A stretch of DNA of 60,331 nucleotides. It comes from Marmoricola sp. Its GTDB lineage: Bacteria > Actinomycetota > Actinomycetes > Propionibacteriales > Nocardioidaceae. The stretch lies in the NCBI GenBank assembly GCA_025965195.1, contig JAOPXK010000051.1:1-60331 (forward strand), read 5' to 3'. The position numbers were made by a program, and so were the translations under genes. Below are positions 1 through 60,331 of this stretch, piece after piece (position 1 is the stretch's first letter; each line of letters opens with the position of its first letter). The notes under the pieces are model-generated. The model had not been told where the DNA came from, made no database searches, and saw only the letters and a list, made by a program, of their open reading frames with translations.

Positions 1-279
1 GACCCCGATGGCCTTGAGTGGCAGCACGATGTCGGAGTAGAAGATGGCGGCGTCAACGCCATAGCGACGCACGGGTTGCAGGGTGATCTCGACGACCAGA
101 TCCGGCCGCATGCAGGACTCGAGCATCGCGACGCCTTCGCGGACCTTGAGGTACTCCGGCAGCGAACGGCCCGCCTGGCGCATGAACCACACCGGCGGAT
201 GCGCGACCGGCTCCCCCCGAGCCGCCTTCAGGAAGGTCGAATCGTGGACTGCTGGGTTGGTGGTGGAAGCCGCAGGCAT
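1..279 (-). CDS. hemE: Uroporphyrinogen decarboxylase (partial, N-terminal part)
   Basis: The window begins inside this gene; only the first 93 codons are present, read leftwards from an ATG at 279-277. The translation contains PVWFMRQAGRSLPEY, the UroD signature near the N terminus that carries the catalytic Arg, followed by EITLQPVRR and AIFYSDIVLPLKAIG, both typical of HemE. The enzyme decarboxylates uroporphyrinogen III to coproporphyrinogen III in cytoplasmic heme synthesis. It is divergent from the DUF3000 gene 70 bp away, an arrangement common in actinobacteria. No clear Shine-Dalgarno is visible, so the exact start is less sure than the identity. The missing part lies beyond base 1 and there is no sign that the gene is broken. 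Confidence 0.93.
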   Translation of the reverse strand, partial: MPAASTTNPAVHDSTFLKAARGEPVAHPPVWFMRQAGRSLPEYLKVREGVAMLESCMRPDLVVEITLQPVRRYGVDAAIFYSDIVLPLKAIGV

Positions 280-349
280 GGCCCGATCTTCGCAGGTCAG
301 GCGGCGAGTCGGGGCAGCGGGATCGGCGAAACAGCCATAACCTGAACAC

Positions 350-949
350 ATGTCTGCGCCCTCGGAACCCCGCATCGAGCCACCCGTGGCTCCGGCGGAG
401 TTCCGTCGCGCGGTGAGGCAGTTGCGGGCAGCGAACTTCCGGCCCGAGGTGTACGTCGAGGAGATGCCCGCCCCCCAGCGGATCGCGCCCTTCGCCTCCG
501 CCCTTTCGGCCGATGTCAGCGTCGACGGCGAGGATGTCGGATCCGGTCGGATCGTCGTACTCCACGACCCCTCAGGCAACGATGCCTGGGAAGGCACCTT
601 CCGCTGCGTCGCCTACGCGCGCGCCGAGATCGACCCCGAGCAGGTGCAGGATCCAATGCTCGCCGAGGTCGGCTGGAGCTGGCTGACCGAGGCCCTCGAA
701 GCGCATGGCGCGGAGTACACCGCGCCCTCCGGCACCGTCACCTGTGTCTCCTCGGAAAGCTTTGGCGGCATGTCAACCGAGCCCGCCACGGCCCAGATCG
801 AGATCCGCGCGTCGTGGACCCCCGTGGGCGATCTCGGCTCCCACGTCGAGGCCTGGGGCGAGCTGCTGTGCACGGCGGTCGGGTTGCCGCCGGTGCCCGA
901 AGGCGTCACCACCATCCCAAGCCGTCGAGGGCAGCGTGGCCTCGACTGA
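350..949 (+). CDS. DUF3000 family protein
   Basis: This 199-residue acidic soluble protein matches the actinobacterial DUF3000 family in length and in segments such as PPEFRRAV-like EFRRAVRQLR near residue 18, AEVGWSWLTEAL near residue 105, and a conserved C-terminal GSHVEAWGELLCTAVGLPP stretch. No enzyme motif, signal peptide or membrane segment is visible. The family usually sits between hemE (divergent) and the HRDC ribonuclease D, exactly as here. The stop codon overlaps the ATG of the ribonuclease gene by one base (TGATG), so the two are translationally coupled. Its function is unknown; the context only suggests a housekeeping role. Confidence 0.85.
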   Translation: MSAPSEPRIEPPVAPAEFRRAVRQLRAANFRPEVYVEEMPAPQRIAPFASALSADVSVDGEDVGSGRIVVLHDPSGNDAWEGTFRCVAYARAEIDPEQVQDPMLAEVGWSWLTEALEAHGAEYTAPSGTVTCVSSESFGGMSTEPATAQIEIRASWTPVGDLGSHVEAWGELLCTAVGLPPVPEGVTTIPSRRGQRGLD

Positions 950-2259
950 TGTCTGCTGAGATCAACGACGACGGCTCAGAGAAGAACACCACCATCCCGG
1001 AGCCCGCAGCCGAGCCCGCTCCCCTGCTCGTCCTTCGCGACGGGCTGCCCCCGGTCGTGGAGACCGCGGAGGCCCTGGCCGAGGTCGTCGCCAAGGTGGC
1101 TGCCGGCACCGGGCCGATCGCGCTCGATGCCGAGCGCGCCTCCGGCTACCGCTACTCCGCACGCGCCTACCTGATCCAGCTGCGGCGCGAAGGATCCGGG
1201 ACCCACCTGATCGACCCGATCGCGTTCGACGACCTGAGGGACCTCAACGAGGCCTTCGGCGGCGCGGAGTGGATCCTGCACGCGGCCAGCCAGGATCTGG
1301 CCTGCCTGCGCGAGGTCGGCCTCGAGCCGGTCTCCCTCTTCGACACCGAGCTCGCCGCCCGGTTGCTGGGCTATCCACGGGTCGGCCTCGCCACCCTGGT
1401 CGAGTCGATCTGCGGCCGGTCGATGCGTAAGGAGCACTCGGCGGTCGACTGGTCCAAGCGGCCGCTTCCCGACTCCTGGCTGGAGTACGCCGCCCTCGAC
1501 GTCGAGGTCCTGCTCGAGCTGCGCGAGGTGATCGGCCGCGAGCTCATCGAGAGCGGCAAGGACGCCTGGGCCCAGGAGGAGTTCACCCACCTGATCACCT
1601 ACGAGCAGCCGCCCCGGGTCGACCCGTGGCGCCGTACCTCCGGGATCCACAAGGCGAAGGGCCGCCGCGCAGTCGCTGCCGTACGCGGGCTGTGGGAGAC
1701 CCGCGACGAGCTCGCCCAGGAGCGCGACACCACACCCGGCAAGCTGCTGCCCGACGCCTCGATCATCGTGGCGGCCAACGCGCTGCCCACCAGCCGGGGC
1801 TCGCTGCTCGCCACCAAGGGCTTCCACGGCCGGGCGGCATCGAGGTACGTCGACCTCTGGTTCGACGCGATCCAGGCCGCCCGCGAGCTCCCCGAGAGTG
1901 AGCTGCCGCCGGTCGCGAACAGGTCCGACGGTCCGCCACAGCCACGCGCCTGGGCCGAACGCGACCCGGTCGCCGCCGCCCGTCTTGCCACTGCCCGCAC
2001 CGCGATCACCGCGCTCTCCAAGGAGCGCAACGTGCCGATCGAGAACATCCTCACGCCGGACTTCCTGCGCCGGGTGCTCTGGACGCCGCCACAGACCGAG
2101 GGCCCCGGCGTCGAGGAGGCCGTCGCCGCCGAACTCTCCCGGCTCGGCGCCCGTGCGTGGCAGGTCGGACTCGCTGCCCCACTGATCGCCGAGGCGATCG
2201 TCAACCCGGAGATGCCCGAGCCCGAGCCGGAGGAAGAACTCGAGCCCGAGGGTTCCTAG
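949..2259 (+). CDS. rnd: Ribonuclease D-like 3'-5' exonuclease with HRDC domain
   Basis: A 436-residue DEDDy exonuclease. Exo I is DAE at residues 60-62 in IALDAERASGYR, Exo II is the WILHAASQDLACL segment, and Exo III is YAALDVEVLLEL (Y-x3-D). After the exonuclease fold comes an HRDC region (about residues 220-300, VAAVRGLWETRDELAQERD followed by ALPTSRGSLLATKGFHGR). The acidic tail ends in EPEPEEELEPEGS. The protein probably trims RNA 3' ends in the cytoplasm. An upstream in-frame start at 814 exists, but it would overlap most of the DUF3000 C terminus, so I use the ATG at 949, coupled to the DUF3000 stop. It converges on the next gene with only 3 bp between the stops. Confidence 0.9.
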   Translation: MSAEINDDGSEKNTTIPEPAAEPAPLLVLRDGLPPVVETAEALAEVVAKVAAGTGPIALDAERASGYRYSARAYLIQLRREGSGTHLIDPIAFDDLRDLNEAFGGAEWILHAASQDLACLREVGLEPVSLFDTELAARLLGYPRVGLATLVESICGRSMRKEHSAVDWSKRPLPDSWLEYAALDVEVLLELREVIGRELIESGKDAWAQEEFTHLITYEQPPRVDPWRRTSGIHKAKGRRAVAAVRGLWETRDELAQERDTTPGKLLPDASIIVAANALPTSRGSLLATKGFHGRAASRYVDLWFDAIQAARELPESELPPVANRSDGPPQPRAWAERDPVAAARLATARTAITALSKERNVPIENILTPDFLRRVLWTPPQTEGPGVEEAVAAELSRLGARAWQVGLAAPLIAEAIVNPEMPEPEPEEELEPEGS

Positions 2260-2262
2260 CGC

Positions 2263-3621
2263 CTACGGCGACGGCGTCTCGGTCGGTGACGGGGTTGCCG
2301 TCGCTGGGTTGAACAGCAGAGCCGAGGCCGTGTCGTAGGCCTTCAGCCGATCGTCCAGCGGGTCGATCACCGGCAGATAGAAGAGCTGCGTCAGCCAGTT
2401 CGACGCCGCTGCGTTGACCTTCGGCCACGCGTCGACGTCCGGCAACGGGCGGCTGGTGCGGATCTGTGCCGAGAAGATGCTCGAGTTGATCGGCATCTGG
2501 CCGGGCTGCAGGAAGTCGTCGCTGTTGACCACGTCGAGGTTCGAGGGCATCACGTAGCCGGTCTCGGCGAGGATCTGCTGGGCAGCGTCCGAGACGACGT
2601 ACGCCAGGAAGTTGGCGGTCTTCTCGGTCTGCTGCGACGCCTTCGAGATGCACAGGCCGGCCATCTCGCTGCTGGTCGCCGGGCTGCCGATGCGTGGCAG
2701 CGGCATCACGTCGAAGTTGAGGTTCTGCTGCGCCCGAAGCTGCGGGATCAGGTTGTGGTAGCCGAGGATCATCGCGAGATGCCCGGCCTTGAAGCGCTGC
2801 AGCGCCGATGTCTTGGCGATCTGCTGCTGGCTGAAGGTGTACGCCGGGTTGCGGACCAGCTCGAGAAGCTTCTCCAGCGAGCTCTCTGAGCTGCCACCCG
2901 CAAGCGTCAGGCTGGACGGCTTCGTCACGCTGTCGACGATGTCGCCACCACCTGACCAGATGAACGGTGCGACCTGCTCGAGGTCGGGTGCGACGTACAC
3001 GCCACGGTTCTGACCCTTCGACGCGAGCTGAGCCGCCTTGGTGAAGAGGTCCATCGTCCACCCCTTCTGGGCGGTCACGGGTGGGGCCCCGGGACCGGCC
3101 AGCGTGGTCAGGTCGACCAGGTTCGTGTTGTAGAACACGACCATCGGCGAGACGTCGGTCGGCATGCACAGCAGCGAGGAGTCGGAGCTGAAGGCCTCGA
3201 GCCCGTCACGCTGGTAGCCGTCGCCGAAGTCGACCTTCCGGTCGACCAGCAGGTCATCGACCCGCTGGATCACGTTGTCCTTCTGCAGGGTCGGCAGGTC
3301 GCTGCGGTCGGCCAGGAACAGGTCGGGCGGATTGCCGTCCGCCACGCTCTTCTGGAGCGCCGCGACTGCCTCCGCGTGGGTGTCGAACGGGCGGACGTTC
3401 ACCACCGTCCCCGGATGCGCTGCGTGGTAGTCCGCCGCGATCTTGGTGTACGCCGTGATCACCTGAGGCGGGCCGTACACCGCGAACGTCAGGAGCACGG
3501 GCCCGGTCGGCGTGACGGTCTTGGTGGCAACCGGAGTCTTGGTAGCCGATGAACAGCTGGCCAGCGCGAAAACACTGCAAGCCAGCACGGACACGATCAG
3601 TTGACGCCTACGCGATGACAC
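2263..3621 (-). CDS. Extracellular solute-binding lipoprotein (ABC transporter, SBP type 1)
   Basis: A 452-residue lipoprotein. The N terminus has RRR, a hydrophobic stretch and lipobox LASC with Cys at residue 23, so it should be anchored to the outer face of the membrane. The mature part reads like family 1 sugar-type binding proteins: LLTFAVYGPPQVITAYTKIA, then AVAALQKSVADGNPPDLFLA, and a GHLAMILGYHNLIPQL segment in the middle. I choose GTG 3621 because AAGGAG lies 6 nt upstream and it places the signal peptide at the start; an in-frame ATG at 3717 would add 32 polar residues. No permease or ATPase gene is adjacent, so this is an orphan binding protein whose ligand cannot be named. Confidence 0.85.
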   Translation of the reverse strand: MSSRRRQLIVSVLACSVFALASCSSATKTPVATKTVTPTGPVLLTFAVYGPPQVITAYTKIAADYHAAHPGTVVNVRPFDTHAEAVAALQKSVADGNPPDLFLADRSDLPTLQKDNVIQRVDDLLVDRKVDFGDGYQRDGLEAFSSDSSLLCMPTDVSPMVVFYNTNLVDLTTLAGPGAPPVTAQKGWTMDLFTKAAQLASKGQNRGVYVAPDLEQVAPFIWSGGGDIVDSVTKPSSLTLAGGSSESSLEKLLELVRNPAYTFSQQQIAKTSALQRFKAGHLAMILGYHNLIPQLRAQQNLNFDVMPLPRIGSPATSSEMAGLCISKASQQTEKTANFLAYVVSDAAQQILAETGYVMPSNLDVVNSDDFLQPGQMPINSSIFSAQIRTSRPLPDVDAWPKVNAAASNWLTQLFYLPVIDPLDDRLKAYDTASALLFNPATATPSPTETPSP

Positions 3622-3737
3622 CGACGACTCCTTGTCTGACGCCGGAGTACTCCCCGACCGCCCTCGACACGATATCGGGACACGCCGCAGCAACCTCGGC
3701 GGCGTGGTGTGAGGCACGTCGCCCTAGGCTGGTCGGC

Positions 3738-4523
3738 ATGGCTTTCCGAGGAGTAGGACGACCTGCCGTCGTTGTCACGACCCTGTTGCTGACCGGTGCC
3801 CTCGCCGGCTGTGGCAACTCGCCGACGCAGGTCGCCGCCGAGCAGCCCAGCCCGTCCACACCGGCCACGCCGGTCGCATCCACGACGACTGCCGCGCCGA
3901 CCCCGGATCCGACGACGACCGACCCGTCGACGCCCGACCCGGCCGACACCGCTGCCACGGCCGACCTGGCCAGCCAGCTGCTGACCGGCGACGAGCTGCC
4001 GGGCCTGAACGCCGCGTTCACCTGGACCGACGGCGAGACCGCGCCCGGGGACGACAAGGCGTTCGGCGCCTGCCAGAAGTTCGACTTCCTCAGCATCGGC
4101 GCAACCGAGGTCATCCAGCGCGACTTCGCCGCGCCAACCGGTGTGGACGCCAACGCCGCCGAGCAGATCGCGGTCTTCCCTGATGCGATGAACACCCACC
4201 GCGCAGGCGCCGTCCTCACGGCTTGGCATCGCCAGTGCGCCGCCCACATCGGCCGTCTCACCAAGAACCCCAAGATCGGCCAGCTGACCGACGTACCTGT
4301 CACCAGCGGCACGGGCTCCTGGTACCTCGTCACGCTGGGCCCCAGCGAGGGCATCGGTGACCAAGGGCGGTTCAGCGCCACCGGCATTGTGGTGTCCGGT
4401 ACCCAGATCGCGCTCCTGCAGATGAACAACGCCGGTCAGGACTACAACTACGCGGCAGGCAAGGAACCCATGGTGGGCGCCGTCCAGGCCGCGGCCAAGA
4501 AGCTGGGGCCGGTGGCCGAATGA
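3738..4523 (+). CDS. Predicted secreted lipoprotein, function unknown
   Basis: A 261-residue protein with a signal peptide ending in lipobox LAGC (Cys at residue 25), followed by a Pro/Thr/Ser/Ala-rich linker of about 45 residues (many TPDPTT-like units) and then a globular domain of about 190 residues from LASQLLTGDELPGL to the end. The domain resembles the sensor-like or PknH/LpqN-like extracellular domains of actinobacterial lipoproteins only in layout; I do not recognise a family with certainty. The ATG at 3738 is chosen because it starts the signal peptide; an earlier in-frame start at 3549 would add a non-signal extension. The stop overlaps the next gene (ATGA), so both are co-translated. 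Confidence 0.8.
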   Translation: MAFRGVGRPAVVVTTLLLTGALAGCGNSPTQVAAEQPSPSTPATPVASTTTAAPTPDPTTTDPSTPDPADTAATADLASQLLTGDELPGLNAAFTWTDGETAPGDDKAFGACQKFDFLSIGATEVIQRDFAAPTGVDANAAEQIAVFPDAMNTHRAGAVLTAWHRQCAAHIGRLTKNPKIGQLTDVPVTSGTGSWYLVTLGPSEGIGDQGRFSATGIVVSGTQIALLQMNNAGQDYNYAAGKEPMVGAVQAAAKKLGPVAE

Positions 4524-5134
4524 CCGAGCGACGGCACCACAAGCCGGCGATGCCCGGGTCCGGCCACTTCGAGGAGATCGAGGGTGGAGTCGACCCGTCC
4601 GAGGTCAGCGCGGCTGCCGATCGGGCTGCGACCGCGCTCGTCCGGGGTGCGCACGACAACGCCGATGCCGAGCTCGTCTCCAGGGTCGTGCACCTCGCCG
4701 ACACCGAGGGGCTCGAGACGCTTGCCGCGCTGTGGGCGGGCGCCCCTGCCGACTCGCTGGCGGGTGCACTGTGGCGGCTCTACCTGCTCCGCTCGTGGGT
4801 GTACGCCGACCCTGGGACCGCAGCCAGGGAGTTCGATCTCGGCCGGTTGCACGCGCCCGTTGCCGAGGCGATCAGCGGCGTTCCCGAACCGCCCGGACCG
4901 GACGAGGTCCGCGCGCTCGTCGACCAGGTGCTGCGCGGTGTTGTCATCGGAGACTTCGCGGACACGTTGTTCCGGGCCGCCGCATTCGCCCGAGTCACCG
5001 CATCTGGCCGGGCATCCACAGAGCAGACGGACGGTTCGTCCTACGACAAGGACCTGGCGGCCTCGAGGCTGCTCGGTCTGGCCGAGCAGCTCGAGGTAGC
5101 CGGCAGGCTCGAGCTCGATGGACATCTCGGTTAG
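4520..5134 (+). CDS. Conserved hypothetical protein, helical, cytoplasmic
   Basis: A 204-residue protein that starts with the ATGA overlap on the preceding lipoprotein gene. It has no signal peptide or membrane helix. The sequence is Ala/Leu/Glu-rich and probably all-helical, with recognisable blocks DAELVSRVVHLADTEGLETL, LWAGAPADSLAGALWRLYLL and FADTLFRAAAFARVTA. I recognise the general style of an actinobacterial conserved hypothetical but no named family or active-site motif. Co-translation with the lipoprotein suggests linked roles, but nothing in the sequence says what they do. Confidence 0.72.
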   Translation: MTERRHHKPAMPGSGHFEEIEGGVDPSEVSAAADRAATALVRGAHDNADAELVSRVVHLADTEGLETLAALWAGAPADSLAGALWRLYLLRSWVYADPGTAAREFDLGRLHAPVAEAISGVPEPPGPDEVRALVDQVLRGVVIGDFADTLFRAAAFARVTASGRASTEQTDGSSYDKDLAASRLLGLAEQLEVAGRLELDGHLG

Positions 5135-5193
5135 CACGCGGACAACAGCCCGATTCGCGCCCGATCCCTTGTGTGGCTTGTAGAATCGTCAAT

Positions 5194-5276
5194 GCGTCGG
5201 GCCGTGGTAGCCCCGGGTCCCAAATAAAAGCCGCTACGAGCGGCCATGCGCCGTGAGGCGCTTCCCGGCCCGACGC
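5194..5276. other. 83-nt region closed by a long-range inverted repeat, with internal hairpins
   Basis: GCGTCGGGCC (5194-5203) is the exact reverse complement of GGCCCGACGC (5267-5276), and the next inner bases also pair, giving an 11-bp closing stem. Inside are two perfect short hairpins, 5230-5244 (6-bp stem) and 5248-5261 (5-bp stem). A TAGAAT hexamer at 5181-5186 could be a -10 element for a plus-strand transcript, but no -35 match is visible. This may be a small structured RNA or simply terminator-flanking structure; the folded shape does not match a tRNA and I cannot assign a known RNA family. Confidence 0.35.
5222..5244 (-). terminator. Intrinsic terminator for leftward transcription (after hrpA)
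   Basis: On the minus strand the perfect hairpin GCCGCT-CGT-AGCGGC is followed at once by TTTTATTT, the classic stem plus T-tract of a Rho-independent terminator. It lies about 180 bp past the hrpA stop, beyond the palindromic repeat at 5314-5407, and would protect the convergent gene ending at 5134 from read-through. On the plus strand there is no T-tract. Confidence 0.7.
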
Positions 5277-5308
5277 GCCCGGCCTTCACCTCGTTTTCGG
5301 TGCGGCGT

Positions 5309-5412
5309 GGGCGGGAGTTTTCACAGGGTATGAACGCATTCCTCCTCTTCACACATGTCACGACGTGTGCGATGAGCAGTTTTCGGTTCATACCCTGTGA
5401 AAACTCCCCCAC
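5309..5412. repeat. Dispersed palindromic repeat, copy 1
   Basis: The 22-bp arm at 5314-5335 (begins GGAGTTTTCACAGGG) is repeated as a perfect inverse at 5386-5407, separated by a 50-nt core that is itself partly palindromic (CACAxGTC-acGAC-xTGTG near 5352-5369). The imperfect symmetry continues a few bases outside the arms (GGGCGGG / CCCCCACCC). The right arm ends 18 nt after the hrpA stop codon (read on the minus strand). Two further copies with the same 22-50-22 architecture occur at 28218 and 38604. There is no T-tract after the hairpin, no encoded protein and no visible target-site duplication. Confidence 0.9.
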
Positions 5413-5425
5413 CCGGACCACCCGA

Positions 5426-8400
5426 TCAGCCGAGGAGTTTGCGGATCCGGGTGTCGGAGACGGGGTACGGCGTACCCAGGTGCTGGGCCCACAGGCTGAC
5501 GCGGTACTCCTCGAGCATCCAGCGGACCCGGACCAGCTCGTCTCCGGCCGGCCGGCCGGGCGCGAGCGCGTCGACGCGGTGCTGCCAGGCCTGCTGGAGT
5601 ACGTCGATCCGGTCCATCAGCTCCCGGTCGCGGCGAGCCTCCGTCTCGAGCCGTCGGTGTCGCTCGCCGAGAGCTCCGAGGTAACGCGGATAGTTCGCGA
5701 GCGCAGCCGCGCCGACCTCGGCAACGAAGCCCGGATGGATCAGACGGCCGAGCTGGTTGCGCATGTCGGTCATCGCCGAGAGCACCTGCATGTCCACCCG
5801 TCCGTGCAGGGCCTTCTCCACCGCACGCCAGTCGCCGAGCACCCGCATCACCTGTTGCAGCAGCACCGAAGACCTGGCCGGAACCTCCTCGCGAGCGCGA
5901 GACACCAACACAGTGAAGGACCTCTCGTCCAGCACCGGCTCGGTGCCTTCGTCGACCAGCGCACCGAGCACGGCGACCACGCAGTCGTCGAGCAGCGCGC
6001 GAACGTTCGGGTACGGCGATCCGGCGAGCGCCAGCTTGCCTGCGTTGTCGAGCCCGGCGAGCAGCCCCGAAGCGGGCGACGGGACTGCCAGTGCGAGCAG
6101 CCGGCGTACGCCGAGCCGGTGATGTGCCGCCTGCTCGTCCACCGATCCGAAGACCCGAAGACCGACCGACGATCCCTCGTCGACCAGTGCCGGGTAGCCC
6201 CGCACCTCGTGGCCGGCCCGTAGCTGGGTGAACGACGGCTCGATCGTCCCGAACGTCCAGCTGGTCTGTCCCGAGGAGGTGATCCCGGAGTCCGCTGCCG
6301 CCGATGCCATCGCCGCATCGAAGGACGGCCGCAACGGCTTCTTCAGCGCCTCGAGGTCCTTGCCCGTTGCCACCACGCCGCCGCCCTCGTCGAGGACCCG
6401 GAACGTCGGCCGCAGGTGTGCAGGCACCTTGCCGAGGTCCCAGGCATCGGCAGGGACGTGCACGCCCGTCTGCGCACGCAGGTGCCGGGCGAGCGCATCG
6501 AGCAGCGACTCCTCGCCGGGCGAGGCAGCTGCGAGGAAGCCGCGGGCGAAGTTCGGCGCCGGCACGAAGTTCACCCGGAGCTGCTTGGGCAGTGACCGGA
6601 TCAGCGCGATGACGAGCTCCTCGCGCAGGCCGGGCACGTGCCAGCTGAAGGGCGCAGCGCCGACATGGTTGAGCGTGGCAAGGGGAACGTCGATGGTGAC
6701 ACCGTCGTCCTCGCTGCCCGGCTCGAAGTGATAGCTCAGCGGCAGCGTGAGCGGGCCCTCGTGCCAGAGCTCCGGGAAGTCACCGGTGTGGACCTCCTCG
6801 ACATTGGCGTGCAGCAGCATCGAGGGCTCGAAGGTCAGCAGGTCGGGCTGCTGGCGACGGGCCTGCTTCCACCAGGAGTCGAAGTGCGCGCCCGACACGA
6901 TGTCCTGCGGGATCCGGGCGTCGTAGAGGTCGAAGAGGGTGTGCTCGTCCACCACCAGGTCACGGCGCCGAGCCTTGTGCTCGAGCTCCTCGGCCTCCTC
7001 GAGCAGCTTCCGGTTCGTGGCGAAGAACCGGTGCTGGGTGTGCCATTCGCCGTACACCAGGGCATGTCGGATGAAGAGCTCACGCGCCACCGGAGCATCG
7101 TGGGTACCGTAGTTGACGACCCGCTCCGCGACCAGTGGTACGCCGTACAGGGTGACGCGCTCGTAGGCCATCACCGCCGCTCGCTTCTTCGACCAGTGCG
7201 GCTCGGAGTAGGTCCGCTTCACGAGATGGTCGCCGAGTCGCTCGGCCCAGGCCGGATCGATTGCCGCGTTCTGCCGACCCCACAGCTTCGAGGTCTCGAC
7301 GAGCTCGGCCGCCATCACGAACTGCGGCTGGTGCTTGAACAGCCCCGACCCCGGGAAGATCGAGAAACGCGCGCCCCGCGCGCCGAGGTAGTCGCGGCGG
7401 TCGGGGTCGCGCATCCCGAGGTGCGAGAGCAGCCCGGACAACAGCGCCTGATGGACACCATTCTCGTCCGGCGCCGTGGCGGGCCCCTTGGAGACCAGGC
7501 CGAGCTGCTTGGCCACCTGGCGCAGCTGCGACTCGAAGTCCTGCCACTCGCGGACGCGCAGGTAGTTCAGGTGCTCGTCGCGGCACATCCGCCGGAACGC
7601 GCTGGATCCGAGCGCCTTCTGCTGCTCCTTGATGTGTCGCCAAAGATTCAGCCAGGCCATGAAGTCCGAGCGCTGGTCACGGAACCTGGCATGCATCTGG
7701 TCGGCGCGGGCCTGCTGGTCGACGGGCCGCTCCCGCGGGTCCTGGATCGACAGTGCGGCGGCAATCACCAGCACCTCCCGTAGGCAGCCGAGCCGGTCCG
7801 CCTCGAGGATCATCCGGCCCAGGCGCGGGTCGATCGGCAGCTTCGCGAGCTTGCGGCCGAGGCCGGTCAGTGTGTTCTGGCTGCGGGCCGGCGCGGGGAC
7901 CAGTGCGCCGAGCTCCTGCAGCAGCTGGACGCCGGCCGCGACGTTGCGCTGGTCGGGCGGATCGACGAACGGGAACCGGGCAACGTCGCCGAGCCCCAGT
8001 GCCGTCATCTGCAGGATCACGCTGGCGAGGTTGGTCCGCAGGATCTCGGGATCGGTGAACTCCGGGCGTCCCTCGAAGTCCTCCTGCGCGTAGAGCCGGA
8101 TCGCGATGCCGGCCTCGACCCGACCGCACCGCCCCGACCGCTGGTTGGCCGACGCCTGGCTGATCGCCTCGATCGGCAGCCGCTGCACCTTCGTCCGGGC
8201 CGAGTAACGACTGATCCGGGCGACCCCGGTGTCGATCACGTAGGTGATGCCGGGGACGGTCAGCGAGGTCTCCGCGACGTTGGTGGCGAGAACCACGCGA
8301 CGTCTGCTGTGCCGCTCGAAGACCCGATGCTGTTCGGCCGCCGACAACCGGGCGTAGAGAGGTACGACGTCGAACCCGCGCGGACCTTCCGCTCGCCTGG

Positions 8401-9145
8401 AGAGGACATCAGCGGTGTCACGAATCTCCCGCTCACCTGGAAGGAAGACCAGGATGTCGCCCGGCCCTTCACCGACGAGCTCGTCGACCGCGGCCTCGAT
8501 CGCCTCGGTCTGGTCGCGCGTGACGGGCTCACCCTCCTCATCGTCGTACGACTCCTCGATGAGCGGCCGATAGCGCACCTCGACGGGATAGGTCCGTCCG
8601 GAGACCTCGATGATCGGCGCGTCCGAGAAGTGCTTCGAGAATCGCTGCGGGTCGATGGTCGCGGAGGTGATGATCACCTTGAGGTCGGGGCGTTTCGGCA
8701 GCAGTCCGACGAGATACCCGAGGATGAAGTCGATGTTGAGGCTGCGCTCGTGGGCCTCGTCGATGATCAACGTGTCGTACTTCTTGAGCATCTTGTCGTG
8801 CTGCAGCTCGGCAAGCAGGATGCCGTCGGTCATCACCTTGATCCGGCCGGCCTTCGAGGTCCGGTCGGTGAACCTGACCTGGTAGCCGACGACGTCACCC
8901 AGCTCGGTGCCGAGCTCTTCGGCGATCCGCTCCGAGACGCTTCGCGCGGCAATCCGCCGCGGCTGCGTGTGTCCGATCAGCTTGGCGTCGCCGCGGCCCA
9001 GGGTGAGACAGATCTTGGGCAGCTGGGTGGTCTTCCCGGAGCCCGTCTCCCCCGCGACGATCACCACCTGGTGGTCACGGATCGCCTGGGCGATGTCGTC
9101 CCGGCGTCCGGAGACCGGCAGCTCAGGCGGGAAATGGATGCGCAC
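5426..9145 (-). CDS. hrpA: ATP-dependent RNA helicase HrpA (DEAH box)
   Basis: A 1239-residue DEAH-box helicase. Walker A is GETGSGKT at residues 32-39, motif II is DEAH at 129-132 (LIIDEAHERSLN), motif III is ITSATID, and motif VI is QRSGRCGR. These are followed by the HA2 winged-helix/ratchet region, an OB-fold region (WHTQHRFFATN area) and the long C-terminal DUF3418 domain that distinguishes HrpA from shorter DEAH helicases. It is slightly shorter than E. coli HrpA because the N terminus begins almost directly at the helicase core (MRIHFPPELPVSGRRDDI). HrpA proteins unwind mRNA secondary structure and rescue stalled ribosomes. The stop is followed within 20 nt by palindromic repeat copy 1 and then a terminator. 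Confidence 0.95.
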   Translation of the reverse strand: MRIHFPPELPVSGRRDDIAQAIRDHQVVIVAGETGSGKTTQLPKICLTLGRGDAKLIGHTQPRRIAARSVSERIAEELGTELGDVVGYQVRFTDRTSKAGRIKVMTDGILLAELQHDKMLKKYDTLIIDEAHERSLNIDFILGYLVGLLPKRPDLKVIITSATIDPQRFSKHFSDAPIIEVSGRTYPVEVRYRPLIEESYDDEEGEPVTRDQTEAIEAAVDELVGEGPGDILVFLPGEREIRDTADVLSRRAEGPRGFDVVPLYARLSAAEQHRVFERHSRRRVVLATNVAETSLTVPGITYVIDTGVARISRYSARTKVQRLPIEAISQASANQRSGRCGRVEAGIAIRLYAQEDFEGRPEFTDPEILRTNLASVILQMTALGLGDVARFPFVDPPDQRNVAAGVQLLQELGALVPAPARSQNTLTGLGRKLAKLPIDPRLGRMILEADRLGCLREVLVIAAALSIQDPRERPVDQQARADQMHARFRDQRSDFMAWLNLWRHIKEQQKALGSSAFRRMCRDEHLNYLRVREWQDFESQLRQVAKQLGLVSKGPATAPDENGVHQALLSGLLSHLGMRDPDRRDYLGARGARFSIFPGSGLFKHQPQFVMAAELVETSKLWGRQNAAIDPAWAERLGDHLVKRTYSEPHWSKKRAAVMAYERVTLYGVPLVAERVVNYGTHDAPVARELFIRHALVYGEWHTQHRFFATNRKLLEEAEELEHKARRRDLVVDEHTLFDLYDARIPQDIVSGAHFDSWWKQARRQQPDLLTFEPSMLLHANVEEVHTGDFPELWHEGPLTLPLSYHFEPGSEDDGVTIDVPLATLNHVGAAPFSWHVPGLREELVIALIRSLPKQLRVNFVPAPNFARGFLAAASPGEESLLDALARHLRAQTGVHVPADAWDLGKVPAHLRPTFRVLDEGGGVVATGKDLEALKKPLRPSFDAAMASAAADSGITSSGQTSWTFGTIEPSFTQLRAGHEVRGYPALVDEGSSVGLRVFGSVDEQAAHHRLGVRRLLALAVPSPASGLLAGLDNAGKLALAGSPYPNVRALLDDCVVAVLGALVDEGTEPVLDERSFTVLVSRAREEVPARSSVLLQQVMRVLGDWRAVEKALHGRVDMQVLSAMTDMRNQLGRLIHPGFVAEVGAAALANYPRYLGALGERHRRLETEARRDRELMDRIDVLQQAWQHRVDALAPGRPAGDELVRVRWMLEEYRVSLWAQHLGTPYPVSDTRIRKLLG

Positions 9146-9217
9146 AACGGACCAATTGTGCGGTGCGGACCCGCCCGAGGGCCAATCCGCTGGCCGCGGC
9201 CACTGGAGGCGACCGGT

Positions 9218-10075
9218 TCAGGCGGTCGCCGACTCCTCGCCCGAGAGCTGGAGATGTAGCTGGTGCGCGTGATGTGGGTTCTTGTTGTCGCGGGCCAGGG
9301 ACAGCAGCCCGGCGAACACCACGAACCCGATCAGGCTGACCCAGCCCGGTCCGAAGCTGAGTCCGCCATGCGCGTGGGAGACCGCGAACCAGTCGGCGAA
9401 TGAGGCACCGAGCGGGCGGGTGATGATGTACGACGCCCAGAACGCGACCACCGCGTTGAGTCCGAGCTTCCAGTGCGCCAGGGCAGGCAGCGCGATCAGG
9501 ACCGCGAACAGGAGACCGGAGTCGATGTAGCCGAGGTGGAGCACCGTCGCGGTCCAGTCACCGGCCGCGGTACCGAGTGCGAAGGTCGCCCACACCGTGC
9601 CCCAGTAGAACTTCTCCCGGCGACGGGTGTTGATCGTGTGGATCGACAGGGTGCCCTCACTGCGGTACCAGGCCGCCAGCACACCGAGCAGTACGACGAG
9701 GAAGCCGGCCGACGAGAGCACGTACGGAACACCGATCACCGCATGCCAGACGTCGGCCGCCACGGTGCCGAAGATGCTGACCATCACGACAGCGGACCAG
9801 TAGATCCTGGGGCGGTAGCGATCCGACCTGAACTGCAGCACGAACGCCGTGACCAGCGCCGCGAGCGCCACCGACACTCCGATCGCGACACCGATGACCG
9901 GGAGGCTGCCGAGCCAGTCCGAGGTGGTCTCGCCCATCCCGGTGGTGACGATCTTCGTCAGCCAGAACAGGGCGGTCGCCTCAGGGACCTTCGTCAGGGC
10001 CCCAGAAGTGACTGCGCCTGCCTTGCTGAGTACCGGTGTGGACTCGGGCGTTGAGTTCGCATGGGTATCGGTCAC
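9218..10075 (-). CDS. COG4705-like polytopic membrane protein
   Basis: A protein of about 285 residues with roughly eight hydrophobic segments. It shows the internal duplication typical of COG4705 membrane-anchored proteins: FWLTKIVTTGMGETTSDWL near residue 32 and, in the second half, FYWGTVWATFALGTAAGDW. The C terminus ends in a His-rich cytoplasmic tail (NPHHAHQLHLQL), which might bind metal but could be incidental. The function of the family is unknown. The longest in-frame reading starts at 10273, inside the adjacent gene; GTG at 10075 is the first sensible start because it precedes the conserved region by only 25 residues. The ribosome binding site is weak, so the start is uncertain. Confidence 0.72.
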   Translation of the reverse strand: MTDTHANSTPESTPVLSKAGAVTSGALTKVPEATALFWLTKIVTTGMGETTSDWLGSLPVIGVAIGVSVALAALVTAFVLQFRSDRYRPRIYWSAVVMVSIFGTVAADVWHAVIGVPYVLSSAGFLVVLLGVLAAWYRSEGTLSIHTINTRRREKFYWGTVWATFALGTAAGDWTATVLHLGYIDSGLLFAVLIALPALAHWKLGLNAVVAFWASYIITRPLGASFADWFAVSHAHGGLSFGPGWVSLIGFVVFAGLLSLARDNKNPHHAHQLHLQLSGEESATA

Positions 10076-10127
10076 CTTGTCAGCCTGATGGATGCAACCT
10101 GCAAGAAACCTGACCGGCGCGGCGTAC

Positions 10128-10619
10128 TCAGGACACTGCGCCCGGCGACGCCCCCTGAGGGGATGGCGCCGACGGAGCACCGGGCGGGACCGTGCCCTGT
10201 TGACCCTGTTGACCCTGTTGCTGGCCGTTGAAGTCGCCGGGGCCGCCGAATCCGCCGCCGAACCGACCACCACCGCCGCCTCGCCCGAACTGTCCGCCGC
10301 CGGGCATCTGACCGCGCTGGAGCTCTCCTGGTCCGAACCTGTTGCCCGGGCCCATCCGGCCGTCGTTGCCGTTGCCGTTCGTCAGGTTCGCGATCGCCGC
10401 CCCGCCGGCACCACCGAGAAGCACCGACGCGAGGGCGACCGCGATCACCGCGCGCAGCGACCACAGCTTGTCGCGGAACCGCGGGCCGGGCGGCGGAGCC
10501 GGTGGACCGGCGGCTGCCGGCGCGCTCAGCACGGGGTCGGGTGGCAGTGTCCTGGTCTCCTCGGCCGGAGGCGGAGAGGCCGGGAGGGGTGCCGTGTCAT
10601 CGTTGTTCTGCTCGGTCAT
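10128..10619 (-). CDS. Single-span membrane protein with Pro-rich cytoplasmic and Gly/Gln-rich external parts
   Basis: A 163-residue protein: a Pro/Glu/Ala-rich N-terminal third, one transmembrane helix (AVIAVALASVLLGGAGGAA, about residues 58-76), then a low-complexity tail rich in Gly, Phe, Arg and Gln (GRGGGGGRFGGGFGGPG and GQQQGQQGQQG). The Gln-rich part is encoded by a short tandem DNA repeat near 10195-10225. It is divergent from phoP and shares the intergenic region with it, so the two-component system may control it. The Gly-rich composition is reminiscent of the Gly-rich region in the GT39 protein at 21855. I cannot assign a function. Confidence 0.72.
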   Translation of the reverse strand: MTEQNNDDTAPLPASPPPAEETRTLPPDPVLSAPAAAGPPAPPPGPRFRDKLWSLRAVIAVALASVLLGGAGGAAIANLTNGNGNDGRMGPGNRFGPGELQRGQMPGGGQFGRGGGGGRFGGGFGGPGDFNGQQQGQQGQQGTVPPGAPSAPSPQGASPGAVS

Positions 10620-10703
10620 GGGCTCATCGTGCGCCTGATTCCTGTGCCAGACCTGTGTTCGGGTCAGGTGAAGGCTGAGGAGACCGGGTCATTTGACTCG
10701 AGG

Positions 10704-10732
10704 CTCACAGACGTCTCACAGCAAACTCATGG
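10704..10732 (+). promoter_or_regulatory. PhoP-box-like direct repeats upstream of phoP
   Basis: CTCACAG at 10704, CTCACAG at 10715 and CTCATGG at 10726 form three direct repeats with exact 11-bp spacing. The first two read as TCACAG-N5-TCACAG, the known layout for the DNA site of Mycobacterium tuberculosis PhoP, and the downstream regulator is a close relative of PhoP. The site lies 34-62 bp before the phoP start, so autoregulation is the natural inference; it could also act on the divergent gene ending at 10619. Confidence 0.6.
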
Positions 10733-10765
10733 CAATCCCCGGGGTTGGCGTTGCAGGGTGGACCC

Positions 10766-11500
10766 ATGACGAGCGCACGGATGCCTGCACTGACTCGACC
10801 GGACGGATCCCCACTGCGAGTGCTCGTCGTCGACGACGAGCCCAATATTGCCGAGCTGCTCCGGATGGCGCTGCGCTACGAGGGCTGGGACGTCGAGGTT
10901 GCCCTCACCGGCTCGAAGGCAGTGAGTACGGCGAAAGTCCAGCGCCCCGACGCCGTCGTGCTCGACATGATGCTCCCCGACTTCGACGGCATGGAGGTGC
11001 TGCGCCGGCTGCGGACCGACCAGCTCGACGTACCCGTGCTGTTCCTGACCGCCCGGGACTCGGTCGAAGATCGCGTCGCCGGCCTGACCGCCGGTGGCGA
11101 CGACTACGTGACGAAGCCGTTCTCCCTCGAGGAGGTCGTCGCCCGGCTCCGCGGCCTGATGCGCAGGTCCGGCGCCACCGATGTGAAGTCGTCGTCGATG
11201 CTGATCGTCGGGGACCTGACTCTCGACGAGGAGTCGCACGAAGTCGCGCGCGGGGGCGACGAGATCACGCTGACGGCAACGGAGTTCGAGCTGCTGCGCT
11301 ACCTGATGCGCAATCCGCGCCGGGTGCTGAGCAAGGCGCAGATCCTCGACCGGGTCTGGAACTACGACTTCGGCGGCCAGGCCAACGTCGTCGAGCTCTA
11401 CGTGTCCTACCTGCGCAAGAAGGTCGACGCCGGCCGCGAGCCGATGATCCACACGATGCGCGGAGCCGGCTACGTCCTCAAGCCGGCCGAGACCGCATGA
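10766..11500 (+). CDS. phoP: Response regulator, PhoP/OmpR family
   Basis: A 244-residue two-domain regulator. The receiver has acidic residues D23-D24, the phospho-acceptor D67 (AVVLDMMLPD) and the switch Lys in GGDDYVTKPFSLEEVVARL; the C-terminal winged helix contains RVLSKAQILDRVWNYDFGG and VVELYVSYLRKKVD. These blocks are very close to those of M. tuberculosis PhoP, much more so than to generic OmpR proteins. It should be phosphorylated by the kinase encoded next (ATGA overlap). ATG 10766 is used because the preceding in-frame start at 10745 adds only seven residues and lacks a ribosome site. Direct repeats matching the PhoP consensus lie upstream. Confidence 0.88.
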   Translation: MTSARMPALTRPDGSPLRVLVVDDEPNIAELLRMALRYEGWDVEVALTGSKAVSTAKVQRPDAVVLDMMLPDFDGMEVLRRLRTDQLDVPVLFLTARDSVEDRVAGLTAGGDDYVTKPFSLEEVVARLRGLMRRSGATDVKSSSMLIVGDLTLDEESHEVARGGDEITLTATEFELLRYLMRNPRRVLSKAQILDRVWNYDFGGQANVVELYVSYLRKKVDAGREPMIHTMRGAGYVLKPAETA

Positions 11501-12939
11501 AGGTCGTCCCCACGAGCCTCAACGGGCGACTGGTGGCCGCGGCGGTCGGCCTGGTCGCCGTCGTCGGGTTGCTCGTCTGCCTGACCACCACGCTGGCAAT
11601 GAGGCACTACCTGACCTCCCAGCTCGACGCCCAGGTCGAGAACGCGGCTCAGCACACGCTGGACCTTTCACGCGGTGACCAGCTGCCACCACCCAGCGCC
11701 GACGGTGGCGTCGTCCGCTTCCGTCCCGGTCAGCAGGTCGGAATCCTGGCGGCCTACTTCATTCCGAACATGGCCCCCTACGGTCAGACGATCACCTCCA
11801 CGTTCACCGAGCCGAGATTGTCCAGCAAGGCGCTCGCCCTGATCGGGAAGATCCCTGCCGACAACAGCGTCCACCAGGTCGAGCTGCCCGGCATCGGTGC
11901 CTACCGGGTGGAGGCGGTCACGGTGAACACGAACCTCGGCAAGGCCACCATCGTCACCGGGCTGCCTGCGCACGACATCGACTCGACCCTGAGCAGCCTG
12001 CTGTGGTGGCAGCTCCTGCTCACCGTCTGCGGGGTTGCTGTCGCCGCCGCCGTCGGAGACGTGCTCGTCCGGCGGACGCTCCGGCCCCTTCGCCAGGTGG
12101 CGCAGACGGCCCATGAGGTCGCTGAGCAGCAGCTGTCGTCCGGCGAGACCACCATCGACACCCGGGTCCCGGAGCAGCTGACCAACCCCGACACCGAGGT
12201 CGGCGCAGTCGGGTCGGCCCTGAACACCATGCTCGACCATGTGGACTCGGCGCTCGCGTCACGGCACCGCAGCGAGCAGCAGCTCCGGCAGTTCCTTGCC
12301 GACGCCTCGCACGAGCTGCGGACGCCGTTGGCCACCATCCACGGGTACGCCGAGCTCTCGCACCGCACGCCCGACGACTCGGAGGCCCTGTCGATGGCGA
12401 TGGGCAAGGTCGAGACCGAGGCGCACCGGATGTCCAGGCTCGTCGAGGACATGCTGCTGCTGGCCCGCCTCGACGCCGGTCGTCCCCTCGAACGGGAGGA
12501 GGTCGACCTCACCCGGCTGCTCCTCGAAGCCGTTGCCGACGCACGGGTGGTCGCACCGGACCACCACTGGCGGCTGCAGCTGCCCGACGAACCGGTGACG
12601 GTGACCGGTGACGAGCAGCGGCTGCACCAGGTCGTCACGAACCTGCTCGGCAACGCCCGTCGTCACACCCCGCCGGGAACGACCGTCACGGTGTCGGCCT
12701 CCGGAGTGGACCGGAGGCAGATCGTCGTACACGACGACGGGCCGGGCCTGTCGGACGGTCTCGCCGCCCACGTCTTCGAGCGGTTCACCCGTGGAGACAC
12801 GTCCCGAACGCGCGACTCCGGTGGCGCCGGGCTGGGGCTCTCCCTGGTCTCCGCGATCTCCGAAGCCCACGGCGGCACGGCGGCGGTCAATTCGCGTCCG
12901 GGCAGTACGACGTTCACGGTCACGCTTCCGAACGAATAG
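11497..12939 (+). CDS. Sensor histidine kinase, PhoR-like
   Basis: A 480-residue membrane kinase with a first transmembrane helix at about 11-33 (LVAAAVGLVAVVGLLVCLT), an external sensor segment of about 130 residues, a second helix near 165-190 (LLLTVCGVAVAAAVGDVLV), HAMP-like linker, HisKA with the phospho-His at 272 (ADASHELRTPLATIHGYAEL) and an HATPase domain (N box LLGNARRHTP, G1 VHDDGPGL, G2 GGAGLGLSLV). The start codon overlaps the phoP stop (ATGA), marking it as the cognate kinase. The signal it senses is not evident. Earlier in-frame starts would lie inside phoP and are rejected. Confidence 0.88.
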   Translation: MKVVPTSLNGRLVAAAVGLVAVVGLLVCLTTTLAMRHYLTSQLDAQVENAAQHTLDLSRGDQLPPPSADGGVVRFRPGQQVGILAAYFIPNMAPYGQTITSTFTEPRLSSKALALIGKIPADNSVHQVELPGIGAYRVEAVTVNTNLGKATIVTGLPAHDIDSTLSSLLWWQLLLTVCGVAVAAAVGDVLVRRTLRPLRQVAQTAHEVAEQQLSSGETTIDTRVPEQLTNPDTEVGAVGSALNTMLDHVDSALASRHRSEQQLRQFLADASHELRTPLATIHGYAELSHRTPDDSEALSMAMGKVETEAHRMSRLVEDMLLLARLDAGRPLEREEVDLTRLLLEAVADARVVAPDHHWRLQLPDEPVTVTGDEQRLHQVVTNLLGNARRHTPPGTTVTVSASGVDRRQIVVHDDGPGLSDGLAAHVFERFTRGDTSRTRDSGGAGLGLSLVSAISEAHGGTAAVNSRPGSTTFTVTLPNE

Positions 12940-12997
12940 TCACTCCACCATCGCTAGGATCAGCCATCACACGACCGTAGACGATGAGGGTGGACGC

Positions 12998-13792
12998 ATG
13001 GCTTTGAAGGACCGCGCGCCAGGTGGCTCGGGCCGGGCGAAGGAATACGCCAAGATCGCCCTTCGCTCCGGACTCCACAAGCGCAACCTCGACCTCGTGC
13101 GCAACCCCTACCCGGTCCGGGTCTCGACCGCCCTCCGCTGGCTCGGCACGACGACCGTGCTCGACATCGGCGCGAACATAGGCCAGTACGGCTCCGCGCT
13201 CCGCTCCAGCCGCTTCGACGGCCGGATCATCTCCTGTGAGCCGCTGCCGGACGCCTACGCGCACCTGGCTCGCCGGACCGGATCGGACTCGACGTGGACT
13301 GCGCTGCACACCGCGGTCGGAGCCGAGGTCGGCACGCTCGAGATCAACGTGTCGGCGAACTCCTACTCGTCGTCGGTGCTGACGATGACCAACGCACACC
13401 TCGACGCCGCGCCCGGGTCCCAGACCATCGGCACCGAGACCGTTCCGGTGACGACGATCGTCGACATCGTCAAGCAGCACGATGTCGACCCCGGCAAGAC
13501 GCTGCTCAAGGTCGACACCCAGGGCTACGAGGGCCCGGTGCTCGACGGTGCGGGTGACCTGCTGAGCCAGTTCGCCGCGGTCCAGCTCGAGCTGTCCTTC
13601 GTTCCTCTCTACGCCGGCCAGCAGCTCTTTGCCGAGCTGACCGGGCGGCTGGAGGCCAACGGCTTCGGAATGTATGCGATCGAGGCAGGCTTCGCCGACC
13701 CGAGGACCGGCCGGATGCTCCAGTGCGACGGTCTGTTCGTCCGTCAGGACCTGATGCCGGATCCCGCCGACCTGGGTGGAGCGGCGAACTGA
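12998..13792 (+). CDS. FkbM family SAM-dependent methyltransferase (copy 1)
   Basis: A 264-residue protein. The SAM-binding motif I is TVLDIGANIGQYG (about residues 50-62), and the FkbM hallmarks follow: IISCEPLPDAYAHL, LKVDTQGYEGPVLDGA and LELSFVPLYAGQQLF. FkbM proteins O-methylate sugars or polyketide hydroxyls; here, beside sugar-nucleotide and glycan export genes, methylation of a surface glycan is likely. ATG 12998 is chosen because it opens the conserved part; the longer frame overlaps phoR. The stop overlaps the ATG of the second FkbM gene by one base. Confidence 0.82.
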   Translation: MALKDRAPGGSGRAKEYAKIALRSGLHKRNLDLVRNPYPVRVSTALRWLGTTTVLDIGANIGQYGSALRSSRFDGRIISCEPLPDAYAHLARRTGSDSTWTALHTAVGAEVGTLEINVSANSYSSSVLTMTNAHLDAAPGSQTIGTETVPVTTIVDIVKQHDVDPGKTLLKVDTQGYEGPVLDGAGDLLSQFAAVQLELSFVPLYAGQQLFAELTGRLEANGFGMYAIEAGFADPRTGRMLQCDGLFVRQDLMPDPADLGGAAN

Positions 13793-14529
13793 TGGAGAAC
13801 TCACAGACCCGGCCAGCGTGGGCGCTGATGAAGGTCCGCGAGCTGGTGAACCGGACCGGCTTCGACGTGACCCGGGACAACTTCAGGCACCGCTTCGTCT
13901 ATGGCCTCGAGCAGCATGGCATCACCACCGTCATCGACGTCGGTGCCAACACCGGGCAGTTCGGTCACCAGCTGCGCACGTCCGGTTACACCGGCCGCAT
14001 CCACTCGGTGGAGCCATTGCAGTCGGCGTACGCCCAGCTGGAGGCCGCAGCCACCGGCGACCCGAACTGGACCACGCAGCGGGCCGCCGTCTCCGACCAG
14101 GCCGGCACGATCACGATGAACGTCTCCGCGAACTCCGTGTCCTCATCGGTGCTGCCGATCCTGGACCGCAGCACCGACGCAGCCCCGCAGACGGCGTACG
14201 TCGCCGCCGAAGAGGTTCCGGCAACCACCGCCGACGAGATCGTCAGCACGCAGCGCTTCGAGCCCGAGAAGACCCTGCTCAAGATCGACGTCCAGGGCTA
14301 TGAGATGTCCGTGCTCGGCGGAGCGGCCAAGACGCTGGACCGCTTCGCCGCGATCCGCACCGAGATGTCACTGGTCGCGCTGTACGACGGACAGTCGCTG
14401 ATGCCCGAGATGCTCGAGCACCTCGGCGGGCACGGCTTCGATCTCTGGTACGTCGAACCGGGCTGGTCGGAGCCCGTCACCCGCCGGCTCCTGCAGCTCG
14501 ACGGGGTGTTCTTCCGCCGCGACGCCTGA
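13792..14529 (+). CDS. FkbM family SAM-dependent methyltransferase (copy 2)
   Basis: A 245-residue paralogue of the preceding gene with the same blocks: TVIDVGANTGQFGHQL (motif I), IHSVEPLQSAYAQLE, NVSANSVSSSVLPI and LLKIDVQGYEMSVLGGA. Start and stop overlap (TGATG) couples it to copy 1, so the pair arose by tandem duplication and probably methylates two positions or two sugars of the same polymer. The C-terminal ends differ most (WYVEPGWSEPVTRRLLQLDG here), which is where acceptor specificity could lie. Confidence 0.82.
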   Translation: MENSQTRPAWALMKVRELVNRTGFDVTRDNFRHRFVYGLEQHGITTVIDVGANTGQFGHQLRTSGYTGRIHSVEPLQSAYAQLEAAATGDPNWTTQRAAVSDQAGTITMNVSANSVSSSVLPILDRSTDAAPQTAYVAAEEVPATTADEIVSTQRFEPEKTLLKIDVQGYEMSVLGGAAKTLDRFAAIRTEMSLVALYDGQSLMPEMLEHLGGHGFDLWYVEPGWSEPVTRRLLQLDGVFFRRDA

Positions 14530-14551
14530 CGAACCGAGAGGGTGCCGGCGT

Positions 14552-15205
14552 CTAGCGGGTCGCCTCGACGGCGATCTGCGCGCCACCCTCGTCGGTCCGC
14601 TGGTCCAGTCCGCTCAGCGCCGGATGCGTGCTCTCGCCGAGCTCGCACTGCGTGGTCGAGTGGAACCCGGCCCGCTTGAGCTCGAGGTCGAGCGCGTCGA
14701 AGTCGTAGACGTAGCCCTCGTGGTGGCCGAATGAGCCGATCGGGATCCGGACCAGGTCGACAGGGTGCTCGACCACGAGGCCCAGCTCGCGGTAGGCCCG
14801 GCCGACCACACCGTCGACGGAGGACGACCCGGCGAGGTACAGCTCGACGTGCTTGCGAATGTCCGGGGTGACCAGCCGGATCACGCCCCCCGGCTGCATG
14901 CAGCGGTAGGCCTCCGCGAGCATCGCCCGGGCCGCCACCAGCGGGATGTGCTCGATCATGTTGTCGGCGTACACGTACGCCACGGAGCTCTCCTCGAGCG
15001 GCCAGGGGGAGGTCGCGTCGAGGTAGTTGCGGGTGACGGCGTTGACGTTGGTGATGATCCAGCCCGGTCGCTTGGTCAGCCCGCCGATCTCGAGCTTCAG
15101 CGGGCGCGAGGCAGCACTGAAGGCACGGTTGGTGCGGGCCTTCGCAACCGGCGTGTTCACGGTCATGACGGCGGTGCGGATCACGCTGCGGAGTCGAGGA
15201 TTCAC
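14552..15205 (-). CDS. Class I SAM-dependent methyltransferase (Methyltransf_11-like)
   Basis: A 217-residue protein. LKLEIGGLTKRPGWI serves as a diverged motif I, AYVYADNMIEHIPLVAARAM corresponds to motif II/III of the family and CMQPGGVIRLVTPDIRKHVE to motif IV. This layout (a short methyltransferase with the N-HIEHI-type helix) is frequent in polysaccharide gene clusters. It is the last gene of the minus-strand glycan block and converges on the FkbM pair with about 20 bp between stops. The target is probably a sugar of the surface polymer, an inference from context only. Confidence 0.75.
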   Translation of the reverse strand: MNPRLRSVIRTAVMTVNTPVAKARTNRAFSAASRPLKLEIGGLTKRPGWIITNVNAVTRNYLDATSPWPLEESSVAYVYADNMIEHIPLVAARAMLAEAYRCMQPGGVIRLVTPDIRKHVELYLAGSSSVDGVVGRAYRELGLVVEHPVDLVRIPIGSFGHHEGYVYDFDALDLELKRAGFHSTTQCELGESTHPALSGLDQRTDEGGAQIAVEATR

Positions 15206-15292
15206 ATCGTGCAGGTTACCGGTCGACCCGCGACTTCGTACGCCTGTCCACCGCGTGTGTCGCGGTCGCCGGTGACCGCCTGGATCGGCGAA

Positions 15293-16573
15293 TCAGGCCC
15301 GGTGCCGCCCACCCGAACGGCCGTTCGGTCCGAAGAACACACCAGGCAGGGTCTGCACGAGAATGCCCACCAGAACACTCGCGAACAACGGCCCTGCGGC
15401 GCCCCAATGCCTTGCGAAGATGATCGACAGCCCGATGTTCAGCGGCAGCGCCACCAGCGTCAGGGTGGCGATCAGCCGGACGCCGCTGGGATCCATCAGA
15501 CTCATCGCGACCGGATAGGACAGGGCGGCCGTCACCACGGCGAGCGCGCCGGCGAGCGGCAGCAACCAGCCCAGGTGGATCTGGTCGCCCCCGATCAGTG
15601 AGGCCACCGGGTTCGCCACCAGGGCAAGCAGTGCGCCGCACAGGGCGCCGGCTCCGCCGAAGAGCAACAGCATCTTGGGCAGGCTCGGCCCCGACCGTCC
15701 TTCGGCGCGGGCCGCAGCGTAGATCGGCCACAGCGGCTGCGCGGACGCAGCAATCAGCGCGATCGCGGGGGCGAAGATCTGCATCACCACCGAGTAGTCG
15801 GCCACTGCCTGCGTGGTGGACACGTGACTGAGCACCAGCCGGTCGCTCTGCAGGGCGATCGGGGTCGCCAGGGTGATCAGCAGGACCGGACCGGACATGC
15901 CACGGATCGACGCGCCTGGGTAACGGCGCCGCCACGGCAGCGCGCGCAGCAGCCACCTCCAGGAGATCCCGGTCGACCGGGTCGCCAGCGCGCAGGTGAG
16001 GATGTTGATGATCACCAGCGAGATCGGCGGACCGAGCATCACCGCGTCGCCGGTCACGCCGAAGCCGATGACACCGACGGTGCCGAGCAGGATCAACGGC
16101 GTGAAGAAGGTCTGCGAGATGACCACGACGTGGTTGCGATGGACCCCCAGCAGCATGCTCTGACCGAGACCCGGTAGGAAGCTGAGCGCGAACACCAACG
16201 CCGCCAGGCCGGTGTACTTGTTCGGTCCGGACGCCACACCGAGGAGCGACGGCCAGGCATGGATCGCCGTCAGGCCGACGACGACCGCGGCCGTTCCCAC
16301 ACTGGAGACGGCGAGGGTTCGAGCGGCCGTCAGCGTGACTCGTCTCGAATGCTCCGACTCCGGCCCTTCGGCGGCGTACGTCGTCGTGACGGCCGCGCCC
16401 ACGCCAAGGTTGTTGAGCGGAATCAGGCTGATCAGGGTGAGGACGAGCGCGAAGGCATCGAAGGTCAAGATGCCGTAGTGCTGGATGATCAGCCGGCTTG
16501 TCAGCAGCGTCGCGACGGCGGTCGGCAAAAAGGACAGCGCCCGTGCGATCGCGCTGCGAAGGACGGCGTTCAC
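15293..16573 (-). CDS. Polysaccharide flippase-like membrane protein (MOP/Wzx type)
   Basis: A 426-residue polytopic protein with about 12 predicted helices. The N terminus (ALSFLPTAVATLLTSRLIIQ followed by FDAFALVLTLISLIPLNNLG) and the repeated GxxxxxL helices resemble O-antigen/teichoic acid exporters of the MOP superfamily. It would move lipid-linked oligosaccharide across the cytoplasmic membrane. It sits in a tight minus-strand run with glycosyltransferase, methyltransferase and rml genes. There is no single diagnostic catalytic residue in this family, so the call rests on topology and neighbours. Confidence 0.75.
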   Translation of the reverse strand: MNAVLRSAIARALSFLPTAVATLLTSRLIIQHYGILTFDAFALVLTLISLIPLNNLGVGAAVTTTYAAEGPESEHSRRVTLTAARTLAVSSVGTAAVVVGLTAIHAWPSLLGVASGPNKYTGLAALVFALSFLPGLGQSMLLGVHRNHVVVISQTFFTPLILLGTVGVIGFGVTGDAVMLGPPISLVIINILTCALATRSTGISWRWLLRALPWRRRYPGASIRGMSGPVLLITLATPIALQSDRLVLSHVSTTQAVADYSVVMQIFAPAIALIAASAQPLWPIYAAARAEGRSGPSLPKMLLLFGGAGALCGALLALVANPVASLIGGDQIHLGWLLPLAGALAVVTAALSYPVAMSLMDPSGVRLIATLTLVALPLNIGLSIIFARHWGAAGPLFASVLVGILVQTLPGVFFGPNGRSGGRHRA

Positions 16574-16596
16574 GAACGCCAGCGGGACATCGGCAG

Positions 16597-17733
16597 CTAC
16601 CTGCGCCGAGAGTGGCGCAGCAGCACGCCGTTCTCGTCCGTGCCCAGCAGCGTTGCTGCGAAGGCCTCCGCGGTCGCGGGCGGAACGGTGTTGTGCCGCG
16701 GCTCGGCCGGATCGCGCGCGAGCACCCGGCCCAGGGCGGCACCGATGCTGGCGGCAGTGAACTCGGCCTCCGCGCCGGCGTCGGTCGCTCGCAGCTCGCG
16801 GGCGCGAACCTCCGAGCCGGCAGACACGACCGGGACTCCGGCGGCGAGCGCCTTGCCCATGATGCCGCTCGGCCCGTTGTTGGTCAGTGCGATCGGGACC
16901 GCGTCGACCGCCGCAACGAGCTGGTCGAGCAGCGTGTTGGACAAGAACCCGTCGTGGACGATGACGCGCTTGCGGTCCGACTCGGACAACCCGTCGATCC
17001 AGGCCCAGACCTCCGGCGCCACGCTGCCTGCGAGCAGGAGGTCCGCGTCAAGACCGCCTGCGTGCAGGGACTCGAGGATCAGGGGTGCGTTCTTCCGTTC
17101 GGAGATCACCCCGAAGATGCCGACGATCCTCCGGTCCAGAGGAAGCTTCAGCTCGGTCCGCAGCTCACTGCGGTCGCGTGAGTGCGCCGTACAGATCTCG
17201 GGGTCGCGGGCCCGCTTGACGATCCAGCCGCGCGTCATGTCCTCGCGGCCGGCGAATCCGGCAACCCGGTGGAGCGACCCCGACGCCATCGCCGCGACCG
17301 CGAGGGTGGCCTTCGGAATCCGGAGCTTCCAGCCGACGTGGTCGCTCAGCGCCAGCTTGGCCGGGTAGCGGGTGAGCATGAAGACGACACGCGGTCGCCG
17401 CGCCAGGCCGCGGAACTCGCGCGGAGCGAGATACCACCAGCGTTTGAGCGACTGGTCGGCGTCCATCACCACGACCGTTGCCACAGGCTTCGTCCGGCAC
17501 AGCTCGGCGATCACCCGGACGAGCTCGCGCGTCGGCGGGTAGATGTCGTCGAACCGCTCGTCGACCTCAAGGGGTACGTCGGCAAGGTAGACGCCGTACG
17601 CCTCGTTCGCGGCCGCGCCTTTCGACGTGAGCAGGACGATGTCATCGGTCTGCCCGGCCACCTGCGCCACGTTGGCGACAGCCTGAAACCGGTGCCCACC
17701 CGGATCGGGCTCGACGATCACTGTCACCGACAC
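16597..17733 (-). CDS. Glycosyltransferase (GT-B, family 4-like)
   Basis: A 378-residue protein with a GT-B layout: an N-terminal Rossmann half beginning VTVIVEPDPGGHRFQAV, which fits acceptor binding, and a C-terminal half with RRIVGIFGVISERKNAPLIL and PIALTNNGPSGIMGKALAAG, the latter matching the nucleotide-sugar-binding E/G-x7-E region in position but with a Gly-rich NGPSGIMGKA variant. GTG 17733 is used because GAGGAGG lies 6 nt upstream. It probably adds a sugar to the surface glycan. Donor and acceptor cannot be inferred. Confidence 0.75.
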   Translation of the reverse strand: MSVTVIVEPDPGGHRFQAVANVAQVAGQTDDIVLLTSKGAAANEAYGVYLADVPLEVDERFDDIYPPTRELVRVIAELCRTKPVATVVVMDADQSLKRWWYLAPREFRGLARRPRVVFMLTRYPAKLALSDHVGWKLRIPKATLAVAAMASGSLHRVAGFAGREDMTRGWIVKRARDPEICTAHSRDRSELRTELKLPLDRRIVGIFGVISERKNAPLILESLHAGGLDADLLLAGSVAPEVWAWIDGLSESDRKRVIVHDGFLSNTLLDQLVAAVDAVPIALTNNGPSGIMGKALAAGVPVVSAGSEVRARELRATDAGAEAEFTAASIGAALGRVLARDPAEPRHNTVPPATAEAFAATLLGTDENGVLLRHSRRR

Positions 17734-17765
17734 GCGGTGCCTCCTCGGGACCCCCGGTCCGGCAG

Positions 17766-18494
17766 CTACGGCTTGACCCAGATCGCGGTGTCCCACGCAC
17801 CGTTCGTGGTCCAGATGTGGCGCCAGCCGGAAACCTCGTCGAGGAACTGGATCCACTTCTTCGACGCCGGGCCCGACACCTTCCACGGTGAGTTGCTGGG
17901 CGCCGGCAGGTAGGTGTTCGCGTTGTCCAGGATCATCAGGCCGCCAGACCTCAGCAGCTCGATGCCACGCAGTGCGGTGTCGTCGCGGTACTCCCCGTCC
18001 ACCAGGACGAAGTCGAGCGAACCGGCCGTGAGCTCGGGACTGACGTTGATGTAGGCCTCGCGGTGGGCCTCGCTCTCGTAGCCGAGCTTCTCCGCTGAGA
18101 CCAGCTGGAGCGAGACGTTGTTGAGCTTTGCTTCCGCAAGCCGGGCGATCAGCGGGTCATACCACTGGTCGAACGCCTCAACCGAGGTCACGAATCCGAC
18201 GTGACGCGCCAGCCACACGGTGCTGCCACCGGAGCCGAACTCGAGGCCGGTGTCCGTCGGGCGCAGCATTCCGGCGAGCAGCTCGATCGCATCCCGGGTG
18301 AGCCAGGGCTGCTCCTCCATCTGGCGCTTGCGAGCGATGACAAGCTTCGCCTGGATGAGCGCGTAGCGCAGGCCGCTGGCCATCCCGAGCTCGAGATGCG
18401 GGATCTCGCGGTCCGGGTGGGTGAGCGGGACACCGGGATTCCGCTTCTGCCACAGTGCCGTCGCGGCGCGGCTGATCAAGTTCTGTTGGGTCAC
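17766..18494 (-). CDS. Class I SAM-dependent methyltransferase
   Basis: A protein of about 242 residues. Motif I is GLEFGSGGSTVWLARHVG, motif post-I VTSVEAF, and motif IV is DFVLVDGEYRDDTAL, with LRSGGLMILDNANTYLPAP after it. This pattern (class I fold with GSGGST and a DN pair) is common in methyltransferases of actinobacterial polysaccharide loci. The longest frame starts upstream at 18605 but overlaps non-conserved sequence, so GTG 18494 is preferred; the ribosome site is weak and the start is not certain. Confidence 0.72.
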   Translation of the reverse strand: MTQQNLISRAATALWQKRNPGVPLTHPDREIPHLELGMASGLRYALIQAKLVIARKRQMEEQPWLTRDAIELLAGMLRPTDTGLEFGSGGSTVWLARHVGFVTSVEAFDQWYDPLIARLAEAKLNNVSLQLVSAEKLGYESEAHREAYINVSPELTAGSLDFVLVDGEYRDDTALRGIELLRSGGLMILDNANTYLPAPSNSPWKVSGPASKKWIQFLDEVSGWRHIWTTNGAWDTAIWVKP

Positions 18495-18546
18495 GCCGCA
18501 CAGCGTACCGACTCCAACGGCTGAACTGGACGCATGTCCGGGTGTG

Positions 18547-19494
18547 TCAGGCCCGAGCGATATCGAGGCCATAGTGACCGTCCGGCTCCGCCGCGGCGCC
18601 GTCAACCACCGGGCGCGCGTGCATCGGCTTCTTCTCCTCGAGGAGATTCAGGAGGTAGCTGCCGTAGCCACTTTTCATCAGAGGTTCGGCGCGCTGGGCC
18701 AGCTCGTCGTCGCTGAGGAATCCCTGTCGCCACGCCACTTCCTCGGGTGCACCGATCTTCAGGCCCTGCCGGTTCTCGATCGTCCTGACGTAGTTGGAGG
18801 CGTCGAGCATGTCGTCGAAGGTTCCGGTGTCGAGCCAGGCCGTGCCGCGAGGAAGGATGCGGACCCGGAGCCGGGACTGCTCGAGGTAGATCCGGTTCAG
18901 GTCGGTGATCTCCAGCTCTCCGCGCACGGACGGCTTGAGGCCGTGCGCCAGCTCGATCACGTCATTGCTGTAGAAGTACAGCCCTGGAACGGCGTACGAG
19001 CTCTTCGGCGCGACGGGCTTCTCCTCCAGCGACAGCACCTGGCCGGCCTCATCGAACTCGACGACTCCGAAGACGCTCGGGTTGGAGACCCGGTAACCGA
19101 AGACCACTCCACCGTCGACCGACTGGAACTCACGAAGATGGCTGCCCATGCCCGGGCCGTAGAAGATGTTGTCGCCGAGGATCAGCGAGACCGGCTCGTC
19201 GCCGATGTGGTCCTCACCGATCAGGAAGGCCTGGGCGAGGCCGTCGGGACTCGGCTGGACCGCGTGGCTGATCGAGACGCCGAACTGGCTGCCGTCACCC
19301 AGGAGCCGCTTGAACGCCGGAGCGTCCTCGGGCGTGGTGATCACCAGAATGTCCCGGATCCCGGCCAGCAGCAGCGTCGACAGCGGGTAGTAGATCATCG
19401 GCTTGTCGTAGACCGGGACCATCTGCTTGCTGACGCCGAGCGTGATGGGGTGGAGACGGGAGCCCGTTCCGCCGGCCAGGATTATTCCGCGCAT
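18547..19494 (-). CDS. rfbA: Glucose-1-phosphate thymidylyltransferase (RmlA)
   Basis: A 315-residue nucleotidyltransferase. [18 protein letters not shown] is the nucleotide-binding signature, followed by [29 protein letters not shown] and [16 protein letters not shown], all diagnostic of RmlA. It makes dTDP-glucose from dTTP and glucose-1-phosphate, the first step towards dTDP-rhamnose and related sugars. The tail after LNLLEEKKP is about 25 residues longer than usual. ATG 19494 starts the signature; another ATG at 19503 adds three residues and is equally possible. rmlB lies just upstream; rmlC and rmlD are not in the window. Confidence 0.92.
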
Positions 19495-19552
19495 GCGGGA
19501 CATCGTAGGGGCGCAGGATGCGACCCTCTGCCGCATTGGCCAAAGGCCGTCC

Positions 19553-20560
<1,008 letters not shown>

Positions 20561-20577
20561 CTAGATGAGCAGTTCGC

Positions 20578-21678
20578 TCAGCTCAGCCGTCCTCCGCCGG
20601 CCGCGCGACGACGCTCGATCTCCTCGTGGAGGTTGAGGGCCCAGCCCGCGGGACTCAGGCGCGAGGCGATCGAGCGACTGACCTCCGACATGCTCGCCAG
20701 CCGCTCAGCCGGTACGGCGCTCATCCTGGCCATCGTCTGCGCCCAGAGACCGATGTTGCCGGCCGGCACGACCCAGCCGTTGTAACCGTCCTGGATGAAT
20801 CCGGCAGCGGCCCCGGTGAAGTCCGAACACAGGATGGGCAGGCCCGCCGACGCGGCCTCATGGACGACGACCCCATACGGCTCGATGTGCGAGGTGAGCA
20901 GCAGGCACGACGACTCACGCATCAGCTCGGCGACCTGGGGTGGTTGCACGAAGCCGTGCATCGTGACGCCGGGGATCGCCTGGAGCAGTGACTCCAGCGG
21001 CCCGATGCCGGCGACGTGCAGGTCCCAGGGATCGTCGACCAGCTCGCGGTAGCGGCTGTAGGCAGCGGCGAGGACGTCCGCACCCTTGTGGTCGACGAGC
21101 CGTCCGACCGAGAGGAACGAGCGGCGCGAGCCGAGCTCCTCGGCCGTACGGCGCGGGGACCCGAACAGCTCGACGTCGGCCGACAGCGACCCTCGGATCA
21201 CGTCGGCGACTCCGAACCCGAGTCGGTGCGCGTAGAACTCCGAGCGGTCGCTCGGCACCATCGCGGCATCGGCCACCGGGCCGACGTACAGCCGATGGGT
21301 GGCTCGACCCAGCCACTGGCGAGGCGTGGCCCGCCACAGGTTGTCCATGATCAGGATCCGGACGACCTCGGCCGGCACGGCCTTCATGACCGCTCGATAG
21401 GCCTTGGAGAAGTTCCACGACGTCATCAGCACGGCATCGGGCTTGAACGCCAACACCTGGGCGACGAGCTCGGCGGGATCGGGCTGCTGTTGCCAGGCGA
21501 CGACCGTCGCGAAGTCCTCCGTGCCGAGGCCGCTGAAGGCGGTGTCGACCATCGCCCCGACGGAGGCTTCCGGACTACCGGGCGTGACCACGAGGAGCTC
21601 GTCGCCGAGCTTGTGCAGCTGCCGGTACTCCGCGTCCAGGTAGCCGGTCATCCCGTTGATGAGGAACGCAATGCGCAC
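20578..21678 (-). CDS. Glycosyltransferase family 4-like (GT-B)
   Basis: A 366-residue protein. The C-terminal half shows the GT4 pattern clearly: FLSVGRLVDHKGADVLAAA, VTMHGFVQPPQVAELMRESS, and the EX7E motif in EPYGVVVHEAASAGLP. The N-terminal half starts VRIAFLINGMTGYLDAEYR. GTG 21678 is preceded by GGGAGGA at 9 nt and replaces an upstream start with no family similarity. It heads the minus-strand glycan block, divergent from the GT39 operon, and likely extends the surface polysaccharide. Confidence 0.82.
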   Translation of the reverse strand: MRIAFLINGMTGYLDAEYRQLHKLGDELLVVTPGSPEASVGAMVDTAFSGLGTEDFATVVAWQQQPDPAELVAQVLAFKPDAVLMTSWNFSKAYRAVMKAVPAEVVRILIMDNLWRATPRQWLGRATHRLYVGPVADAAMVPSDRSEFYAHRLGFGVADVIRGSLSADVELFGSPRRTAEELGSRRSFLSVGRLVDHKGADVLAAAYSRYRELVDDPWDLHVAGIGPLESLLQAIPGVTMHGFVQPPQVAELMRESSCLLLTSHIEPYGVVVHEAASAGLPILCSDFTGAAAGFIQDGYNGWVVPAGNIGLWAQTMARMSAVPAERLASMSEVSRSIASRLSPAGWALNLHEEIERRRAAGGGRLS

Positions 21679-21761
21679 AGCTGGTTGTCCTCCCGGTCCA
21701 CGCCGCCGTCGGCACGATGGCCATACGTTACAGATCGTCGGACCTCGGCTCGCGCAATGGC

Positions 21762-21799
21762 CTTCACAGACAACCGGCCGCATGCACAGCCCTTCACAG
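21762..21799 (+). promoter_or_regulatory. CACAG direct repeats upstream of the GT39 operon
   Basis: CTTCACAG at 21762, ATGCACAG at 21782 and CTTCACAG at 21792 are direct repeats of the same half-site seen before phoP. Their CACAG cores are 20 and 10 bp apart, not the ideal 11, so PhoP control of this operon is a hypothesis rather than a match. The second and third resemble a compressed PhoP box. Confidence 0.35.
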
Positions 21800-21808
21800 G
21801 AAGGACAA

Positions 21809-21850
21809 ATGTCGACCACACGGTCCTCGCAGTTCGTCCACGCACCGTGA
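21809..21850 (+). CDS. Possible 13-residue leader peptide before the GT39 gene
   Basis: An ATG at 21809 with a strong Shine-Dalgarno (AGGAAGGA, 5 nt spacing) opens a 13-codon frame, MSTTRSSQFVHAP, ending at TGA 21848-21850, only 4 nt before the ATG of the glycosyltransferase gene. That main gene has a much poorer ribosome site of its own (GTGAGGCC directly before ATG), so translation of the short frame would help initiate it by coupling. No runs of one amino acid codon suggest classical attenuation. It could also be chance; conservation in relatives would decide. Confidence 0.4.
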   Translation: MSTTRSSQFVHAP

Positions 21851-21854
21851 GGCC

Positions 21855-23927
21855 ATGGACACCCGGACCAGCACCCTCAGGCATCCCTTCACCTCACGTG
21901 AGACTGCCCGTCCGCGGCGCGCCGAGGCACGCCGGACCGGGCCGGACCGATCGCCGGCGTTGACCCGCTTCTGGCGGGGTCGCCGCGAGGATCCAGCGTG
22001 GGCACGGCCGGCCCTGCTCGGGCTGTTGTTGGCGACCGGTGTCCTCTACCTCTGGGGGCTCGGGGCGTCGGGTTGGGCGAACTCCTTCTACTCCGCCGCG
22101 GTGCAGGCGGGCTCGGAGTCGTGGAAGGCCTTCTTCTTCGGGTCCTCGGACGCGGCGAACTCCATCACCGTCGACAAGACTCCGCTCGCGTTGTGGCCGA
22201 TGGGCCTGTCCGTAAGGGTTTTCGGCCTGTCGAGCTGGAGCATCCTGGCGCCCCAGGCGATCGAGGGGATTGCGACGGTCGCGCTGCTCCACTCCGTCGT
22301 ACGCCGGGCCACCGGGTCGGCAGCCGCAGGCCTGGTCACCGGCGCGGTGATGGCACTGACTCCGGTCGCCGTGCTGATGTTCCGCTTCAACAACCCCGAC
22401 GCGATGCTGGTGCTGCTGCTCACCGGCGCTGCCGCAGCGACCCTGCGCGCGGTCGAGGAGAGCAGGGTCCCGACTGAGCTCGACCAACCGGGCGGACGCC
22501 CGATCCGCTGGCTCGCCCTCGGTGGCACGCTCGTCGGGCTGGCGTTCCTGGCCAAGATGCTGCAGGCGTTCCTGGTCCTGCCTGCACTCGCCCTTGTCTA
22601 CGTGCTCTTCGCGGGCATCCCGCTCTGGCGCCGGTTCGGCCATCTGCTGGTGGCCTTCGGCGCGATGCTGGTGGCCGGTGGCTGGTGGGTCGCGATCGTG
22701 CAGCTGTGGCCGGCATCGAGCCGCCCGTACATCGGCGGCTCGCAGAACAACTCAATCCTCGAGCTCACCCTTGGTTACAACGGCTTCGGCCGACTCAGCG
22801 GCAACGAGACCGGCTCGGTGGGTGGGGGCGGCGCCGGTGGCAGCGGCAACTGGGGTGCGACCGGCATCGGCAGGTTGTTCAACTCCGACGTGGGTGGCCA
22901 GATCGCCTGGCTGCTGCCCGCGGCGCTGGTCCTCGGTGTGGCCGGGATGTTCTTCGCCCGCCGCCACCAGGTTCGGGTCGCCACCGTGCTCTGGGGCAGC
23001 TGGCTGCTCGTCACCGCGCTCACCTTCAGTTTCATGGCCGGCATCTTCCACGCCTACTACACAGTTGCCCTCGCCCCCGCGATCGCGGTGCTCGTCGGCA
23101 TCGGCGCCTGGACCCTGTGGGAGCGACGCGAGTCCTACGTCGCGTCGGCCACACTGTCCTTCACGGTCGCGCTGACGTCGGTCTTCGGGTTCTTCCTCCT
23201 CGACCGGACCACGTCGTACCTCCCCTGGCTGAAGTTCGTCGTGGTCATCCTCGGTGTCGCCTCGGCGCTGTTGCTGGCCGGCATCCGCCACCTCCCGGCG
23301 AAGGTCGGCCTGGCCGTCGCCTCGGTAGCCCTGGTCAGCGCCCTGGCCGCCCCGGCGGCGTACTCGATCACGACGGCGAGCACCGCGCACACCGGTTCGA
23401 TCCCGACCGCGGGCCCCTCGGCCAGCGCGATGGGTGGCGGCGGCGGCATGGGCGGCCGGATGGGTGGCCCGCCTCCTGGGACGACGCAGGGCGCGACCGG
23501 CACAGCGGGGACGGCGACGGGCACGCCCGGCCGGCCCGGCGGCAACGCGGGTGGGGTGGGCGGACTGCTCAACGGCAGCAGCTCCACCACCGCGATCAAC
23601 ACCTTGCTCGAGCAGGACGCCGACTCCTACACCTGGGTGGCGGCGGCCATCGGCTCCAACACCGCTTCGGGCTACCAGCTCGCCACCGAGCTGCCGGTGA
23701 TGCCGGTCGGAGGCTTCAACGGCAGTGATCCGAGCCCGACGCTCGCCCAGTTCGAGCAGTACGTCACGAACGGCCAGATCCACTGGTTCATCGCCAGCGG
23801 ATCGGGTAACGGCGCCGGACCCGGCGGGACCGGCAGCAGCGCGATCACCAGCTGGGTCGAGTCGAACTTCACCGCCAAGACCGTCGACGGCATCACCCTC
23901 TACGACCTGTCAGGGGGTATCAAGTGA
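21855..23927 (+). CDS. Glycosyltransferase family 39 / ArnT-like membrane mannosyltransferase
   Basis: A 690-residue protein with about 11 predicted transmembrane helices and a C-terminal external domain. The first external loop, GWANSFYSAAVQAGSESWKA, then FGSSDAANSITVDKTPLALW, holds the Asp-containing catalytic region of ArnT/PMT-type GT-C enzymes. RFNNPDAMLVLLL is the second conserved block. Gly-rich loops occur at about 330-350 and 555-620 (MGGGGGMGGRMGGPPPG). It should transfer a sugar from a polyprenyl-phosphate carrier to an external acceptor. The stop overlaps the GTG of the next gene, which could make that lipid-linked donor, so both act in one pathway. The window start at 21717 in the same frame lacks membrane signals. 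Confidence 0.85.
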   Translation: MDTRTSTLRHPFTSRETARPRRAEARRTGPDRSPALTRFWRGRREDPAWARPALLGLLLATGVLYLWGLGASGWANSFYSAAVQAGSESWKAFFFGSSDAANSITVDKTPLALWPMGLSVRVFGLSSWSILAPQAIEGIATVALLHSVVRRATGSAAAGLVTGAVMALTPVAVLMFRFNNPDAMLVLLLTGAAAATLRAVEESRVPTELDQPGGRPIRWLALGGTLVGLAFLAKMLQAFLVLPALALVYVLFAGIPLWRRFGHLLVAFGAMLVAGGWWVAIVQLWPASSRPYIGGSQNNSILELTLGYNGFGRLSGNETGSVGGGGAGGSGNWGATGIGRLFNSDVGGQIAWLLPAALVLGVAGMFFARRHQVRVATVLWGSWLLVTALTFSFMAGIFHAYYTVALAPAIAVLVGIGAWTLWERRESYVASATLSFTVALTSVFGFFLLDRTTSYLPWLKFVVVILGVASALLLAGIRHLPAKVGLAVASVALVSALAAPAAYSITTASTAHTGSIPTAGPSASAMGGGGGMGGRMGGPPPGTTQGATGTAGTATGTPGRPGGNAGGVGGLLNGSSSTTAINTLLEQDADSYTWVAAAIGSNTASGYQLATELPVMPVGGFNGSDPSPTLAQFEQYVTNGQIHWFIASGSGNGAGPGGTGSSAITSWVESNFTAKTVDGITLYDLSGGIK

Positions 23928-25195
23928 CGGCCCCGTTGAGCGGGGTCTCGACAAGCTCCCCCTCCGGGGACCGCGCCACCACCGGGACCGCTGTCCTCGA
24001 CATCGTGATCCCGGTCTACAACGAGGAGGCCCAGCTCGCGGCAACGGTGGACCGGGTGCTCGGGCACCTGGCCACGTTGCCGTGGTCCGCACGGATCACG
24101 ATCGCCGACAACGCCAGCACGGACGGCACGGCGGTGATCGCCCGCCGGCTGAGCCACCAGCATCCCGATGTCCACGTGGTTCACCTTGCCGAGAAGGGAC
24201 GCGGACGAGCCCTCAAACGGGTGTGGAGTACCTCGGACAGCGAGGTGCTCGTCTATATGGACGTGGATCTGAGCACCGACCTCAACGCACTGCTCCCGCT
24301 GGTCGCGCCGCTGATCAGCGGCCACTCCGACCTGGCGATCGGGTCTCGCCTCGCCCGTTCGTCGAAGGTGGCCCGCGGACCGAAGCGGGAGCTCATCTCG
24401 CGCAGCTACAACCTGATCCTGCGCAACACGCTCCGGGCGAAGTTCACCGATGCCCAGTGTGGCTTCAAGGCGATCCGGAGTGATGTCGCCCGCGAACTGC
24501 TGCCGTTGGTGGAGGACAACGCGTGGTTCTTCGACACCGAGCTGCTCGTCGTCGCCGAGCGGGCCGGACTGCGGATCCACGAGGTCCCGGTCGATTGGGT
24601 CGATGACCCGGACAGCCGCGTCGACATCGTCCGCACTGCGGTGGACGACCTTCGCGGCATCACCCGGCTCGGCGGCAACCTGCTTCGCGGGACCGTGCCG
24701 GTGCGCGAGGTTGCCGGCCGGCTGGGACGCACCAGCGCCGAGGCCGCACGGGGCCGGATCGGCATGCAGCTGGGCATCTTTGCGGTGATCGGGGTGATCT
24801 CGACCATTGTCTACGCGCTGCTCTACCTGCTGCTGCGCACGAACACGTCGGCGATGCAGGCCAACCTCTTCGCACTGCTGCTCACCGCGATCGGCAACAC
24901 CACGGCGAACCGGCGGTTCACCTTCGGGGTGAAGGGATCGCGGGACGTCGTACGCCATCAGGTGCAGGGGCTGGTGATCTTCGCCGCCGGCCTCGCCGTC
25001 ACCTCGGCGTCCCTGGCCTGGGTCGACTCGATCGGCGGCCGGCACCGGCTTCTCGAAGTGAGCGTGCTGTGCGCCGCGAACCTGTTCGTCACGGTGATGC
25101 GCTTCGCGGCGATGAAGCTCTGGGTCTTCGCCCGGGATGGCGCTAGGAAAGGACGGGCAGCACCATCCCGGGCAGTGCGCCCGCAAGTGCCTTGA
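23924..25195 (+). CDS. Bifunctional GT2 glycosyltransferase with C-terminal GtrA-like domain
   Basis: A 423-residue fusion. Residues 25-210 are a family 2 transferase: LDIVIPVYNEEAQLAATV, the nucleotide-binding ADNASTDGT, the metal-binding DVD in LVYMDVDLSTDL, and TDAQCGFKAIR, typical of polyprenyl-phosphate-sugar synthases. Residues about 285-410 hold four hydrophobic helices of a GtrA-type domain (LGIFAVIGVISTIVYALLYL onward, with NTTANRRFTF). The protein would make and flip a polyprenyl-phosphate sugar that the GT39 enzyme uses. It begins with GTGA overlapping the GT39 stop. Its 3' end overlaps the tail of the TetR gene by 53 bp in the convergent direction. Confidence 0.88.
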   Translation: MTAPLSGVSTSSPSGDRATTGTAVLDIVIPVYNEEAQLAATVDRVLGHLATLPWSARITIADNASTDGTAVIARRLSHQHPDVHVVHLAEKGRGRALKRVWSTSDSEVLVYMDVDLSTDLNALLPLVAPLISGHSDLAIGSRLARSSKVARGPKRELISRSYNLILRNTLRAKFTDAQCGFKAIRSDVARELLPLVEDNAWFFDTELLVVAERAGLRIHEVPVDWVDDPDSRVDIVRTAVDDLRGITRLGGNLLRGTVPVREVAGRLGRTSAEAARGRIGMQLGIFAVIGVISTIVYALLYLLLRTNTSAMQANLFALLLTAIGNTTANRRFTFGVKGSRDVVRHQVQGLVIFAAGLAVTSASLAWVDSIGGRHRLLEVSVLCAANLFVTVMRFAAMKLWVFARDGARKGRAAPSRAVRPQVP

Positions 25196-25760
25196 GCAGG
25201 TCCGCGCGCTCCAGGCCACGGTGGTCGTCGATCCAGGCGAGCGTGATGTCCTCGACCGCCGTGGCCCAGCCGTGCGCCATCATCCGGACCGCCGGGCTGT
25301 CCCGAACTCCCATCTCGGCCAGTCGCTCCGGTCCCGAGATGTCGAAGATCCGGTCCACGAGCGTCTGCCGCGCCGATTCGTAGACCTCGCGCAGGGCCTC
25401 GTTGCCACCGGCAGCCGCCCGCACCAGCGACGTGTAGACACCGTGCTTCTGCTCGACGTAGTCGACGTAGGCCGCCACCGATGCGGCGAGCTGCTCCAGC
25501 GGATCCAGCACGTCGCGAGGCGCCGTGATCGCGATCAGGTCATCAGCAGCACGGCGTACGACGGCGAGGTGGAACTCCTGCTTGCTCCCGAAGTAGTGGT
25601 AGAGCAGTCCGCGGGAGATGCCGGCCTCCTCGGCGAGCACCTCGATCGAGAGGTCCTCGAGCGAACGCGTGGCGAGCAGCTCGATGCCGAGGTCGAGCAG
25701 CTGCTCGCGCCGGCTCTCGGGGGTCATCCGCACGCGTGGGCTGGTGGACATGTGTCCCAT
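25143..25760 (-). CDS. TetR family transcriptional repressor
   Basis: A 205-residue regulator with an N-terminal HTH: ESRREQLLDLGIELLATRSL, then VLAEEAGISRGLLYHYFGSKQEF, and a helical ligand-binding domain. It is divergent from the monooxygenase operon and a perfect 16-bp inverted repeat lies between them (25766-25801), the expected operator. Either ATG 25760 or ATG 25751 may be used; neither has a Shine-Dalgarno, so a leaderless message is possible. The ligand is probably a ketone, hydrocarbon or related substrate of the operon, by inference. Confidence 0.88.
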   Translation of the reverse strand: MGHMSTSPRVRMTPESRREQLLDLGIELLATRSLEDLSIEVLAEEAGISRGLLYHYFGSKQEFHLAVVRRAADDLIAITAPRDVLDPLEQLAASVAAYVDYVEQKHGVYTSLVRAAAGGNEALREVYESARQTLVDRIFDISGPERLAEMGVRDSPAVRMMAHGWATAVEDITLAWIDDHRGLERADLLKALAGALPGMVLPVLS

Positions 25761-25765
25761 GTTAC

Positions 25766-25801
25766 TGAACGTCCGTCAATATCACTATTGACGGACGTTC
25801 A
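25766..25801. promoter_or_regulatory. TetR operator, perfect inverted repeat
   Basis: TGAACGTCCGTCAATA (25766-25781), TCAC spacer, then its exact reverse complement (25786-25801). The right arm includes TTGACG (25788-25793), a good -35 for the rightward monooxygenase promoter, with a possible TACCGT -10 at 25812-25817. Repressor binding here would block that promoter and also cover the tetR promoter. Confidence 0.85.
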
Positions 25802-25824
25802 ATACGCCGGATACCGTCCTGCAC

Positions 25825-27384
25825 ATGACCAGGCAGACCTCCAGGCAGACCTCCAGGCGCACTTCCGGGCCGACTTCCGGGCCGACTTCTGGACCGGGCC
25901 TGCCCGAGCACGTCCACACGTGCGTCGTCGGCGCCGGCTTCGCCGGACTCGGGATGGCCATCAAGCTGAATGAGAACCCGGCGCTCGGTGATTTCCTGGT
26001 CATCGACAAGGGCGTTGAGGTCGGTGGCACCTGGCGCGACAACACCTACCCGGGCGCTGCCTGCGACGTGCCCAGCCAGCTCTACTCGTTCTCGTTCTCG
26101 CCCAACCGCGACTGGTCGCGCTCCTTCTCCCCCCAGCCCGAGATCCATGCCTACATGAAGCGCGTGGCCGAGGAGGCCGGCGTACTCGACAGGTTCCGCT
26201 TCGGGGTCAGCGTCGAGAGTGCGGCCTGGGACGAGGCCGACAACGTCTGGCGGATCAGCACGACGGCCGGCGAGATCAGCGCCAACGTGCTGGTCACCGG
26301 TTCCGGTGGCCTGTCGGAGCCGAAGCTGCCCGAGATCGATGGCATCGACACCTTCGCGGGCGAGATCTTCCACTCGGCACGCTGGAACCACGACTACGAC
26401 CTGACCGGAAAGCGCGTCGCGATCATCGGCACGGGTGCCTCATCCATCCAGATCGTTCCCGAGGTCGCGAAGAAGGTTGCGCACCTCGACGTCTACCAGC
26501 GCACCGCACCGTGGGTGCTGCCGCGTAACGACCGGGCCTATCTCGGGGTGGAGAAGCTCGGCTTCCGCTTCGTCCCCGGTTTCCAGAAGGCCTATCGCAC
26601 CGCGATCTACTGGGCGCTGGAGAGCCGGGTGCCGATGTTCACCGGCCAGCTCCCCCAGATGCGCATTGCCGCGACCGCAATGGCCAAGCGGAACATCGCG
26701 AAGGGCATCACCGACCCCGAGCTGCGCAAGACCGTCACTCCCGACTTCGAGATCGGCTGCAAGCGTGTCCTGATCTCCAACGCCTACTACCCCGCGCTGG
26801 CGCGCGACAATGTCGATGTCGTCACCGATGGCATCACCGAGATCACCCCGACAGGCCTGGTCACCAGCGATGGCACCATCCGGGAGGTTGATGCGATCAT
26901 CGTTGCGACCGGCTTCTATACGACCGACCAGCCGATCGCCGCACACGTCAAGGGCCTGGACGGACGCACGCTGGCCGACGCGTGGAGCGAGCACGGGATG
27001 GCGGCGTACAAGGGCACCACGATCAGCGGCTTCCCCAATCTCTTCCAGATCGTCGGACCCAACACCGGCCTGAGCCACTCGTCGATGGTCTTCATCATCG
27101 AGTCGCAGATCGCCTACGCGATCAGTGCTCTCACAACGATGAAGGCGAAGCACATCGCCTCCGTCGAGCCGCTCCGGGCAGCCCAGGAGGAGTGGAACGC
27201 CGACCTCCAGAGCCGGATGCAGCGGACCGTGTGGAACAGCGGTGGCTGCGCGAGCTGGTACCTCGACGAGCACGGGAAGAACACCATCTTGTGGCCGAGG
27301 AGCACGTTCAAGTTCCGTCAGCTGCTCTCCACGTTCGACATCGACAGCTACGTCACCACCCCTTCGAAGGAGCAGGTCGCATGA
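25825..27384 (+). CDS. Flavin-dependent monooxygenase, Baeyer-Villiger type
   Basis: A 519-residue FAD/NADPH enzyme. FAD motif CVVGAGFAGLGMAIKL, the Baeyer-Villiger fingerprint FxGxxxHxxxW in FAGEIFHSARW, and the second dinucleotide motif VAIIGTGASSIQIVPEVA are all intact, as is ATGF near the C terminus. It likely inserts oxygen next to a ketone to form an ester. Before the FAD motif is an odd 25-residue N terminus made of RQTS/GPTS units from a 12-bp DNA tandem repeat (25831-25890). No other in-frame start lies before the FAD motif, so ATG 25825 stands. With the predicted -10 at 25812-25817 the message would be leaderless. The stop overlaps the SDR gene (ATGA). Confidence 0.9.
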   Translation: MTRQTSRQTSRRTSGPTSGPTSGPGLPEHVHTCVVGAGFAGLGMAIKLNENPALGDFLVIDKGVEVGGTWRDNTYPGAACDVPSQLYSFSFSPNRDWSRSFSPQPEIHAYMKRVAEEAGVLDRFRFGVSVESAAWDEADNVWRISTTAGEISANVLVTGSGGLSEPKLPEIDGIDTFAGEIFHSARWNHDYDLTGKRVAIIGTGASSIQIVPEVAKKVAHLDVYQRTAPWVLPRNDRAYLGVEKLGFRFVPGFQKAYRTAIYWALESRVPMFTGQLPQMRIAATAMAKRNIAKGITDPELRKTVTPDFEIGCKRVLISNAYYPALARDNVDVVTDGITEITPTGLVTSDGTIREVDAIIVATGFYTTDQPIAAHVKGLDGRTLADAWSEHGMAAYKGTTISGFPNLFQIVGPNTGLSHSSMVFIIESQIAYAISALTTMKAKHIASVEPLRAAQEEWNADLQSRMQRTVWNSGGCASWYLDEHGKNTILWPRSTFKFRQLLSTFDIDSYVTTPSKEQVA

Positions 27385-28208
27385 AGTCACTCGACAACAA
27401 GGTCGTCGTCATCACCGGAGCCGGGTCGGGCATCGGCCGGGCACTGGCCCTCAATGTCGCCTCGAAGGGTGCGCTGCTGGCCGTCTCCGACTGGAACGCC
27501 GACGGCCTTGCCGAGACCGTCGACCTCCTCAAGCACGCCGGCACGAAGGAGATTCGGTCCGACGTACTCGACGTGAGCGACCGCGACGCCTTCATCAGCT
27601 ACGCGGCCGCCGTTGCCGAGCAGTTCGGCCGGGTCAACGTGGTCGTCAACAACGCCGGCGTCTCGCACACCGGCAGCGTGCTCGAGATGGAGTACGAGGA
27701 CTTCGACTGGATCATGGGAGTCAACTTCTGGGGCGTCGTCCACGGCACCAAGGAGTTCCTCCCCCACCTGGTCGAGTCGGGTGACGGCCACCTGGTCAAC
27801 ATCTCCAGCATCTTCGGGATGATCTCGATGCCGGGCCAGGCGACGTACAACGCCACGAAGTACGCCGTCCGCGGCTTCACCGAGGCGGTCCGCGAGGACA
27901 TGCTCGTCGCGAAGGTCCCGGTCGGCGTCACCTGTGTGCACCCCGGCGGCATCAAGACCGGCATCGTCAGGAACGGTCGCGTGACGAAGGGCGAGGACCT
28001 CGACTCACTGTCGAGGACCTTCAACAAGTCCCTGGCTCGGATGTCGCCGGAGCGCGCCGCCGAGATCATCGTGAACGGCGTCCTCAACAACAAGCCGCGG
28101 GTCTTCGTCGGGCTCGACGCCGTCGCCCTCCACAACGCCGGCAAGTTCCTCGGCGCTCGTTACCAGGACCTCTTCGCCCGCCTGAGCCAGCTGGTGCTGA
28201 AGAAGTAG
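27381..28208 (+). CDS. Short-chain dehydrogenase/reductase
   Basis: A 275-residue classical SDR: cofactor motif VVITGAGSGIGRALAL (TGxxxGIG), NNAG in VVVNNAGVSHTG, catalytic Ser in NISSIFGMISMPGQ and YNATKYAV with the YxxxK pair. It is coupled to the monooxygenase by ATGA and has AAGGAG 8 nt before its ATG. The likely logic is oxidation of a secondary alcohol to the ketone used by the Baeyer-Villiger enzyme, under TetR control. Palindromic repeat copy 2 begins a few bases after the stop. Confidence 0.92.
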   Translation: MKSLDNKVVVITGAGSGIGRALALNVASKGALLAVSDWNADGLAETVDLLKHAGTKEIRSDVLDVSDRDAFISYAAAVAEQFGRVNVVVNNAGVSHTGSVLEMEYEDFDWIMGVNFWGVVHGTKEFLPHLVESGDGHLVNISSIFGMISMPGQATYNATKYAVRGFTEAVREDMLVAKVPVGVTCVHPGGIKTGIVRNGRVTKGEDLDSLSRTFNKSLARMSPERAAEIIVNGVLNNKPRVFVGLDAVALHNAGKFLGARYQDLFARLSQLVLKK

Positions 28209-28211
28209 CCG

Positions 28212-28315
28212 GGTGGGGAGTTTTCACAGGGTATGAACCCAGACCTCCTCGTCGCACACCTCACGACATATGCGATGAGGAGGTTTCCCTTCATACCCTG
28301 TGAAAACGCCACCCC
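28212..28315. repeat. Dispersed palindromic repeat, copy 2
   Basis: Left arm 28218-28239 is identical to the arm of copy 1; the right arm 28290-28311 has two or three mismatches. The 50-nt core contains a second stem, CCTCCTC-x-TCGCA (from about 28245) with TGCGA-x-GAGGAGG (to about 28284), so the whole element can fold into one long hairpin. Outer GGGTGG/CCACCC bases extend the symmetry. The left arm begins 9 nt after the SDR stop and the right end is 12 nt before the DUF402 start. Confidence 0.9.
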
Positions 28316-28327
28316 TAGAGTGACCAC

Positions 28328-28846
28328 GTGAGTCGAACTATCCGCGTCCAGACCCGCAAGTGGCCAGACGATCCGCACTGGGAGTTCGACGCGATCCGGC
28401 TAGGCGTCGACGGGCACGGGCACTGGGTCGGGCTGTTGAAGGGCACCTGGCTCTCGCGCCCGGGTGCCGGGTTCCACGCCCAGTGCGACCAGGTCGTGCT
28501 GATCCCGTACGACGAGTGGTGGGTGGCCACCTTCTACGGCGACGACGACGATCGGCCGGTCGACATCTACGTCGACATTGCGACGCCTGCGCAGTGGGAC
28601 GAGCCCAGTGGAGTCGTGAAGGCAGTCGATCTGGACCTCGATGTCATCCGCGGTCCCAGTGGCCGCGTCTGGGTCGACGACGAAGATGAGTTCGCAGACC
28701 ACCAGGTCCAGCTCGGCTATCCCACCGACGTCATCGACGCTGCGATGCAGAGCTGCGAGACCGTGCTGGCCGCGGTCACCGACCGTGCCACTCCGTTCGA
28801 TGAAACCACCTCGGCCGGATGGCTGGCTCGACTCCGAAGTCTCTGA
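28328..28846 (+). CDS. DUF402 family protein (FomD-like phosphatase fold)
   Basis: A 172-residue soluble protein with the DUF402 pattern: WEFDAIRLGVDGHGHWVGLL, IPYDEWWVATFYGDD, VDIYVDIATPAQWDE, then VDLDLDVIRGPSGRVWVDDEDEF with the acidic cluster that binds divalent metal in the family. Members hydrolyse nucleoside di- or triphosphates or CMP-linked intermediates. GTG 28328 is the first start in frame. The gene stands alone between repeat copy 2 and the secreted peptidase gene. Confidence 0.85.
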   Translation: MSRTIRVQTRKWPDDPHWEFDAIRLGVDGHGHWVGLLKGTWLSRPGAGFHAQCDQVVLIPYDEWWVATFYGDDDDRPVDIYVDIATPAQWDEPSGVVKAVDLDLDVIRGPSGRVWVDDEDEFADHQVQLGYPTDVIDAAMQSCETVLAAVTDRATPFDETTSAGWLARLRSL

Positions 28847-28852
28847 CAAAGT

Positions 28853-30253
28853 GTGCAAGTGGCCCCCACTTCGCGCAGTCGCCGCCTCCGCCTCTGGGCG
28901 GCGGCCCTCACTGCCGGAACCCTCGTGCTCGCGGTGCCCGCCTCAGCAGCGGACGTGGATGCGGGACCGCTGACTTCGAGAGACTCGCTGTTTCCACACC
29001 AGGGCAATGGTGGTTACAACGCCCAGAGCTACCACCTCGACCTGACCTACGTCCGACACGGTCATGCCCTCAAGGGCCTGACGACGATGACGGCCCGGGC
29101 CCGGCAGGACCTGACGAGCTTCGGGCTCGACCTCGAAGGCCTGAACGTCTCAAGAGTCTGGGTGAACGGCGTCCGCGCTTCGTTCCACCGTGGCTCCGAC
29201 AAGCTCGTCGTCACCCCGGTCCGGGAGCTGAGGACCGGATCGATCTTCACCACCCGCATCCAGTACGCCGGCGTGCCTCACACCCATGTCGATCCCGACG
29301 GCTCCTCCGAAGGCTGGATCCCGACCGCTGACGGAGTCGTCGCGCTCAACGAACCGGTCGGCGCGATGACCTGGTTCCCGAACAACAACACTCCGCGCGA
29401 CAAGGCTCGCTACCGGTTCACCATCCATGCTCCCAAGCGCCTCGAAGTGGCCTCGAACGGACGGCTGGTCCGACGTACGACCAGGCACGGGATCGGCACC
29501 TGGCACTATGTGATGGCCAAGCCGATGGCGTCCTACCTCGCATTCCTCGCGATCGGACAGTTCAAGATCCATCACGGCAGGACCTCCGACGGAATCCGAC
29601 TGCTGTCCTTCACGGACCCGAAGGTCCCCGCACCGACCGCGGCCTTGAGGAAGTTACCCGGGATCCTGCACTGGCTGCAGACCCAGTTCGGGCCCTACCC
29701 GTTCGCTGACGCGGGCTTCGTCGACGACAAGATCGGCGTCGACTACGCGCTGGAGACCCAGACCCGGCCGACCTTCGACGGCACGGTCCCGATCACGGAC
29801 CTGGTCCACGAGCTCGCTCACCAGTGGTTCGGCGACGCGGTCACCCCTGCCGATTGGGGCGACATCTGGCTCAACGAGGGCTTCGCGACGTACACGGAAT
29901 GGCTCTGGGCCGCCCGCACCGGCGAGAGCACCGAAGACCAGTTCACCGAGTTGCTCGCCGCGCACCCCGCCGGGGACCCGTTCTGGCAGACCCCGCCCCA
30001 GGATCTTGGCGACCCGGCCAACCTCTTCGGCAATGCGGTCTACGAACGTGGCGCGATGACCCTCGAGGCGTTGCGCGAGACGATCGGTGACGTGGCCTTC
30101 AACACCACGATCCGGCAGTGGTACGTCGGACATCGCGGCCAGTCGACCAGCACCGCCGAGTTCATCGACCTCGCCGAGCAGACCTCCGGCCAGGATCTGA
30201 CCAGCTTCTTCCACAACTGGCTCGACCAGCCAACCCGACCGACCGGCTGGTAA
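28853..30253 (+). CDS. Secreted M1 family zinc metallopeptidase
   Basis: A 466-residue exported peptidase. RSRRLRLWAAALTAGTLVLA followed by VPASAADV forms a Sec signal peptide. The zinc site is HELAH at residues 319-323 with the third ligand E342 in WLNEGFATY, the exact HExxH-x18-E spacing of M1 enzymes. The GAMEN-equivalent appears as VDYALETQTRP. It is compact compared with aminopeptidase N because the C-terminal helical domain is short. The start is GTG 28853 (GTG 28859 is also possible). Its stop at 30251-30253 is followed 14 bp later by the first motif of the repeat array. Confidence 0.9.
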   Translation: MQVAPTSRSRRLRLWAAALTAGTLVLAVPASAADVDAGPLTSRDSLFPHQGNGGYNAQSYHLDLTYVRHGHALKGLTTMTARARQDLTSFGLDLEGLNVSRVWVNGVRASFHRGSDKLVVTPVRELRTGSIFTTRIQYAGVPHTHVDPDGSSEGWIPTADGVVALNEPVGAMTWFPNNNTPRDKARYRFTIHAPKRLEVASNGRLVRRTTRHGIGTWHYVMAKPMASYLAFLAIGQFKIHHGRTSDGIRLLSFTDPKVPAPTAALRKLPGILHWLQTQFGPYPFADAGFVDDKIGVDYALETQTRPTFDGTVPITDLVHELAHQWFGDAVTPADWGDIWLNEGFATYTEWLWAARTGESTEDQFTELLAAHPAGDPFWQTPPQDLGDPANLFGNAVYERGAMTLEALRETIGDVAFNTTIRQWYVGHRGQSTSTAEFIDLAEQTSGQDLTSFFHNWLDQPTRPTGW

Positions 30254-30267
30254 CGCAAGACCACTGA

Positions 30268-30543
30268 CGCCGATCCGGCCCATACGCGCACCTGTGTGTC
30301 GCTGACCCGGCGCGCCCGTGCAGTTCAAGGTCGCTGACCCGGCGCGCGTGTGCGCGTTCGGATCGTCGACCCGGCTCACCGGAGCAGGTCGTGATGCGCG
30401 TATATGCCGGGTCAGCGTCAAAACCTGCACCTCCGCGCCGGGTCAGCGTGAGAAGGGCGCGCGTACGCGCCGGGTCAGCGTCAAAACCTGCACCTCCGAG
30501 CCGGGTCAGCGCCCAGAAGCTGCACACAAGAGCCGGGTCAGCG
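30268..30543. repeat. Array of nine 12-bp motifs at 31-32 bp steps with dyad symmetry
   Basis: The gap between the M1 peptidase and the ligase gene is filled by copies of CGCTGACCCGGC. In this orientation they start at 30268 (10/12 match), 30300, 30332 and 30364 (10/12). As the reverse complement GCCGGGTCAGCG they start at 30406, 30437, 30469, 30500 and 30532, all exact. Steps are 32, 32, 32, 42, 31, 32, 31, 32. Motif pairs are symmetric about 30390, so the region is a long imperfect palindrome built of tandem units. The 19-20 bp between motifs are partly conserved (AA-x-CTGCAC in several; two are nearly identical). The last motif lies just before the ligase ribosome site. Confidence 0.9.
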
Positions 30544-30552
30544 GAAGGAGGG

Positions 30553-31704
30553 ATGTGGAACCATGCCTGCGTGGGCATCGACTTCGCACGGTCGAACGGA
30601 CCGACCCTGGGTGTGGAGTGGGAGTTTGCCCTCGTCGACAAGCAGTCCCGTGATCTCGTCAACGCCGCCTCGGAGCTGTTCGACCTCGTCAGGGAACGAC
30701 ACGGCCCGCAGCCGCGCCTGCACAAGGAACTGCTGCGGAACACCGTCGAGCTCACCACCGGTATCTGTCGTACGACGGACCAGGCGATCACCGAGCTGAC
30801 CGACATGATCAACATCGTCAGACCGGCCGCCGACGAGCTCGGCGTGGACCTGTACAGCGCCGGCACGCATCCGTTCGCGAACTGGTCAGCCCAGCAGCTG
30901 ACGGACGGGCACCGCTACGAGGAGCTGATCGCGCGGACCCAGTGGTGGGGACGCCAGATGCTGATCTGGGGAGTACACGTGCATGTCGGCATCAGCAGCG
31001 ACCATGTCATCCCGATCGTGTCCTCGTTGCTCAACCAGTACCCGCACCTGCTCGCACTGTCGGCGTCCTCGCCGATCTGGGCCGGCACCGACACGGGCTA
31101 TGCGAGCAACCGGGCGATGATGTTCCAGCAGCTGCCGACGGCCGGGCTGCCGTTCCAGTTCCGCACCTGGCCGGAGTTCGAGAGCTATGCGCACGACCTG
31201 CTGACGACCGGCGTGATCGAGGAGATCAACGAGATCCGGTGGGACATCCGGCCGTCGCCGACGCTCGGCACGGTCGAGATCCGGATCTGTGACGGCGTCT
31301 CGACGGTCGATGAGATGCGGGCGCTGGTCGCGCTGACCCACTGCCTGGTGGTCGACCTCGACGACCGGCTGACCCGCGGCGAGGAACTGCCCACGATGCC
31401 GCCGTGGCACGTTCAGGAGAACAAGTGGCGTGCTGCCCGCTACGGCCTGGACGCATGGATCATCCTCGATGAGAAGTCCAATGAGCGCCTCATCCTCGAC
31501 GACCTGCACGACCTCCTCGAACAGCTGGCCCCGACCGCCCGGCGCCTCGAGTGCGAGACCGAGCTCGACCTGGTCGTGGAGATAGCGCGACGTGGCGCGT
31601 CCTACCAGCGCCAGCGACTCGTCGCGAAGCGGACCAACGACGACATGGTCGCGGTGGTGGACTCGATCGTGCAGGAGCTACTCCCCGGGTCCGGAGTCCC
31701 CTAG
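30553..31704 (+). CDS. Carboxylate-amine ligase, YbdK/GCS2 family
   Basis: A protein of about 383 residues in the glutamate-cysteine ligase type 2 family. TLGVEWEFALVDKQSRDLV is the family opening, followed by NTVELTTGICRTTDQAI, LYSAGTHPFANWSAQQL, HVHVGISSDHVIPI and SNRAMMFQQLPTAGLPF, with VEIRICDGVSTVDEM near the C terminus. Such enzymes have weak ATP-dependent glutamate-cysteine ligase activity; the true substrate is unclear. ATG 30553 has GGAGGG directly before it with almost no spacing, while GTG 30571 leaves a spacing of about 19 nt, so the start is open. The 3' end overlaps the FUSC gene by 27 bp, convergent. Confidence 0.85.
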   Translation: MWNHACVGIDFARSNGPTLGVEWEFALVDKQSRDLVNAASELFDLVRERHGPQPRLHKELLRNTVELTTGICRTTDQAITELTDMINIVRPAADELGVDLYSAGTHPFANWSAQQLTDGHRYEELIARTQWWGRQMLIWGVHVHVGISSDHVIPIVSSLLNQYPHLLALSASSPIWAGTDTGYASNRAMMFQQLPTAGLPFQFRTWPEFESYAHDLLTTGVIEEINEIRWDIRPSPTLGTVEIRICDGVSTVDEMRALVALTHCLVVDLDDRLTRGEELPTMPPWHVQENKWRAARYGLDAWIILDEKSNERLILDDLHDLLEQLAPTARRLECETELDLVVEIARRGASYQRQRLVAKRTNDDMVAVVDSIVQELLPGSGVP

Positions 31705-32787
31705 CAACGGGATCGCGTCGGTCGCGTCGAACGGATCCATGCCAGTGATCGCGAGCAGGTCCGCGATCAGCGACCGGATCTGGGCGAGCACCACCTCGGC
31801 CGACAGGTCGGTGCTGCGCTCGATGCGCGACGAGGCACGACCCAGCTCGAACAGTGGCTGCCTGACGGCTTCGGCCATCCGGTCGGCGGCCAGCTCGATC
31901 GCGATCAGGTCCGTGCAGTCGGCGAGGTCACGCAGCAGTCCGGCGTACGACACAGGGATGGGTTCGCGCCGATAGCTGGCCACCGCAACTCGCCGGACCA
32001 GGACCCGGGTGTTGCGCACCGCAAAGTCCAGCGGCTCGACGAGCTCGGCCATCTGCCGGATGTTGCCACGATGCCGAATCCGAAACGGCGAGGACGCCAG
32101 CACGGACAGGCCCTCGTCCGCTGCCGCGCGCAGCTCGGCGATCAGCGAATCGGTCGCGCGCGCGTCGCGGAGCACCGACATCGCACGCTCGACGTCACCA
32201 TCGCCGACGCTGTCGGCTGCGGCACGAAGCAACGCCGAGATCTTTCGTACGACGACCGCGGCCTGCTCACGCGGCCGACGCAACGGCGCCCGAGGGACAA
32301 CCGCGGCGGCGACCAGGGCGACTCCCCCACCGATCAGCGCGTCGGTCCAGCGCAGGAACGCGGCACCGGGCGACGGCAACAGGGTGCTGACCACGATGGA
32401 CTGAACCGCGGCCTGGGTCACGAAGATCGCACCGGCGTCGAGCAGCAACGCGGCCACCATCGCGAGGGTCACGATCAGCACGATCTGCAGGGAGCCACTG
32501 CCGAGCCAGTGGGTGATCAGGTCGCCCATGAAGACTCCGACCGAGACGCCGATCGTCACCTCGGCAACGCGCCGCAACCGCTGGCCGTAGGACGTACCGA
32601 GTGAGACCACGGCTGCAACGGGTGCGAAGAACGGATGCGCGTGCCCGAACACGTGAATCGCGACGTACCACGCGACACCTCCGGCGATCGCACACTGACC
32701 GACCAGCCAGCTCTTGGATCGCAATCGGGCAACGCGCTGTGCGATCGACGTACGTCCCCGGGCGACGGACAGGTCGACTGGCTGCAT
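31678..32787 (-). CDS. FUSC family membrane transporter (aromatic acid exporter-like)
   Basis: A 369-residue protein. The N-terminal half has about six helices with the FUSC pattern (PFFAPVAAVVSLGTSYGQRL then RVAEVTIGVSVGVFMGDLI), and the C-terminal half is a soluble helical domain with VVPRAPLRRPREQ at the junction. Family members export aromatic or other weak acids. ATG 32787 lies 7 bp after the aldehyde dehydrogenase stop, so it ends a three-gene operon with that gene and the GMC oxidoreductase. Export of the acid that the operon produces is the simplest role. Confidence 0.82.
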   Translation of the reverse strand: MQPVDLSVARGRTSIAQRVARLRSKSWLVGQCAIAGGVAWYVAIHVFGHAHPFFAPVAAVVSLGTSYGQRLRRVAEVTIGVSVGVFMGDLITHWLGSGSLQIVLIVTLAMVAALLLDAGAIFVTQAAVQSIVVSTLLPSPGAAFLRWTDALIGGGVALVAAAVVPRAPLRRPREQAAVVVRKISALLRAAADSVGDGDVERAMSVLRDARATDSLIAELRAAADEGLSVLASSPFRIRHRGNIRQMAELVEPLDFAVRNTRVLVRRVAVASYRREPIPVSYAGLLRDLADCTDLIAIELAADRMAEAVRQPLFELGRASSRIERSTDLSAEVVLAQIRSLIADLLAITGMDPFDATDAIPLLGDSGPGE

Positions 32788-32794
32788 TCCCGGG

Positions 32795-34327
32795 CTACTT
32801 CTCCATTGTCGAGCCACGGCCGTGCAGCATCGTGACGAGCTGGGTCAGCTGGCCGTCCGCCTTCTCGGTGCGACCGAACGTGGTCAACTTCAGCGCCGGC
32901 TTGAACCGCTGCCGGGCGATCGCCTTCGCGTAGGTGAACTCCTTCATCCCGTCGGGCCCGTGGATGCGGCCGAACCCGGAGTCGCCGACACCGCCGAACG
33001 GCAGCGACGGCACACCGGCGAAGGTGATCACCGAGTTGATGGACGTCATCCCGGACCGCAGCCGCGACGCGATGTCCATCCCGTTCTTCCCGGCGAACAC
33101 GGTCGAGCCGAGCCCGTAGCGGGTGTTGTTGGCCAGCCTGATCGCCTCATCCATGTCCTGCACGCGCGCCACCGTCAGCGTCGGCCCGAATGTCTCGTCC
33201 TGGACGGCGAGCGAGTCCTCGGGTACGTCGACCAGGATCGTCGGCTGGACGAACCGCTCTCCAACAGCGGACGGACCACCGAGCACGGCCTTGCCGCCAC
33301 GAGCGATCGCATCGTCGATGTGGGCCCTGATGACGTCGATCTGCGACGGCATCGTGATCGGGCCGATCTTCGAGTCGGCACTGTCGTCGCCGTGGATCTC
33401 GCTGGCATTGGCAAGAAGGTGGCCCATGAACTCGTCGTTCACGGTCGTGTGCACGTAGGCGCGCTCGACTCCCACGCAGGTCTGACCGGCGTTGCTGCAG
33501 GCACCCCACAGCGCCGCGTCGGCCGCCGCTTCCACGTCGGCATCGGCGTCGACCAGGATCGGGTCCTTGCCGCCGGCCTCGATGATCACCGGGGTCAACG
33601 TCTCGGCGCACGCTGCCATCACGCGCTTGCCGGTTGCGGTCGAGCCGGTGAAGGCGACCTTGTCGACGCCGGCACGACACAGGGCTGCGCCGGTGTCGCC
33701 GAGCCCGGTGACGACCTGGAAGACCGGGTGGTCGGGGACGACCTCGGCAAAGGTCGCCGCGAGCCAGGCACCGACACCCGGGGTGTACTCGCTCGGCTTG
33801 TAGACAACGGTGTTGCCAGCCGCCAGCGCGTAGACGATCGAGCCCATCGGCGTGAAGCAGGGGTAGTTCCACGGCCCGATCACGCCGATCACGCCGAGCG
33901 GGAGGTATTCCACCGACGCGGCCTGGTTCATCATCACCAGCCCGGAGGGGACCCGGCGACGCTTGGTCACCTTCTCGGCGTTGCTCGCGGCCCAGCCGAG
34001 GTGGTCGATCGCCAGGCTGGCCTCGAGGACAGCATCGCCGTGCGGCTTGCCGGTCTCTTCGTGGATGACGTTGGCCAGCTGGTTGATCCGTCGGGTGATC
34101 ACGCCCTTCCAGGCGTTGAGGCGGACCTTGCGCTCGTCGTAGGACAACGCCGACCACCAGGTCGCAGCGTCCCTGGCCCGGGCAACCGCTGCGCGGACGT
34201 CGTCCTCGGTCATCACCGGGTAGGTCTCGACCACATCACCGGTGCGTGGGTTGAGCGAGTCGAAGGTGTCCGGCCGATCCGCCGGAGCTCCAGTCTTCGC
34301 GGGTGTCGAGACATCCTGAAGGGTCAT
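32795..34327 (-). CDS. Aldehyde dehydrogenase (NAD(P)-dependent, succinate-semialdehyde type)
   Basis: A 510-residue ALDH. The catalytic Cys is in NAGQTCVGVERAYV, the general base Glu in IIEAGGKDPILVD (Ala replaces the usual Leu), the cofactor motif is FTGSTATGKRVM, and PWNYPCFTPMGSIVYALAAG contains the substrate tunnel Asn. It oxidises an aldehyde to an acid in the cytoplasm. Start ATG overlaps the GMC oxidoreductase stop (ATGA), so the pair would carry an alcohol through aldehyde to acid. C-terminal KAIARQRFKPALKLTTFGR is slightly basic, as in actinobacterial membrane-associated ALDHs. Confidence 0.92.
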   Translation of the reverse strand: MTLQDVSTPAKTGAPADRPDTFDSLNPRTGDVVETYPVMTEDDVRAAVARARDAATWWSALSYDERKVRLNAWKGVITRRINQLANVIHEETGKPHGDAVLEASLAIDHLGWAASNAEKVTKRRRVPSGLVMMNQAASVEYLPLGVIGVIGPWNYPCFTPMGSIVYALAAGNTVVYKPSEYTPGVGAWLAATFAEVVPDHPVFQVVTGLGDTGAALCRAGVDKVAFTGSTATGKRVMAACAETLTPVIIEAGGKDPILVDADADVEAAADAALWGACSNAGQTCVGVERAYVHTTVNDEFMGHLLANASEIHGDDSADSKIGPITMPSQIDVIRAHIDDAIARGGKAVLGGPSAVGERFVQPTILVDVPEDSLAVQDETFGPTLTVARVQDMDEAIRLANNTRYGLGSTVFAGKNGMDIASRLRSGMTSINSVITFAGVPSLPFGGVGDSGFGRIHGPDGMKEFTYAKAIARQRFKPALKLTTFGRTEKADGQLTQLVTMLHGRGSTMEK

Positions 34328-35904
34328 GACTCACTCCTGATCAGATCGGCAGCCTTCTCGGCGACCATGATGGTCGGGGCATTGGTGTTGCCCCGGGGTA
34401 CGACGGGCATCACGGAGGCATCCACGACACGAAGGCCGGAGATGCCGCGAACCTTGAGCTCCGGGTCGACGACGGCGTCCTCGCCCGAGCCCATCGCGCA
34501 GGTCGACACCGGGTGGTAGAGCGTCTGGGTCCATTTCCTGATGTGCTCGATCAGCTCGTCGTCAGAGGGCGTGCTCGAGAGCTGCCACGGCCGGTCAAGA
34601 TGCTTTGCGAGCGGACCTTGCGTGCAGATCTCCAGGGTCCGCTTGACACCCGCGAGCATCACGTCGAGATCGGCGGTGTCGTCGTAGTAGGCAGCGTCGA
34701 TCTCCGGATGCCACGCCGGGTCCGCGGAACGCAGCCGAAGCGTGCCCCGGCTCGTCGGCGCAACCAGAGTCGGTGCGGCCGTGAACATCCGGCTCGTCGG
34801 CTCGTGGAAGCCGTTGTCGTAGAAGCCCGATGGCACCGTGTGGATCTGGATGTCCGGCGCCACCAGGTCGTCGCTGGTGCGGAAGAACGCACCGGTCTCC
34901 GCGATGTTGGACGCGAGCGGCCCGGTGCCGCGCGCCTTCCACCGCACCAGGTTCCTCACGTTGGACATCTCGGCGATGTCGGTGGTGCCGCGGGTGTACC
35001 AGAGCAGCGGAATGACCGGGTGGTCCTGCAGTCGCTGGCCGACACCCGAGAGGTCGATCTTGACGTCGATGCCGTGCTCGGCCAGATGCGCGGAAGGCCC
35101 GATGCCCGAGAGCATCAGCAGCTGTGGGCTGTTGATCGCGCCCCCGCACAGGGCGACCTCCTTGGTGGCTTCGACCGTCACTTCCCGGCCGTCCTTGCGA
35201 TAGCGCACGCCCGTGGCGCGCTCGCCCTCGATCACGATGCTGGTCACGAAGGCATTGGTCTCGACGGTCAGGTTGGACCGGGCCCGGGCAGGCCCGAGGT
35301 AGGCCCGGTCCGTGGACCAGCGGCGGCCGCCCTTGCAGGTGACCTGGTAGCGGCCGGCACCATCCTGCTCGGCACCGTTGAAGTCGTCGTTGCGCTTCAG
35401 CCCGGCGCTCACGGCGCTCTCGACGAAGAGGGTGCTGGGCTCCTGGTCCACACGCCGGTCCTCGACATGGAGGGGACCGTGCTGACCGTGGAACGGCGCT
35501 CCGAGGCGGGTGTTCGCCTCTGCCTTGATGAAGTAGGGCAGTACATCGTCGTACCCCCAGCCGGCGGCGCCGTACGCGTCACGCCAGGAGTCGTAGTCGG
35601 CACTGTTGCCGCGGATGTAGACCATTGCGTTCATCGACGAGCACCCGCCGAGCGCCTTCATCCTGGGCCAGTACGTGCGTCTGCCCAGGAGCTGCTTCTG
35701 CTCGGTGGTGGTGTAGTTCCAGTCCCACTTGGTCTTGAACAGCGACGCGAAGGCCAGCGGAATGTTCACCTCGTCGGCATCGCTCTCCCCACCGGCCTCG
35801 AGCAACAGCACGGTGCGTGCCGGGTCCTCGGAAAGCCGGGACGCCAGCACAGCGCCGGCGCTACCACCGCCAATGACCACGTGATCGAACGAACCAGCAG
35901 GCAT
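34324..35904 (-). CDS. GMC family oxidoreductase (choline/alcohol dehydrogenase-like)
   Basis: A 526-residue FAD enzyme. FAD motif DHVVIGGGSAGAVLASRLSE, GMC signature 1 ALGGCSSMNAMVYIRGN, signature 2 GGAINSPQLLMLSGIGP, and active-site His in LYHPVSTCAMG with a second conserved segment NTNAPTIMVAEKAADLI. It oxidises an alcohol to an aldehyde, passing electrons to FAD. It heads the GMC / ALDH / FUSC operon and is divergent from the wax ester synthase gene. The substrate (choline, long-chain or aromatic alcohol) is not clear; the FUSC exporter favours an aromatic or toxic acid product. Confidence 0.9.
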   Translation of the reverse strand: MPAGSFDHVVIGGGSAGAVLASRLSEDPARTVLLLEAGGESDADEVNIPLAFASLFKTKWDWNYTTTEQKQLLGRRTYWPRMKALGGCSSMNAMVYIRGNSADYDSWRDAYGAAGWGYDDVLPYFIKAEANTRLGAPFHGQHGPLHVEDRRVDQEPSTLFVESAVSAGLKRNDDFNGAEQDGAGRYQVTCKGGRRWSTDRAYLGPARARSNLTVETNAFVTSIVIEGERATGVRYRKDGREVTVEATKEVALCGGAINSPQLLMLSGIGPSAHLAEHGIDVKIDLSGVGQRLQDHPVIPLLWYTRGTTDIAEMSNVRNLVRWKARGTGPLASNIAETGAFFRTSDDLVAPDIQIHTVPSGFYDNGFHEPTSRMFTAAPTLVAPTSRGTLRLRSADPAWHPEIDAAYYDDTADLDVMLAGVKRTLEICTQGPLAKHLDRPWQLSSTPSDDELIEHIRKWTQTLYHPVSTCAMGSGEDAVVDPELKVRGISGLRVVDASVMPVVPRGNTNAPTIMVAEKAADLIRSES

Positions 35905-35971
35905 TCAGATCCTCCTTGAGCCGATGACCAGAACCTACTCCGGCAACGGCGCTGTGGGCAGAGGCCGCTGA

Positions 35972-36011
35972 GTCGTCTCATCGGTTCTTCCCATCGCGTC
36001 GAAGAGACGAC
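35972..36011. promoter_or_regulatory. Inverted repeat in the GMC / wax ester synthase divergent region
   Basis: GTCGTCTC (35972-35979) and GAGACGAC (36004-36011) are exact inverses separated by 24 bp. They sit between two divergent genes, where an operator would be expected, but the arms are short and spaced and could be chance or part of an mRNA leader. Confidence 0.25.
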
Positions 36012-36039
36012 AAGATCGACGGAACAGAGAGGCACCACC

Positions 36040-37440
36040 GTGGCAGTACCACTCGATCCGACCGCTGCTGGATTCCTGCTGGCGGAGAACCGCAACATGC
36101 CCATGCACGTCGGCGGGCTGCAGCTCTTCGAGAAGCCAGCGGGCGCCGGACGCAACTACGTCCGCGACACCTATCAGCAGATGCTCGCCTCCGCTGACGT
36201 CTCACCGCTGTTCAAGAAGCGGCCGACCCGAGGGATCACCACGGCCGGTCAGTGGGCCTGGACCGAGGACACCCAGTTCGACATCGAGCACCACGTCCGG
36301 CACAGCGCGTTGCCCAACCCGGGCCGGGTCCGCGAGCTGCTCGACCTCACCTCCCGACTGCACAGCACGATGCTGGCTCGCGAACGGCCGCTCTGGGAGA
36401 CGCACCTGATCGAGGGCCTCAAGGACGGTCGGGTCGCGATGTACACCAAGATCCACCATTCGGTGGTCGACGGCATCTCCGCGATGCGGCTGCTTGAACG
36501 AGCGCTCAGCACGGACCCGGACGAGCGGGACATGCCGCCGCTGTGGGGCTCCCAGCTGCGCCGCAAGCGGAACGAGAGGTCAGCTGCGGAATCCGAGCGC
36601 AGTCTGGCCGACATACCCATGGACGCGGCGCGGACCGCCCTGGGGATCGCCGCCGATGCTGCCGGCATGCCGGGTGCCCTGATCAAGACGCTGACGAAGG
36701 GTGTTCGCAACGAGACGTCGGCGCTGTCGCTGTACGCGCCTCAGACGATGTTCAACGTTCCGATCACCGGCTCGCGGCGGTTTGCGGCCCAGGGCTGGCC
36801 TCTGGAGCGCCTGCGCGGGGTTTCCAAGGCCAGTCGTACGACGCTCAACGACGTCGTACTCGCCATGTGCAGCGGCGCCGTACGGGCCTATCTGATCGAG
36901 CACAACGCGCTCCCCGACCGGACTCTTGTCTCGATGGTCCCCGTTGGCCTGCAGTCAAGGAGTGCGTCGAGTGAGAGCGGCAACGCGGTCGGCTCGGTGA
37001 TGGTCAGGCTCGGAACCGATCTCGACGACCCGGCCGAGCGGCTGCGCTCGGTCCACGCGTCGATGAATGACGGCAAGGAGGCCCTCGGGTCGATGTCGCC
37101 GCTCCAGATCCAGGCGATGAGCGCGATCGGGATGACGCCTGCGCTGATGATTCCGATGCTCCGGCTCAACGGCATCGTCCGGCCGCCGTTCAACCTGATC
37201 ATCAGCAACGTGCCGGGTCCGAAGACCACCCAGTACCTCAACGGCGCCAAGCTGGTCGGTACCTACCCGGTGTCGATCCCGATGCAGGGGATGGCCCTGA
37301 ACATCACCTGCAACAGCTACGACGAGGACATGGACTTCGGGCTGACCGGGTGTCGGCGGAGCGTGCCGCACCTGCAGCGGTTGCTCACGCACCTCGATGA
37401 CGAGCTGAGCGCGCTGGAAAAGGCCGTCGGAGTCAGCTGA
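36040..37440 (+). CDS. Wax ester synthase / acyl-CoA:diacylglycerol acyltransferase (WS/DGAT)
   Basis: A 466-residue enzyme. The catalytic HHxxxDG is HHSVVDG at residues 139-145. PLWETHLIEGL before it, the NDVVLAMCSGAVRAYL block in the middle, and ISNVPGPKTTQYLNGAKL near the C terminus are all family hallmarks. It esterifies acyl-CoA to long-chain alcohol or diacylglycerol for storage lipid at the membrane. GTG 36040 has GAGAGG upstream. It is monocistronic, and converges with clgR. Confidence 0.92.
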   Translation: MAVPLDPTAAGFLLAENRNMPMHVGGLQLFEKPAGAGRNYVRDTYQQMLASADVSPLFKKRPTRGITTAGQWAWTEDTQFDIEHHVRHSALPNPGRVRELLDLTSRLHSTMLARERPLWETHLIEGLKDGRVAMYTKIHHSVVDGISAMRLLERALSTDPDERDMPPLWGSQLRRKRNERSAAESERSLADIPMDAARTALGIAADAAGMPGALIKTLTKGVRNETSALSLYAPQTMFNVPITGSRRFAAQGWPLERLRGVSKASRTTLNDVVLAMCSGAVRAYLIEHNALPDRTLVSMVPVGLQSRSASSESGNAVGSVMVRLGTDLDDPAERLRSVHASMNDGKEALGSMSPLQIQAMSAIGMTPALMIPMLRLNGIVRPPFNLIISNVPGPKTTQYLNGAKLVGTYPVSIPMQGMALNITCNSYDEDMDFGLTGCRRSVPHLQRLLTHLDDELSALEKAVGVS

Positions 37441-37467
37441 CCGCGGTGAGGCCGCATTGACGAAGGA

Positions 37468-37785
37468 TCAGGCAGCTGAGGCGACGACGTCGGTCGCGCC
37501 GACCTGCTGGACCGGCACCTGACGAGCGGCGATCCGGGCTTCCTCGATCGCAATCGAGTCGCTGACCTCACGCAGTACGTCGGACAGCGGCGCGTCGAGC
37601 GCAGCGCAGAGCGCAGCGAGGAGCTCGGAGGACGCTTCCTTCTGGCCGCGCTCGATCTCGGAGATGTAGCCGAGGCTCACCCGGGCCGAGGAAGAGAGTT
37701 CGCGCAGTGTCATGCCACGTCGCATCCGCTCATTGCGGAGGACGTCGCCGAGCGAGCGGCGAAACAGCACTATTTCGTGCGGCAT
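37468..37785 (-). CDS. clgR: XRE-family regulator, ClgR-like
   Basis: A 105-residue single-domain HTH protein. [20 protein letters not shown] followed by [20 protein letters not shown] closely matches ClgR, the actinobacterial activator of Clp protease genes. The C terminus ends VVASAA, like the Ala-Ala tail that makes ClgR a ClpP substrate, allowing feedback control. ATG 37785 has AAGGGG upstream; a longer frame adds 74 non-conserved residues and is rejected. PopR-type paralogues look similar, so the symbol is likely but not certain. A TTGACA on the minus strand at 37848-37843 could be its -35, with no convincing -10. Confidence 0.8.
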
Positions 37786-37915
37786 GTCCGTTGTCCCCTT
37801 CCGTCGTGTGGGCAACGCTACCCGCACATTGTTTCTTCCCCGTGTCAAACCCCCGCACGAGTGGCTCCCGAGCGCCCGCGGTGCAGGGGACACATCGCGG
37901 AACTCGATCACGATT

Positions 37916-38584
37916 TCACACCTCGTCGTCGAGCCCCTGCTCGATCGCATAGCGGACCAGCTGGACGCGGTTGTGCAGCTGCAGCTTTCGCAGTGTGTTC
38001 TGGACATGGTTCTGGACGGTGCGGTGCGAGAGCACCAGTCGCTCGGCTATCTGCTTGTAGGAGAGCCCCTTGGCCACCAGCCGCAGCACCTCGGTCTCGC
38101 GCTCGGTCAGCTGTGGTGCATCCGGCGAGTCCGGTCCGGCAGGTGCCTCCATCAGCCGGCGGTACTCCCCCAGCACCAGTCCGGCCAGACCGGGCGTGAA
38201 GACCGTGTCGCCCTCGGCAACCCGCAGCAGTGCGTCGAGCAGCTCCTGGCGGGACGCCGACTTGATCAGGTAGCCGGTCGCTCCGGCCTTGACCGCGTCG
38301 AGCACGTCACGTTGTTCGCCGCTCGCGGACAGGATCAGCACCCTGGCGGCAGGGTTCTGCCGGATCACCTCGGCGGTGACCTCGACGCCGTTGGGCCCGG
38401 GGATCTGCAGGTCAAGAACGACCACGTCAGGCCGAGCGGCCGGAAAGCGTGCCAGCGCCTCGGTGCCGTTGGCCGCAGTCGCGACGACGTTCATGCCGGC
38501 CTCCTCGAGGTCGCGGGCCACGCTCTCGCGCCACATCGGGTGGTCGTCGACCACCATCACCCGGATCCCGGTCTTGTCTGGCAC
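37916..38584 (-). CDS. LuxR/NarL-family response regulator (partner of MacS-type kinase)
   Basis: A 222-residue two-domain regulator: receiver with D13-D14 and phospho-acceptor D58 ([14 protein letters not shown]), then a LuxR HTH ([40 protein letters not shown]). GTG 38584 opens the receiver. Palindromic repeat copy 3 begins only 15-20 bp upstream of this start, leaving no room for its own promoter, so it is probably expressed from the operon with the kinase at 39217-40377. Its targets are unknown. Confidence 0.87.
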
Positions 38585-38598
38585 AGCCCTGACCCTAG

Positions 38599-38702
38599 TC
38601 GGAGGAGTTTTCACAGGGTGTGAACCCATAACGGCTCATCGCACATGTCGTGACGCGTGCGATGAGGAGGTTCGACCTCATAGCCTGTGAAAACTCCACC
38701 AC
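38599..38702. repeat. Dispersed palindromic repeat, copy 3
   Basis: Left arm 38604-38625 differs from copy 1 by one base; right arm 38676-38697 has a few changes. The 50-nt core has the perfect inner stem CTCATCGCAC / GTGCGATGAG (38635-38644 and 38657-38666). The right arm ends 19 nt after the stop of the preceding gene (minus strand). Unlike the others it lies inside an apparent operon, between the flavin-reductase-like gene and the response regulator. Confidence 0.88.
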
Positions 38703-38716
38703 CAGGCAGCCCCCCG

Positions 38717-39220
38717 TCAGGGACGCTGGTAGCGCCCCCGCCGGTGCACGAGAGGGTCCAGGTCCTCGCCGAGAACGACCGTCGAGATCGTCGTACTGAC
38801 CAGGTCGGACCAGCCCACCGAGGTCACGGACTCGAGCTCGACATGGGCCCAGCTGGTGGCGTCGACGAGCTGCGGCCCGTGCCCGGTCTGCTCCCAGTCG
38901 CCGAGGGTGAACGGTCCCCCGGGCGCCGGTGTCTGTCCGGCAAATGCCTCCGCCAGGTCACGGTGCTGCCACGCGAGGAGGTGTACGACGCCCCGTCCGG
39001 TCTCCTCCAGCACGGCCCTGAGGTCCGAATCCGGATCGAGCAGTGCCAGCACCCGTCCCGGTTCTCCGCCGGCCACCATCAGCGACGACACGGTCAAGCC
39101 GGCCCGCGCGTCGGGCGACCCGGCAGTCCACAGCGACACGACACCGCCGAGGCGACCCCGGAACCGGCGTACCGGATCGGGGTCGGGGTCGAGGAACGGA
39201 TTCTCCGAATGGATCGTCAT
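38717..39220 (-). CDS. Flavin-reductase-like / split-barrel FMN-binding domain protein
   Basis: A 167-residue protein. RFRGRLGGVVSLWTAGSPDA then RAGLTVSSLMVAGGEPGRVL resembles the N terminus of flavin reductase-like split-barrel proteins, and LLAWQHRDLAEAFAGQTPAP continues the pattern. It may bind FMN and reduce it or sense it. The ATG at 39220 overlaps the kinase stop, so it is made together with the sensor kinase and may tie the system to redox or flavin state. No catalytic signature is certain. Palindromic repeat copy 3 follows its stop. Confidence 0.68.
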   Translation of the reverse strand: MTIHSENPFLDPDPDPVRRFRGRLGGVVSLWTAGSPDARAGLTVSSLMVAGGEPGRVLALLDPDSDLRAVLEETGRGVVHLLAWQHRDLAEAFAGQTPAPGGPFTLGDWEQTGHGPQLVDATSWAHVELESVTSVGWSDLVSTTISTVVLGEDLDPLVHRRGRYQRP

Positions 39221-40377
39221 TGCGACGCCTTCGGGAAGGTGAAGTCCCATTCGGTGCCGAGGCCCGGTCCGGTGACCAGCTCGGACGTACCCCCGAGGTC
39301 GGCGACCCGTCCCTGGATCGACTGCGCGACTCCCAGCCGCCCGTCGCGTACGGCGTCCTCGAGGCGGCCCTCCGGGATGCCCGGTCCGTCGTCGCGGACC
39401 GAGACCGTCCAGGTCGCGCCGAGATCCTCGAGGAGCACCCAGGCGGGCGCGTCCGCTCCGACATGATGGCGAACGTTGCTCAGGCAGGCACCGACGATGT
39501 CTGCCACCTCGAGTGCCACCGCTGCGGGCACCGGGAACGGTTCACCCGGCAGCGCGATGCTCACACTGGCGGTCTCGAGCCGGGACAGCTCCTCGCCGAG
39601 ATCGCGCTCACCCCCGAGATCGAGACGGGCGTGGGTGTCGTGCTGCACGAAGGTCCGAAGCGCGACCTCCTGCTCCCCCGCCAGCTTGCCCAGCTCCGCC
39701 GCCTCGCCGCCCAGTTCGGTGCCCCGCCGCTGCACCAGCGCCAGCACCTGGAGCACCCCGTCGTGGACCACCCGGGAGAGGCGTTGGCGTTCCGCCGCCG
39801 CGGCCGCAGCGCGCTCGGCGCGGTCCCGCTCGACCGACATCTGCTGGAGCAGGGCACTGAGGAAGCCGACGATCGGGCCGCCCAGCAACAGCAGGAAGAC
39901 GTTTCCGTAGGTGGTTCGGGTGATGTCGGGGCGGATCAACAAGTCGGTGCCGTTCACGAGGACCGCGGCGACCAGGCCGCCGAGCCAGCGGTAGTGGATC
40001 GCCCACGCGAGCACCGCCCCCATCACCCAGAACCCGGGCAGCGTCGACTCCCAGCCCGGTCCCTTGACGTACGGCGTGAGCAGCAGCGCCCCGAGCGAGA
40101 CGGCCAGGTCGATCGCCAGCAACAGGACGCCACGGCGGCGCGCGACGTCGTACGCCCAGACGGCGACAGCCGTCCACAGCGACATCACCACGAGGACCGC
40201 CGCGCCAACCTGGGCGTGCGGGAAGCCGTCGTGGTTGAGCAGGTAGAGCCCGATGGCGTTCAGGAGTACGACGAACCGAAGCACGCCGAGCGCGCGGTAC
40301 ATCGTGTCCTCGACGGCCGTGGCGGCTGCGTCGGAAGCCGGACGGAACCCGAAGAGGTCTCCGAGGACCGGTGACAC
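39217..40377 (-). CDS. MacS-like sensor histidine kinase (HisKA_3 type)
   Basis: A 386-residue kinase. It has about five to six transmembrane helices in the N-terminal 180 residues (LGVLRFVVLLNAIGLYLL onward), a coiled stretch ERDRAERAAAAAAERQRL, and a phospho-His in SRVVHDGVLQVLALVQ, then a HATPase domain ending with the G box DDGPGIPEG. The overall build matches the MacS family of actinobacteria. GTG 40377 is assumed, though ATG at 40302 (MYRALGVL) would also work. It is co-transcribed with the two genes after it and lies 2 bp from the PlsC stop. Confidence 0.82.
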   Translation of the reverse strand: MSPVLGDLFGFRPASDAAATAVEDTMYRALGVLRFVVLLNAIGLYLLNHDGFPHAQVGAAVLVVMSLWTAVAVWAYDVARRRGVLLLAIDLAVSLGALLLTPYVKGPGWESTLPGFWVMGAVLAWAIHYRWLGGLVAAVLVNGTDLLIRPDITRTTYGNVFLLLLGGPIVGFLSALLQQMSVERDRAERAAAAAAERQRLSRVVHDGVLQVLALVQRRGTELGGEAAELGKLAGEQEVALRTFVQHDTHARLDLGGERDLGEELSRLETASVSIALPGEPFPVPAAVALEVADIVGACLSNVRHHVGADAPAWVLLEDLGATWTVSVRDDGPGIPEGRLEDAVRDGRLGVAQSIQGRVADLGGTSELVTGPGLGTEWDFTFPKASQ

Positions 40378-40378
40378 C

Positions 40379-41140
40379 TCAGGAAGCCTTCGGCTGGTCC
40401 GCTTCCTGCGCGTCCCCGTCGTCGGCGGCAGCCTTTTCGGCGGCGGCTGCTGCCTTTTCGGCGGCGCGCTGCTCCTCCTTGGCGCGGGAGGCGTACTTGT
40501 CGACGTACTCCTGCCCGGAGAGCCGCATGATCTCGTACATGATCTCGTCGGTGATCGAGCGCAGGATGTAACGGTCGTTCTCCATGCCCTCGTAGCGGGA
40601 GAAGTCCAGCGGCTTGCCGAACCTCACCACGGGACGCGTGAACGTGCCGAAGGTCTTGCCCGGAGGCGCGACCACATCGGTGCCGACAACTGCCACCGGG
40701 ATCACCGGGACCTTGGTCTCGAGGGCGAGCCGGGCCACGCCCGTCTTGCCGCGGTAGAGCTTGCCGTCGTGCGACCGGGTGCCTTCGGGGTAGATCCCGA
40801 ACAGGTCGCCCGCCTCGAGGATCCGCTTGGCGGACGTCAGTGCACCCTCGGCGGCCGACGCCCCGGAACGGTCGATCGGGACCTGCCCGGCACCGGCGAA
40901 GAACTTCTTCTGGAACCAACCCTTGATGCCGGGCGAGTTGAAGTACTCGGCCTTCGCCACGAACGTCACCCGGCGCGAGAGCGTGAGGGGCATGAACAGC
41001 CAGTCGGCATAGGAGAGATGGTTGCTGGCGAGGATCGCCGGACCCTCGGCGGGAATGTTCTCGACACCCTCCGTGTGGGGTCGGAAAATCACCCGCAACA
41101 GTGGACCAATCGCGATCCACTTCAGGAACCAGTAGAACAC
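40379..41140 (-). CDS. plsC: 1-acyl-sn-glycerol-3-phosphate acyltransferase
   Basis: A 253-residue membrane-associated acyltransferase. The HX4D motif is NHLSYAD (about residues 41-47), the second motif is IYPEGTRSHDG, and VPVIPVAVVG follows, all typical of PlsC. It makes phosphatidic acid from lysophosphatidate. The tail after YASRAKEEQR is a Lys/Ala repeat (AAEKAAAAAEKAAADDG), probably a helical charged extension. It starts the minus-strand operon with the MacS system and is divergent from the esterase gene. Confidence 0.9.
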   Translation of the reverse strand: MFYWFLKWIAIGPLLRVIFRPHTEGVENIPAEGPAILASNHLSYADWLFMPLTLSRRVTFVAKAEYFNSPGIKGWFQKKFFAGAGQVPIDRSGASAAEGALTSAKRILEAGDLFGIYPEGTRSHDGKLYRGKTGVARLALETKVPVIPVAVVGTDVVAPPGKTFGTFTRPVVRFGKPLDFSRYEGMENDRYILRSITDEIMYEIMRLSGQEYVDKYASRAKEEQRAAEKAAAAAEKAAADDGDAQEADQPKAS

Positions 41141-41235
41141 TCATACCTCCTCGACAACCGAACCCTAGCCCGTCTTGGGTGCCCGTGACACGATGCATCC
41201 GACCCCACCTGTCGACGCCGCTTTCGGAGGCCTCT

Positions 41236-42003
41236 GTGACGCTTGCCCCGCACGCTGAACCCTTCTACGCCGATGGTCGGGCCGACGCCGATGGCCAGCG
41301 AGTCGGCGTCCTGCTCAGCCACGGGTTCACCGGATCGCCGGCGTCGATGACGCCCTGGGGCCGATACCTCGCCGAGCAGGGGTACGCCGTCTCGGTTCCT
41401 CGGCTTCCCGGTCACGGCACCACCTGGCAGGACATGTCGCGCACGTCGTACGCGGACTACTACGCAGAGATCCAGCGCGAGTTCGACGCGCTGAAGGCAC
41501 ACGTCGACAAGATCGTGGTCGGCGGTCTCTCGATGGGCGGCGGCCTGGTGCTGTGGCTCGCCGCGCACCGCCCCCACGACATCAGCGGCGTGATGCTGGT
41601 GAACGCCGCCGTTGCGAGCAACAACAAACAGCTCCTTGCCGTGCCCCTCCTCAAGCACGTCATCAAGGCAATGCCGGGCATCGGCAACGACATCAAGAAG
41701 CCCGAGGTCAGCGAGTACGGCTACACCAAGACTCCGTTGCGTCCGCTGCACTCGATGATCCGGTCGTGGAAACAGGTCCGCTCGGACCTCCCGAAGGTGA
41801 CCGCGCCGGTGCTGCTGTTCCGCTCCGCGGAGGACCACGTCGTCGATCCGTCGTCGGCACGGATCATCCTGGGCACGATCTCCTCACGAGACGCGACCGA
41901 GCGGATCCTCGAGAACAGCTACCACGTGGCGACCCTCGACAACGACGCCGACGCGATCTTCGCCGAGTCCGCCGCCTTCGTGAAGCGGGTCACCGAGGAG
42001 TGA
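41236..42003 (+). CDS. Alpha/beta hydrolase (carboxylesterase / monoacylglycerol lipase-like)
   Basis: A 255-residue serine hydrolase: oxyanion segment VLLSHGFTGSPASMTPWG, nucleophile elbow GGLSMGGGLVLWLA (GxSxG), Asp in FRSAEDHVVDP and His in ENSYHVATLDND. The sequence fits the carboxylesterase Est30 / monoacylglycerol lipase group. GTG 41236 has GGAGG 5 nt upstream. The stop overlaps the start of the next small membrane protein (GTGA). Lipid turnover fits the neighbouring PlsC. Confidence 0.88.
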   Translation: MTLAPHAEPFYADGRADADGQRVGVLLSHGFTGSPASMTPWGRYLAEQGYAVSVPRLPGHGTTWQDMSRTSYADYYAEIQREFDALKAHVDKIVVGGLSMGGGLVLWLAAHRPHDISGVMLVNAAVASNNKQLLAVPLLKHVIKAMPGIGNDIKKPEVSEYGYTKTPLRPLHSMIRSWKQVRSDLPKVTAPVLLFRSAEDHVVDPSSARIILGTISSRDATERILENSYHVATLDNDADAIFAESAAFVKRVTEE

Positions 42004-42449
42004 CAGAACGCCCGGACGAGCAGGACGGCCCCACCGAGGGGCCGGCCAACGACGACGCCGTGTGGCGGTCGATCATCGACAATTACGGCGACCGTCCCGA
42101 GATCAAGGACCCGGCCGAGCCGGTCGCCCCGATCATCCCGGCGTCCGTGTCGCAGGAGCAGGCCGCCGACATCGCGGACATAGCGGACGACTGGGACGAC
42201 CCCGAGGACCACTTCACACCACCGCCTCCTCCCGTGCCGCAGCACGCGACGGGAGCCAGGCTGGCGGCCTGGGTCGGCATCTTCGGCGTGCCTGCCGTGA
42301 TGCTCGTCTGCCTGCTGGCCGGGTGGACGGTGCCCTCGCCGGTGGGCCTGCTGTTCCTGTGCTGGTTCGTCGGCGGGTTCGTCTATCTGGTCGCCACCAT
42401 GCGCAAGGACCCCCCTGACGACTGGTACGACGACGGCGCGGTCATCTGA
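42000..42449 (+). CDS. Small membrane protein with acidic N terminus, function unknown
   Basis: A 149-residue protein: acidic, Pro-rich cytoplasmic N terminus (IADIADDWDDPEDHFTPPPP), then two transmembrane helices (LAAWVGIFGVPAVMLVCLLA and VGLLFLCWFVGGFVYLVATM) and a short acidic tail. It begins in a GTGA overlap with the esterase gene. This type of two-helix protein is widespread in actinobacteria but I cannot name its role. Confidence 0.72.
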   Translation: MTERPDEQDGPTEGPANDDAVWRSIIDNYGDRPEIKDPAEPVAPIIPASVSQEQAADIADIADDWDDPEDHFTPPPPPVPQHATGARLAAWVGIFGVPAVMLVCLLAGWTVPSPVGLLFLCWFVGGFVYLVATMRKDPPDDWYDDGAVI

Positions 42450-42509
42450 CGTACCCGGTCGGTCGAGACAAGCTGAGGCCGCCCCACCTCAATCGAGAAA
42501 GGCAACGCC

Positions 42510-43748
42510 GTGCAGTACAGCGAGACGGTCGAGATCAACGGACACCTGATGGACACCGGCATCTTGTCGCGAGTCCTCGACGACATCCGGGAGTACGACG
42601 GCGACTACGTCATCGATCGCTTCGACGTCGGCCATGACGCGGGCGACACCTCACACGCACAGATCACGGTGTCCGCCAGCGATGACGAAGGCCTGCAACG
42701 GTTGTTGATGCGACTGCAGACCCGCGGCGTGAACCAGGTGGATCCTGGTGAGGCTGCGGTCCTTCCGGCCGAGATGGACGGCGTCTTTCCGGACGGCTTC
42801 TACTCCAGCACCAACCTCGTCACGCGTGTCCGCCTGGCAGGCAAGTGGATCGAGGTCGAGAACCCCGAGATGGACTGTGGGCTGATCGTCAGGGACCACA
42901 ACGGCGTGACGTCCGTCTCGACGTTGCCGATGGCCGACGTGAAGGCAGGCATGCAGGTGATCTGCGGCGCCTCGGGCATCAAGGTGACCGTTCCGGTGTC
43001 GACCCGCGAAAGCGGCGGCTTCGGCTTCATGGAGTCCGACGTCTCGAGCGAGAAGCCCCAGGCCGTCCTCGTCCGGCAGGTCGCCCAAGGCATGCGTGAT
43101 GCCAAGGAGGCCGGCAAGAAGGTGCTCTGGGTCGGTGGTCCGGGTGTCGTCCACACCGGAGCCGCCCCGGCCATGGTCGAGCTGATCAAGGCCGGGTACG
43201 TCGATGTGCTGTTCGCCGGGAATGCCCTTGCCACCCACGACATCGAGTCGTCGCTCTACGGCACCTCACTCGGCATCGACCTCGCGATGGGACAAGGCGT
43301 CGAGCACGGACACGAGCACCACATCCGGGCGATCAACACGATCCGCAAGGCCGGCTCGATCCGTGACGCCGTTGCTTCCGGAGTGCTCACCGGCGGGATC
43401 ATGCATCAGCTCGTCAAGCAGGAGAAGACCTTCGTGCTGGTCGGCTCCGTCCGTGACGACGGACCGCTGCCCGACGTGTACACCGATGTGATCGAGGGGC
43501 AGCGGGCGATGCGCGCCGAGCTCACCGATGTCGGCTTCTGCCTGATGGTCGCGACGATGCTGCACTCGGTCGCGACCGGCAACATCCTTCCGGCATCGAT
43601 CCCGCTCGTGTGCGTGGACATCAACCCCGCCACCGTCACCAAGCTCGCCGACCGCGGGTCGTCCCAGGCTCGCGGCATCGTCACCGACGTGGGGTTGTTC
43701 CTCGAGCAGCTGGCGGGCGAGCTGGTCCCGTCCTACCGCCGGGCCTGA
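42510..43748 (+). CDS. TIGR00300 / LOR-SDH family protein (archaeal-type ornithine cyclodeaminase-like)
   Basis: A 412-residue protein. It has the N-terminal LOR/SDH-like domain (TVEINGHLMDTGILSRVLDD, then YDGDYVIDRFDVGHDAGDTS) and a C-terminal Rossmann-like region with WVGGPGVVHTGAAPAMV, FAGNALATHDIESSLYGTSL and GHEHHIRAINTIRKAGSI. This matches the family of the archaeal ornithine cyclodeaminase and the C-terminal half of cyanobacterial ArgZ/AgrE. The likely reaction is ornithine to proline plus ammonia with NAD. GTG 42510 has GAGAAAGG upstream. No N-terminal arginine dihydrolase domain is present. Confidence 0.8.
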   Translation: MQYSETVEINGHLMDTGILSRVLDDIREYDGDYVIDRFDVGHDAGDTSHAQITVSASDDEGLQRLLMRLQTRGVNQVDPGEAAVLPAEMDGVFPDGFYSSTNLVTRVRLAGKWIEVENPEMDCGLIVRDHNGVTSVSTLPMADVKAGMQVICGASGIKVTVPVSTRESGGFGFMESDVSSEKPQAVLVRQVAQGMRDAKEAGKKVLWVGGPGVVHTGAAPAMVELIKAGYVDVLFAGNALATHDIESSLYGTSLGIDLAMGQGVEHGHEHHIRAINTIRKAGSIRDAVASGVLTGGIMHQLVKQEKTFVLVGSVRDDGPLPDVYTDVIEGQRAMRAELTDVGFCLMVATMLHSVATGNILPASIPLVCVDINPATVTKLADRGSSQARGIVTDVGLFLEQLAGELVPSYRRA

Positions 43749-43779
43749 CGCTCGATCGCGACGACAGCAGGACGGCACG

Positions 43780-44685
43780 TCACGACAACAGCTCGCGAGA
43801 GAGCGCAGCCGCACCAACAAGGCCCGCGAGCGGACCGAGCTCGGCGATCACCAGCGCAGGTTCGGTTCGGTGTCCTACCCCGACCAGGCCGCGTCGCAGC
43901 GCCGGCCGAGCCGGCCCGAGGATCAGCTCGCCTGCCGCCGAGACTCCCCCGCCGACGACGACGATCTCTGGATCGAGGCCAGCCACGACGTCCGCCAGAC
44001 CGACTCCGAGCCAGCGGCCGATCTCATCAAACGCCTTGCCTGCAACGGGATTGCCGGATTGCGCTGCCAATGTCAGCGAAGGTCCCCGCAACTCGGACCC
44101 TGCCTCCGCGGCGACGCGGCCGAGCGCCTTCCCGCTGCAGTACTGCTCCCAACAGCCGGTCTTGCCGCACTCACAGAGGCGACCATCGGGCACGACCTGC
44201 ATGTGGCCGAACTCGCCGGCCATGCCGTTGAAGCCGCGGTAGGGACGACCACCGATCAGTACGGCGCCACCGATGCCGGTGCCGAGCGTGATCATCACCG
44301 CGTCGTCGACCGCACGGGCCGCACCGAAGCGGTGCTCGGCCCACAACGCGGCGTTGGCATCGTTGTCGACGAGCACTGGTAGGCCGAGCCGACCCTGCAC
44401 ATTGGCCGCGAGCGGCTCTGCCCGCCACGAAAGGTGAGGCGCGAACATCACCCGCTCGCGGGTCGCGTCGACGAACCCCGCCGCGCCGATGCCCACAGTC
44501 GGAGCATCATGTCGGCGGAGCAACGCCTGAACCGCTTCCACGATGACGTCCTCGACGACGGACGGCTCGGTGCTGCGGTGAGGAGTCACCCGATCCTCGC
44601 GGTCGACGACGCGGCCATCATGGTCGACGACCCCGGCAACCAGCTTGCTGCCGCCGATGTCGACTCCGATCGCCAGCCCGGTCAT
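43780..44685 (-). CDS. ROK family sugar kinase (copy 2, distal)
   Basis: A 301-residue kinase. VDIGGSKLVAGVVDHDG is the phosphate-1 loop, DNDANAALWAEH includes the catalytic Asp, LGTGIGGAVLIGG binds ATP and CECGKTGCWEQYCSG carries the ROK zinc site (CxCGxxGCxE). It has no N-terminal HTH, so it is an enzyme rather than a repressor. The ATG at 44685 overlaps the stop of the membrane protein gene (ATGA). A related ROK kinase lies two genes upstream; this second copy may prefer another sugar such as mannose or N-acetylglucosamine. Confidence 0.87.
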   Translation of the reverse strand: MTGLAIGVDIGGSKLVAGVVDHDGRVVDREDRVTPHRSTEPSVVEDVIVEAVQALLRRHDAPTVGIGAAGFVDATRERVMFAPHLSWRAEPLAANVQGRLGLPVLVDNDANAALWAEHRFGAARAVDDAVMITLGTGIGGAVLIGGRPYRGFNGMAGEFGHMQVVPDGRLCECGKTGCWEQYCSGKALGRVAAEAGSELRGPSLTLAAQSGNPVAGKAFDEIGRWLGVGLADVVAGLDPEIVVVGGGVSAAGELILGPARPALRRGLVGVGHRTEPALVIAELGPLAGLVGAAALSRELLS

Positions 44686-46133
44686 CCGGCTGACCAGCCC
44701 GCCGGCGCCTGCAACAGCACCAGGTCCTTCGACTCGTGGACAACCTTCCAGCGCTCGGCCGTCTGCAATGCGTAAGCCAGGCTGGAGCTCGGCCGCAACA
44801 GAGCCAGTCGGGCGCCCGTCTCGTGCAGCAGCTGGTCCCAGCCCGGCGCAACGTTGGTGAGATCGACGTATCGCTTCAGCTCGGCATCGGTGAACGTGTC
44901 GCCGTACCCGTCCATCACCAGATCGAGTCGCGGATAGCGCCACATCAGGTAGCCGCCGAGGGCATCGTCGTTGAGCAGCTTGGTGTGGTTGGGGAGACCC
45001 GACAGCGCGGGCTTCTCCCAGGAGGGCTCCGTCACCCCTTTCGCGGCTGCCGGGACGAGCGCAGTCAGCGCAATCAACGAGACGACGATGCCAGCAGCCA
45101 CCGCCAGACGCTCACGGCGGCCGAAGGTGATCTCGGAGCCTGCCAGGGACTGCAGCGTCATTGCGATGACCGGCGCGAGCACGCCGGCTGCGATCGGCAC
45201 CGTCCGGGAGGAGTAGATCGCGAAGGCGCCGGCCAGCCCGATCAGGATGATGCGGCGCCAGTTCGTGGGACCTCTGCTCATGTTCACCACGATGACGATC
45301 GCAAGCATGATCGCCAGGGTGAAGTTGGCCGGCGTCATGAAGTCGGGCGGCCCCCACTCGGTGAAGTAGTGACCACGCGATCCGACCAGCAGGACCGCAC
45401 CGTAGAGACCCGGGCCCACCGGCGTGACCGCCGCAGCCACCGCAGACAGGACCGGCACGGCAATGAGCTTGGGCAGCGCGGCCCGCGTCACCTGACGGTC
45501 GAGCAGGATGCCGAGGACTGCGGCGAAACCGATCACGATTCCGACCGGCCACATCCCGTGCAGCGTCGCCCAGAGCCAGGTCAGCGGGATCAGCCACCAC
45601 CGGGCGCGCTGGTCGGTGCCCGTCCGGACCCAGGCGGCGGTCGTCACCACCGCCAGGATGTAGCTGATCACCTGCGGCCGGGCGGAGAGCCCGGGGCCTG
45701 ACGCGACCACGGCGAGGAAGGTGACGAGCGCTGCGACGTTCAGGGCGGCATGTCTGCGACAGACGAGGAAGATGACGACCGCATAGGCCAGGATCAGGCA
45801 TCCGGAGAGCCAGGCGACGCCACCGAGTCCGAACCAGCCCTCGAACTTGGCCATCGTGATCTCCGCGGCCCATTGGGTCGGCAGCCAGTGCGCCGTCGCA
45901 AAGCTCGTGACGCTCCCCGGGTGCCGGAGCGACCAGCCCGCGAGGAACTCATCCCCGAAGCGGAGATGGAAGTAGGTGTCGGGGTTGGTCAGCGGCAAGG
46001 TGGCGGTTCGGACGAGGAAGCCGAGGACGGTGAAGAAGAGCGCGAGGGGAACGACCATCCAGATCCACGACAGACGGCCGTCACCCGCTACCGCAGGTTC
46101 CTCCGCTTCAGGCACCGGGTCACGATCCCACAT
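44682..46133 (-). CDS. Polytopic membrane protein, probable GT-C-type glycosyltransferase or relative
   Basis: A 483-residue protein with about 10 to 12 helices and a C-terminal external domain. After the first helix, TNPDTYFHLRFGDEFLAGWS resembles the first external loop of GT-C enzymes, and the C-terminal segment LNDDALGGYLMWRYPRLDLV, followed by MDGYGDTF, is typical of the group. ATG 46133 is used (a TTG lies two codons upstream). It overlaps the ROK kinase that follows, suggesting that sugar phosphorylation and membrane glycosylation are linked. The catalytic Asp is not certain. Confidence 0.68.
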   Translation of the reverse strand: MWDRDPVPEAEEPAVAGDGRLSWIWMVVPLALFFTVLGFLVRTATLPLTNPDTYFHLRFGDEFLAGWSLRHPGSVTSFATAHWLPTQWAAEITMAKFEGWFGLGGVAWLSGCLILAYAVVIFLVCRRHAALNVAALVTFLAVVASGPGLSARPQVISYILAVVTTAAWVRTGTDQRARWWLIPLTWLWATLHGMWPVGIVIGFAAVLGILLDRQVTRAALPKLIAVPVLSAVAAAVTPVGPGLYGAVLLVGSRGHYFTEWGPPDFMTPANFTLAIMLAIVIVVNMSRGPTNWRRIILIGLAGAFAIYSSRTVPIAAGVLAPVIAMTLQSLAGSEITFGRRERLAVAAGIVVSLIALTALVPAAAKGVTEPSWEKPALSGLPNHTKLLNDDALGGYLMWRYPRLDLVMDGYGDTFTDAELKRYVDLTNVAPGWDQLLHETGARLALLRPSSSLAYALQTAERWKVVHESKDLVLLQAPAGWSAG

Positions 46134-46155
46134 GCTCAACGGCCAGGTGGTGGGT

Positions 46156-47109
46156 TCAACGCCGCGTGTCGGCCCGCACCAGATCGGCCGCTCCGAGCAG
46201 ACCGGCGGTGTTGCCCAGCGTGGCTTGGCGAATCTCCAGCTCGGGACGGTGACCCCGACCGGTCAGCTCTCCCCGGAACGCCGCCCGGATCGGGTCGAGG
46301 AGCAGCTCCCCGGCCTCGCTGACGCCACCACCGATGACGACCACAGTCGGATCGAGTACGGCGGCAAGGGACGCGACGCCCAGTCCGATCCATTGACCGA
46401 CCTCTGCCAGCTGGGCAATGGCGAAGCCGTCGCCATCCTGCGCGGCCGTGGTGATCATCGGTCCGTCGATTGCCTCGAGATCCCCGCCGGCACGATCGAG
46501 CAGCTCCTTCGCCAACAGCGACCCGGCGGCGGCCTCAGCCCGGGCGCCCTTCACGAGTGCCGTCCCGGACGCATAGGGCTCCAGGCAGCCGTGGTTGCCG
46601 CAGCCGCAGAGCCTGCCGTTGGGGACCATCCGCAGGTGCCCGATCTCTGCGCCGATGCCGAAGCCGCCACGCATCAGCTCGCCCTCCAGGACGAGACCGC
46701 CACCGACGCCGGTGCCGATCGTGATGAGAAGGAGGTCCTTTGCGTCAGCCGCGGCTCCGAAGGTGAACTCGCCCCACGCCGCCGCATTCGCGTCGTTCTC
46801 GATGATCACCGGGAGGTGCAGCCGGGACTCGAGCTCGGCTCGCAGCGGCTCATCGCGCCAGGCCAGGTTCGGCGCGAACAGCACCGTGGACCGGTCGCGG
46901 TCGATGAAACCTGCAGCGGCGACGCCGACGCCGGACACGTCATGCCCGGTGGCCAGCGCAGTCACGAGGTCGGCGATCGTGTCCTTGATGGCCTGCGGAT
47001 CAGTGGCCGGCGACTCGCGCCGCATGGACTGCAGGATCGTGCCGTCCTCGGCAACGACACCACCGGCGATCTTGGTGCCACCGACGTCGATGCCAATGGT
47101 CGAAGTCAC
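46156..47109 (-). CDS. glk: ROK family glucokinase
   Basis: A 317-residue kinase: IGIDVGGTKIAGGVVAEDG, ENDANAAAWGEF, TIGTGVGGGLVLEG and the zinc motif CGCGNHGCLEPYASG. It phosphorylates glucose with ATP. In Streptomyces the ROK glucokinase is also central to carbon catabolite repression, and its neighbourhood (DUF5304, ArsA-like ATPase, SRPBCC, divergent acyl-CoA synthetase) is similar to the one here, which supports orthology. GTG 47109 overlaps the DUF5304 stop (GTGA). The paralogue at 43780-44685 lacks that context. Confidence 0.88.
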   Translation of the reverse strand: MTSTIGIDVGGTKIAGGVVAEDGTILQSMRRESPATDPQAIKDTIADLVTALATGHDVSGVGVAAAGFIDRDRSTVLFAPNLAWRDEPLRAELESRLHLPVIIENDANAAAWGEFTFGAAADAKDLLLITIGTGVGGGLVLEGELMRGGFGIGAEIGHLRMVPNGRLCGCGNHGCLEPYASGTALVKGARAEAAAGSLLAKELLDRAGGDLEAIDGPMITTAAQDGDGFAIAQLAEVGQWIGLGVASLAAVLDPTVVVIGGGVSEAGELLLDPIRAAFRGELTGRGHRPELEIRQATLGNTAGLLGAADLVRADTRR

Positions 47110-47525
47110 TGATCCTCGTCCCAGCCTTTCTCGTCGTCGAGGTTGATCTTCTCGGTCGGCGCCGCCTTGTCGTGCGGGACCGGAGTCGCCATGATCGCGG
47201 CAGCCGCGTGCATCAGCGAGCTCGCCGCGATGGCAAGGTGCGTCCGGACCTCGGGGCTGGTCTGACGAACGGCATGGATGACCTGGCACACCGGGCAGTA
47301 CCTGCATTCGTCACTGCCTGTTGCGATGTGCTCGCTGACGTTGTGGACGGCACCGGCCATCGACGAAGCAGCACCGGTGGCGTTGCCTGCGTAGTCGACA
47401 CCCTGCTCCTTGGCCCAGCCAGAGATCGCCGCGAACAGCTTGGCCGCCTCTTCGCCGACGCTGCCGACGTCCTCGCCCGACGGGCTCCCGCCTGCGGTCG
47501 GGTCGCCCGGGTCGGAGTCATTCAC
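47106..47525 (-). CDS. DUF5304-like small acidic protein with CxxCxxC motif
   Basis: A 139-residue acidic protein. Central helices (SVGEEAAKLFAAISGWAKEQ, VRTHLAIAASSLMHAAAAIM) surround ECRYCPVCQVIHAVRQ, whose CxxCxxC Cys arrangement could bind zinc or another metal. It is translated in overlap with both the ArsA-like ATPase before it and glucokinase after it. In Streptomyces the protein encoded just before glkA (SCO2127) affects glucose kinase expression; this is the positional equivalent, though I cannot prove orthology. No membrane segment. Confidence 0.7.
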   Translation of the reverse strand: MNDSDPGDPTAGGSPSGEDVGSVGEEAAKLFAAISGWAKEQGVDYAGNATGAASSMAGAVHNVSEHIATGSDECRYCPVCQVIHAVRQTSPEVRTHLAIAASSLMHAAAAIMATPVPHDKAAPTEKINLDDEKGWDEDQ

Positions 47526-48709
47526 AGCGCTGCCCCTTCCTGCTCGAACCGGAACCGTACCTGCAACGAGCCGTCCTCGATGCGCGCCCCGACCACGGTA
47601 TGCCGGGCCAGGGCGACCGGCAGCGCAAGGAGCCGGCGATAGGACCCGACCGTGACGATGAGCTCGTCGCCGTGGCGCGCGAGATCGACGTCCCGCTTCT
47701 GGGCGAAGGGCAGGGCGATCCGCAGGACCGCGCTGGTCGGCGTACGCGTGATCGTCATCGGACCGTCGCCGCTCGGGACTGCAAGCGGATCCGCGCCGGC
47801 GTACGCCGCCTCCGCGAAGGTCGCCAGGGAGTCGGCGCCGACCGGCTCACCGGGCTGGTACGACGAGAGCCAGATCGGCAGGTCGACGAACGACTGCCGG
47901 ACCTCAGCGAGCACGTCCTGCTGAGCCGTGACCCAGGCACCCCTCCACTCGTCGGCGCCGTGCGAGGGAAACACCCGGTTCGCGATCACCCCGTCGACCC
48001 GGTAGCCGTAGAGGGAAAGAGTGGTCAACGAGCGTCGCGCCTCAGCAACGACGACGGTCTCCGGGGTGAGGACGAGCCGGACGGTGGCGTCCGGGCCGGT
48101 GAGGATCTGCTGGACCTGCTCGAGATCGCGATGCAGCCGCTCGATCGCATCGAAGACGTTGTCCTCGGGCATGGGTACACCGGCTGCCTTGGCCAGCACT
48201 GGCCGCAGCGCCTTGACCACTCGACGCTGGACGCCGAAGACCCGGGTCATGTACCAGCCGAGGGCCTCGGGCAGCGCGAGCAGGCGCAACGTCTCGGCGG
48301 TCGGCGCGCAGTCCACGACGATCACGTCCCAGTTCCCGCTCGTTGCGTGGTTGCGCAGTTCGAGAAGGGCGAGGACCTCCTCGGCACCGGGGATGACGGT
48401 GAGCTCCTCTGCCGTGATCGGATCAACGCCAGCGGCGTCGAGGACGGTCATCAGGTAGCCCTGGATGTCGCCCCAGGACCGCTCGAACTTCTGTTGCGCA
48501 TCGACCTGCTGGACCCAGAGGTTCTCGGCGACCGGGGTCGGCTCACTTCCGACGGCCACCCCGAAGGCGTCGCCCAGCGAGTGGGCGGCATCGGTGGAGA
48601 GGACGAGCGTGCGTGCGCCGCCCCTCGCCGCGAGCGTCGCCGTGCCGGCAGCGCTGGTGGTCTTGCCGACGCCGCCCTTGCCGGTGAACAGGATGATCCG
48701 CACGCTCAA
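47522..48709 (-). CDS. ArsA/GET3-like ATPase with C-terminal HSP20-like domain
   Basis: A 395-residue P-loop ATPase. The deviant Walker A is GKGGVGKTT (residues 10-18, with the signature Lys), Switch I region is LSTDAAHSLGDAF, and DVIVVDCAPTAETLRLLALP is Switch II. The last about 80 residues (AVLRIALPFAQKRDVDLARH, then VTVGSYRRLLALP and VRFRFEQ) look like the ArsA_HSP20 beta-sandwich domain that is fused to bacterial Get3-like proteins. There is no arsenite-binding Cys triad, so a client-protein or lipid role is more likely than arsenite efflux. Start TTG 48709 or GTG 48703 are both possible. Confidence 0.8.
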   Translation of the reverse strand: MSVRIILFTGKGGVGKTTSAAGTATLAARGGARTLVLSTDAAHSLGDAFGVAVGSEPTPVAENLWVQQVDAQQKFERSWGDIQGYLMTVLDAAGVDPITAEELTVIPGAEEVLALLELRNHATSGNWDVIVVDCAPTAETLRLLALPEALGWYMTRVFGVQRRVVKALRPVLAKAAGVPMPEDNVFDAIERLHRDLEQVQQILTGPDATVRLVLTPETVVVAEARRSLTTLSLYGYRVDGVIANRVFPSHGADEWRGAWVTAQQDVLAEVRQSFVDLPIWLSSYQPGEPVGADSLATFAEAAYAGADPLAVPSGDGPMTITRTPTSAVLRIALPFAQKRDVDLARHGDELIVTVGSYRRLLALPVALARHTVVGARIEDGSLQVRFRFEQEGAAL

Positions 48710-48716
48710 CGGGGAC

Positions 48717-49169
48717 TCATCCGAGCGACTCGACGCGCTTCTTCAGCCCCTTCAGAGCGGTGTCGATGATGACCTTCACGGCCTTGCGCTTGAGCATCCC
48801 GATCAGTGGGATCGCGACCTCGACGGAGAGGCGGTAGGTGACCTCGGTGTCAACCGCACCGTCGGCACCGGGCACCTCCTTGAGCACGTAGGCGCCCGCC
48901 ATGGCCTTGATCATCCGGCCGTCGACCAGATGCCAGGTGACCGAACGATCGCCGTCCCAGTCATAGGCCAGCGTGTAGGAGTCCTTGATCGGAGTGGCCT
49001 CGAGCTCGAAGTGGACCTCGCCGACCTCGCCGTCCGCCGTCCGCTTGGTGACCTCGACCTGTTTCATGCCCTGGGCCCATTCGGGGTAGGCAGGGAAGTC
49101 AGCGATCACGGCCATCACGGCTGCGGGCGTGGCACCGATGACGATGCTGGACGTGGTCTGGTCGGCCAT
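48717..49169 (-). CDS. SRPBCC family protein (polyketide cyclase/START-like)
   Basis: A 150-residue SRPBCC fold: SSIVIGATPAAVMAVIADFP then YPEWAQGMKQVEV, a central YDWDGDRSVTWHLVDG and a C-terminal helix LIGMLKRKAVKVIIDTALKG. Such proteins bind hydrophobic ligands in a deep pocket. It heads the minus-strand operon leading to the glucokinases and is divergent from the acyl-CoA synthetase gene with 187 bp between starts. A lipid or polyketide ligand is plausible, not shown. Confidence 0.82.
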   Translation of the reverse strand: MADQTTSSIVIGATPAAVMAVIADFPAYPEWAQGMKQVEVTKRTADGEVGEVHFELEATPIKDSYTLAYDWDGDRSVTWHLVDGRMIKAMAGAYVLKEVPGADGAVDTEVTYRLSVEVAIPLIGMLKRKAVKVIIDTALKGLKKRVESLG

Positions 49170-49356
49170 TCTGGTCGGTCCTGTCCTCGTGACGCTGGTC
49201 TGTGGGTCTGGGCTGGGGTCTGGGCTGACGCGGCCGCGACTTTCGGTGTCACAAGGTTATCGGAACCCGCTGGAAGCGCCTGCGGTGCCAACCGGCCGAG
49301 GTCCCGAGTACCGTCAGCCATTGTCCAATCGGGCCAGAATTGACCGGAGGCACAGC

Positions 49357-51147
49357 GTGCGCGAGTACTCCACCCCCTTGCGGGTCAGCATTCCCTCCTC
49401 AGGGAACCTCACCGATGACGTGGTTCGCAACGGCACGGAGTACGCCGACTCGGTTGCCTTCAGCCGGAGGACCGCAGCCGGTTGGTCCGACGTACGGGCG
49501 GACGAGTTCCTGCGCGAGGTGCGCGCCGTGGCCAAGGGCCTGATCGCGGCCGGCGTCGAGGTCGGCGACCGCGTCGCACTGATCTCCAAGACCCGCTACG
49601 AGTGGACCCTGATCGACTACGCCATCTGGTTCGCGGGCGCGGCCACCGTGCCGATCTACGAGACGTCGAGCTCCGAGCAGGTCGAGTGGATTCTCGGCGA
49701 CTCCGAAACACGGGCCGTGGTCGCCGAGACCCCCGAACACACCTCGCGCATCAAGGAGTTCCGCGACCGGCTCACCGAGCTGCACCACGTCTGGTCGATC
49801 GAGGACAATGCGATCGATGTCCTCAAGACGCTCGGCGAGGACATCACCGACGAGGCGCTCGAGGAACGGCGTACGACGGCCGGACCCGATGCGCTCGCCA
49901 CCTTGATCTACACGTCAGGCACGACCGGTCGGCCCAAGGGCTGCATGCTCACGCACGGAAACTTCATGTTCGAGCTGACCGTCGCGGTCGACGAGCTCGA
50001 GGCCCTGTTCGCCATCGAGGGTGCCTCGACCCTGTTGTTCCTGCCGCTGGCGCACGTCTTCGCCCGGATCATCCAGGTCGGCTGCATCAAGGGCCGCGTC
50101 AAGATGGGCCACTCGTCGGACATCAAGACGCTGCTCCCCGACTTCGAGGCGTTCAAGCCGACCTTCATCCTCGCAGTCCCCCGCGTCTTCGAGAAGGTCT
50201 TCAACACCGCGTCGCAGCGCGCTGCTGCCGACGGCAAGGGAAAGGTCTTCAACCGGGCAGCCGACACGGCGATCGCCTACTCCCGCGGACTGGAGACGGG
50301 CAAGCCCGGGATCGCCGTACGCGCTCAGCACGCGGTGTTCGACCGGCTGGTCTACGCCAAGCTCCGCGCCGCCCTGGGCGGCAACTGCGCCTACGCCGTC
50401 TCCGGCGGAGCACCACTCGGCGACCGGCTCGGCCACTTCTACCGCGGCATCGGTGTGAACGTCCTCGAGGGTTACGGCCTGACCGAGACGACTGCCTCGG
50501 TCACGGTGAACCTGCCCGATGGCCAGAAGGTCGGCTCCGTCGGCCGGCCTGTCCAGGGCACCACCGTCCGCGTCGCCGAGGACGGTGAGCTGCTCTTCAG
50601 GGGCGGCCAGGTCTTCGCGGGCTACTGGCACAACGACCCGGCGACCGCAGAGGCGATCGACCCGGACCACTGGTTCCACACCGGCGACGTCGGTGAGATC
50701 GACGACGAGGGCTTCGTCCGGATCACCGGGCGGAAGAAGGAGATCCTAGTGACCGCCGGTGGGAAGAACGTCGCCCCGGCCGTCCTCGAGGACCGGCTGC
50801 GAGCCAACCCGCTCGTTGACCAGTGCATCGTCGTCGGTGACGGGCAGCCGTTCATTGCCGCGCTCGTCACCATCGATCCCGAGACCTTTCCGAGGTGGGC
50901 CGAGCAGCACGACAAGTTGGGTGACATCACTGATCTGGTGGACGACCCGGACCTGAGGGCGGCCATCGAGTCCGCCATCGAGGACGCCAACAAGGCCGTC
51001 TCCAAGGCCGAGTCGATCCGCAAGTTCACCATCCTTCCGGTGACCTGGACCGAAGAGGGCGGCCAACTCACACCGAGCCTCAAGCTCAAGCGCAACGTGG
51101 TGATGAGAGAGTGCCGCGACGAGGTGGACGCGCTCTACGCACGCTGA
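49357..51147 (+). CDS. Long-chain fatty acid-CoA ligase (AMP-binding, FadD15-like)
   Basis: A 596-residue adenylate-forming enzyme. The P-loop is YTSGTTGRPKG near residue 185, the A5 motif is EGYGLTETTASVTVN, A7 is DHWFHTGDVGEID, and ITGRKKEILVTAGGKNVAP carries the A8 hinge. The full pattern (long insert with FARIIQVGCIKG) is that of actinobacterial FadD15-type long-chain acyl-CoA synthetases. It activates fatty acids for lipid synthesis or degradation. GTG 49357 has GGAGG 6 nt upstream; a longer frame from 49129 overlaps the divergent promoter region and has no family similarity. Confidence 0.92.
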   Translation: MREYSTPLRVSIPSSGNLTDDVVRNGTEYADSVAFSRRTAAGWSDVRADEFLREVRAVAKGLIAAGVEVGDRVALISKTRYEWTLIDYAIWFAGAATVPIYETSSSEQVEWILGDSETRAVVAETPEHTSRIKEFRDRLTELHHVWSIEDNAIDVLKTLGEDITDEALEERRTTAGPDALATLIYTSGTTGRPKGCMLTHGNFMFELTVAVDELEALFAIEGASTLLFLPLAHVFARIIQVGCIKGRVKMGHSSDIKTLLPDFEAFKPTFILAVPRVFEKVFNTASQRAAADGKGKVFNRAADTAIAYSRGLETGKPGIAVRAQHAVFDRLVYAKLRAALGGNCAYAVSGGAPLGDRLGHFYRGIGVNVLEGYGLTETTASVTVNLPDGQKVGSVGRPVQGTTVRVAEDGELLFRGGQVFAGYWHNDPATAEAIDPDHWFHTGDVGEIDDEGFVRITGRKKEILVTAGGKNVAPAVLEDRLRANPLVDQCIVVGDGQPFIAALVTIDPETFPRWAEQHDKLGDITDLVDDPDLRAAIESAIEDANKAVSKAESIRKFTILPVTWTEEGGQLTPSLKLKRNVVMRECRDEVDALYAR

Positions 51148-51391
51148 CGCTCAAGGCGCAGCGGAGCCTCGGAGTAGTCATTTCGGGCTATGTCGATAAA
51201 CCGAATGGATCATGTCGCACGTTGTCACGGACTTTTGGGTTCCATTCCGGCACTCTGGTCCCAGTAACCGGCACGAGAGGGCGAGTCGGTGCTCAGACTC
51301 CGGTGCTGTCTCTGGAAAAGGCTTGCTTCTCTCCTGACAGGGACCGAGGCAGGATCCAGCGGGGCACCCCGACGAGATAGGTCTCCCGCTC

Positions 51392-52135
51392 ATGGATCGC
51401 AGGAAAGTTCTCCTGATTGTTGCCGCTGTCATCGCGGCCCTGGGGACGCTGCTCGTATTCCTCTACGTCCGTAGTGCTGACAACCGCGCTGACCAGCGCT
51501 ACCACGCCGTCAAGGTGCTGCGCGCGGTCAAGCAGATCGCGCCGGGTGAGACCGTTCAGGCTGCGGAGGCCGCCGGCAAGATCGAGCTCGGAGCCGTGAC
51601 CGAGGACCAGCTGCTTCCAAACGCACTGAGCAGCACGTCGGGGATTGCCGGGGAAGTCGCGCTGACGACCATCTACCCGGGCGAACAGATCATCACCAGC
51701 AAGTTCGGGGCGACTGCGACAGCCTCGAACGCGTTGACCATCCCGAAGGGGAAGCTCGCGATCTCGATCAACCTCACGGACCCGTCCCGGGTAGCCGGCT
51801 TCGTGAACCCGGGTGACAACGTGGCGATCTTCGTACAGGGCAGCGTGGGCGGCAACACCAACGCAGTCGGTCCGTTCTCGCGGATGCTGCTACCGAACAT
51901 CGAGGTCATCGGTGTCGGTACGACGACCGTCGTCTCCACGACGACGACCGACGCCACCGGTGCCTCGACCACGGAGCAGCTGCCCCGCACCCTGCTGACG
52001 ATCGCCGTTGACCAGAGCCAGGCCGAGAAGGTGCTGTTCGCGCAGGGCAATGGCGAGCTCGCCCTCGGCCTCCTGAACAAGGACTCGCTCGTCACGAAGG
52101 ATCCGGGCGCCACCGCCCAGAACCTGTTCAACTGA
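51392..52135 (+). CDS. cpaB: Flp pilus assembly protein CpaB/RcpC (SAF domain)
   Basis: A 247-residue membrane-anchored protein. One N-terminal helix (VLLIVAAVIAALGTLLVFLY) is followed by the SAF-like region VKVLRAVKQIAPGETVQAAE, TTIYPGEQIITSKF and AISINLTDPSRVAGFVNPGD, which is the CpaB signature (RVAGFVNPGDNV). It is believed to work in the outer part of the pilus channel or in stabilising the assembly. It opens the tad operon; the 244-bp upstream region 51148-51391 has no gene and no promoter that I could define with confidence. Confidence 0.85.
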   Translation: MDRRKVLLIVAAVIAALGTLLVFLYVRSADNRADQRYHAVKVLRAVKQIAPGETVQAAEAAGKIELGAVTEDQLLPNALSSTSGIAGEVALTTIYPGEQIITSKFGATATASNALTIPKGKLAISINLTDPSRVAGFVNPGDNVAIFVQGSVGGNTNAVGPFSRMLLPNIEVIGVGTTTVVSTTTTDATGASTTEQLPRTLLTIAVDQSQAEKVLFAQGNGELALGLLNKDSLVTKDPGATAQNLFN

Positions 52136-52172
52136 CCCGACCAGGCAGCGTGACGAAAGGGAAGGAACCTTC

Positions 52173-53351
52173 ATGCCAGTGCTCGTCGACAGTGATCCCA
52201 CCCGGGCAGCCAGCCTGATGGCCGCGCTGCCGTTGGGGACCCAGGTGGTCCCCGGGATCGAGCAGCTCGACAGCTGGATGGCGAAGAAGACCGACGAGTA
52301 CGTCGTCGTACTGGGGCCGGACGTCGAGCTCGAAGCGGCGACGATTCTCGCTGACCGGATGTCCTTCACCAGGCCGTCCACTGCACTTGTGCTGGTGCGC
52401 GAGAAGCTGAGTGCGGAAGTGTTCGCCAGCGCGATGCAGGCCGGAATCCGGTCGGTGGTCGCGGAGGCCGACACCGATGGCCTGGGCTTGGCAGTCGAGC
52501 GGGCGCGCCAGACGTGGGAAGCGATCAATGGGCCCTCGACGACCAGCAGCGCCAACCGCGGCAAGGTGATCACGATCTTCTCCCCCAAGGGCGGAGTCGG
52601 CAAGACGACGATGACCGTGAACCTGGCGCTGGCATTGGCGGCCGATGGCAAACGCGTCTGCGTCCTCGACCTCGACCTCGCCTTCGGCGATGTCGCGATC
52701 ACGCTTCAGCTGATCCCCGAGCACACCATCTCGGAGGCAGTCGAGGTCGAGGAACACCTCGACTTCAGCATGCTCGAGACGCTGCTGACCCATCACGAGG
52801 GATCGCTGTGGATCCTGGCGGCTCCCACCCAGCCCGACGCGAAGGACCGCATTCCGCCGTCCCTGGTCCGTCGGGTGATCCAGACGCTGCGATCCAACTT
52901 CGACTACCTCGTCATCGACACGTCGCCCAGCTTCGACGACCAGGTCCTCCAGGCGTTCGACGAGACCGATGAGTGCGTTCTCGTCGCAACACTCGACGTC
53001 CCAACGGTGAAGAACATGAAGATGGCCGTCGAGACGCTGGACATGCTCAACCTGGTCCGGGATCGCCGACACCTGGTGCTGAACCGCGCCGACGAAGAGG
53101 TCGGTCTCTCGGCCGCCAACGTCGAGAGCATTCTCAACATGCCCGTCGCGGAGACCATGCCGACAGCCGTCGCGGTTGCGAACGCGACGAACCACGGTCG
53201 TCCGATCATCCTGGCGAAGCCCGATCACCCGGTGAGCAAGGCTGTCCGCGCACTGGCCACTCGTCTCGCCGGGGACGCCGTTCCCGGTCGACCTCTCGCC
53301 AAGGGAGCCCCGGCCGCAAAGCGGGGATTCTTCGGCCGTAAGAAGAAGTAG
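52173..53351 (+). CDS. tadZ: Pilus assembly ATPase TadZ/CpaE
   Basis: A 392-residue protein: residues 1-120 are a receiver-like domain without obvious phospho-acceptor Asp geometry (EYVVVLGPDVELEAAT), and residues 130-360 are a MinD/ParA-type ATPase with deviant Walker A KGGVGKTT (139-146), VLDLDLAFGDVAI and VIDTSPSFDDQ. The C terminus is basic (AKRGFFGRKKK). TadZ places the pilus machine at its cellular site. GGAAGGA lies before ATG 52173. It is 37 bp after cpaB and 12 bp before tadA. Confidence 0.88.
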   Translation: MPVLVDSDPTRAASLMAALPLGTQVVPGIEQLDSWMAKKTDEYVVVLGPDVELEAATILADRMSFTRPSTALVLVREKLSAEVFASAMQAGIRSVVAEADTDGLGLAVERARQTWEAINGPSTTSSANRGKVITIFSPKGGVGKTTMTVNLALALAADGKRVCVLDLDLAFGDVAITLQLIPEHTISEAVEVEEHLDFSMLETLLTHHEGSLWILAAPTQPDAKDRIPPSLVRRVIQTLRSNFDYLVIDTSPSFDDQVLQAFDETDECVLVATLDVPTVKNMKMAVETLDMLNLVRDRRHLVLNRADEEVGLSAANVESILNMPVAETMPTAVAVANATNHGRPIILAKPDHPVSKAVRALATRLAGDAVPGRPLAKGAPAAKRGFFGRKKK

Positions 53352-53363
53352 CGAAGGCAGACC

Positions 53364-54773
53364 ATGAGTAGTCTCAGCGAGCGGCTGGCGGCGGCAAACA
53401 GTGGCCGACCAGCGAACGAGTCCGATGTCAGCTCGGACGAGTCGATCACGGGTGCTGCGAAGCACCGCATCAACGGGCCAAGCGCCAAACCCGCCAAGGG
53501 CCGTTTCGACGACCTGAAGGCCAACGTGCACAACGAGCTTCTCGTGCAGCTCGGACCCCAGCTCTACGACGCGAACCTCACGCACGCGGAGCTCGAGAGC
53601 AAGGTCCGCGCCGCACTCACTGATGTGATGGCGGCCAACGACCAGCCTCTGACGGCTGTCGACCGGCACCGGATCACGCAGGAGATCTCCGACGACATTC
53701 TGGGCTTCGGGCCGCTCGAGCCGTACCTCCGTGACGACGACGTCGCCGAAGTCATGGTCAACGGACCGTTCGACATCTACCTCGAGCGTCGAGGCAAGCT
53801 GGTCCGGGTCGACGGCAAGTTCAACGACGAAGCACACCTGCGGCGCACGATCGACAAGATCGTGTCTCGCATCGGCCGTCGCGTCGACGAGGCCTCCCCC
53901 ATGGTCGACGCCCGGCTCCCTGACGGCAGCCGGGTGAACGCGGTCGTACCCCCGCTGGCCATCGACGGCAGCTCGCTCACCATCCGGAAGTTCTCTGCAG
54001 ACCCGCTGACCGTGCGCAACCTGATCGAGTTCGGCACGATCTCACCGCGGACAGCAGACTTCCTCGAAGCCTGCGTGCGCGGCCGCCTCAACATCGTCGT
54101 ATCCGGCGGCACGGGTGCCGGAAAGACGACCACCCTCAACGTGCTCTCGTCGTTCATTCCGTCCGACGAGCGCATCGTGACCATCGAGGACGCCGCGGAG
54201 CTCCAGCTCAAGCAGGACCACGTCGTCCGGCTCGAGTCGCGGCCGTCCAACATCGAGGGCAAGGGCGCAGTGACTATCCGCGACCTGGTCCGCAACTCCT
54301 TGCGGATGCGCCCCGACCGCATCGTCGTCGGTGAGGTTCGTGACGCCTCTGCCCTCGACATGCTCCAGGCCATGAACACCGGCCACGACGGGTCGATCTG
54401 TACGGTCCACTCGAACGGGCCACGCGACACGCTGGCTCGTCTCGAGACGCTGGTGCTGATGGCCGGCATGGACCTCCCGATCCGGGCGATCCGCGAGCAG
54501 GTCGCCGCAGCGGTGGACCTGATCGTGCACCAGGCGCGCCTGAAGGACGGCACCCGCCACATCACCCACATCACCGAGGTAGAACGAATGGAGGGCGACG
54601 TCATCACGCTGCAAGACGTCTTCGTCTTCGACAACAGCGCCGGCTTCGACGCCGAAGGCAACAGCCTCGGCTCGTTGAAGGCGACGGGTCTGCGCCCGAA
54701 GTTCCTCGACAAGATGGCCCACAACAACGTGACCGTCGACCCGCGAGTGTTCGCGCCTGAGCAGCTCCGGTGA
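53364..54773 (+). CDS. tadA: Type II/IV secretion ATPase TadA/CpaF
   Basis: A 469-residue hexameric ATPase. Walker A is GGTGAGK at 248-254, the Asp box IVTIEDAAELQL comes next, Walker B is RPDRIVVGEVRD near 314-325 and the His box is GHDGSICTVHSNGP. N-terminal region has DILGFGPLEPYLRDDDVAEV, typical of CpaF. It powers pilin assembly at the inner face of the membrane. Its stop overlaps the GTG of the fused tadB gene. Confidence 0.93.
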   Translation: MSSLSERLAAANSGRPANESDVSSDESITGAAKHRINGPSAKPAKGRFDDLKANVHNELLVQLGPQLYDANLTHAELESKVRAALTDVMAANDQPLTAVDRHRITQEISDDILGFGPLEPYLRDDDVAEVMVNGPFDIYLERRGKLVRVDGKFNDEAHLRRTIDKIVSRIGRRVDEASPMVDARLPDGSRVNAVVPPLAIDGSSLTIRKFSADPLTVRNLIEFGTISPRTADFLEACVRGRLNIVVSGGTGAGKTTTLNVLSSFIPSDERIVTIEDAAELQLKQDHVVRLESRPSNIEGKGAVTIRDLVRNSLRMRPDRIVVGEVRDASALDMLQAMNTGHDGSICTVHSNGPRDTLARLETLVLMAGMDLPIRAIREQVAAAVDLIVHQARLKDGTRHITHITEVERMEGDVITLQDVFVFDNSAGFDAEGNSLGSLKATGLRPKFLDKMAHNNVTVDPRVFAPEQLR

Positions 54774-56704
54774 ACCGCTTCGCCAAACCGCTTGCAGCCT
54801 TGGCGCTGCTGCTACTCACCGGGCTCGTCACGGGTGCGATGGGCGGGTCGGCGTACGCCGCTGACCAGGCGAGCATCGACCACGTCGAAGCCGGATCGCA
54901 CCAGGTCAAGCTGCTCGTCTCCGTGCCGGGCACCGACACGGTGGACCTCTCCTCGGTCAAGGTGACGATCAACGGCACCGACGCCACCGCGACCGCTGAC
55001 AGCGCGGCGACTGCCAATGATGTGCAGCGCATCGCGGTGCTCGCGATCGACACCAGCCAGAGCATGGCCGGCACCCGGATCGCTGAGGCCAAGGCTGCCG
55101 CCAAGACATTCCTGGACAGCGTTCCGAACAACGTCGAGGTCGGGATCGTCACCTTCGACGACAGTGTGTCGGTGCGGCAGACGCCGAGCCTGGACCGTGC
55201 CGCATCGCAGAAGGTGCTCGACAACCTGACGCTCGCTCGCAACACCTCGCTCTACGGCGGCGTCATCGGCGCCATCGATGCCGCAACCACGGCCGGCAAG
55301 GGTCAGCGTCAGATCGTCATCCTGTCCGACGGCAAGGACACCACGCAGACCTCGTTGTCGAGCGTGCTCGCCAGGATCGCCCAGTCCCAGGTCAAGGTCG
55401 ATGCGATCGCGCTCGGCCAGACCGGCGACGACACCACTCCCCTTCAGCAGATGGCCGATGCGGGCAGCGGTGCCCTGATCAGTGCCGCTGACTCAGGAGC
55501 CCTGACCAAGGCATTCACGGGTGAGGCGGACCTGCTGGCCCGCCAGGTGCTCGTGACCGCCACCCTCCCGGCTTCCCAGGATCCGGGCGATGCCAACATC
55601 AACGTCTCACTCGACGCGGGCGGTCAGACCTACTCGGACTCGGCATTTGCCACGGTGCGGACCAAACCCAGTGGGTCGGCCGCCAACACCGCGCCCGTGC
55701 CCGTCGCCAAGTCGAAGTACTCGATCCCCCGGGCGGTCGTCCTCGCCGTGGTCGCCGCGATCGGCATCGGGCTCGTCGGGCTGGTCTTCCTGATCTCGCT
55801 GACAGGCCCGAGCCAGTCGAAGCCGGCGAGCATCGAGGAGCAGATCCAGGCCTACGGCACCCACGGCGTACGTCCGAAGCAAGCGAAGTCCGAAGCCGGC
55901 TCGCCGATCGACCAGGCACGGGTCGCCGCGGAACAGGTGCTCGCGAACAACAAGTCTCTCGAAGCACGGATCTCCAGCCGACTCGAGGCAGCGGGCATGG
56001 CTCTCAAACCAGCGGAGTGGATCCTGGTCCACGCCGCCATCGCCATCGGCCTCGGCCTGCTCGGGCTGCTCCTCGGAGGAGGCAGCGGTCTCTACCTGCT
56101 GCTGTTCCTCGTCCTCGGCGCGGTCGGACCCTGGATCTACCTCGGCACGAAGCGGTCCAAACGTCTCAAGGCATTCGACGCGGGACTGGCGGACACCTTG
56201 CAGCTGATGTCCGGAAGCCTCTCCGCGGGCCTGTCGCTCGCCCAGTCGATCGACACGATCGTGCGGGAGGGCTCCGAGCCGATCACTTCGGAGTTCAAAC
56301 GGGTCATCGTGGAGACTCGGCTCGGCGTGCCCATCGAGGACGCGCTCGAGGGCGTCAGCCAACGGATGAACAGCAAGGACTTCGAGTGGGTGGTGATGGC
56401 GATCCGGATCCAGCGTGAGGTCGGCGGAAACCTGGCCGAGCTGCTGCTGACCGTCGCCGGAACCCTGCGCGAGCGCGAGTACCTCCGACGCCACGTCTCG
56501 GCTCTCTCGGCTGAGGGTCGCCTCTCCTGCTATGTGCTCGGCGGGCTGCCTCCGGTCTTCCTCCTCTACCTGACGTTGACCAAGGGCTCCTACGTGCACC
56601 CGCTCTACACCACCCCGATCGGCCTGGTGATGTGTGGCGCGATGGTCGTCCTGCTCACCGTCGGCATCTTCTGGATGAGCAAGGTTTCGAAGGTGGACAT
56701 CTGA
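54770..56704 (+). CDS. tadB: TadB-type platform protein fused to an external von Willebrand A domain
   Basis: A 644-residue fusion. Residues 1-31 form a signal peptide (LALLLLTGLVTGAMGGSAYA). Residues about 85-260 are a vWA domain with an intact MIDAS start DTSQS (94-98), T and D positions in NTSLYGG and VILSDGKDTT. A transmembrane helix follows at about 320-345. Residues about 400-644 are the TadB platform: two helices, then the T2SSF domain (DTLQLMSGSLSAGLSLAQSI) and two C-terminal helices. Free-standing TadB proteins are about 300 residues, so the external vWA is an addition. It starts with GTGA in tadA and ends in TGATG with tadC. Confidence 0.9.
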   Translation: MNRFAKPLAALALLLLTGLVTGAMGGSAYAADQASIDHVEAGSHQVKLLVSVPGTDTVDLSSVKVTINGTDATATADSAATANDVQRIAVLAIDTSQSMAGTRIAEAKAAAKTFLDSVPNNVEVGIVTFDDSVSVRQTPSLDRAASQKVLDNLTLARNTSLYGGVIGAIDAATTAGKGQRQIVILSDGKDTTQTSLSSVLARIAQSQVKVDAIALGQTGDDTTPLQQMADAGSGALISAADSGALTKAFTGEADLLARQVLVTATLPASQDPGDANINVSLDAGGQTYSDSAFATVRTKPSGSAANTAPVPVAKSKYSIPRAVVLAVVAAIGIGLVGLVFLISLTGPSQSKPASIEEQIQAYGTHGVRPKQAKSEAGSPIDQARVAAEQVLANNKSLEARISSRLEAAGMALKPAEWILVHAAIAIGLGLLGLLLGGGSGLYLLLFLVLGAVGPWIYLGTKRSKRLKAFDAGLADTLQLMSGSLSAGLSLAQSIDTIVREGSEPITSEFKRVIVETRLGVPIEDALEGVSQRMNSKDFEWVVMAIRIQREVGGNLAELLLTVAGTLREREYLRRHVSALSAEGRLSCYVLGGLPPVFLLYLTLTKGSYVHPLYTTPIGLVMCGAMVVLLTVGIFWMSKVSKVDI

Positions 56705-57645
56705 TGACCGGTCTGCTGATCCTCGGAGTCCTTTGCGTCTTCGCGGCGTTGTTCCTGATCTTCGGCGCGTTCGGCGGGTTCGGCCGAGAACGCGCTGGCG
56801 TCAACCGGTCACTTGCCGTGCTCAACGCCCTCACCGGCGCGCCCAAGGAGATGACGGACGAGCTCGAGGCGCCGTTCGCCGATCGGGTCCTGTTCCCCCT
56901 GCTCTCCCGCGCACAGGGCCTCGGCCGCAGGATGACTCCTGCCGATGCCAACGACCGACTTCGCGAGAAGCTCGACCTCGCCGGCAACCCGCCGGGCTGG
57001 ACCGTTGACCGGATCAGCGCCGGAAAGGTGATCGGCTTCGTCGCGATGCTGCTGCTGTCGCTGCTGTTCTCGGCGATCCTGGGGTTCAGCCTGCTGCCGA
57101 CCCTCGGCTTCGTGGTGATCGCATCCCTGGCCGGCTACATGGCGCCGAACCTCTACCTCTACCAGCGCGCCTACGACCGCGCGGCCGTGATGCAGCGGAG
57201 CCTCCCGGACGCCATCGACCTGCTGACGATCTCGGTCGAATCCGGCCTTGGCTTCGACGCCGCCGTCGCGCAGGTCGCCCGGAACACCGATGGTCCCCTT
57301 TCCGAGGAGTTCGCCAGGATGCTGCAGGAGATGCAGATCGGTCGCGGGCGCTCAGACGCGCTGCGCTCCCTCGCCGAACGGACCAACCTGCCGGACCTGC
57401 GTTCGTTCGTCAGCGCAATGGTGCAGGCCGATGCGTTCGGCATTCCGGTTGGCCAGGTCCTGCGCGTCCAGTCATCGGAGATCCGGCTGAAGAAGCGCCA
57501 GTGGGCGGAGGAGCAAGCACAGAAGGTCCCGATCAAGATCCTGATCCCGCTGATCTTCACGATCCTGCCCTGCCTGTTCCTCGCAGTCCTCGGCCCGGCA
57601 GCAATCAGCATCATGGACAACTTCTCCGGCACCGTCGCCAAGTGA
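56704..57645 (+). CDS. tadC: Pilus platform protein TadC
   Basis: A 313-residue membrane protein: N-terminal helix (LLILGVLCVFAALFLIFGAF), a soluble stretch, paired helices (VIGFVAMLLLSLLFSAILGF region), then the T2SSF domain (LPDAIDLLTISVESGLGFDA and LPDLRSFVSAMVQADAFGIP) and a C-terminal helix. It pairs with TadB to form the inner-membrane platform for pilus assembly. ATG 56704 shares one base with the tadB stop. The kinase gene begins 2 bp after its stop. Confidence 0.9.
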   Translation: MTGLLILGVLCVFAALFLIFGAFGGFGRERAGVNRSLAVLNALTGAPKEMTDELEAPFADRVLFPLLSRAQGLGRRMTPADANDRLREKLDLAGNPPGWTVDRISAGKVIGFVAMLLLSLLFSAILGFSLLPTLGFVVIASLAGYMAPNLYLYQRAYDRAAVMQRSLPDAIDLLTISVESGLGFDAAVAQVARNTDGPLSEEFARMLQEMQIGRGRSDALRSLAERTNLPDLRSFVSAMVQADAFGIPVGQVLRVQSSEIRLKKRQWAEEQAQKVPIKILIPLIFTILPCLFLAVLGPAAISIMDNFSGTVAK

Positions 57646-57646
57646 C

Positions 57647-59158
57647 ATGACCGACGTCGGCCGGGTAGCGCTCGCAGCCCGGGTCTTCACATTGGCTGCT
57701 CTGGGCTCGATCACCGTTGTCAGCAACGACAGCCTGTACGGGCTGATGTTCATCGTTCTCGTGGCGATCGCGATGGAGGTGTTGTCGCTCACGCATCGGC
57801 TACCGGAGTCGTGGATCGCAGTGGCCGAGGGCAGCATCACCGCGATCGTCGCGGTCGCAGCCTTCCCCAACAACGACCCGGTGATGCCCTACCTCGCCAT
57901 CCCGGCGATGCTCGGCGGGCTCTCTGCCGGATCAAAAGGGCTGATCCGGGTGATGCTCGGCGAGGCCGTCTCGATCGCGATCGCGTGGTGGGTCATCGTC
58001 GGTCACTACGACGCCCACATGCTCGGCAACTCGATCACCTGGTTTGCGACCGGCATCGGACTGGGGATCCTGGGCCGATCGGTGCGATCCAGTATCGGCA
58101 CGACGACGGACGCGTCGTACCGCAGTGCCCTGGATCTACTGAAACAGCTGCGGTCGCTCTCCACGAAGCTCACATCGGGGCTCGACCCTGTCAGCCTCGC
58201 GGACCGCATGATGGCTCAGGTTGCAGAAGACCTACCCGTGGAACAGTCGGCGATCTTCCTGCGCAGCGAGGGCGGCATCATTTCGCCGCTGCGATACTCC
58301 GACGGCGCCTCACCCGAGCGGTTCAAGGGCGTCGAGACCTGGATCGACGCGTGCTGGGAAGCCGCCGAGCCGCAACTTCTCGGCAACCTGCTCGCCGTAC
58401 CCCTCCAGGCCGACTCACAGGTCATCGCGGTACTGGCGATGGTGTGCGGTCAAAACCTGGATCCCTACATCCTGGACGACTTCCGGATCTCGCTGAAGAC
58501 CCAGGCACTGAGGCTCTACACCGCCATCCTGTTCGACGACGTGCGTCACACCGCGACCAGCGAAGAGCGCCAACGGCTGGCACGCGAAGTCCACGACGGA
58601 GTCGCGCAGGACGTTGCCTCGCTCGGCTATCTCGTCGACAACCTCGTCGCAGAGGCCGAGGACGAGCAGCAGTCCTCCCAGCTCCACGTGCTGCGCGACG
58701 AGGTCACCCGGGTCGTCGGTGAGCTGCGGCACTCGGTCTTCGACCTGCGCAACGAGGTGGGCGCCGGACAAGGGCTGGGACAGAGCCTGTCGTCGTTCGC
58801 ACGACACGTCGGTTCGCACTCCGACCTGACGGTGCACATGAGGCTCGACGAGTCCGCCTCCCGCCTCCGCCCAGAGGTCGAGAGCGAACTCCTGCGTATC
58901 GCGCAGGAAGCGATGAACAACGCGCGCAAGCACTCAAAGGGAGAGAACCTCTGGGTGAGCTGCACGGTCCGACCGCCGCATGCCGAGATCGAGGTACTGG
59001 ACGACGGCCTCGGGATGCAGGAGGCTCGACCCGACTCGCACGGTATGCGGATCATGCGCGAGCGAGCCGAACGCATCGGGGCCGACCTGGACGTACAAAC
59101 GCCTGCTTTCGAGAACCGCGGCACCCGGCTGCGGGTTCGGGTGGGTGAGAGCTCTTGA
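57647..59158 (+). CDS. Sensor histidine kinase with GAF domain (HisKA_3), in the tad operon
   Basis: A 503-residue kinase. About five helices occupy residues 10-150, a GAF-like domain spans about 170-300 (LADRMMAQVAEDLPVEQSAI, LLAVPLQADSQVIAVLAM), the phospho-His is H316 in AREVHDGVAQDVASLG, and the HATPase has EAMNNARKHSKGEN and LDDGLGM. It begins 2 bp after tadC, so expression is tied to the pilus genes. With the regulator after it, it likely controls pilus production or responds to surface state. Confidence 0.85.
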   Translation: MTDVGRVALAARVFTLAALGSITVVSNDSLYGLMFIVLVAIAMEVLSLTHRLPESWIAVAEGSITAIVAVAAFPNNDPVMPYLAIPAMLGGLSAGSKGLIRVMLGEAVSIAIAWWVIVGHYDAHMLGNSITWFATGIGLGILGRSVRSSIGTTTDASYRSALDLLKQLRSLSTKLTSGLDPVSLADRMMAQVAEDLPVEQSAIFLRSEGGIISPLRYSDGASPERFKGVETWIDACWEAAEPQLLGNLLAVPLQADSQVIAVLAMVCGQNLDPYILDDFRISLKTQALRLYTAILFDDVRHTATSEERQRLAREVHDGVAQDVASLGYLVDNLVAEAEDEQQSSQLHVLRDEVTRVVGELRHSVFDLRNEVGAGQGLGQSLSSFARHVGSHSDLTVHMRLDESASRLRPEVESELLRIAQEAMNNARKHSKGENLWVSCTVRPPHAEIEVLDDGLGMQEARPDSHGMRIMRERAERIGADLDVQTPAFENRGTRLRVRVGESS

Positions 59159-59201
59159 GTGACATCAGATTCGGAAGATTCACTATTGGAGGGATTGCAC
59201 G

Positions 59202-59840
59202 ATGACCACGGTGCTGTTGATCGATGACCACGAACTGATCCGCGCCGGCCTGGCTGGCGCGTTCGCACGTGCCGAAGGCTTCACGGTGGTCGGGCAGGCC
59301 GGAACCGTGGCCGGAGGGCTCGAGGCTGCCCGCACGCTCAAGCCCGAGGTCGTCGTCAGCGACGTGCTCCTGCCCGACGGGTCGGGCTTCGACATCGTCC
59401 GGGCCTTGCGGAGCGAACGCAAGGACGTCGGTCTGATCGTGCTCACGATGTACGCCGGCGATGAGCAGATCTTCACCGCCATGGATGCCGGAGCATCGGC
59501 CTTCGTCGGCAAGGACGCCCCGAGCACGGAGGTTGTTGCAGCAGCACGGCATGCGGCCGTGAGCCCGCTCAGCTTCACCTGTGCCGGACTCACCCAGGCA
59601 ATGATGCGCCGGATGACCTCGGGCGCACCCCGGTTGTCCGACCGGGAACGCCAGATCCTCGACCTCCTCGCGGAGGGCCTGGGGGTGACCGCGATCGCCG
59701 GCAAGCTCTACGTCAGCGAATCGACCGCCAAGACCCATATCGCCAAGATCTACGACAAGCTCGGCGCGGCCAACCGGGCGCAGGCTCTGGTCGCGGCGAT
59801 GAAGCTTGGTCTGATCGCCGCGGTGCAGCCACCAAGGTAG
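59202..59840 (+). CDS. NarL/LuxR-family response regulator, in the tad operon
   Basis: A 212-residue regulator with D8-D9 and phospho-acceptor D54 (VVVSDVLLPDGSGF) in the receiver and a LuxR HTH (LSDRERQILDLLAEGLGVTA, SESTAKTHIAKIYDKLGAAN). GGAGG lies before ATG 59202. It follows the kinase by 43 bp and precedes the pilin gene by 152 bp; the pilin is its most obvious target. A short hairpin (TAGTCC-GAAA-GGACTA, 59838-59853) overlaps its stop codon. Confidence 0.88.
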   Translation: MTTVLLIDDHELIRAGLAGAFARAEGFTVVGQAGTVAGGLEAARTLKPEVVVSDVLLPDGSGFDIVRALRSERKDVGLIVLTMYAGDEQIFTAMDAGASAFVGKDAPSTEVVAAARHAAVSPLSFTCAGLTQAMMRRMTSGAPRLSDRERQILDLLAEGLGVTAIAGKLYVSESTAKTHIAKIYDKLGAANRAQALVAAMKLGLIAAVQPPR

Positions 59841-59992
59841 TCCGAAAGGACTATCCCGAAGTGGCCCACCGAGCCGCTGATATCCAGCCATCTGCCCGAT
59901 GTCGGGGTGCCTCCGCTGCTGCGAGAGTTGTCTTTGCCGGGCCGTAGAGCGCGCGGTCCGCAACAAGCCAAGTTCTAGAGGGAGAACACAAC

Positions 59993-60184
59993 ATGATGCA
60001 GTTCATTCGGAACATCACCGCCCGACGTAACGAAGACGGCGCGTCCGCCGTTGAGTACGGCCTGCTCGTCGCCGGCATCGCCGCCGTCGTCGTTCTGGTC
60101 GTCTTCGCACTCGGAGGCGTCATCAAGAACGCCTTCTCGAGCACCTGCTCCGCGGTGGCGAACAGCGCACCCAGCTCCTGCTGA
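59993..60184 (+). CDS. flp: Flp/Fap-type pilin precursor
   Basis: A 63-residue prepilin. After a 16-residue basic leader (ITARRNEDG) the processing site is G16-A17 with Glu at +5 and Tyr at +6 (ASAVEYGLL), followed by the hydrophobic helix AGIAAVVVLVVFALGGVI. The C terminus has two Cys (SSTCSAVANSAPSSC) that could form a disulfide. It is the major subunit that TadA/B/C assemble after cleavage by a prepilin peptidase, which is not in the window. GAGGGAG precedes ATG. A perfect terminator hairpin follows its stop by about 50 bp. Confidence 0.93.
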   Translation: MMQFIRNITARRNEDGASAVEYGLLVAGIAAVVVLVVFALGGVIKNAFSSTCSAVANSAPSSC

Positions 60185-60232
60185 TCCGGAGCGAGGTCGC
60201 AACGCGGCCAACCGACCAACACCCAGTCACCT

Positions 60233-60276
60233 GAAGTGGCCGCGAACCCCATGGGGTTCGCGGCCACTTCGGTTTT
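60233..60276 (+). terminator. Strong intrinsic terminator after the Flp gene
   Basis: Bases 60233-60270 form a perfect 38-bp palindrome starting GAAGTGGCCGCGAACCCC; it can fold as a stem of about 17 bp with a small loop and is followed by GGTTTTG. It closes the pilus locus. Confidence 0.88.
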
Positions 60277-60331
60277 GCGGCGCGCTGGATGGGGTCAACG
60301 TCGAATTGCCCGAAATGACTAGGCCGGAGTG

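Follow-up and report, generated by a model that had tools for sequence, protein, structure and literature searches.

In the window, a stretch of 60,331 nucleotides from a Marmoricola sp. genome, two genes of the plus strand are separated by a gap (30254..30552) that is filled by a repeat array from the upstream stop codon, ending at 30253, to the downstream ATG at 30553. The upstream gene (28853..30253) is M1-type aminopeptidase-like and contains an HELAHQWFGD motif, from which we take its product to be an M1-type aminopeptidase; the downstream gene (30553..31704) presumably encodes a glutamate-cysteine-ligase-like protein. The array is composed of nine copies of the 12-bp core GCCGGGTCAGCG, four in reverse followed by five in forward orientation, 31-32 bp apart. 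On the minus strand, the outermost left-arm core 4 (30268..30279, CGCCGATCCGGC, two mismatches), core 3 (30300..30311, exact), core 2 (30332..30343, exact) and the inner core 1 (30364..30375, CGTCGACCCGGC, two mismatches) lead to a centre of 30 bp (30376..30405), beyond which right-arm cores 1 to 5, all exact, lie on the plus strand at 30406..30417, 30437..30448, 30469..30480, 30500..30511 and 30532..30543. Seven of the nine cores are therefore exact, and successive starts are 32, 32, 32, 42, 31, 32, 31 and 32 bp apart, the central 42 bp corresponding to about four helical turns. The last core adjoins the ribosome site of the ligase gene and is followed by GAAGGAGGG and then by the ATG, and the mirrored pairs are centred between 30389.5 and 30390.5, i.e., about position 30390. 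The nine copies, their spacing, their mirror symmetry, the last copy at the ribosome site and the filled gap had been described in the initial annotation and are borne out, as is its remark that the two halves can pair (30254-30552, z = -7.65 folded as RNA and -5.87 as DNA). When at most one mismatch is allowed, the window contains GCCGGGTCAGCG 12 times where 1.85 matches would be expected; all seven exact ones lie inside the array gap and the five remaining ones outside it.

The spaced array is absent 5' of the ligase gene in all 14 relatives with a full flank, and in three genomes (G010, G001 and G008) a gene like window 28328-28846 lies directly upstream of the ligase gene, so the peptidase gene and the window array look lineage-specific. 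The peptidase gene (within window 28328-30253) is likely an insertion between the 28328 gene and the ligase gene; its closest relative in the genus has 46% identity, and relatives at or below this value were left out as orthologues. In another genome (G011, locus L200), direct repeats of GAGTCCGGCCTTCTGGTCCGGC and a second, different repeat occupy the convergent gap 3' of the ligase gene.

The core is dispersed far beyond this locus. The window's own genome (G000, 3.97 Mb in 200 contigs) has 73 exact copies of GCCGGGTCAGCG, compared with six of the reversed control, and 25 phased pairs (gap 18-21 bp) compared with none. The outcome named as refuting, a common word placed at random, is thus not what is seen. 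In the 24 genomes of the genus, a general form of the core, CGCYGANNNGNC, forms 610 phased pairs against 23 for the reversed control, some of the listed matches resembling coding sequence; G000 has 52 pairs and G002 has 51, and several genomes are near background (G001 with two against two, G021 with one and G022 with none). Exact GCCGGGTCAGCG pairs are confined to three of the 24, namely G000, G011 and G020. With 52 general-core pairs scattered over G000, the suggestion of an iteron or a segregation or partition site, which would be a single locus beside replication or partition genes, is not supported. A CRISPR array was likewise rejected, the spacers having a common unit consensus and recurring within arms, and the window has no match in Rfam.

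The G000 array survey covered 20 stretches around exact matches, a part of all match places, and together with the window it yields 13 gene-less two-armed arrays, besides gene-bearing and one-armed ones. A scan of named-species genomes added 103 stretches, mainly from Nocardioides and Nocardioidaceae, of which 25 were set aside, 21 by spacing or as a single pair and four from a Myxococcota MAG. Nineteen of these have spacings of 9-16, 20 or about 30 bp (Acuticoccus, Micromonospora, Kitasatospora and others, three being Nocardioides), and two, L031 and L103, have one pair each. The Myxococcota MAG (L065, L079, L090 and L127) contains direct repeats of 32-33 bp that include GCCGGGTCAGCG and form no mirror arms. 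Together with those from G000 and 20 from G002, G007 and G008, the remaining 78 stretches yield 130 arrays at 115 loci (66 two-armed, 33 with the reverse arm only and 31 with the forward arm only). Some of these arrays run into contig ends or are interrupted by a gene, and near-identical genomes make them partly non-independent. In every one of the 66 two-armed arrays, the reverse arm lies on the left and the forward arm on the right.

Within arms, the spacing is 31 bp in 151 of 156 cases in N. speluncae and 32 bp in 294 of 327 in the other genomes. The script chained copies 30-33 or 61-65 bp apart, so that these figures establish how sharp the peak is and leave other spacings aside; when no spacing limit is set, the listing again gives 31 and 32 bp. 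The distance across the centre is 41 bp in 17 of the 21 N. speluncae arrays, and the 45 distances from other genomes cluster near 20, 31-33, 40-42, 51-55, 62-64 and 74-75 bp, with outliers that include 24, 80, 89 and 97 bp. Their periodicity (Rayleigh R = 0.64 at 10.5 bp, 0.67 at 10.75 bp and 0.68 at 11 bp) shows that centre distances step by about one helical turn.

Relative entropy, computed over one unit per arm, divides the N. speluncae unit into a conserved block of about 23 bp (gcGTcAAcACGG/GCCGGGTCaGCG) and about eight free bases; in G000, the part of the unit upstream of the core is much weaker than in N. speluncae. In each of the three species compared, the consensus of the unit is asymmetric, and a near-palindromic core, GCCGASTCGGCG, occurs at L239, L241, L244 and L303. 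The free bases agree at 0.815 between neighbouring units of one arm and at 0.23-0.35 between arms or arrays. As this agreement is confined to the arm, arms appear to grow by local duplication with block and phase maintained, and, since the free parts differ between arrays, no solitary array is a recent copy of another.

In these soil bacteria, the arrays are preferentially located between the ends of convergent genes. With genes called by a rough GC3-based script, and with the right-hand distance of the window array set by hand, 50 of the 105 arrays with both neighbours called lie between convergent genes, 49 between co-directional and six between divergent ones. When both neighbours are near and at least 150 aa long, 24 of 39 arrays are convergent compared with 18 of 119 control gene pairs, which were drawn from G000 stretches only (P = 7e-8), and none compared with 20 of 119 is divergent. 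The window array, between co-directional neighbours, is an exception to this preference. Array ends that face a gene 3' end lie within -6 to +3 bp of the stop codon in 41 of 63 cases, and in 16 array ends the TGA stop is supplied by CGCTGA of the outer core. At one locus of G002 (L219), an arm pair brackets a called gene of 288 codons that looks like an ordinary host gene and not like the nuclease gene described below.

One convergent orthologous gap, whose flanking genes we take to be mshC and PAC2, can be compared across 22 of the 24 genus genomes, in which both genes are present. Six of the 22 have unit-bearing DNA and 81-343 bp between the stop codons, with full two-armed arrays in G002 and G008 and fewer units in G010, G014, G015 and G003. 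In 15, the stops are -4 to 38 bp apart, and in G009 the gap measures 110 bp and has no clear unit. The initial annotation had considered an expanded repeat derived from a mobile palindrome; such empty and filled orthologous sites support, in outline, derivation from a mobile element, but the unit is not an expanded palindrome.

In some cases, the arms leave about 1 kb between them, and a gene occupies this interval. Pfam scans of two of the encoded products place AbiEi_4 above the cut-off in one and just below it in the other; the former also matches AbiEi_1, MTES_1575 (PF18741) and DUF559 (PF04480), all below the cut-off. PADLOC models of AbiEi match all four members scanned, and Pfam and NCBIfam scans of two partner proteins found no Y1 transposase. 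Among the aligned proteins of a 41-protein set, E209, D241, E252, G255, H259, D267 and R270 are invariant. From the sub-threshold Pfam matches in one of two proteins and these invariant residues, the C-terminal part is predicted to be a Vsr-like PD-(D/E)xK nuclease. Searches for a sequence match in the PDB and for a match in PHROGs were negative. A homologue at E 1e-10 or better is encoded in all 24 genus genomes, and at 1e-30 in 49 of 296 sampled genomes of the class; none was found in the genome of the Myxococcota MAG. Viruses as carriers find no support, since none of 23 IMG/VR stretches that match a pattern encodes a relative; plasmids gave seven records, all below 60% identity, and phages one partial record. 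In G002, an array-rich genome, an in-frame stop divides the homologue (L178, L227) into a 218-aa and a 95-aa piece, which speaks against a present-day need for the gene. Upstream of the family genes, a CTGTGGA motif, often within CCTGTGGATnA and then like part of a DnaA box, lies 53-103 bp from the matched start (e.g., L302, L165 and L166); it is present there, in the orientation of the gene, in 35 of 64 family genes compared with 0 of 25 control genes, and in two of eight distant homologues.

The link between gene and array was assessed by searching 350 bp on each side of the gene for a 10-base word that recurs periodically and is mirrored. Such arrays flank 36 of 42 close homologues (20 of 23 in the genus, 7 of 10 in other genera of the family and 9 of 9 in named Nocardioides), 14 of 22 intermediate homologues, none of eight distant ones and two of 48 control loci, and both positive controls are the PAC2 loci of G002 and G008, where real arrays lie. 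The negative close homologues are L152, L169, L191, L239, L245 and L246, and at L152 short arms are visible by motif. Four loci were excluded for short flanks (L156, L289, L292 and L298), and L159, L161, L181, L184, L187, L251, L259, L304, L310 and L314-L316 were left out of the test. When flanks are swapped between loci, 96 of 150 combinations are still positive owing to a family-wide general core, GNCNNNTCRGCG, and the test therefore does not demonstrate gene-specific pairing.

By eye, solitary arrays have the unit that surrounds a gene of the same genome in G000, G002, G007, G008, G011 and N. speluncae, and several genomes have more than one gene and unit. In all three genomes with exact GCCGGGTCAGCG pairs, GCCGGGTCRGCG surrounds a family gene, and related cores lie at a family gene in G021 and G003, which have no such exact pairs. 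General-core pairs have a median of 24 in the 17 genomes with a close homologue, defined here as 245 bits or more, against 6 in the seven without one (P = 0.003), which still have 0-11 pairs. Mapped onto a 41-protein tree, unit types assigned by eye (three rows unlabelled) change 14 times compared with 24.1 times after shuffling, and none of 200 shuffles is as low. Protein and unit thus co-diverge, and lineages differ in their unit. Eighteen of the 42 gene-bearing loci, with several unit types, lie in one host neighbourhood, presumably around RbpA and 6-phosphogluconolactonase; as gene-bearing elements occupy few host sites, vertical inheritance fits better than frequent jumping.

Other units accompany other members of the gene family. 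A second homologue in G000 (L154) is flanked by arrays of a 22-bp unit, GTTGASTTGGNCC, which recurs at four other places in that genome (the family lies at C54:48960, C62:41106, C111:21336, C120:38728 and C124:7478; L317, L320, L322, L326 and L329-L332). The 22-bp unit is found once in G023, where a family gene lies beside such copies, and as eight pairs in G018, where neither of the two homologues examined is flanked by it; it is absent from the remaining 21 of the 24 genus genomes. Five homologues from other parts of the class (L248, L254, L256, L257 and L260) have mirrored arrays of very different units with TGATCATGCA or TGATCTTGCA, spaced by about 22 to 53 bp.

These observations can be compared with REPIN-RAYT systems, in which a gene is flanked by inverted repeats, cognate repeats are dispersed in intergenic 3' regions, repeats and gene co-diverge, and the gene is vertically inherited and unseen on plasmids (PMC2817692, PMC8049555, PMC3733652). 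As in REPIN-RAYT and BIME, the partner gene described here is flanked by its repeats in inverted orientation, and its protein and repeats co-diverge, so that anatomy and evolution match closely. In contrast, an AbiEi winged helix joined to a predicted Vsr-like nuclease takes the place of the Y1 HUH transposase, and the unit is asymmetric and set in phased direct arrays, unlike the palindromic hairpin headed by GTAG or GGAG. As the partner protein is unrelated and the unit forms no hairpin, the family is not a member of REPIN-RAYT.

The ends of Tn7 and Mu also consist of repeated transposase sites, and resemble the arrays in having several phased sites per end in inverted orientation; here, however, no DDE transposase is seen between the arms and most copies are gene-less. 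The partner shares its N-terminal and middle regions, which match AbiEi models, with AbiEi and Rv2827c, antitoxins of the type IV toxin-antitoxin system AbiE, and differs from them in the added C-terminal nuclease-like part and in having dispersed arrays rather than one promoter. AbiEi of Streptococcus agalactiae and Rv2827c bind paired inverted repeats of 23 bp that are 3 or 13 bp apart (PMC7319586), and the N. speluncae block of about 23 bp has this length. The C-terminal part of one of the two proteins resembles the REase_MTES_1575/DUF559 group of Vsr-like nucleases through the sub-threshold PF18741 and PF04480 matches; REase_MTES_1575 was named in the context of a large HEPN/helicase/transglutaminase fusion, and repeat arrays go unmentioned in that part of the source (PMC3710099).

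On balance, we favour, with modest confidence, the reading that places the window array, as a solitary copy that holds no gene, in a family of repeat-plus-nuclease elements working like REPIN-RAYT with an unrelated enzyme. It builds on the observed family, the orientation and phase of its copies, the gene-array link, the units common to gene-flanking and solitary arrays of one genome and the presence or absence of arrays at one host site. A full element would consist of two mirror-image arms of the 31-32 bp unit, and its autonomous form would carry between the arms the AbiEi-type winged-helix gene with the predicted nuclease part. The protein would bind each unit of about 23 bp, with copies aligned in a stack along a single helix face, and the arms would be opposed to one another over the centre. 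Binding is likely, as the N. speluncae block has the length of the AbiEi/Rv2827c operators and the centre varies in steps of similar size. The protein-binding phased array envisaged in the initial annotation thus gains indirect support from the helical centre steps, the conserved block set against about eight free bases and the linked AbiEi-type gene.

The invariant residues of the predicted nuclease part suggest that cutting matters. We infer that the nuclease drives the spread of the arrays: in the least certain steps of the scheme, it would cut in or close to the ends of arrays or the empty junctions between genes, and repair that copies from an array already present would insert, replace or lengthen arrays. 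Selection would let copies survive mainly between convergent stop codons, where insertion does least harm. The split G002 homologue, the G018 units with no flanked homologue and the sub-threshold Pfam matches weigh against this explanation. Further points against it are the six close homologues with a negative array result, the 0-11 pairs in genomes that have no close homologue, the weak upstream half of the block in G000, the differing free bases of solitary arrays, the few host sites of gene-bearing elements and the co-directional neighbours of the window array.

The main rival, to which we give a small but real share of probability, holds that the arrays are sites that serve the host: a domesticated AbiEi-nuclease would dock on them, and they would act as roadblocks to transcription, as points where supercoils between convergent genes are relieved or pinned, or as organisers of the chromosome. 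Core and phase persist as the remaining bases of the unit drift, so the sites seem constrained, and the preference for convergent gaps, the avoidance of divergent ones and the residence of the gene in one host neighbourhood at 18 of 42 loci would suit such a role. On the other hand, the array is dispensable at the mshC/PAC2 site, where 15 of 22 species lack it; the unit sequence varies between species; and invariance of the predicted catalytic residues would be superfluous in a protein that does nothing but dock.

Rather improbable is a role in defence or self-recognition, in which the arrays would retain, tame or detect a nuclease directed against invading DNA, much as in AbiEi autoregulation, where the protein occupies 23-bp inverted repeats in the promoter of its own gene (PMC7319586). 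The PADLOC matches in all four members scanned agree with it. Autoregulation, however, has no need of arrays that lie far from the gene and number dozens per genome in some species. In addition, the recurring neighbours of gene-bearing elements look like housekeeping genes, which is what we take them to be.

Slightly less probable again is an RNA or cruciform element, in which the mirror arms would form a long hairpin acting as a two-way terminator or RNA stabiliser. The window array folds far better than its shuffles, and arrays are located at gene 3' ends. Yet a loop would not be expected to have centre distances in helical steps, Rfam gives no match, and no intrinsic terminator (GC hairpin plus T tract) is found in 30100-30700. 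Moreover, nested left and right spacers have no clear extra complementarity: in N. speluncae, it is 0.568 for nested spacers, 0.529 for non-nested ones and 0.609 for spacers of other arrays (0.279, 0.228 and 0.352 for the eight free nucleotides), and in G000 it is 0.450, 0.497 and 0.488. This lack of a clear excess in complementarity between mirrored partners makes a hairpin role unlikely. Of the long hairpin or cruciform proposed earlier, the pairing of the halves stands, and it looks like a by-product of an array whose unit is no palindrome. The last alternative is that of variable-number tandem repeats of the usual kind, or of a common word clustered by chance. Local duplication clearly adds units, but this alternative is refuted to near certainty by the uniform mirror orientation, the genome-wide spread, the phase and the gene link.

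The repeat-plus-nuclease reading can be extended to a broader and more tentative proposal, which we consider plausible but somewhat short of probable: an independent actinobacterial counterpart of REPIN-RAYT, in which an antitoxin-derived binder fused to a Vsr-like nuclease would write, spread and rewrite helically phased mirror arrays in convergent gaps. The specificity of the binder would evolve in step with the dozens of sites in each genome, and related pairs of protein and array, with other units and with periods of 22, 26 and 53 bp, would exist across the class. In the open-licence literature, no description of such an array-plus-AbiEi-nuclease system was found, and the system is provisionally regarded as new. 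It suggests a testable role for an AbiEi-nuclease family of unknown function, as well as a second, non-homologous way for bacteria to hold a co-evolving enzyme and its dispersed repeats. The unit variants matched to protein variants offer a set for learning the DNA code of the AbiEi winged helix, and with empty and filled orthologous sites at hand, the question of whether such repeats are selfish or useful becomes directly testable.
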